Shown here: positions 1 to 32,175 of the stretch, one piece after another
Layout of the letters: every line of letters begins with the position of its first letter
Position numbering within the stretch: the first letter of the stretch is position 1
NCBI GenBank assembly: GCA_016281925.1
Contig: JAEEJP010000113.1
Span: forward strand, 1-32,175
Reading direction: 5' to 3'
Length of the DNA: 32,175 bases
Source of the DNA: Methanomassiliicoccaceae archaeon
Lineage (GTDB): Archaea; Thermoplasmatota; Thermoplasmata; Methanomassiliicoccales; Methanomethylophilaceae
Program-made: the position numbers and the translations under genes
The notes under the pieces: model-generated
What the model was told of the DNA's origin: nothing
The model's input: the letters and a program-made list of their open reading frames with translations, nothing else
Database searches by the model: none

Positions 1-356
1 AGGGCTTTCACTGCCTGGGCGATCTCTTCGCAGATTGCCTTTCCCTTTCCGACGTCCATGATGGCGACGGATGCGGCAGGCTTGTTGAGTCCGATGGCCT
101 TTCCGAGCTCGGCCTTGCTGGGGACGTAGACATAGGGGACGTTCCTCTCCTCGCAGAGAGCGGGGATGTGGGCGAGGATTTCCGGGGGCTCGACGTCGGT
201 GGCCATGATGACCATGGACGCGGCTCCGCGCTCGACGACCTTAGTGACCTCGTTGGTCCCTTTCTTGACCTTTCCGCTGTCTTTGGCGGATTCCGCGAGG
301 GTGTAGGCTTTGTCGGAAAGCTCCTTTGGCGTGTCGAATTTAACGTATATAGACAT
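1..356 (-). CDS. rpl7ae: Ribosomal protein L7Ae (3' end cut by window edge)
   Basis: Reverse-strand translation MSIYVKFDTPKELSDKAYTLAESAKDSGKVKKGTNEVTKVVERGAASMVIMATDVEPPEILAHIPALCEERNVPYVYVPSKAELGKAIG matches the L7Ae family. Confidence 0.95.
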   Translation of the reverse strand, partial: MSIYVKFDTPKELSDKAYTLAESAKDSGKVKKGTNEVTKVVERGAASMVIMATDVEPPEILAHIPALCEERNVPYVYVPSKAELGKAIGLNKPAASVAIMDVGKGKAICEEIAQAVKA

Positions 357-459
357 GATTACTACCTCATTCTGGCGCTTAACGCACCGTCATTATTCAT
401 CGGGCCTCGTAAGGCAATGCCCCAATCTGCTGATACTATTTAACAACCGCGCAGAGGCC

Positions 460-1095
460 TCGGCGGTTGGCGATGAACCTGCGCAGAGCCGGATGGAGGT
501 TCAGAGAGCCCACCACGACCTCGGGGGTGCGGCGCGCGGCATAGCGGTGCAGCAGCGCGGAGGCGACGAGCGACGCGGCGGTATTGCAGATCATGTCGCG
601 CATGGTGTCCATGGGGCTGTACTGCATGTTGATGCCGGTCACCGTATCCACGGCGTACTCCAGAAGCTCCCAGTAGACGCTGAACCCCACCATTATCAGG
701 GCCACGAAAATGGCCAGGGATCTCCCGGCGAAGTCAACCTTCCCGCTCATCACATGATAGCACAGCATGGTGAGGAAAACGCAGGCCGTGACCACCGCGG
801 AAGACAGAGAATGGGTGATGTTGTCGTAGAAATACAGCTCGTCGTACGAGAAATACAGGACACCGAACGCGTGGAGGGCGACCGCGATCAGAATGAGGAC
901 CGTGAACGGGGCGGGAAGGCTGAGGATCCCGAAGCGCTTCATCGCTATCGGGGCGAGACATATGAAACTGCAGAATATCCCGGTGTTCCTCTCGTAATCG
1001 TGGCAGAACCCGTTGAGATAGGCGTGCAGACAGAGGGTCAGCATGGCCGCGAAGACGGCGACGCAGGCTATCTCGTCGTACGGGACCTTCCTCAT
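460..1095 (-). CDS. Polytopic membrane protein (211 aa), ending at CGA; the standard-code ORF continues to TAG at 436
   Basis: MRKVPYDEIACVAVFAAMLTLCL...ALRRFIANR|CGA|GLCAVVK-TAG; ATGA overlap with the upstream gene. Confidence 0.75.
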
Positions 1096-1733
1096 GCCGT
1101 CTCCTCCGTCAGAGACTCCTTGGGGACCCCTTTGAAATAGAAGTATCCTGCCGTGAAGAGGACGAAACCGACGATGGCAGCGACAAGGGAGAACGTCATT
1201 ATCAGGCCGTTGGCCCAGTGGGTGATCTCGCGCGTCGGGAGCTGATAGCCTTCCAGAGGATACCCGTTGCAGTACATCCAGATATATTCGTAGAACATGA
1301 AGATGCCGGAGACGGCGAGCGTAACCATCATGGACAAGGCCAGCATCCACGCTTTGCCTATCGTGAAACGCCCCGCGGCGTCCGCTGCGACCAGAACCGC
1401 GAACCCGGAAGCGAAGCTCTGGATGGACATCGACAGCGACGAAAGATACGTGAACAGAGGTATCCCCGAGAGGACGATGGTGCCGTCCGAAAGCGGGAGG
1501 AACCATTCGTCGGCGGCTATGAAAACCAGCTGGAGGACGGAAGGGACGATGGTCCATGCCAGCAATCCCGAGCGCAGCCCTCTGTCTGTCCCCAAAACCT
1601 TGTGGCAGAACAGCGCGAACACAGCGAAAGCTGAGACCGCCATCCAGAACCATTCACCTCTGGCGCAGGAAATGGCTGCGACTGCCGCCGATAGGGCGCA
1701 CGACACCGCTGCCACCGCGTTCCTTCCTGCCAT
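1092..1733 (-). CDS. Polytopic membrane protein, uncharacterised
   Basis: MAGRNAVAAVSCALSAAVAAISCARGEW...; several hydrophobic segments; TGA overlaps the start of the next gene. Confidence 0.75.
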   Translation of the reverse strand: MAGRNAVAAVSCALSAAVAAISCARGEWFWMAVSAFAVFALFCHKVLGTDRGLRSGLLAWTIVPSVLQLVFIAADEWFLPLSDGTIVLSGIPLFTYLSSLSMSIQSFASGFAVLVAADAAGRFTIGKAWMLALSMMVTLAVSGIFMFYEYIWMYCNGYPLEGYQLPTREITHWANGLIMTFSLVAAIVGFVLFTAGYFYFKGVPKESLTEETA

Positions 1734-1841
1734 GCGCGAGGCACGATGATTCAGATTAAAACCGTATCGATTGGTCTCTGCGCCCGGAAGACCGCCGGCC
1801 ATCCGGTGAACCATTATATCAACCATCATCATCCCGAACTC

Positions 1842-2963
1842 ATGCGCATAGCGATGGTCACCGACAGCTATTACCCGACAAAGGACGGGGTCGTCACGTC
1901 TGTCTCCATCGCTAAGAGAACCCTCGAGAAGAGAGGGCACGAAGTGTTCATAGTCGCTCCGGACCCGGGAGAGAAAGACCGCCTGGAAGGAGTGATCTAC
2001 ATAAAATCCATAAAATTCAGATCGTACGACGGATACTTCATACCGATAATGCCTTCCACGGCCCTCAGAAAGCTCGAAAAGCTGCGCATAGACATCATCC
2101 ACATCCACGGGGTGGCCGTCATGGCCCTCAGAGGCCTGCTTTACAGCCGCCAGCTGAAGGTGCCTTCCGTCATGACCTTCCATACCATGGTCGGAGACGT
2201 GCTGGACTTCTACTGCCCCGTCAATCTGAACATGGGATTCGTGAAGAAATGCGCCTGGAAATACATCCGCGCCGTGGTCAAAAGAACGGATGCGCTGATC
2301 CTCCCGAGCCCCAGCATAGAGAAGGAGCTGCTTTCGCTGACCTCCCCCAAAAGGACGGAGATCATCCCCACCGGGACCGACGTCGAGAGATTCCATCCGG
2401 GCACGGACGGTTCCGCCTTCAGAGAGAAATACGGCCTGAAAGGTAAGGTCGTGGCTTCCGTGGGGCGGCTCTCGTACGAGAAAAACATAGACATGGTCAT
2501 AAAGGCCATGAAAAACATCGACGCCATGCTTCTCATCGTCGGAGACGGCCCCGCCGGCCCGGAGCTGAAGGGGCTGGCCGGGGAGCTCGGCATGGGGGAC
2601 AAAGTCGTTTTCACGGGATACATAGAGAATAAAGACGTGAACTATGCCTACGCAGCATCCGACATGCTGGTTTCGGCCTCCAGGTTCGAGACCCAGGGGC
2701 TGTCGGTGCTGGAAGCCATGGCTTCCGGGCTGCCCGTGGCATGCTGCGATGCCAGAGCCTTCCATGACATCATCCGCGACGGAGAGAACGGGTTCCTGTT
2801 CCGTGGCGAGGAGGACTGCGCGGACGCCATCAGAAGATGCCTGGACGCATCCGACGACGTGAGACGCAATTCTCTGGCCACCGCTCTGGACAATTCCGAG
2901 GAAAAAACCGCGGAACGCCTGGAAAAGCTCTATTCGGAGCTCATAGAAGCCGGGAGGAAATGA
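1842..2963 (+). CDS. GT4-family glycosyltransferase
   Basis: MRIAMVTDSYYPTKDGVVTSV...FETQGLSVLEAMASGLPVACCDA, classic GT-B/GT4 motifs. Confidence 0.93.
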   Translation: MRIAMVTDSYYPTKDGVVTSVSIAKRTLEKRGHEVFIVAPDPGEKDRLEGVIYIKSIKFRSYDGYFIPIMPSTALRKLEKLRIDIIHIHGVAVMALRGLLYSRQLKVPSVMTFHTMVGDVLDFYCPVNLNMGFVKKCAWKYIRAVVKRTDALILPSPSIEKELLSLTSPKRTEIIPTGTDVERFHPGTDGSAFREKYGLKGKVVASVGRLSYEKNIDMVIKAMKNIDAMLLIVGDGPAGPELKGLAGELGMGDKVVFTGYIENKDVNYAYAASDMLVSASRFETQGLSVLEAMASGLPVACCDARAFHDIIRDGENGFLFRGEEDCADAIRRCLDASDDVRRNSLATALDNSEEKTAERLEKLYSELIEAGRK

Positions 2964-2966
2964 AAT

Positions 2967-3554
2967 ATGGGGACGGTATCAGATTTCATATACGGGCTGT
3001 TCGGGGATTACGGGGACGCGGGCCTTCTGATCTGCGTCTTCCTGATTTTCCTCATAGACGCCCTGATATTCCCGGCGCTCCCGGAAGTTTTCTTCATCTT
3101 AGGCTATGATTACAATCCGACGCCGACGTATGGCGTGCTCCTGATAGCCATGGCCATAGCGGCCGAGCTCATAGGCGTGTTCTCGCTGTATTTCGTCGTG
3201 AAACGCATCCGCATCCCGAAGAAGATAAAATCATTGGTGGACAGATACGTAGGTTTCCTAGTGGTCAGCGACGAAAAGATACTGCTTGTCAACAGGATCG
3301 CGCCGATGATCCCCTTCGCCGGCGCGTTCATCGCGATGATAGATTCGTGGGACCCCAAGAAATGCGCCGTCTACATAGTGATCGGATGCATCGTCAAATA
3401 CGGCGTAATACTGCTGGCGACCGGCTACTTCTACGCTTACTTCAGCGGACCGGTGGCTTTCAGGGTCACGGTGGTCTTCGTGCTCGCAGTGATCGCCGTG
3501 AGCCTGACCGCATCATACATACGCAAAAGAAAGAGCGGATGGGATAAGGCATGA
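2967..3554 (+). CDS. Integral membrane protein, DedA/VTT-like
   Basis: Hydrophobic 195 aa with LVNRIAPMIPFAGAFIAM, reminiscent of SNARE-associated/VTT proteins; overlaps the next start. Confidence 0.65.
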   Translation: MGTVSDFIYGLFGDYGDAGLLICVFLIFLIDALIFPALPEVFFILGYDYNPTPTYGVLLIAMAIAAELIGVFSLYFVVKRIRIPKKIKSLVDRYVGFLVVSDEKILLVNRIAPMIPFAGAFIAMIDSWDPKKCAVYIVIGCIVKYGVILLATGYFYAYFSGPVAFRVTVVFVLAVIAVSLTASYIRKRKSGWDKA

Positions 3555-4660
3555 GATTCGTCGATGTGAACCCGTTTTTCTTCCCTTACAGAGGGGGCAT
3601 AGAGCGCAGGATGGACGATCTGGCGAAGCGCCTGTCGGAAAAGGGCCATGACGTGACCATACTCACTTCCAGGCTCCCGGACACCGAAGAAGAGGAAAAA
3701 TCGCCCTCGGGATACCGCATTGTCCGCCTGAAATCCAGATTCATGGACGTCTACAATCCGCCATACGTATCCACGCCCGGGGTCCTGGATGCCCTGGACT
3801 CGCTGGACGCCGATGTCGTGAACTACAACTACCGCTGGGCACCGTCCTGGAACGGCGCTCTGGGCAGATATTCCGGGCCGAAGCTGTTCACCTGCCACAA
3901 CATGTGGGGGGAAGGCATCGGCGCCGCGGCAAAGCTTTCCGAATTCAACGACGGGCGCTTCATGAAGAAGGTGCTGCCGTCGTTCAGCCATGTGGCGTGC
4001 GTCAGCAGGTACGTGCAGAAAGAGACAATTGCGCGCGGATGGCCGGCAGAGAAGACGTCGTTCGTCCCGTGCTGCCTTTCCGGGGAACCAGAGACGAACA
4101 CCGCTCCGGAAGGGGATTACATACTCTCTCTCGGCCGCATAGTCAAGACGAAGGGCCTGAAATACATGGTCGAGGCCATGAAAGACGTCGATTCCAAGCT
4201 CATCATATGCGGGAAAGGGCCGGAATCCAAGAACCTCGGGCGCCAGATCTCCCGCCTCGGGCTGCAGGACAGGATAGAGATGCGCGGATTCGTCGAGGAA
4301 GACGAGAAGAACCGCCTCATGGACGGCTGCAAGTTCTTCGTGATGCCGTCGCTGTTCGAATCGTTCGGATTGGCCGCCATCGAGCTCATGTCCCACAGGC
4401 GGCCGATAATCAGCACCGACGTCAACGGGCTGCCCGACACCGTCGGCAAAGGCGGCATAACCGTGCCTCCGAAGGACCCGGCGGCTCTGGCCGAAGCCAT
4501 GAACAGGCTCCTTTCAGACGGCGGCCTGAGGGAAAAGATGGGAGAGCTGGCTCTGGAGCAGGCGAAATCATACTCCTACGGCAGATTCGTCCCGAAATAC
4601 GAGAAGATCCTCGAAGACGTGGCCGCAGGAAGGCCTACCGAGCCGGATCTTCCGGAATGA
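3551..4660 (+). CDS. GT4-family glycosyltransferase
   Basis: MRFVDVNPFFFPYRGGIERRMDDLAKRLSEKGHDVTILT...SLFESFGLAAIELMSHRRPIISTDVNGLPD. Confidence 0.93.
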   Translation: MRFVDVNPFFFPYRGGIERRMDDLAKRLSEKGHDVTILTSRLPDTEEEEKSPSGYRIVRLKSRFMDVYNPPYVSTPGVLDALDSLDADVVNYNYRWAPSWNGALGRYSGPKLFTCHNMWGEGIGAAAKLSEFNDGRFMKKVLPSFSHVACVSRYVQKETIARGWPAEKTSFVPCCLSGEPETNTAPEGDYILSLGRIVKTKGLKYMVEAMKDVDSKLIICGKGPESKNLGRQISRLGLQDRIEMRGFVEEDEKNRLMDGCKFFVMPSLFESFGLAAIELMSHRRPIISTDVNGLPDTVGKGGITVPPKDPAALAEAMNRLLSDGGLREKMGELALEQAKSYSYGRFVPKYEKILEDVAAGRPTEPDLPE

Positions 4661-4670
4661 AATGATAAAA

Positions 4671-4687
4671 CCGCCCCGGAGGGCGGG
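4671..4687. terminator. Candidate hairpin between convergent genes
   Basis: ccgccc-cggag-ggcgg inverted repeat between the GT4 stop and the ilvE stop, flanked by A/T-rich sequence on both sides. Confidence 0.55.
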
Positions 4688-4696
4688 AAATGATTT

Positions 4697-5626
4697 TCAG
4701 TTGACGTAATCCAGCCAGCACTCGTACTCGGGGACTTTGCCGGTGGCGATGTCGTGGAATCTGGCGTGGATCTTCTGGGAGACCTCGCCGATCTTCCCGG
4801 TCCCGATGGGCCTTCCGTCGATGCAGGTGACCGGCGCGATCTCGGCCGCGGTCCCAGTCATCCAGACCTCATCGGAAGAGATGAGATCGAACCTGGAGAT
4901 CTGGGTCTCGAGCACGTCGTACCCCATCTCCCTTGCGATCTTGATGACGGAATCCCTGGTTATCCCTTCGAGGATGGATTCGGCGGACTGGGGAGTGAGA
5001 ATCTTCCCGTGGCGGTACATGAAGATGTTCTCCCCGGTGCATTCCGCGACGTGGCCGACGGAGTTGAGCATGACGGCCTCGTTGGCTCCGTGGGAGATCG
5101 CCTCCCTCTTGGCGAGGGTTGAGGTCACATATGCCCCGTTGACCTTGGCTCCGGCGGGTCCGCAAAGGTTGTCGGGCCTCTGCCAGGAGGAAGTTATGAG
5201 CTTCGCTCCCGCGTCGGCGTCCTTTCCGAGGTAATTGCCCATGTGGACGCAGGTGATGGCGAAGGAAACGGGAACCTTGACGGGGTTCAGCCCGGTCTCC
5301 TCTCCGCTGAGGAAAACGCAGGGCTTGATGTAGTCGACAGCCGTCCCGTTGGCTCTGACGGCATCCTTGATGGCCTCGCAGATGACCTTCTCGCCGTATT
5401 CCTTGCCTCCGAACTCGAGCTTGAAGCCCATCATCTTGCACCCGTCGACCAGCCTCCTGACATGGTCCTTGAGCCTGAACACGGCGGGCCCCTTGGGAGT
5501 CTGATAGACTCTGATGCCTTCGAAGACGCCGGTGCCGTAATTGAGGGCGTGCGCAAGGACATGGACCTTGGCGTCCGCCCAGTCGACGAGCTTTCCGTTG
5601 AGCCAAATCTTCTCTGTCTTATCCAT
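4697..5626 (-). CDS. ilvE: Branched-chain amino acid aminotransferase
   Basis: MDKTEKIWLNGKLVDWADAKVHVLAHALNYGTGVFEGIRVY...; class IV PLP aminotransferase motifs. Confidence 0.96.
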   Translation of the reverse strand: MDKTEKIWLNGKLVDWADAKVHVLAHALNYGTGVFEGIRVYQTPKGPAVFRLKDHVRRLVDGCKMMGFKLEFGGKEYGEKVICEAIKDAVRANGTAVDYIKPCVFLSGEETGLNPVKVPVSFAITCVHMGNYLGKDADAGAKLITSSWQRPDNLCGPAGAKVNGAYVTSTLAKREAISHGANEAVMLNSVGHVAECTGENIFMYRHGKILTPQSAESILEGITRDSVIKIAREMGYDVLETQISRFDLISSDEVWMTGTAAEIAPVTCIDGRPIGTGKIGEVSQKIHARFHDIATGKVPEYECWLDYVN

Positions 5627-5645
5627 TGATCCACCTTATTGGAGC

Positions 5646-6008
5646 TTAAAGTGCATTCAGTGCCTTGACGTATCTCTCGGGCTTGCTGCGCTCGATGAGC
5701 TCTTCCACCTGATCGGATCCGCCGACGACGCCGACGTTCCCGCTGGAAGTGGAGAGCAGCGCGTAAGCCGACTGCCCGGACTCCGGGACCAGCTCGGTCT
5801 CGTACACGTCCTGAAGCTTCTGGAGCCTGCCTATCGCTGTTTCGGCGACCGCCCTGTCGATGACGGACAGGACTATGCGGGATTTCCCGGGGCGCTCGCA
5901 CTTGCCGACGACGATCGTCTCGACGTTGATTTTGTTGCGGGTGAATTCCCCCATGACCCTCTGCATGACTCCGAACTCGTTCTTGACGATCAGCGAGATG
6001 ACATACAC
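5646..6008 (-). CDS. ilvN: Acetolactate synthase small (regulatory) subunit, ACT domain; GTG start at 6008 proposed (track ORF starts at 6041)
   Basis: VYVISLIVKNEFGVMQRVMGEFTRNKINVETIVVGKCERPGKSRIVLSVID; a TATA-like cttataagt sits about 35-45 nt upstream of the GTG. Confidence 0.85.
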   Translation of the reverse strand: MYVISLIVKNEFGVMQRVMGEFTRNKINVETIVVGKCERPGKSRIVLSVIDRAVAETAIGRLQKLQDVYETELVPESGQSAYALLSTSSGNVGVVGGSDQVEELIERSKPERYVKALNAL

Positions 6009-6078
6009 GGCTGCACCTTCGTTGCCGTGTAACCTATGCACGGATACTTATAAGTTAAGAGAAAGAGGAAAAACCGGG

Positions 6079-7116
6079 TCATCCGGCGTCTTTCAGTATG
6101 AATTCGACCGCATCGGAGAAAGAGACGCCGTTCCCGACCCTGAAAGTCCTGCACCCGAGGCGGCGGCCGAATTCCATGTCCGCATCCGAATCCCCCACCA
6201 TATACGACCTGAGGGGGTTCACAGAATGCTTCCTTATGGCATCCAGCCCCATCCCTATGCGCGGCTTGCGGCATCCGCACTTCTCGTCCGGCCTGTGCGG
6301 GCAGAAGAATATGCCGTCGATGCGGCCCCCGCCGGCCTCGACTGTGCGCCGCAGCTTGGCATGGATCGCGTCCAGCTCCTCCATCCCGAAGTATCCGCGG
6401 CCCAGGCCGGACTGGTTCGTTATCAGGATCACCTTGAAACCGGCGGCGCTGAGCCTTGCGATGCCTTCCGGCACGTCGCCGTACGGAACGAAAAGATCCG
6501 GATCGCTGCAGTACGGAACATTCGGGGCCAGGGTGTCGTCCCTGTCCACGAAGACCGCTCGACTGCCGAACAGCTCCCGCTCCACGATGCCGCACACTAT
6601 GTGCGACGCGCAGAGGTACCCCTCCTGGATGCGGGGGGTCTCTTTGGACGGGATTATGACCGGGACGTCGGCGATATCCCTGAGCTTCCCGCAGTCCCCG
6701 GTGAACGAGATCACCTTGGCTCCGCGGGCGTGCGCCTCCTCGGCCGCCAGAATGACGTTCTCGGAGTTGCCCGAAGTGGAATAGCAGACGGCGACGTCTC
6801 CCGCGCGGCACATGGCCTCGATCTGCCTTTTGAAAACGATGGAGAACGAGTAGTCGTTCCCGATGGCCGTCACCGGGACGATGTTGGAAAGAGCGATCCC
6901 CGGAAGCGCCGGGCGCTCCATGAGGTATCTTCCGGAGAACTCCGCCGCTATATGCGCGGCATCGGCTGAGGAGCCTCCGTTGCCCATGAAATAGGCATGC
7001 CCGCCGTTTCTGAAGGCCTCGGCCAACACATCCGCCGCAGCGCGAATCTGGGCGGGATTTATGCGGGATATTACGCTGGAACTGGTCGCAAGCTGCTCAG
7101 ATATGGGATCACTCAT
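6079..7116 (-). CDS. gmhA-gmhB: GmhA-GmhB fusion: sedoheptulose-7-phosphate isomerase (SIS) plus heptose 1,7-bisphosphate phosphatase (HAD-IIIA); in-frame CGA at the junction (6559-6561)
   Basis: SIS domain MGNGGSSADAAHIAAEFSGRY...CGIVERELFGS|R(CGA)|AVFVDRDDTLAPNVPY...NQSGLGRGYF...CPHRPDEKCGCRKP. Confidence 0.9.
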   Translation of the reverse strand: MSDPISEQLATSSSVISRINPAQIRAAADVLAEAFRNGGHAYFMGNGGSSADAAHIAAEFSGRYLMERPALPGIALSNIVPVTAIGNDYSFSIVFKRQIEAMCRAGDVAVCYSTSGNSENVILAAEEAHARGAKVISFTGDCGKLRDIADVPVIIPSKETPRIQEGYLCASHIVCGIVERELFGSRAVFVDRDDTLAPNVPYCSDPDLFVPYGDVPEGIARLSAAGFKVILITNQSGLGRGYFGMEELDAIHAKLRRTVEAGGGRIDGIFFCPHRPDEKCGCRKPRIGMGLDAIRKHSVNPLRSYMVGDSDADMEFGRRLGCRTFRVGNGVSFSDAVEFILKDAG

Positions 7117-8131
7117 TCGGATACCTCCAAGAAGTCGCACCGTGCGGCTCGAACATGAAATCCGTGACGATGGCCTTCTCGTTGGCATCCTGCAGTGCTT
7201 CTGCAACCTTATACTTGCGGTCGTAATCGCATATGAAAAACATGAATCCCCCGCCGCCGGCGCCGGAGACCTTTCCTCCGATGGCCCCCGCTTTCAGCGC
7301 CGAGTCATACATGCCGTCGATCGTGCTGTTGGATATTTTGTTGGAGAACTGCTTCTTGAACAGCCAGGATTCGCGGAGAAGCTTTCCTGCGCGGGTTATT
7401 TCCCCCCTTCCGATGGCGTTGGCCATCTCGGAGGCGATTCTTTTGGATTCGTCGAGGGCCCTTTCGTTGTCCCCCTTGACGAAAGCCTTCATCTGGGAGT
7501 CTATTATGTCGCCCGAGTTGCGGGTCGCGCCCGTGTAGCACAGAAGCGTGCGCGCCTGAAGCTCGTCAACTATGTCCTTGCTGACGCGGACGTTCTCTAT
7601 CTCGGCGCTGTCGCCCTTGAACTTCATGAGATTGAATCCCCCGAAGACGGCGGCATACTGGTCCTGGCGCCCGCCCTTGAATCCTAGCTTCTTCCTTTCG
7701 AGATCGAAAGCCAGCTTGGCCATGTCCTTGGCGGATAACCTTTCGCCGGTCCATTCGCAGAAGGCGGAGATGATGGATACCATGACGGTGGAAGATCCCC
7801 CGAGGCCGGAACCTGGCGGCACTTCGGACTGCATTATGGCGTCGAAACCGCTGTCGACGCCGAAATGGTCGGCCACGACGTTCACTATGTCGAGATTCCC
7901 ATCGAGAACGAACGGGCCGTTGGCCAGATCGGCCCTGAAATTGCCGTAGAAGGATGATCTGGCGGTTCTCTCGCCGTCGGCCCTCGGAATGAGCGTGCAA
8001 TAAGTGTACTTATTAATCGTAGCGTTGAAGACCACGCCGCCTTTCTCGGTAGCATATGGGTCAACGTCCGTTCCTCCACCCGCCAAACCTATTCTTAGGG
8101 GGGCTCTGGCGCTGTAATGTATCCCATCCAT
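7109..8131 (-). CDS. hddA: GHMP-family heptose-7-phosphate kinase, HddA-like
   Basis: ARAPLRIGLAGGGTDVDPYATEKGGVVFNATINKYTY...SEVPPGSGLGGSSTVMVSII; overlaps the gmhAB start. Confidence 0.9.
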   Translation of the reverse strand: MDGIHYSARAPLRIGLAGGGTDVDPYATEKGGVVFNATINKYTYCTLIPRADGERTARSSFYGNFRADLANGPFVLDGNLDIVNVVADHFGVDSGFDAIMQSEVPPGSGLGGSSTVMVSIISAFCEWTGERLSAKDMAKLAFDLERKKLGFKGGRQDQYAAVFGGFNLMKFKGDSAEIENVRVSKDIVDELQARTLLCYTGATRNSGDIIDSQMKAFVKGDNERALDESKRIASEMANAIGRGEITRAGKLLRESWLFKKQFSNKISNSTIDGMYDSALKAGAIGGKVSGAGGGGFMFFICDYDRKYKVAEALQDANEKAIVTDFMFEPHGATSWRYPNE

Positions 8132-8219
8132 CGATTCACCTTCTGCGCCGGCTTCCGAACCGGTTCAAACGGAAAGCCGACCTATCCCGTGAGAACTGAA
8201 CGCTCCGCTTACGTGATTC

Positions 8220-8262
8220 ACATATATATAAGTACATATCGCTTATTCATATAATAATAATC
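8220..8262. promoter_or_regulatory. AT-rich divergent promoter region (hddA / alg14-like)
   Basis: catatatataagtacatatcgcttattcatataataataatc, TATA-like on both strands between divergent genes. Confidence 0.5.
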
Positions 8263-8349
8263 TTTACCGCCAAAACAACTACCCTTATCCGGCGTCCGGA
8301 CGGGGTTCCCAACCGCCAAAAGCATATACCAGCGCCCGGTTGGATTGTC

Positions 8350-8790
8350 ATGCGCGTTGATCTTCTGTGCAGCTGGGGCGGCCATCTGCAGGAGATGATG
8401 GAGCTCAGAGGCGCATGGGAAGCCTACGACTGCAGGTTCGTGACATACGAAAGCGTGCGCGCGGACGGCTTGGAAGAGCCCAAAATTCTTCTGGTGCCCC
8501 CATGGAAGAGCAGGATTCGCTTCCTCATCTCCCTGGCCAAAGCGCTCCCGAAAGTGCTCTTCGACAGGCCTGACGTTCTGATCAGCACCGGGATGGGGCA
8601 CGCGGACATATTCATGTTCCCGCTCTGCAGATTCCTGGGCGCGTATACGATCTACATAGAATCCGGGGCGAACATCACAGAGATATCGGGGTCGGCCGCC
8701 TTCATCCGCCGCTTCTGCGACCGCTTCATCGTTAGATGGGAAAGCCTGGCGGACCAGATAGGCGCGGAATACCACGGGGGGATCTTCTGA
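8350..8790 (+). CDS. Alg14/PssD-like glycosyltransferase subunit
   Basis: MRVDLLCSWGGHLQEMMEL...DVLISTGMGHADIFMFPLCRFLGAYTIYIESGANITE. Confidence 0.88.
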   Translation: MRVDLLCSWGGHLQEMMELRGAWEAYDCRFVTYESVRADGLEEPKILLVPPWKSRIRFLISLAKALPKVLFDRPDVLISTGMGHADIFMFPLCRFLGAYTIYIESGANITEISGSAAFIRRFCDRFIVRWESLADQIGAEYHGGIF

Positions 8791-9320
8791 TACTGGTAAC
8801 CATAGGTATGAACGACTATCCTTTCGGCCCGCTTTTCGAGAGGATGGACGGGTATGCCGGACGCAGCGGGAAAGAAGTGGTCCAGCAGGTGGCCGGAACC
8901 GGGTTCAGGGGGACCCACAGCAGATGCTTCGATTTCCTCCCGGACGGCGGCATGTCGGAACTATATGATGAAGCGGATCTGGTGGTCTGCCACGCCGGGA
9001 TCGGAACCATCCTCAACTGCCTCGAAAGGAGGATCCCGATGGTCCTAGTCCCCCGCACGGTCGTATGCCGGAACGCCGACGGGACCCCGGACGGGCAGGA
9101 AGAAGTCGCGGCGAAAGTCGAAGCCATGGGAAGGGCGGTCGCCCTCAGAGACCTGGACGGACTGGAGCCGGCCATCGAAGCGGCGGAGAAGCTGAACATC
9201 CCGCCGTACCGGCGCAACCGCGACCTCGAACTGTTCCTGTCCGCCCTTCTGGAGGAATTGTCCGCGAAAAAGAAGCCGGAAAACAAAAGAAAGAGCCGTA
9301 ACCGGCGGGCCGAGGCATGA
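8787..9320 (+). CDS. Alg13/PssE-like glycosyltransferase subunit; start codon uncertain (CTG 8787, ATG 8736 or ATG 8808)
   Basis: ILVTIGMNDYPFGPLFERMD...DLVVCHAGIGTILNCLERRIPMVLVPR, immediately after the Alg14-like stop. Confidence 0.82.
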   Translation: MILVTIGMNDYPFGPLFERMDGYAGRSGKEVVQQVAGTGFRGTHSRCFDFLPDGGMSELYDEADLVVCHAGIGTILNCLERRIPMVLVPRTVVCRNADGTPDGQEEVAAKVEAMGRAVALRDLDGLEPAIEAAEKLNIPPYRRNRDLELFLSALLEELSAKKKPENKRKSRNRRAEA

Positions 9321-9378
9321 CCGCCCGCAAACCGCATTGATTTTATGATAGGAGAATATAGGACGGTCTGTCTCTGCC

Positions 9379-10263
9379 ATGCTTCCAGACATCACCATAG
9401 GGATATGCGCGTACAACGAAGCGCAGAACATAGCGCGCTGCGTAAGCTCGATATATTCACAGAAGACGCCGGGATTCCGGGTCAAAGAAGTCATCATAGT
9501 GTCCAGCGGAAGCACGGACGGCACCGACGACATAGTACGCGAGCTCCAGAAAGAGCACGGAGACATCAGTCTGATCGTCCAGAAGAAAAGAGAGGGGAAA
9601 AACTCGGCCATAAACGCATATCTGGACGCTAAGACGTGCGGGCTGGTCGTCATGCTGAACGCGGACAACATTTTCGGCACCGAAGAGTCCCTCCTGCGCC
9701 TCATAGAGCCGTTCGAGGACGAGAAGATGGGGATGGTCGGCGGCCACCCGGTGCCCACCAACAGCAAGGACGACAGGATCGGGTTCGCCGTCCATATGCT
9801 GTGGAGCATGCACCACAACCTCGCCATGATCTACCCCAAAATAGGGGAATTGGTGGCGTTCCGCGACATAGGCACGCGCCTGGCCCTGGACCAGCAGTCC
9901 GACGAGGACCTCATCAGGATGAACCTCGAGAAGGCGGGCTACAGATGCGCCTACGCCCCGGACGCGATAGTCTACAACAGAGGGCCTGAGACCGAGGAGG
10001 ATTTCCTCAAGCAGAGGACCCGCGTGAACATCGGCGAGTGCAACATGAAGAAGAAGTACGATTACGACATCCCTTCATGGAACAGGAAATACGTTCTCAA
10101 AGCCCTGTTCGGAACGGTCCGCGACCTGGGATTCCATCCCCTTAAGATGCTTTATGTCGGCCGCCTGGAGATGAAAGCCCGCTCGGACGCCAAAAAATAC
10201 ATCGAAAACGGGAACTGCGACATGAACATCTGGGACCCGGTCGGCACGACGAAAAAGCTCCGA
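9379..10263 (+). CDS. GT2-family glycosyltransferase (294 aa) ending at CGA 10261-10263; the standard-code ORF runs to 10563
   Basis: MLPDITIGICAYNEAQNIARCVSSIYSQK...MLNADNIF...DPVGTTKKL|CGA|; the tail beyond is antisense to the neighbouring gene. Confidence 0.88.
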
Positions 10264-11286
10264 TCGGACTTTCCTGCCGTCATCCCTTGTCTCGCCCGGG
10301 CCCACCGCGTCCCCGTCGGCGAGCACCGAATTCCTGACGGACGCGCCGGCGCATACCCTGCATCCCCTGCCGATTATGCTGTCTTCTATGGACGCGCCTT
10401 CTATCCTGCTTCCGCCGAGGACCACAACGCGCCTGAGACGGGACCCTATGACTTCGGATCCGCCCATTATCACGGCCGAATCGATGTGGGAATCCCTTGC
10501 AAAAGAGCCTTCCCCCACGAACACCGGGCCCGACGCGGATCCGCCCGATATGCGCGACAGTGAATCCCCGGGCTCCCTGGACGCCATGCACAGATTGGCC
10601 CTGACATAATCCGACGGCCGGCCGACGTCCATCCAGACGCCTTCCAGAGGGTATCCCATGAGCTTCCCGCCGGAGGCTATGATCTCAGGGAAGATCTCCT
10701 TGGAGAAATCGCAGAATCTTCCCGCCGGGATCCTTGCGAGGGCATCCCTGCTGACCACGTAGACGCCGGCGTTTATCAGGTCGGAGAACGTCTCCCCTTC
10801 CTTCATGCCCTCCCTGAACTCCAGTATCGAGCCGTCATCCGCGGTGCGGGCAACCCCGAACTCCCAGGGATTCGGCACCGGGACGAGGGCGACGGTCACC
10901 TCCGCTCCGGATCCGAAATGGCGGTTGACCTCCCCTTTGAGGTCTATGTCCGCGAAAACATCCCCGTTGGAGGCCAGGAAAACCGGATCCAGCCTGTTTT
11001 CCGCGAGTTTCAGCGCGCCCCCGGTTCCCATGGGTTCGCTTTCGTAGGAATACGATATCTTTATCCCCAGATCGGAGCCGTCGCCGAGCGCCTCCTCCAT
11101 CATCTCCGAGCGGTAGCCGCATGCCAGGATTATCTCCTCGATGCCGGCCCTGGCCATGGATCTCATGAGATACCATATGCAGGGCCTCCCGGCCACCGGA
11201 AGTATGGGTTTGGGGCAGCTCTCGGTGAGGGGGCGGAGCCTCGTGCCCTGGCCCCCCACCATTATGACGGCCTGCCGGACCCTCAT
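10264..11286 (-). CDS. Sugar-1-phosphate nucleotidyltransferase (HddC/mannose-1-P guanylyltransferase-like, hexapeptide C-terminus; 340 aa) ending at CGA; the standard-code ORF runs to 10075
   Basis: MRVRQAVIMVGGQGTRLRPLTESCPKPILPVAGRP...GASVRNSVLADGDAVGPGETRDDGRKV|CGA|. Confidence 0.88.
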
Positions 11287-12176
11287 CTGTCCATTCTCCT
11301 CCCGTTGAGGACGGCGAACACCGCGTTGGTCCCCTGGGGGACGCCCACGGATCTGGCGACCGGGACGCATTTGGCGCGGAGGATATGGATCACGGGCACC
11401 GGTATTGTCAGGTCGGAAACGCTCTCGTAGTTGGCCATGCCCTTCATTATTATCAGATCGGCGCTGGCCACGGCGTTCTTGGTTTCTTCCGGCGCGTTCT
11501 CCCAGTCGATTCCGACGTAGAATTTGCCGGTGTCATATATCTCGTCCAGATCCATGGCCAAGCCGGACCTCTCGACATCATCTTTGGTGACGTCGTTCAG
11601 GATGGGCTTCCCGCGGACCACTCCGATCACGTATTTCCCGTTCTTGCGGAGCTCCCTGATGAGGATCCTGTCGAGCTGGGACTCCCCGCAGTTGTCGAAC
11701 ACGTACACGACCCTTCTGGCTCCCAGAAGCAGCGAATTGATGAGCTCCTGGTCGTAAAGGCCGAGGCCTTCCGCCATGAACGCGTCGAACTTCTCGCCGA
11801 AATCCTCGGGGCTGTCCACAGTCTTGGCGTCGATCCCGAAATCCATAACGTTCCCGACCGCGGCGATGAGGATGGCGGTACCCAACCTGTTCTCGGAAGC
11901 GTCCACAAGGCCCTGCGCGCGCATTGCGAGGCCGTCGGCGATGTTGTCGGCGCTGACCTTTATCTTCTTGTAAGGGTCCTCCACCAGCATCTTGGAATAG
12001 GAGGCCTCGTGGACGGCCGTCCCTACTTCGGAGGTGGTCTTGTCCGGTCCCGTCGCCTTGGCCAGAGCTTTGACGCAGGCATCCATCGAAGCGTATTCGT
12101 CTATGCGGCTGTCCAGCCTGCACTGGAACAGCGCGCGTTTCATGAGGCAAGGTATGCAATCCGCCTGTATCTTCAT
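11283..12176 (-). CDS. DUF89/ARMT1-like metal-dependent phosphatase family protein
   Basis: MKIQADCIPCLMKRALFQC...VVYVFDNCGESQLDRILIREL...ADLIIMKGMANYES, DUF89 signatures. Confidence 0.88.
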   Translation of the reverse strand: MKIQADCIPCLMKRALFQCRLDSRIDEYASMDACVKALAKATGPDKTTSEVGTAVHEASYSKMLVEDPYKKIKVSADNIADGLAMRAQGLVDASENRLGTAILIAAVGNVMDFGIDAKTVDSPEDFGEKFDAFMAEGLGLYDQELINSLLLGARRVVYVFDNCGESQLDRILIRELRKNGKYVIGVVRGKPILNDVTKDDVERSGLAMDLDEIYDTGKFYVGIDWENAPEETKNAVASADLIIMKGMANYESVSDLTIPVPVIHILRAKCVPVARSVGVPQGTNAVFAVLNGRRMDR

Positions 12177-12364
12177 TTATGGCACCTGCGGCGTAATAGG
12201 CGTGGACCCTTATCAAACAATGCCGAGCGCGGCCCTGCCGGAGAAGATCTGCGGGCCGGGGATCCGGTATCCCTCCGCCTCGCGGGCGGAAAGGCCTCTC
12301 TTTAATTATTAAAGATTAAAGACGGGCTATTCTCTTAAATAGGTGTAGCCATATCGGACGCACT

Positions 12365-12532
12365 ATGGCAGCCGACAAAATATGCTCTTCATGCGGTAAG
12401 AGGCTCATCGGCCACGGCAATACCTTCTTCAAATGCCCCAAGTGCGGGGAGTATGAGATCGGAAGGTGCGACCAGTGCCGCGACCAGGGCGTCCCCTACG
12501 AATGCAAGAAATGCGGATTCATTGGACCGTGA
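12365..12532 (+). CDS. Small zinc-ribbon protein (HVO_2753-like, 55 aa)
   Basis: MAADKICSSCGKRLIGHGNTFFKCPKCGEYEIGRCDQCRDQGVPYECKKCGFIGP; four CxxC pairs; adjacent to aEF1-beta. Confidence 0.9.
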   Translation: MAADKICSSCGKRLIGHGNTFFKCPKCGEYEIGRCDQCRDQGVPYECKKCGFIGP

Positions 12533-12541
12533 GGTGCTCAT

Positions 12542-12811
12542 ATGGGAGAGTTATTCGCCAAATACGAAATAATGCCCGAGAACCCCGACGTCGATATGAA
12601 GAAGGTTCTCGAGAAGCTCCCCTCAGTGCTTCCCGCCGGAGTCAAACTCCAGAAAACCGGTCTCGAAGAGGCTTTCTTCGGTATGATGAAGCTCACCGCC
12701 GAATTCATCATCGACGATTCCGACGAAGGCGTCGGAGGAAAGCTCGAAGAGGCCATCGGCGCTCTGGAAGGCGTCGGAGAGATCTCCTGCGTCGATTCCA
12801 CGGTGCTCTGA
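12542..12811 (+). CDS. ef1b: Translation elongation factor aEF-1 beta
   Basis: MGELFAKYEIMPENPDVDMKKVLEKLPSVLPAGVKLQKTGLEEAFFGMMKLTAEFIIDDSDEGVGGKLEEAI. Confidence 0.93.
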   Translation: MGELFAKYEIMPENPDVDMKKVLEKLPSVLPAGVKLQKTGLEEAFFGMMKLTAEFIIDDSDEGVGGKLEEAIGALEGVGEISCVDSTVL

Positions 12812-12815
12812 AACT

Positions 12816-12835
12816 CGGAGGGGGAAATCCCCCCG
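12816..12835 (+). terminator. Candidate hairpin with T-rich tail
   Basis: cggagggggaaatccccccg followed by ttattttcattctgatttt. Confidence 0.65.
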
Positions 12836-12937
12836 TTATTTTCATTCTGATTTTCATGCGCTCCGATGCCGGGGACAGCGCCTTTCTGAATTCTTTCGAA
12901 TCAGGTTTTATAGGACCATACGGATGGGAAACGGAAC

Positions 12938-13960
12938 ATGAAGGCCGGCACCGACCATTATGCCGCTTTGGCGATAGCCCTCGCCGCATTGATATTGATT
13001 GGGGGGTATCTCACGTACAGCCCGGGCATATATCGCGGCGCATCGGCGGAATGGTCGGACGGACACGTCGATTTCTCCGTGGAATGCAGCGGATCGGACG
13101 TGTATTCGGCGGTTCTCATCAGCGGCGAAAAACGCCTGGACCGCCTGTATATCTACGTCGACGAGAAGGCAGACGGCCTTTACGGAGAAGCCTGCGCCAT
13201 GGCCTCCGATGGCATGGCTCCCCTGGCGTTCGACAGGGGATATGCCGCGGAGCAGATAGCCCAGATGCTCCGCTTCAGAGGCTTCGGCCAGACCGAGACT
13301 GTGGATCGCGCCGGCCTGGAGGAGATAATAGCGAATACAGCCGGAGATCCGGAAGGGACCGGGATAATGTCGGTATCCTTCGCGCTTCCGTCATCTGTTT
13401 ACGCGGGAAATGACGGCGACCCCCTTCTGAGATGGATCCGCGGCGGGGGCAGCCTGTTCTGGCTGGGCTCCGAAGCCGGGAAATTCCACTCGGACGGGGA
13501 AGGGCTCCGCATGGTCCGGAACAGCGGGGAGCTCCTGTTCGGAAGCGCGGACGCGATCGACTCGTCCAGCAAAGACATCGCATCGTACATAACCGGGGAG
13601 ACCATAGACAACGGATTCCTGGATGCGCTTTCCCTCAAAGGCAGCACGACATTGTTCGGCCTCAGAGGGGGCCTCCAGCTCGGATTCGTCCGCGAAGGGC
13701 ATTCTTCCGTCGCCGTGGCGCCTTTCGGAAGCGGCAGCATAACGGTCTTCGCTGGAGGCCCGGACCTGGAGCAGTTCGACGACATCGGGCAGACGATAGC
13801 GTCTGGGATAGGGCCTGACAGCTCTGTCCTGGACTGGGAGGAGGGGAAAGTCTCCAGAGGGACGGCCAGAGGTTCGATGGATTCCGCCGGGCCCTGCCAT
13901 CTTTACGTATACATGGGCGGGACGTACACCGATTGGGGGAGAACGCTTTATGCGCCTTGA
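12938..13960 (+). CDS. Membrane-anchored extracytoplasmic protein of unknown function
   Basis: N-terminal TM helix ALAIALAALILIGGYLTY followed by a soluble domain; precedes the polytopic GT with overlap. Confidence 0.7.
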   Translation: MKAGTDHYAALAIALAALILIGGYLTYSPGIYRGASAEWSDGHVDFSVECSGSDVYSAVLISGEKRLDRLYIYVDEKADGLYGEACAMASDGMAPLAFDRGYAAEQIAQMLRFRGFGQTETVDRAGLEEIIANTAGDPEGTGIMSVSFALPSSVYAGNDGDPLLRWIRGGGSLFWLGSEAGKFHSDGEGLRMVRNSGELLFGSADAIDSSSKDIASYITGETIDNGFLDALSLKGSTTLFGLRGGLQLGFVREGHSSVAVAPFGSGSITVFAGGPDLEQFDDIGQTIASGIGPDSSVLDWEEGKVSRGTARGSMDSAGPCHLYVYMGGTYTDWGRTLYAP

Positions 13961-15323
13961 GAAGACCGCGGGACGCTTCCGCCGCTGGGCGGAGAATGCC
14001 GGGCACCCGCTCCTGACGGTTTTCATGATCGGCCTGGCCGCGCGCCTGCTTATGATGGCGCTGGCGCTGGTCTTCGATTCGAACTATTGGGCGGTCGTGG
14101 TCCGCAACATCAACGCCGGAGGAGGCCTCTATGACATCGAGGGCTACTTCTACACCCCGGTCTGGGGCTACGTCCTCGGCCTTATGAACTCGTTCTCCAA
14201 CGCTTTCCTTGAGATAGGGGAGATGGGGGTCAAGGTGCCGGAGATAGCGTTCTTCGAGCAGAGCCCCAACCATACCATTTCGATCGTGACGTCTCTCGCG
14301 TTCGATTACTGCTCGAAAGCCCCTCTGATCCTGTTCGACCTCGTAGCCGCGCTTGCCGCCGGGAAACTGGCTGCGGAGCTTTCCGGGGACCGCATCCGCT
14401 CCGTGGCCGCATTCTCTCTGGTATGGCTCAGCCTGACCGTCATGGGTTCCTCCGGGATCATAGGGATGCCGGATTCCATCGGCGCCGCCTTCATGATGCT
14501 GTCGCTGCTTTTCCTCATCGGCAACAGATATTTCCTGATGGGGATGTGCTTCGCGCTGGCGGTGGCGACGAAATTCTTCCCCGTATTCCTGTTCATGCCT
14601 ATGGCCGCCTATTTCTTCGCTTCGGAAAAGGGATCCGGGAAAGCGGGCCTCCGTTTCCTTATGGCGGCGGCCGGAGGATTCGGCATCTTGGCGCTGATAT
14701 TCCTGCCGCAGCTCATGACCGGGGACATAACGGAATGCTTCAGATTCATAACGGACCGCACGGGATTCTCGTACGGCTCCGAAGGGGCGCCCCAGATCGA
14801 AGGGTTCACCCGGGTGGCCTGCTATGCCGCCATCTCGGCCGCCACAGTCTTCGCCGGCATATGGGTCGGCAAAGGCGGAAAGGAAGGGCTCAGGAAGAGG
14901 ATGTTCACGGGCGCTTTCATCTGCATGACGCTATGCATGCTGTATCCCCCGGCGCCGCAGTACCTGGTCGCCCTCATCCCCCTTCTGGCAATCCAGATTT
15001 CTACGGAAGACCGCAGGTTCATCGTGCCGTGGATCATAATCTGGATCAGCTCCGCCATAGTGTTCGCATCCACGGCGCCCACGAATCTCCTGCCGCTTTC
15101 CTTGGGGACAGGATGGCCGTCCCTGGATTCGATAATCGGCATGTTCGTCTTCCTGGACAGCAGCGGAGGCCTTTTCGACCACCTGAATCTGGTCTACGTG
15201 CTGGGATTCGCCGTGCAGTACGTAGGCATCGCGTCCATCGCCGCGATATATCTCCGCGGCAGGTCCGGAAACGGGGAGAAGACCTTTCCGGAAAACAGCG
15301 GGGACGAGGATACCGTTATATAA
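13950..15323 (+). CDS. Polytopic membrane glycosyltransferase (GT87/DUF2029-like)
   Basis: Multiple TM helices, FYTPVWGYVLGLMNSF, ALAVATKFFPVFLFMP. Confidence 0.75.
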   Translation: MRLEKTAGRFRRWAENAGHPLLTVFMIGLAARLLMMALALVFDSNYWAVVVRNINAGGGLYDIEGYFYTPVWGYVLGLMNSFSNAFLEIGEMGVKVPEIAFFEQSPNHTISIVTSLAFDYCSKAPLILFDLVAALAAGKLAAELSGDRIRSVAAFSLVWLSLTVMGSSGIIGMPDSIGAAFMMLSLLFLIGNRYFLMGMCFALAVATKFFPVFLFMPMAAYFFASEKGSGKAGLRFLMAAAGGFGILALIFLPQLMTGDITECFRFITDRTGFSYGSEGAPQIEGFTRVACYAAISAATVFAGIWVGKGGKEGLRKRMFTGAFICMTLCMLYPPAPQYLVALIPLLAIQISTEDRRFIVPWIIIWISSAIVFASTAPTNLLPLSLGTGWPSLDSIIGMFVFLDSSGGLFDHLNLVYVLGFAVQYVGIASIAAIYLRGRSGNGEKTFPENSGDEDTVI

Positions 15324-15358
15324 TTGAGAAAGACAACGGTCAGGACGGTTCTGTTAAG

Positions 15359-16105
15359 ATGAGCATCGACTGGCGCCGTTATATCGAATGCCTGGACCAT
15401 TCGAACCTCAACGCTTCCGAGAGGTACGTTTACAACCCCCTGGCCGTCCCTCTCGGAGGGCTGTGCCTCAAAATCGGCGCCACACCCAACGCCATAACCG
15501 CTTTCTGGGGCCTGCTGATGTTCCTCGCCTCCGTAGGATTCTACTTCGGGGATTACGTCCTCAGCATACTGTGCGGGATCGCATGGGTCATCGCCTACGC
15601 CCTCGACTGCACCGACGGGCCCGTAGCCAGGTACACCGGTCTGAAATCCCCCCGCGGAGACTATCTCGACGGGGTGAACCATCGCGTGACGTATCCGATG
15701 CTGATGTTTTTCATCGGATATTCCGTGTTCGCATCCGGAGGAAGGCCTATATTCGGCTATGAATTCGATCCCATAGCATATCTTATCCTGGGAACCGCGG
15801 CTGGGATCGCCATGGTTCTGATAATAGATCTGACCAACATCTACAACCGCCTGATGCCGGACGCGGCCATAGACGGGAACGACGGCTCCCTCGGAGTGGA
15901 AGGGAAAAGATTCGCCGGCAGGAAAGGCATCGCGGCCCTTTTCATGCTGAACCCAGCGGCGTTCACGAACATGATCGTTCTGATCCCCATCTTCGCCGCG
16001 CTGGACCGCCTGGACCTCTTCATAATCTTCTACGGCATCGTGTATCCCGCCGGCGCCCTGTCCAGATACGTGATGTACCTCAAGAAGCTGCCCAAACCGA
16101 TGTGA
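15359..16105 (+). CDS. CDP-alcohol phosphotransferase family protein
   Basis: DCTDGPVARYTGLKSPRGDYLDGVNHR, fits the D-x2-DG-x2-AR...G-x3-D family motif closely. Confidence 0.88.
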   Translation: MSIDWRRYIECLDHSNLNASERYVYNPLAVPLGGLCLKIGATPNAITAFWGLLMFLASVGFYFGDYVLSILCGIAWVIAYALDCTDGPVARYTGLKSPRGDYLDGVNHRVTYPMLMFFIGYSVFASGGRPIFGYEFDPIAYLILGTAAGIAMVLIIDLTNIYNRLMPDAAIDGNDGSLGVEGKRFAGRKGIAALFMLNPAAFTNMIVLIPIFAALDRLDLFIIFYGIVYPAGALSRYVMYLKKLPKPM

Positions 16106-16118
16106 ACCTGGTGCGAAG

Positions 16119-17663
16119 ATGGCTTTCAGCGGATTCTCACTGGAAAAGACCCCTCTGAACATGGTCACGAACACGGTCCGCACCGCGGTCATGGCCCTGG
16201 TCGGGATCTGGCTCATACCGTTCTACATAGATTCGCTGGGCACTGTCGCGTACGGGATAATCCCCGTGGCCACCACCATAACCTCGTACGTTATGATCCT
16301 GGCGGATTCTCTGGGCACGGCCAACTCCCGCTACATAACCCTGGCCATAAGAGAGACGGATGACGCCTCGCAATCGATATCCACCGCTCTGTTCGGGATC
16401 CTGAGGATATGCCTGGCACTGCTGCCGGCGGTGATTCTGATATCCATCGCGGCGCCGCATGCCATCGACATAAGCGGCAACGCCGCCGGCGACGTCCAGG
16501 CCCTGTTCCTGATGGTGCTGGGCGCGTCGGTGATCTCTGCGGTCCCGTCCGTGTTCTTCGGAGTGTATTCCGCGTTCAACACCCTGTATGTCTGGTATGC
16601 CGCCAGACTGATCTACACGCTCTCGCAGGTCGCCCTGATCCTGGTCATGTTCGAGTTCTTCGAGCCGTCACTGGCCCATGTCGGAGCCTCTTACCTGGCA
16701 TCGTCCGTCATACTCCTCGTCCTGGTTCTGATAACGGCCAAGCGCCAATATCCCAGGATGAGGCTTTCGCCGAAGCTCTACGACAGGAAGCTCTTCCGGG
16801 CCATGGGCAACCTCGGCGCGTGGGCCATAATAAACCGCGTCGGCAACCTGCTTTACATAGAGGCGTCCCTGATCCTGACCAACCTCTACCTGGGATCCGA
16901 AGCCGACGCGGGAGTGGCGATTATAGCGTCGCTGGTATCGATGATCCACACCGCCTGCTACTCGATCACGGCTTCCCTCGGGCCTCTGGTGTATGCGTGC
17001 TACTCAGACGGGGACATAGACGGGCTGAAGAGGCTGACCTCCGTCTCGATGAAATTCGTCTCGCTGATGATGGCCATGCCGCTGGCGCTGATCATCGTGT
17101 TCGCCCCGCAGGTGCTTCACGCCTGGGTGGGGGACGAATTCGGATATCTTTCGGCCGCAGTGGCCATCGCGCTGGCCGGGGACATAGCCGTGTGCGCCTA
17201 CACCGTGCTCCAGGACATACCCGTGATATATCTGAGGGTCAAGGAGCTGTCTCTGCCCACGTTCGCGTTCGGGATCCTTAACATAGCAGCCACAGCGGCC
17301 CTCCTGAGCTTCACGGACATGGGCGTCGACGGGGTCATCGCGGTATGGTTCGTCTGCACCATGGGATTCACCTTCTGGGCGATACCTCTGGCGGCGAAAA
17401 TGGTGGGGGCCCCCGTCATGCTCTATCTGAAGCCGATAGCCGGGGGATACTGCGCCATGGCGCTCTGCATAGGAGGCCTGTGGGCACTTTCCCAAGCGAT
17501 CTGGATACCCGGGACGTGGGCGGCGATAATCCCGCTCTTCGCAATTCTGTCCCTGGTTTACGCGTTCGCCGTGCTGCGCTCGTCCGGAAAGGGTGACAAA
17601 GAAGTCCTCCTTTCGATAATGCCCGAGGGGCTCAGAAGGATCGCCTCGAAGATCATGGGATGA
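16119..17663 (+). CDS. Wzx/MATE-like polysaccharide flippase
   Basis: About 12-14 hydrophobic segments; TVRTAVMALVGIWLIPFYIDSLGTVAYGIIPVATTITSY. Confidence 0.85.
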   Translation: MAFSGFSLEKTPLNMVTNTVRTAVMALVGIWLIPFYIDSLGTVAYGIIPVATTITSYVMILADSLGTANSRYITLAIRETDDASQSISTALFGILRICLALLPAVILISIAAPHAIDISGNAAGDVQALFLMVLGASVISAVPSVFFGVYSAFNTLYVWYAARLIYTLSQVALILVMFEFFEPSLAHVGASYLASSVILLVLVLITAKRQYPRMRLSPKLYDRKLFRAMGNLGAWAIINRVGNLLYIEASLILTNLYLGSEADAGVAIIASLVSMIHTACYSITASLGPLVYACYSDGDIDGLKRLTSVSMKFVSLMMAMPLALIIVFAPQVLHAWVGDEFGYLSAAVAIALAGDIAVCAYTVLQDIPVIYLRVKELSLPTFAFGILNIAATAALLSFTDMGVDGVIAVWFVCTMGFTFWAIPLAAKMVGAPVMLYLKPIAGGYCAMALCIGGLWALSQAIWIPGTWAAIIPLFAILSLVYAFAVLRSSGKGDKEVLLSIMPEGLRRIASKIMG

Positions 17664-17732
17664 ATAGGCGACCGAACAATACTAAATCGGAAGCCCGTTA
17701 CGGATTGAGGAACGAAACCCAGAAGTGATGCC

Positions 17733-18479
17733 ATGAACGAGACCCAGACCGCTCTCCTTTCGATGTACAAGGACATTAAAGAGGTCCTGGAGCGGAACGG
17801 GATAGAATTCTACTGCCATTTCGGTACCGCGCTGGGGGCGGTCAGGCACGGCGGGTTCATCCCTTGGGACGACGACGTGGATTTGGCCGTATGGGAAAGG
17901 GATCTTCCTGATGTGAACAGAGCTCTGGCCGGGGAGCTGGACCCCTCGGAATACTATTACCACATCCCCTCGGCGGACAACCACCCGCACGTCATCTCCC
18001 TGGCGAAGGGGAAGGAAGGCCTGAGGAACAGGGATGCGCCGTTCATAGACATCTTCCCGATATCGGATTATCCCTCGGGGAGGATCAGGCAGACGATCGC
18101 AGACGCCATGATCTGGGGGGACAACATTTCCATTTACGCGCTGGACCGCATCAGAAGCCCGGCCATACACAGGCGCCTGAAATGGACGCATGAAGCGTTC
18201 TACAGGCTGGCCCACATGGCGGCCGGCGGAAAATGCGGCCTGACCACGGTGTATTCCACCGAATTCAAAGGCTACATCTTCAGGAAAGAGGATTACGGCA
18301 GGCCTGTGATGCATGCGTTCGAAGACACCGAGATCCCCCTGCCGCAGGGATGGGACCGCATGCTGGAACATATGTTCGGGGATTATATGACCCCGCCGCC
18401 GGAGGGCCAGCGGAAAGGCGCGGGCGGATTCCCCTGCGGCGCCTGGATCGATTTCGAGGCCGGCTCCGGGAAGAAGCGA
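17733..18479 (+). CDS. licD: LicD-family phosphotransferase/nucleotidyltransferase (248 aa) ending at CGA 18477-18479; the standard-code ORF continues to TAG 18498
   Basis: ERNGIEFYCHFGTALGAVRHGGFIPWDDDVDLAVWERDL...; LicD motif GTALGAVRHGGFIPWDDDVD. Confidence 0.9.
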
Positions 18480-18502
18480 TTTTCCGCATCGAGACTATAG
18501 TC

Positions 18503-19564
18503 TTATCTGCCCAGAACTTCCCCCAGAGCATCGAGCAGGGCGTCGTAATCCTCTTCCGAGAGGTTTCCGATGTGCCCCACGCGCAGGACCCTGCCGCGGA
18601 GATCCCCGCCGCTGGGCGTGACCGTGATGCCGTAGCTGTCCCTCAGCTTCAGGAACACGTCATACGCGTTGCCGCCGAACAGTATGGGGGTGACTGCGTT
18701 GGACAGGGGATAATCCGGCATGGGGATCCCCATCTCTGCGGCGCCCTTCCTGAAATATGCCGCAAGATGCGCCGTGCGCCCGATCCAGGTTTCCAGCCCT
18801 TCCTCGGAGATCTTCCTGAGCATGGCGTTCAGATCCAGCAGAATCCCCACGGCAGGGGTGAAAGGCGTCTGGCCCCTCTCCTGATCCAGGAGATGGTGCT
18901 TGAGATCCAGATAATAGAGGCCGGAATCCCTTCTGAGAAGCCTGTCCTTGTATATCCCGCGCCTCATCACCACCGCGGAGATCCCCGGGGCCAAGGAAAG
19001 CGCTTTCTGAGAGCTGATAATGACTGCATCGATCCCGTCCTTCTCCATGTCCAGCGGATCGGCCAGGAAAGAACTTATCGCGTCGACGATCAGATACATC
19101 CCTTTGCGCCTGCAGAACGCCGACAGCATCCCGATGTCATACAGCTGGCCTGTCGAGGTCTCGTCCATGTTCACCAGCATCCCCGAGTATTCCTTGCCGG
19201 AGAACGGCTCCAGATCCTCTTCCGACAGGGCTTTGCCGAACGGCAGGACGACGTCGTCGTGGGGTATGCCGTGGACGCCGCAGATCTCGGCGAAGCGCTT
19301 TCCGAACCCGCCGCCGCATATTATCAGAAGGCGGTCCCCGCGCCCGAAGAATCCCGCGACGGCGGCCTCCATCGCGCCCGTCCCGGATGCGGTCAGGAAT
19401 GCCGCTTTGGATCCTTCTCCGGCTCCGAGAAGCCTTTTCAAGATCGCTTCTGATTCCAGCATGGTCTCCGAGAACTGGTTGGTCCTGAAGTAAGGCAGCT
19501 GCTTCCCCGATCCCTCCAGGATTTCGGGGTACATCATCACGGGCCCGACTGTGAAAAGCCTCAT
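18503..19564 (-). CDS. Class V aminotransferase (alanine-glyoxylate / 2-aminoethylphosphonate aminotransferase-like)
   Basis: MRLFTVGPVMMYPEILEGSG...TASGTGAMEAAVAGFFGRGDRLLII...VDAISSFLADPLDMEKDGIDAVIISSQKAL. Confidence 0.85.
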   Translation of the reverse strand: MRLFTVGPVMMYPEILEGSGKQLPYFRTNQFSETMLESEAILKRLLGAGEGSKAAFLTASGTGAMEAAVAGFFGRGDRLLIICGGGFGKRFAEICGVHGIPHDDVVLPFGKALSEEDLEPFSGKEYSGMLVNMDETSTGQLYDIGMLSAFCRRKGMYLIVDAISSFLADPLDMEKDGIDAVIISSQKALSLAPGISAVVMRRGIYKDRLLRRDSGLYYLDLKHHLLDQERGQTPFTPAVGILLDLNAMLRKISEEGLETWIGRTAHLAAYFRKGAAEMGIPMPDYPLSNAVTPILFGGNAYDVFLKLRDSYGITVTPSGGDLRGRVLRVGHIGNLSEEDYDALLDALGEVLGR

Positions 19565-19629
19565 CCTTATCGGCCCGAAAATGGGGAAACTGGTATTTAT
19601 GATAGGACAGAAGCAAATGGATTTGGGAC

Positions 19630-19662
19630 CCCCGGAAAACCCGGGGAAGGGGCCGGAGCCCC
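19630..19662 (-). terminator. Tandem GC hairpins downstream of malic enzyme
   Basis: ccccgg-aaaac-ccgggg (19630-19646) followed by ggggc-cgga-gcccc (19649-19662). Confidence 0.5.
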
Positions 19663-19666
19663 GGGA

Positions 19667-21028
19667 TCACTCCCTGTATTCCTTGATGAAGCCGTCGGCC
19701 ATCATCTTGGCGGTGAGGGATCTGGATCTGGTGATCATGAATTCGGCCTTTTCGCGGAGCTCCTGCGCCGAGAGCTTGAGCCTGGCGACTCCCTGCTCCT
19801 GGGCCTTCATGCCGACCGCCACGGCCTCCTCGATGAAGGCGTTGGTCTCGGACATGGTGGGCACGATGTAATCCTCGGAGATTCCCTTCTCCTCGGCGGT
19901 CTTGGCCAGGGATCTGGCAGCGGCGATGCACATCTCGTCGGTGATGGTCTTGGCCCTCACGTCGAGCACGCCGCGGAATATTGCGGGGAATCCCATGGAA
20001 TTGTTGACCTGGTTGGGGAAATCGGACCTTCCGGTGGCGAAGACCTTGCATCCGTGCTCCTTGGCTTCCCAGGGCCAGATCTCGGGCACTGGGTTGGCGG
20101 TGGCGAAGATGATCGGGTCGTCTGCCATGAGATCTACGTATTCCGGAGGGATGGTCCCGGGCCCGGGCTTGGAAGCCGCGATTACGATGTCGGCGTCCTT
20201 GAAGGCCTCCTTCATGCCACCTGTCTTTCCGGCTCCGTTGGTCTTCTTGCAGATCTCCCACTTCTGCCTGAAGCTGCCCTCGACATCCTTCCTCTCGAGG
20301 TTGAGGATGCCCTTGGAATCGCACATGCACATGTTCTCGGGCTTGAATCCGGTGGCGAGCATCAGCCTGGCGATGGCGATGGAAGCCGCGCCTGCTCCGA
20401 TGACGGTGATGCGGGACTCCTCGAGCTTCTTGCCGACGAGCTTCATGGCATTGATGGCTCCCGCGACCTCGACGGTGGCGGTTCCCTGCTGGTCGTCATG
20501 CCAGACGGGGATCTTGCAGTCCCTCCTGAGCTCGTCCAGGATGTCGAAGCACTTGGGGTTGGAGATGTCCTCGAGGTTGATTCCGCCGAAAGAGGGCGCG
20601 ATGAGCCTGACGGTCTCGATGATCTTGTCGGGATCCTTGGTGTCCAGGCATATCGGGACGCAGTCGACCCCTCCGAGGTACTTGAACAGCATCCCCTTGC
20701 CTTCCATGACGGGCATGGCGGCTTCGGGGCCGATGTCTCCAAGGCCCAGGACACGGGTGCCGTCCGACACGACCGCGACGGTGTTCCACTTCCAGGTGTG
20801 CTCGTACACCATGTCGGGATTCTTCGCGATGTCCTTGCAGGGCTCCGCCACTCCGGGGGAATACCAGATCGCGAAATCGTCGAAATTCCTGACGCACGCC
20901 TTGGGGACGACCTCGATCTTCCCGCCGTAATATGGATGCATCTTCAGGGCGTCCTTGCCGGGCTTCTGGGCTCTCTCGAGCCTCTCTTCGGGGGTCAGAT
21001 CCTTGTAATCCTTCTTCTCTGCTGCCAT
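19667..21028 (-). CDS. maeB: NAD(P)-dependent malic enzyme
   Basis: MAAEKKDYKDLTPEERLERAQKPGKDALKMHPYYGGKIEVVPK...YSPGVAEPCKDIAKNPDMVYEHTWKWNTVAVVSDGTRVLGLGDIG. Confidence 0.92.
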   Translation of the reverse strand: MAAEKKDYKDLTPEERLERAQKPGKDALKMHPYYGGKIEVVPKACVRNFDDFAIWYSPGVAEPCKDIAKNPDMVYEHTWKWNTVAVVSDGTRVLGLGDIGPEAAMPVMEGKGMLFKYLGGVDCVPICLDTKDPDKIIETVRLIAPSFGGINLEDISNPKCFDILDELRRDCKIPVWHDDQQGTATVEVAGAINAMKLVGKKLEESRITVIGAGAASIAIARLMLATGFKPENMCMCDSKGILNLERKDVEGSFRQKWEICKKTNGAGKTGGMKEAFKDADIVIAASKPGPGTIPPEYVDLMADDPIIFATANPVPEIWPWEAKEHGCKVFATGRSDFPNQVNNSMGFPAIFRGVLDVRAKTITDEMCIAAARSLAKTAEEKGISEDYIVPTMSETNAFIEEAVAVGMKAQEQGVARLKLSAQELREKAEFMITRSRSLTAKMMADGFIKEYRE

Positions 21029-21301
21029 TTTGGTCCACCTTTGTCTACGAATTCCGTAAAAAACGGTTCGAATTTTATCATCAGTCATGCCTAATTGCAT
21101 ATTTATAAGTAATCTGACGACGAACAACGTAGCCATCCTTACGATATGCGTTAGACCGGGCCGATGCCCTTGTTTTCTGCGATAACCGCGACTTTACGAT
21201 ATAAACATGGCTACAGGACGTGCCCGGGCTTTTGGATTGACTGCCGCCGGCCGCAGACCGCTCCGGGATACCGTCTTAATATCGGACGGCCATCCGGGAC
21301 C

Positions 21302-22921
21302 ATGGCGAAGGAGATCTCTGTCGCTCTGATAGACGGCTACATCGACGATCCGGCGGCGCTCGGCGTGCCTCCTTACATATCGCCGATGATACGCTCCATC
21401 GCCGGAGCCGCCCTGGATGCGGGAGCCGACAGAGTGGAATACGTCTCCATAGACATGATCCGCAAGGGAAAAAAGATCCCGGACGCATCTGTCACTGTAG
21501 TGCTGTCCGGAAACACCGTCCCCGGTAAGTACCTCCGTTCGATGCCCATGTCCTCGAAAGAGCTGGAAAGCATCTTCCCCCGCCTGAAAGGATGGCGCAT
21601 GATCAGCGGATCGGCGGCGGACACTGCGGCCGCGGAGAAATTCGATTTTATCGTAAGAAAAGACCCTGCCGCATCCCTGTACGACGGGATGACAGGGAAA
21701 GAAGTAGGAGAGAGGCCCCGCACTCTTGACGAATGGAACAGATGGATGCTCCTGGGAGCGGATATCGTCGCTCAGCACCAGGATTTCCCGCAGCCGCTGG
21801 TGGCCGAGATAGAATCCTACCGCGGATGCCACAGATACTCCACGGGGGGATGCTCCTATTGCATAGAGCCCCTCAAAGGCAGGCCGCTGACCAGAAAGCC
21901 CGGGGACATCCTCGCCGAAGCCCGGAAGCTCAGGGATATCGGGGTAGCCAACATAAGAGTCGGAGGCCAGACATGCATAGTATCCTACGGCTCGGACGAC
22001 AGCTCCCCCGTCCCGAGGCCCGACCCCTCCGCGGTGAAGGAGCTTTTCGGAGGGCTCTCTTCCATGGGTTTCGATACCGTCCACGTGGACAACGCCGACG
22101 CGGCGGTCATCGCCACATACCCCGGCGAATCGCGCGAAGTCCTGGAGACCATCGCGGAATGCTGCACCGACGGGAACGTGCTCGCCTTGGGCATGGAATC
22201 AGCCGATCCCAGGGTGTACATGGAGAACAACCTGAACAGCACATCGGAGCAGGTTATGGCGGCCGTCAGGCTCATAAACGAGATAGGAAGCGCGAGAGGC
22301 CCCAGAGGGATGCCGAAGCTCCTCCCCGGGATAAACATAATATGCGGCCTGGACGGCGAGACCGCGGCCACCTACCGGATGGATCTGGACTTCCTCAGGA
22401 AGATCAGGGACGAGAATCTGATGGTCAGGCGCATAAACATCCGCCAGGTGCTTCCCGTAAGGCGCGAATTCAGCGTCAGAGTGGACCAGAGAAGGTTCAA
22501 GAGATTCAAGGAAGACGTCCGCTCGGAAATAGACCGGGCCATGCTCGAACGCATCGCGCCGTACGGCACCGTCCTCAGGGATGTCTACGCCGAGCTCAAC
22601 GACGGCAACATGACTTTCGGAAGGCAGATTGGCTCCTATCCGCTTCTGGTCGGGATTCCCTATAAAGTAGAGACCGAGAAATTCTATGACGTTTTCATAA
22701 CCGATTGGGGGTTCCGCTCGATTACCGGGGTGACATATCCGTTCGACATCAATAGCATGCCTCTCCGGGCTTTGGAATCCCTCCCCGGGATCGGAAAGAA
22801 AAGGGCGGCGAAACTGGTCCTCGAAAGGCCCTTCTCCGGCCCGGACGATCTTGCGGAAGCCATAGGGGACCCTTCGGTGACCGAAAAACTGCTGGAGATG
22901 ATCGGGCCCGCGATAGAGCGA
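21302..22921 (+). CDS. Radical SAM protein with C-terminal HhH (COG1031-like; 539 aa) ending at CGA 22919-22921; the standard-code ORF runs to 23152
   Basis: YRGCHRYSTGGCSYCIEPLKGRP...; C-terminal LESLPGIGKKRAAKLVLERPF HhH; ...MIGPAIE|CGA|. Confidence 0.88.
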
Positions 22922-22985
22922 TGCCGTCCCGCCCGTGCTTCTCCCTTATGCCACCGATATATACGAGAGAGCCGTTTTTCCAGCC

Positions 22986-23501
22986 ATGTCAATCTTCGTC
23001 ACCGTCGCTCTGATGGGATCCATCGTCGCGATGCTCATCGGCGGAATATTCGTCATCATGTATGTCCGCGGCTCCGGCAAAAAGGAAGCCTCCGAGATTG
23101 CCGGCCTGGCCCTCAGAACCGATCTCAGACCTGGGGATTTCATAGAGTATGAGACAGAAAAACAGGACACGGCAAGCGCCGAGAGGTATGAGATCGTCTC
23201 CGGAGAAGGCGGCAGATATTCTGTGAGGATCACGGACGCCGCCGGCGACAGGACAGAGATCATGTCGCCCGCGGAATTCCTCGGGAAGCTCCGCCGGAAC
23301 TCCCAGAAGATGTCCGGGATAAACTACAGGGAAGATGCTGTCCCCACGCGCTGGGGCAACGTCAGGTGTACCCTGTATGAGAAGGACTCCGGAAGGAAGG
23401 TCCTGTACATAGGGAATGACGGGATCCTCTACAAAGAGGAGGAGACCGAAAACGGCATCACCTCTGTGAGAAGCCTGAAGGACACGTCCCTGCTGGGATG
23501 A
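22986..23501 (+). CDS. Membrane-anchored small protein of unknown function
   Basis: MSIFVTVALMGSIVAMLIGGIFVIMYVRGSGKKEASEI...; one N-terminal TM helix; gatatatac TATA-like element about 30 nt upstream. Confidence 0.75.
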   Translation: MSIFVTVALMGSIVAMLIGGIFVIMYVRGSGKKEASEIAGLALRTDLRPGDFIEYETEKQDTASAERYEIVSGEGGRYSVRITDAAGDRTEIMSPAEFLGKLRRNSQKMSGINYREDAVPTRWGNVRCTLYEKDSGRKVLYIGNDGILYKEEETENGITSVRSLKDTSLLG

Positions 23502-23542
23502 TCCTTCTGCATCGATGCCTTCATATCGGACGGCCAGGAAAC

Positions 23543-24592
23543 ATGGATGCGAGACTTTCAGCCAAATTCCCGTTCCTGAAGGAAGCCTCCGGATTCGCGG
23601 CGGAGAACTCCGCAGATCTGGGTTCCCTCATGACCTCGGAGAGCTACTCCCCAGCCCGCGCCCGCGGGAAGGAAAGGGTGCTGGACGCCATAAACTCGGG
23701 CGAAGTCACGTACAAACCCCTGATGAGGGATTACGACTGCCTCATGGAGGTCCTGTCGTATCCGTACGCCAGGATTCTGGTCTCTGTGATATGGGACAGA
23801 TATCTCACCAAAAGATACGCGCTCGGGGAGGCCGTCCGCATGAACAAAGTGCTCGCCGACGAAGACCGCCAGACTGTGCTGGAGGTCTCCGATGAGCTGG
23901 GATTCAAAGCGTCGACGGACGGGGACGGCATCATGCGCATGAAATTCCCGGACTATCTCATGCTTTCCAGCAGGATGAAAAGCGTGGACTGGAAGCTGAT
24001 CAACAGCGACGTCCGCTCCGGGATCGTTTTCCTTCCCAGAGAGAAATTCAACCGCCTGATGCAGAACGCCCTGCAGGACAAGATAGAGTCCGAGCTGCCC
24101 CTCAGGCCCCCGGAGGAGTTCCTCCCGTACCTGCAGAAGGATTGCGACGAAGTGAGAGCGGCATTGGAGGATGCCAAGATGAAGATGAGCCCGACCCGCG
24201 GGGAAGGGATGAAAGGCGAATACCTCCCGCCATGCGTCACGCATCTTCTGGAGATGGCGATGAAAGGCATCAACCTGCCCCACAGCGGAAGGTTCGCCCT
24301 GGTGACGTTCATGTCCGCCCTGGGGCTGGATTACGACGGCATCATCAGGATCTTCGCCGAATCCCCGGATTTCGACGAATCCAAATCGGAATACCAGATT
24401 AAGCACATCACGGGGGAGCTGTACGGAAGGGATGCGTATACCCCGCCGGAATGCAAGACCATGAAGACTGAAGGGCTCTGCTTCGAGCCGGACGCCCTGT
24501 GCGCGAAGATAAACCATCCCCTGAACTATTACAGGATAAAATCCAGGGGCCCCCGGAAAACGGATGCCGGGGCCCCCGGAAACAAAGCCTGA
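23543..24592 (+). CDS. priL: Archaeal DNA primase large subunit PriL
   Basis: MDARLSAKFPFLKEASGFAAEN...LPPCVTHLLEMAMKGINLPHSGRFALVTFMSALGLDYDGIIRIF...CKTMKTEGLC; conserved Cys of the Fe-S domain. Confidence 0.93.
   Translation: MDARLSAKFPFLKEASGFAAENSADLGSLMTSESYSPARARGKERVLDAINSGEVTYKPLMRDYDCLMEVLSYPYARILVSVIWDRYLTKRYALGEAVRMNKVLADEDRQTVLEVSDELGFKASTDGDGIMRMKFPDYLMLSSRMKSVDWKLINSDVRSGIVFLPREKFNRLMQNALQDKIESELPLRPPEEFLPYLQKDCDEVRAALEDAKMKMSPTRGEGMKGEYLPPCVTHLLEMAMKGINLPHSGRFALVTFMSALGLDYDGIIRIFAESPDFDESKSEYQIKHITGELYGRDAYTPPECKTMKTEGLCFEPDALCAKINHPLNYYRIKSRGPRKTDAGAPGNKA
24546..24584. repeat. Direct GC-rich repeat / hairpin at the 3' end of priL
   Basis: ggggcccccggaaaac (24546-24561) and ggggcccccggaaac (second copy, about 24569-24583), each internally palindromic. 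Confidence 0.6.
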
Positions 24593-25246
24593 TCAGCTCT
24601 TCCTGTCCTCTCCGCAGAGGTTCCGCCATGTTATGATGGCCCTCTGGATGGCGGTGAGGTTCCCTACGACGGCGAACCAGAGCATCATTATCTCCAGCCA
24701 GTTCAGTTCGAACCCGGCTATCCCGAACGATCCGAGCCCGAACTGCATCATGACGAACTGTATGATCGGGAACAGCGTGGAAAGGACGACCCTGTCCGCG
24801 CGCCCCAGCAGCCCCGCATAAAGGCGCGGAGCCCCGATGGCCTGTGCCTGCGTCCCCATATACGAAGTCAGCAGGACGCCCACCAGAGCGGCCATCCCGA
24901 GATACGGGTCGCACCAGGCGCTCACCGCCACCCCGCCGATCATGAACACGTCCGCGTATCTGTCGAACACATGGTCCAGATAATCGCCTTTGCGGGAAGC
25001 TTTCCCGGCCAGTTTGGCCACTTTGCCGTCCAGCGCGTCGAAGTATCCCGACACGATCACTGATACGGCGCCCGCTATCAGCAGATATTCCTTCCCTTCG
25101 AACCCGCTGAAATAGAATATCACGCCGCACAGCAGCGCGATTATGAGCCCTATCCACGATATCAGATTCGGATTGACGTTTATCAGCCTCTTGGCCACCG
25201 GGGCCAAGGCGAAGTCTGCCCTCGCTCTCTGTCCGTCAAGAACCAT
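24593..25246 (-). CDS. CDP-alcohol phosphatidyltransferase (archaetidylinositol-phosphate synthase-like)
   Basis: DALDGKVAKLAGKASRKGDYLDHVFDRYADV, CDP-alcohol PT motif. Confidence 0.88.
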   Translation of the reverse strand: MVLDGQRARADFALAPVAKRLINVNPNLISWIGLIIALLCGVIFYFSGFEGKEYLLIAGAVSVIVSGYFDALDGKVAKLAGKASRKGDYLDHVFDRYADVFMIGGVAVSAWCDPYLGMAALVGVLLTSYMGTQAQAIGAPRLYAGLLGRADRVVLSTLFPIIQFVMMQFGLGSFGIAGFELNWLEIMMLWFAVVGNLTAIQRAIITWRNLCGEDRKS

Positions 25247-25761
25247 TTTTCCATCTCCTGAGACCAGTCGGCCGTCCCCGGGGGGAACTCCCCGCCGGAA
25301 GCCGCCGATTCGATCATATCCGCGACCTCCGCCGCGGTGTGCCCGGTGCAGTCTATCTCCGCCACCGGTATGTCTGTATCCATAGATTCGCACAGGATCA
25401 CGTCCAGAACCTCGGATCTGACGTTCTCCAAGACCTTGGATTCGCCGTATCCTCTGGCTCTGAGCCTCTCCGCGAGAACCTCCGGGGAACATCTGAGGAC
25501 GATTATGCGCCCGCAGTCCATGAAATGGGACAGATGCCCCTCCATGAACGTGATGCCTCCGCGCCCCCTCAATTCCTCCAGGGAATCGTTGAGGAGATCC
25601 AGATCCACCTCGCGGGTGTCCCTCCCCTCGTCCAGGTCCCCGAGAAGCCCGTGCGATATTATATGGGCTTTCAGGTCCACGACCTCGAAACCTCTGGAGC
25701 GGAGCACGGCCGATGCCGTACTCTTCCCGGTCCCCGGAGTGCCTGTGATCGCTATCAGCAT
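25222..25761 (-). CDS. AK6/Fap7-like adenylate kinase (179 aa) ending at CGA; the standard-code ORF runs to 25183
   Basis: MLIAITGTPGTGKSTASAVLRSRGFEVVDLKAHI...MEKWFLTDRE|CGA|; P-loop GTPGTGKST. Confidence 0.88.
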
Positions 25762-26675
25762 CCGGATATCTCCCCGAAATAAGGTTCCGCCCTCTCCAAG
25801 GCGGCCTCCCATGAGGGGGTATTCGTCAATGCGCCGACTTTCTCCACCGCGAAGGAAGCGACGGACGCGGCGATGACCAGCGCCTCCGGGATGCGGTATC
25901 CGCGATGCAGGGAAGCGTAGAATCCGGCCCTGTAGGAATCGCCGGCACCGGTGACGTCGGCCACCCTGTCCGCTTTCACCGCCGGTATCCTCACCGTCTC
26001 GTCCCCGATGCGCGCCCGGCTCCCGTCCGTCCCGTAAGTGCATACCACCAGACCCACGTCCGCATCCAGTATGCTTTCCTTGCCGATGTATCTGACGAGG
26101 GACTCCGATTCCTTGATGTTGCAGAACAGCGCGTCCGCATGGCCCAGAGCCGCGGGGAAATTATCCGGGTTCCATATGCGGTGGGACTCCTGGGCGGGAT
26201 CCAGGGATATGAACGCATCCGGGAGGCGCTCCATCATCCTGATGTAATATGACGGCTGGCCTGTGCAGAAATGCACGTACTTGGACTTGGAGGCCATGCC
26301 GTCGAGCGTGATGCCGGTATCGTCCGCGAATCCCTGGGGGCCCTGGTAGAACAGAACCTTCTGGACCATGTCCTGATCGTTGACTACGATGGCTTTCGAC
26401 GTATCATACCCGCTCACGCGGACGAAATCGTCCATCAGCAGGCCGGAATCCCTGATGTCTTTCTCGAACGAAGCCGGGAAATCCTCCCCTACGAACGCGC
26501 ATATGGCTGTGGGGCAGCCGAGCCTGGCCGCGGTCACGGCGATGTTGGTCCCGGTTCCCCCCAGCGTGGTGGCCGCGGACAGTACGTCTTCCGTGGTGCC
26601 GGCGGCCGGGAATTTCTTCACCCCCATTATCTGATCTATAGTTACATGGCCGTAGACGGACAGGAAAGGGATCAT
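25755..26675 (-). CDS. PfkB-family carbohydrate/nucleoside kinase
   Basis: MIPFLSVYGHVTIDQIMGVKKFPAAGTTEDVLSAATTLGGTGTNIAVTAARLG...VADVTGAGDSYRAGF. Confidence 0.9.
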   Translation of the reverse strand: MIPFLSVYGHVTIDQIMGVKKFPAAGTTEDVLSAATTLGGTGTNIAVTAARLGCPTAICAFVGEDFPASFEKDIRDSGLLMDDFVRVSGYDTSKAIVVNDQDMVQKVLFYQGPQGFADDTGITLDGMASKSKYVHFCTGQPSYYIRMMERLPDAFISLDPAQESHRIWNPDNFPAALGHADALFCNIKESESLVRYIGKESILDADVGLVVCTYGTDGSRARIGDETVRIPAVKADRVADVTGAGDSYRAGFYASLHRGYRIPEALVIAASVASFAVEKVGALTNTPSWEAALERAEPYFGEISGC

Positions 26676-27910
26676 GTCCCCTCCTTCCATCCGGTGATGT
26701 AGCTCACCTGCGAGTCGGTCAGGGAATCGATCTCCACGCCCATGGACTTCAGTTTGATGGACGCTATCTCGGAGTCGATCTCGTGCGGAACGGCATAGAC
26801 CTTGGGCTCCATCTCTTTGTAATGGCGGGACATATGGACGATGCCCAGCGCCTGGGTGGCGAAGCTCATGTCCATGATCTCGGCGGGATGGCCCTGCCCG
26901 GCGGCGAGGTTCATCAGGCGGCCCTCGGCTATGAGATACAGGCTGCGGCCGTCCTTCATCTTGTATTCGTCGATGAAGTCGCGGACCCTCTCGCACGATA
27001 CCGAGGCTTCCTGGAGGGCAGGCTTGCTGATCTCGTTGTCGAAATGCCCCACGTTGCCCAGCACGCACCCGTCCTTCATCGCGGCGATGTGCTCGGCGGT
27101 TATGATGTCCTTGCATCCGGTGACGGTGATGATGATGTCTGCGGCCTTCACGGCGTCGATCATCTTCATGACCTCGAGCCCGTCCATCTTGGCCTCGATG
27201 GCTTTGACGGGGTCTACTTCGGTGACGATGACGGACGCTCCGAGGCCTTTGGCCCTCATCGCGACGCCTTTCCCGCACCATCCGTATCCGGCGACGACCA
27301 GCCTCTTCCCGGCCACTATGAGATTGGTGGCGTTCATCCATCCGTCGAAGGCGGACTGGCCGGTCCCGTATCTGTTGTCGAACAGGAACTTCATCTTGGC
27401 GTCGTTGATGTCCAGGACGGGGAACTTGAGGGCCCCGTCGGCCGCCATCGCCCTGAGGCGCACCACGCCTGTGGTGGTCTCCTCGTTCGCCGCTTTCACC
27501 GTGGAAAGGACCTCTTTGCGGGAGGTGTGGGACATCGCGATCAGATCGGCGCCGTCGTCGATTATGAAATCGGGCGACATGTCGAGGACCGCATTGAGAT
27601 TGCGGTAGTATTCCTCGGACGATTCCCATTTTTTGGCGTATACCTTGAGGCCGAACTCCTCGCGGAGCGCCAGCGCCACAGAATCGTCGGTAGAAAGCGG
27701 GTTGCAGCTGGCCAGGCGTATCTCCGCGCCCGCGTCAGCGAGGGTCACTGCCAGCATACCGGTCTTCGCCTCCGTGTGCAATGCCATCCCGACCTTGAGT
27801 CCGGCGAGAGGCTGCTCGTCTATGAAGCGCTTCCTTATGTCCCTCAGGACCGGCATGTGGCTTTCTGCCCAGTGCAGCCTGAGGGATCCCCTTTTGAGCT
27901 CATCGTCCAT
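26672..27910 (-). CDS. ahcY: S-adenosyl-/S-inosyl-homocysteine hydrolase
   Basis: RDIRKRFIDEQPLAGLKVGMALHTEAKTGMLAVTLADAGAEIRLASCNPLSTDDSVA...NRYGTGQSAFDGWMNATN...GYGWCGKGVA. Confidence 0.96.
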   Translation of the reverse strand: MDDELKRGSLRLHWAESHMPVLRDIRKRFIDEQPLAGLKVGMALHTEAKTGMLAVTLADAGAEIRLASCNPLSTDDSVALALREEFGLKVYAKKWESSEEYYRNLNAVLDMSPDFIIDDGADLIAMSHTSRKEVLSTVKAANEETTTGVVRLRAMAADGALKFPVLDINDAKMKFLFDNRYGTGQSAFDGWMNATNLIVAGKRLVVAGYGWCGKGVAMRAKGLGASVIVTEVDPVKAIEAKMDGLEVMKMIDAVKAADIIITVTGCKDIITAEHIAAMKDGCVLGNVGHFDNEISKPALQEASVSCERVRDFIDEYKMKDGRSLYLIAEGRLMNLAAGQGHPAEIMDMSFATQALGIVHMSRHYKEMEPKVYAVPHEIDSEIASIKLKSMGVEIDSLTDSQVSYITGWKEGT

Positions 27911-27914
27911 AGTA

Positions 27915-28664
27915 TCGCTCCCTGAATTCCGACATGAGATTGTCGCATATGCATTCGACGGTCCTGCGGCGGCACTCCGAGGACGAGAATGCGCTTTTTA
28001 TCCTTCCGATCTCCTCTTCTTTCCCGCGGAGCTCGCCGATGAAACGGATGATGTTCTCCAGAGCCCTGGTCATCTCGTCGGAGATGGGGACGCTGGCCGT
28101 CTTCGAAGTGCGGGACAGCGGATTGAGATCTATGGAGATCACGGTCTTCCCCATGGATACGAGAGCCTCGGCGCGGTCTCCGTCCTCGATCGGCACAAGG
28201 ATCACGTCGCTGGAGAATATCCCCTCGCCGGTGCATAGGGCGCGGTCATGGTTCAGCCCCTGGATCCTGCGGTCCGGATCCCTCCCGAGAACCTTCTTAG
28301 CCCCTTTGGATTCGAGATAGGATATGATGTCTTCCATCCTCTCCGGGGTCCTGTGGAAAAGGTTGACCTCGATTTTCGCCGGGACCGCTTCGGCGAGCCT
28401 TATCAGATTGTCCGCGTCCAATGCGGCGGCGTTGCCGTTCACGCAGACCACCGGGTTTCTGGCCCCCAAAAGGAAAGCTGCGGCGGCTTTCTCCGCGTCT
28501 ATGGCGGCCTCCGTGCTCTTTTCGCCCATGAGATAATCGTAAGCTTCCCCGCGGCCGTGGGATATCAGGCCGGTAGGCGTGACCAAGCCTCTCTCCACCA
28601 TCTCGGCCAGACGCTCCCTGGTCACCAGGGATCTGTATCTGGGATGATCCTTCGGGATTTCCAT
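27915..28664 (-). CDS. 4-phosphopantoate--beta-alanine ligase (archaeal phosphopantothenate synthetase; 249 aa) ending at CGA; the standard-code ORF runs to 27900
   Basis: MEIPKDHPRYRSLVTRERLAEMVERGLVTPTGLISHGRGEAYDYLMGEKSTEAA...NNLMSEFRE-like end |CGA| four nt before the ahcY ATG. Confidence 0.9.
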
Positions 28665-28775
28665 GCCACAAGTACTTACGCACTCATATTTTAGTGTTCT
28701 ATGGGCTTTGAAAGCGGCTGGAGGAATGTCCGGACCGTCATAAACAAAATATCGTAAGTCCACGTTGCGGCGGAC

Positions 28776-29504
28776 ATGCCTGAAATCCGCATAGTCGTCG
28801 TCGGAGCGAAATTCGAAGGCAACGTAGGCGCCATAGCACGGTCCATGGCGAACTTCGATGTCAAAGAGCTGTATCTCGTGAATCCCTGCGAGCTCGGGGA
28901 CGACGCATACCGCAGATCCAAGCACGGATCCCAGATCCTTGATGACGTCCATATCGTCACCAGCTTCGAAGACGCGGTGGAAGGCTGCTTCCTGGTGGTC
29001 GGGACCAGCGGAGTAACCACCAAAGGAGACAGGAACTACACCCGCGTCCCCGTCCCGGTGCGCGAATTCGCGGAGCACTGCAGAGGCTATCCCGAAAAGA
29101 TAGCCATCGTGTTCGGAAGGGAGGATATCGGCCTCCTCCAGGAGGAGCTGAACCTCTGCGACGTCCTGATTACGATACCTGCCGGAGAAGAATACCCTAT
29201 CCTCAATCTTTCCCACGCGGCCAACATAGTGATGTACGAGATATTCCAGGCGGAGCATTCGAGCAGGAGGGCGGAACCTGCGGACAGGGGCGAGAAAGAG
29301 CGCATGTTCGGGTTCTTCTCCGACCTTATGGATGCCATAGACTATCCTCCGAACAGAAGGGAAATGACCCGCATAATGTTCAGGAGGATGATGGGGCGCG
29401 CCATACCGACGAAATACGAGTACAACACCATCATGGGCGTCTTCGGCGACGCTTCGAAGATAATCAGATACGGGAAACCCTGGGAAAAAGACAGGAAGGA
29501 GCGA
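28776..29504 (+). CDS. trmJ: tRNA (cytidine/uridine-2'-O-)-methyltransferase TrmJ (242 aa) ending at CGA 29502-29504; the standard-code ORF runs to 29648
   Basis: MPEIRIVVVGAKFEGNVGAIARSMANFDVKELYLVNP...IVFGREDIGLLQEELNLCDVLITIPAGEEYPILNLSHAANIVMYE...KPWEKDRKE|CGA|. Confidence 0.92.
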
Positions 29505-29515
29505 GGAGACCCCCG

Positions 29516-31078
29516 TCGCCCCTTGCGGATTTCATTGCGGCCTGGGAACGTGTTGTACCTGTCCGGCCGCCATCCGGGGGCTATCCCTTCCGCCGCCTCT
29601 TCAGCGGTGATGACGGCATCCCCGTTGTCGATGTCTATTATCCTGTAACGGCCGCTCCCCATCCCTAGCTCTTTCATGTAGCTGAGCTGGCGGAGGCCTC
29701 CGCGGCTCTCTATGCGTTCCACCATCTCCTTCCCTCCGTTCTCCGGAAGGGAATAGACAATATCCACGCAGGCCATGTCCGCCGCCAGAATATCGAGGGA
29801 AGCCGCTATGCCTATGTCCGGGGTGACAACCGGCTCAGCCATGGTGCCTTCGCAATCGCATGACACAGACATATTTCTCATGACGTTCACGAAGCATATG
29901 CCGGGAGAGAAATGGTCCACCACCGATTTCGCCGATTCCGTCATCCTTTCCATGAGCTCGTCCCCGGTTATGGACCACATATCGGAGGAGCCTTCTGCTG
30001 TATGTATCTCCTTCTTTCCGATGCGCCCGTCCGCGCACCCTATGCCGATGTTCTTGTTTGATCCGCCGAAACCGCCCATGTCATGGCCTTTGAAATGCGT
30101 CAGCACGACCATCGAATCGTAATTCTCGAAGCCCTTCCCGACATGCATCTCTCTGAACCACTTTCCGCCTTCCACCGGAAATGTAATGGCTCCGTCCTCG
30201 TCTGCGATGTCCACAGGGCAGAACGTCCACCCGTTGGTCCTCAGAGTTTCGCGGTGGCTCTCCGTCGTATAGCGGTCGCCTTCGTAATATGTGTTGGTCT
30301 CCGCTATATGGGCGCCCGGCATCGATTCCGAAATGAGCTCCCTGATCCACGGCCTCGGTATGATGTTCGGCCCTTCCGCCTCGCCGGTATGGACTTTGAC
30401 GCATATCCTGCCCTTCAGAGTCCCTCTGACCCTTTCAAAAACCTTTTTCAGCCCTTCCGGCGACAGATCGCGCGTGAAATATACATCCGATGCGTCCCCT
30501 GCGCGGGGCGCTTGGCCGCCCTCTTTCCCATTGCCCTGCATGTCCTGCCCTTCTGCGCTCCCGTCGCATCCGCGCTTGACGACGCGCATGGGCCTGGCCA
30601 TCACCGACAGGTACTCCGGACGGCCGATGCCTTCCTCGGGAATGCGCCGGACCTCTTCGAAGCCGTGCTTGGCGTAGAATGCTATGGCGCGGCTGTTATA
30701 CGGGTTCACCACCAGCTCCGCTGCGGAGCATCCTTCGCTCCTGCCGGATTCCATTATGTATTCCATCGCCAGGGAGCTGAGGCCGGAGCCGCGGAATTCC
30801 GGAAGAAGATACAGCTTGCTTATTTCGAGGGTCTTCCCATCCGCTCTGAATGAGAGGTATCCCGCCCTCACACCCCGGAATATGATGTAGAAGAACCTGT
30901 ACCCCTGGGAGATGTGGTCTCTGACGGTCTCCGGGCCCATCCAATCCGGATAGAACTCGTCCACGCGCTTCCTGCCTCCGTCCACCAGAGGCGCGTAGAT
31001 CTCCACCCACATGGGATACGCGAAATGCGAGAGCTCTTCCGCCCCTTCCGGCCCGATAGGCTCGAACGACGCTTCCAT
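29516..31078 (-). CDS. GNAT acetyltransferase - DUF362 fusion (520 aa) ending at CGA; the standard-code ORF runs to 29342
   Basis: N-term LYLLPEFRGSGLSSLAMEYIMESGR...NPYNSRAIAFYAKHGFEEV (GNAT); C-term VKVHTGEAEGPNIIPRPWIRELI...THFKGHDMGGFGGSNKNIGIGCADGRIGKKEIH (DUF362); ends NEIRKG|CGA|. Confidence 0.85.
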
Positions 31079-31122
31079 GGATGGCCATCGCCAGGTAGCG
31101 TATATCGGTTGCGGAACCGCCG

Positions 31123-31944
31123 TCGGCTCCAGACCGAAAAGAAAACCACGATTTTGGTGTCTTCCCTGTCGTTCCTGCGGACTATGTCCGGGACTACCCC
31201 CGTCATGGCGGCCACTTTGTCGTAGATCGCATCGGATTCGGCGGCGCCCAGCTCCGAACTGACGGCCACGACGATCCTGCCCACGGGATCCACCACCGCC
31301 GGGACGGAGGAATCCACGGCTTTCTCTATCGCCGTTATGGGATTCAGCTCCGAAACATAGGCGAAAGTGTAGATCTTATCGAAAAACGTGGAGTAGAACG
31401 GCCCGGAAAGCATGTCAGCGATGCATTTCACGGTGAAAATGATGGAATGGGAGACCATCTTGAATATGCTGGGGGCTTTGGCGTCGGGGCACATCCTTAG
31501 GATCGCGTCGCCGTCGAGGAGATACATGCGGTCCGAACTGTCGGAAACCCTGCTCAGGACCTTCTGGGCCCTGCTCCGCCTGTCGGATTCGAAGGACATA
31601 GGCAGGCCTATCACCGAGATCGTCCTGCATCCGCATTCCTTGGCGCAGTCCAGGATCACCGGCACCATCCCGGTTCCCGTGCCGCCGCCCAGCATGGAGA
31701 ACACGACCGCCGAGCGGTAGCCTCTGAGCGCCTCTTTGATGGAACCCATGTTCTCGAAGGCTATCGAGAACGCCAGCTCCACGTCGCCGCGGCACCCCTG
31801 CATGTCCGGGGGAGCCAACGGTATCCCGCTGGAGCCGTTGGAATTGATCAGAAGGACCGGATATTCCAGCACCGGCTCCGATTCGGCGAAAATGCGGCAT
31901 CCGGCGCCTCCGCAGGCCACTATAAGGACATCGCGCATGCGCAT
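31123..31944 (-). CDS. Divergent FtsZ/tubulin-superfamily protein (273 aa) ending at CGA; the standard-code ORF runs to 30868
   Basis: MRMRDVLIVACGGAGCRIFAES...VVFSMLGGGTGTGMVPVILDCAKECGCRTISVIGLPMSFES; tubulin signature GGGTGTG; ends KIVVFFSVWS|CGA|. Confidence 0.82.
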
Positions 31945-32043
31945 TCTCCCGGAAACGATGGCAGCATGGTCTGCGTGACTGGTAAGACATGAAAATCTGC
32001 CCGAACATGGGCAGAAAAGGTAAAAGGTTTATGGATGTGAATC

Positions 32044-32175
32044 TCAGAATCCGAACAGTGCGCCAAGTCCGGCAGCTGCGTCCTCTTCGCTCACGGTCTC
32101 CTCTTCGGGCTCGTCGGCGGCTGCTGCTGCGGGTGCGGCGGCTGCTGCTCCGGCGGCGGGGGCGGCGGCACCGGC
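32044..32175 (-). CDS. rpl12: Ribosomal protein L12p/P1 (5' part outside the window)
   Basis: Reverse-strand Ala-rich hinge AGAAAAAPAAAADEPEEETVSEEDAAAGLGALFGF-TGA, typical archaeal P1 C-terminus. Confidence 0.93.
   Translation of the reverse strand, partial: AGAAAPAAGAAAAAPAAAAADEPEEETVSEEDAAAGLGALFGF

Follow-up and report, generated by a model that had tools for sequence, protein, structure and literature searches.

The convergent gene pair and its surroundings

The window considered here, which is the whole stretch of 32,175 nucleotides that was analysed, carries the hexamer CGATCG at positions 10261-10266, at the tail-to-tail junction of a GT2 glycosyltransferase gene on the forward strand and a nucleotidyltransferase gene on the reverse strand (Table 1). 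The GT2 gene closes with the codons AAG CTC CGA and the nucleotidyltransferase gene with AAA GTC CGA. The original prediction was that the two convergent genes share this hexamer as a back-to-back double stop, and this claim held, as both genes end in CGA. Two accompanying claims were also confirmed. The ORFs read with the standard code, 9379-10563 (+) and 11370-10075 (-), have tails overlapping by 489 nt, close to the 490 nt that had been estimated, and the hexamer TGATCA elsewhere in the window ends the priL and CDP-alcohol phosphotransferase genes in the same layout, with TGA as the stop.

The junction was compared with two GenBank relatives, RGIG6908 (L153), a MAG of the family Methanomethylophilaceae from the sheep rumen, and SIG9 (L154). 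The homologous proteins are not extended past the CGA. In RGIG6908 both terminate with CGA at the homologous codon (TKKV-CGA in the GT2 protein and KV-CGA in the nucleotidyltransferase), while the nucleotidyltransferase homolog of SIG9 terminates with TGA at the same codon. The palindrome itself is not conserved. The two stops of RGIG6908 are separated by a 2-base gap and the junction reads CGA-GG-TCG; therefore, the conserved unit is the CGA stop rather than the hexamer. The reading of CGA as a stop is thus supported, and it is not confined to this locus but applies to the entire genome.

Most genes of the window have no in-frame CGA at all. In the long ORFs that do contain it (radical SAM, SpoU methyltransferase, DUF362, tubulin-like, LicD and others), CGA lies mostly near the tail and adjoins an over-long extension. 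The Pfam domains of these genes finish upstream of CGA, and for PPS_PS and LicD the whole profile fits before it.

Table 1. Genes and codons of the window related to the use of CGA (positions are those of the window)
Feature	Position	Strand	Evidence or remark
Unnamed gene, CGA end 460-462	460..1095	-	Codon scan
CGA between gmhA and gmhB/hisB-like genes, one frame, no start codon just after	6559..6561	-	Candidate read-through; same CGA in RGIG6908
GT2 glycosyltransferase gene, 294 aa	9379..10263	+	PF00535 at residues 6-142
CGA stop codon of the GT2 gene	10261..10263	+	CGA also at the homologous C-terminus in RGIG6908
CGA stop codon of the nucleotidyltransferase gene	10264..10266	-	CGA in RGIG6908, TGA in SIG9
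NDP-sugar nucleotidyltransferase gene, 340 aa	10264..11286	-	PF00483 and hexapeptide domain, ending at residue 329
LicD gene, CGA end 18477-18479	17733..18479	+	PF04991 complete, residues 20-216
Radical SAM gene (21302-22921), CGA end	22919..22921	+	Codon scan and Pfam
TGATCA double stop, standard-code counterpart	24590..24595	both	priL (+) / CDP-alcohol phosphotransferase (-)
Phosphopantothenate/pantothenate synthetase gene, CGA end 27915-27917	27915..28664	-	PF02006 complete (176/176), residues 65-239 of 249
SpoU methyltransferase gene, CGA end 29502-29504	28776..29504	+	Codon scan and Pfam
GNAT/DUF362 gene, CGA end 29516-29518	29516..31078	-	Codon scan and Pfam
Tubulin/FtsZ-like gene, CGA end 31123-31125	31123..31944	-	Codon scan and Pfam

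CGA inside genes and at gene ends

The behaviour of CGA was followed in about 1.5 Mb of the 1.96-Mb genome (122 contigs, 86% complete), using a codon-bias coding score trained with CGA excluded from the model. Wherever 30 codons gave a strong coding signal, the next 30 in-frame codons were scored as coding or non-coding. The sequence following CGA was non-coding in 93.5% of cases (n = 201), similar to TGA (91.7%, n = 639) and TAA (76.8%, n = 82), while for all 60 other sense codons the value did not exceed 25%. TAG gave a mixed result, as is expected from the use of pyrrolysine; tRNA-Pyl is encoded. An in-frame TAG is present inside apparently conserved genes at many loci, e.g. in a HisD-like gene (L127, frame 0 +, codon 1235), which fits a wide use of pyrrolysine.

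When genes are cut at CGA, 1,301 genes are obtained, of which 851 end with TGA, 277 with CGA, 79 with TAA and 41 with TAG, the remaining 53 running into a contig end. The CGA-ended genes, about a fifth of gene ends, are scattered over 105 of 132 stretches, and 96 of the read-through tails past CGA would extend more than 60 nt into another gene. Inside genes, in-frame CGA is found at about 4 sites in the 420,000 codons covered. Candidates in L059, L131 and L132 were rejected as resembling shadow frames or unclear.

The junctions of CGA-ended genes have their own features. The commonest junction of codirectional CGA genes is the stop-start overlap CGATG (23 of 98). Among convergent pairs abutting exactly in the 1.5 Mb, nine share CGATCG (one each in L021, L087, L110, L112 and the window, two each in L044 and L075), one shares TGATCA and none is a mixed CGA/TGA pair, while other gap lengths are represented by about one pair each. 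The CGATCG pairing exceeds chance. The base next after the stop is T for 146 of 277 CGA ends and 215 of 851 TGA ends; with overlaps and double stops excluded, the difference persists (28% vs 18%, Fisher p 0.002). An abutting pair places T after both stops, and it can be supposed that this explains the recurrence of CGATCG.

The relatives follow the same pattern. The roughly 41,000 aligned codons from 25 same-genus genomes, RGIG6908 and SIG9 contain no in-frame CGA, against 21 in 3,347 codons of three genomes of other families. It should be taken into account that, because the reference proteins stop at CGA, the count leaves out positions homologous to a CGA of this genome and covers the others. 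At identical C-termini, TGA and CGA are exchanged among relatives, and independent GenBank MAGs and single-contig genomes show an agreeing pattern. CGA is nearly absent within genes and is interchangeable with TGA at homologous gene ends. A subclade including G003, G007, G009 and others avoids CGA and retains the CGA of the release factor gene described below, yet it has almost no CGA gene ends, although the sample is small.

Three places besides the release factor gene may need CGA to be read through, as inferred from the sequence. At the gmhA/gmhB junction of the window, read-through could give a GmhA-GmhB fusion. The two others are an in-frame CGA at the junction of MrcB-like and 3-methyladenine DNA glycosylase genes (L114, frame 0 -, codon 1233) and one within a radical SAM gene (L129, frame 2 -, codon 1747). 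The gene names at these two places come from reading the sequence, and each was seen in one genome only.

The release factor aRF1 and tRNA-Arg(UCG)

The gene of the archaeal release factor aRF1 (L001) contains a single in-frame CGA, at codon 81 of 413. This codon is CGA in all 16 loci of the genus covering the position and, when a pattern search is added to the loci, in 22 of 23 genomes of the genus; outside the genus but within the family, 7 of 64 have CGA there. Among the arginine columns of aRF1, CGA occurs only at codon 81. The codon preceding it ends with T in 15 of 15 sequences, vs 9% T-ending codons overall, and the following base is always C. The reading frame is continuous through CGA81, without a +1 frameshift, and in the aRF1 tree CGA81 is found in both of the lineages that part first within the genus. 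The exceptional genome, G039 (G039:C35:56477-56545), which is 87% complete, has CGC at this codon and also lacks a strong match to tRNA-Arg(UCG).

The NIKS and YxCxxxF motifs of aRF1 are intact. The genus and most of the family have Met at residue 68 (a few members of the family have Leu, Lys or Arg there), whereas all matched genomes from the order's remaining families carry Arg, as do the solved chains of human, Haloferax-like (4af1) and 3agk proteins. In simulations of human eRF1, a first-position C carries a penalty of about 6 kcal/mol, which the R68A substitution is predicted to reduce to 1-2 kcal/mol (PMC5681627). The replacement of Tyr56 by Gln was considered as a genus-specific switch and rejected, the change being common to sister genera. 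Neither the loss of Arg68 nor the Gln56 change is sufficient for a CGA stop, because both are common to sister genera in which no such use of CGA has been shown; Met68 would therefore be a precondition and not a trigger. The arginine codons of the GGQ motif are mainly CGT and AGG across the family and give little information on CGA.

A strong match to tRNA-Arg(UCG) was found in 20 of 31 genomes of the genus. In all 13 distinct sequences position 31:39 is unpaired (A.A or C.A), which leaves an anticodon stem of 4 bp, the rest of which covaries; in other genera this position is paired. A sequence-pattern search yielded no tRNA-Arg(UCG) in the G003/G007 subclade, though a weaker model match may be the ortholog. 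As the tRNA is still encoded, it cannot be ruled out that CGA is partly read as arginine.

Proposed mechanism, alternatives and known systems

It is highly probable that this genus of host-associated Methanomassiliicoccales, methane-forming archaea of the gut, uses CGA as a translation stop, although the evidence comes from sequence, without protein, ribosome-profiling or RNA data. The factor releasing at CGA is probably aRF1, an inference not supported by protein data. Through the loss of Arg68 (Met in this genus), the NIKS loop that normally rejects a first-position cytosine would be loosened, and aRF1 would read CGA besides UGA. CAA and CAG would remain sense codons, as strong tRNAs would outcompete aRF1 there, while CGA would be served only by tRNA-Arg(UCG), whose defective anticodon stem is inferred to make it a weak competitor.

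By analogy to prfB, CGA81 of the aRF1 gene is likely to be an autoregulatory switch; the response to the level of aRF1 is also an inference. CGA81 would sit in a leaky context, with C after CGA. At a high level of aRF1, translation would terminate early at CGA81, and at a low level tRNA-Arg(UCG) would insert arginine there, giving full-length aRF1. The explanation as a whole, comprising the CGA stop, release by aRF1 and autoregulation, seems likely.

Of the alternatives, the most durable, though unlikely, is that CGA is unassigned and nearly untranslated, so that ribosomes stall there because no usable tRNA is at hand, and Pelota-type rescue factors, not aRF1, free them. It is favoured by the defective anticodon stem of the sole cognate tRNA, by the stalling of ribosomes at rare CGA codons in yeast and Neurospora, and by the premature termination that eRF1 causes at rare codons (PMC6755126). 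However, CGA closes a fifth of genes, and rescue is too costly for such a number; the conserved CGA and following C in the gene of aRF1 itself make sense only if aRF1 reads CGA. Besides, a search with the shared eRF1_2 domain revealed no Pelota in this genome (86% complete). A second, Pelota-like match of the eRF1 family is missing in G000, G001 and G018, many other genomes of the genus being weakly positive; Pelota has perhaps been lost or has diverged.

It is less plausible still that the code is standard and that C-to-U editing of mRNA turns the terminal CGA into UGA. CGA is indeed one C-to-U step from UGA and mimics TGA in its position, but such editing would have to act specifically at hundreds of sites, with an editor of its own, and in-frame CGA would still have to be avoided elsewhere; there are no RNA data. 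The view that CGA is simply one more rare codon for arginine, the pattern arising from codon bias, assembly error or gene-finding bias, can draw on the rarity of CGG and CGT in this genome but is practically excluded, since the sequence after these two codons is non-coding in only 16-21% of cases vs 93.5% for CGA, the coding model left CGA out, and the independent GenBank MAGs and single-contig genomes concur.

Under the reading of CGA as a stop released by aRF1, this appears to be the first reassignment of a sense codon to stop in a cellular genome, as far as the searched literature goes. That literature contained no report of archaeal sense-to-stop reassignment, but most subscription journals and preprints were outside it and a report may have been overlooked; CGA goes unmentioned in two papers on genomes of the order (PMC5011839, PMC10804542). 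The bolder joint claim, which we also consider probable, is that here, for the first time in cellular genomes, a sense codon has become a stop through relaxed first-position reading by aRF1, with arginine inserted at a few sites and self-regulation at CGA81. In practice, when the genus is annotated under the standard code, about a fifth of proteins, judging by the genome read here, receive false tails and artefactual overlaps. If the explanation is true, the genus offers a natural experiment on the rejection of first-position cytosine by release factors, the Arg68 prediction simulated for eRF1 appears in nature, and autoregulation of a release factor via its own codon is suggested to have arisen independently in archaea.

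Several known systems resemble parts of this picture. The pyrrolysine code belongs to the same order, and the genome studied has both tRNA-Pyl and many in-frame TAG codons, but there TAG becomes sense, whereas here CGA becomes a stop. Bacterial reassignments of AGG, CGA and CGG to other amino acids involve the same labile arginine codon family (PMC8629427); they are, however, sense-to-sense changes, and sense-to-stop terms are absent from that paper. The tRNAs of the extended superwobble hypothesis likewise have a broken pair leaving a 4-bp anticodon stem (PMC13092985), but the hypothesis concerns C34 tRNAs on A-ending codons, unlike the U34 tRNA described here (anticodon UCG), which is cognate to CGA. 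The bacterial RF2 gene prfB also has an early in-frame stop read by the factor itself (PMC12421855); it relies on UGA and a programmed +1 frameshift, whereas in the aRF1 gene the codon is CGA, the frame is continuous and read-through as arginine is proposed.

The nearest precedents are found in organelles, where UUA and UCA have become stops in peDinoflagellate plastids and UUA, UUG, UCA and UCG in green algal mitochondria (PMC12574857); the plastid case was described in 2025 as the first sense-to-stop change outside mitochondria (PMC12574857). In these systems too the codon is missing from gene bodies and is found at homologous C-termini, and an altered release factor has been proposed (PMC12574857). 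The present case differs in concerning a cellular archaeal genome with an omnipotent aRF1, a codon with a first-position C and a cognate tRNA that is still encoded.
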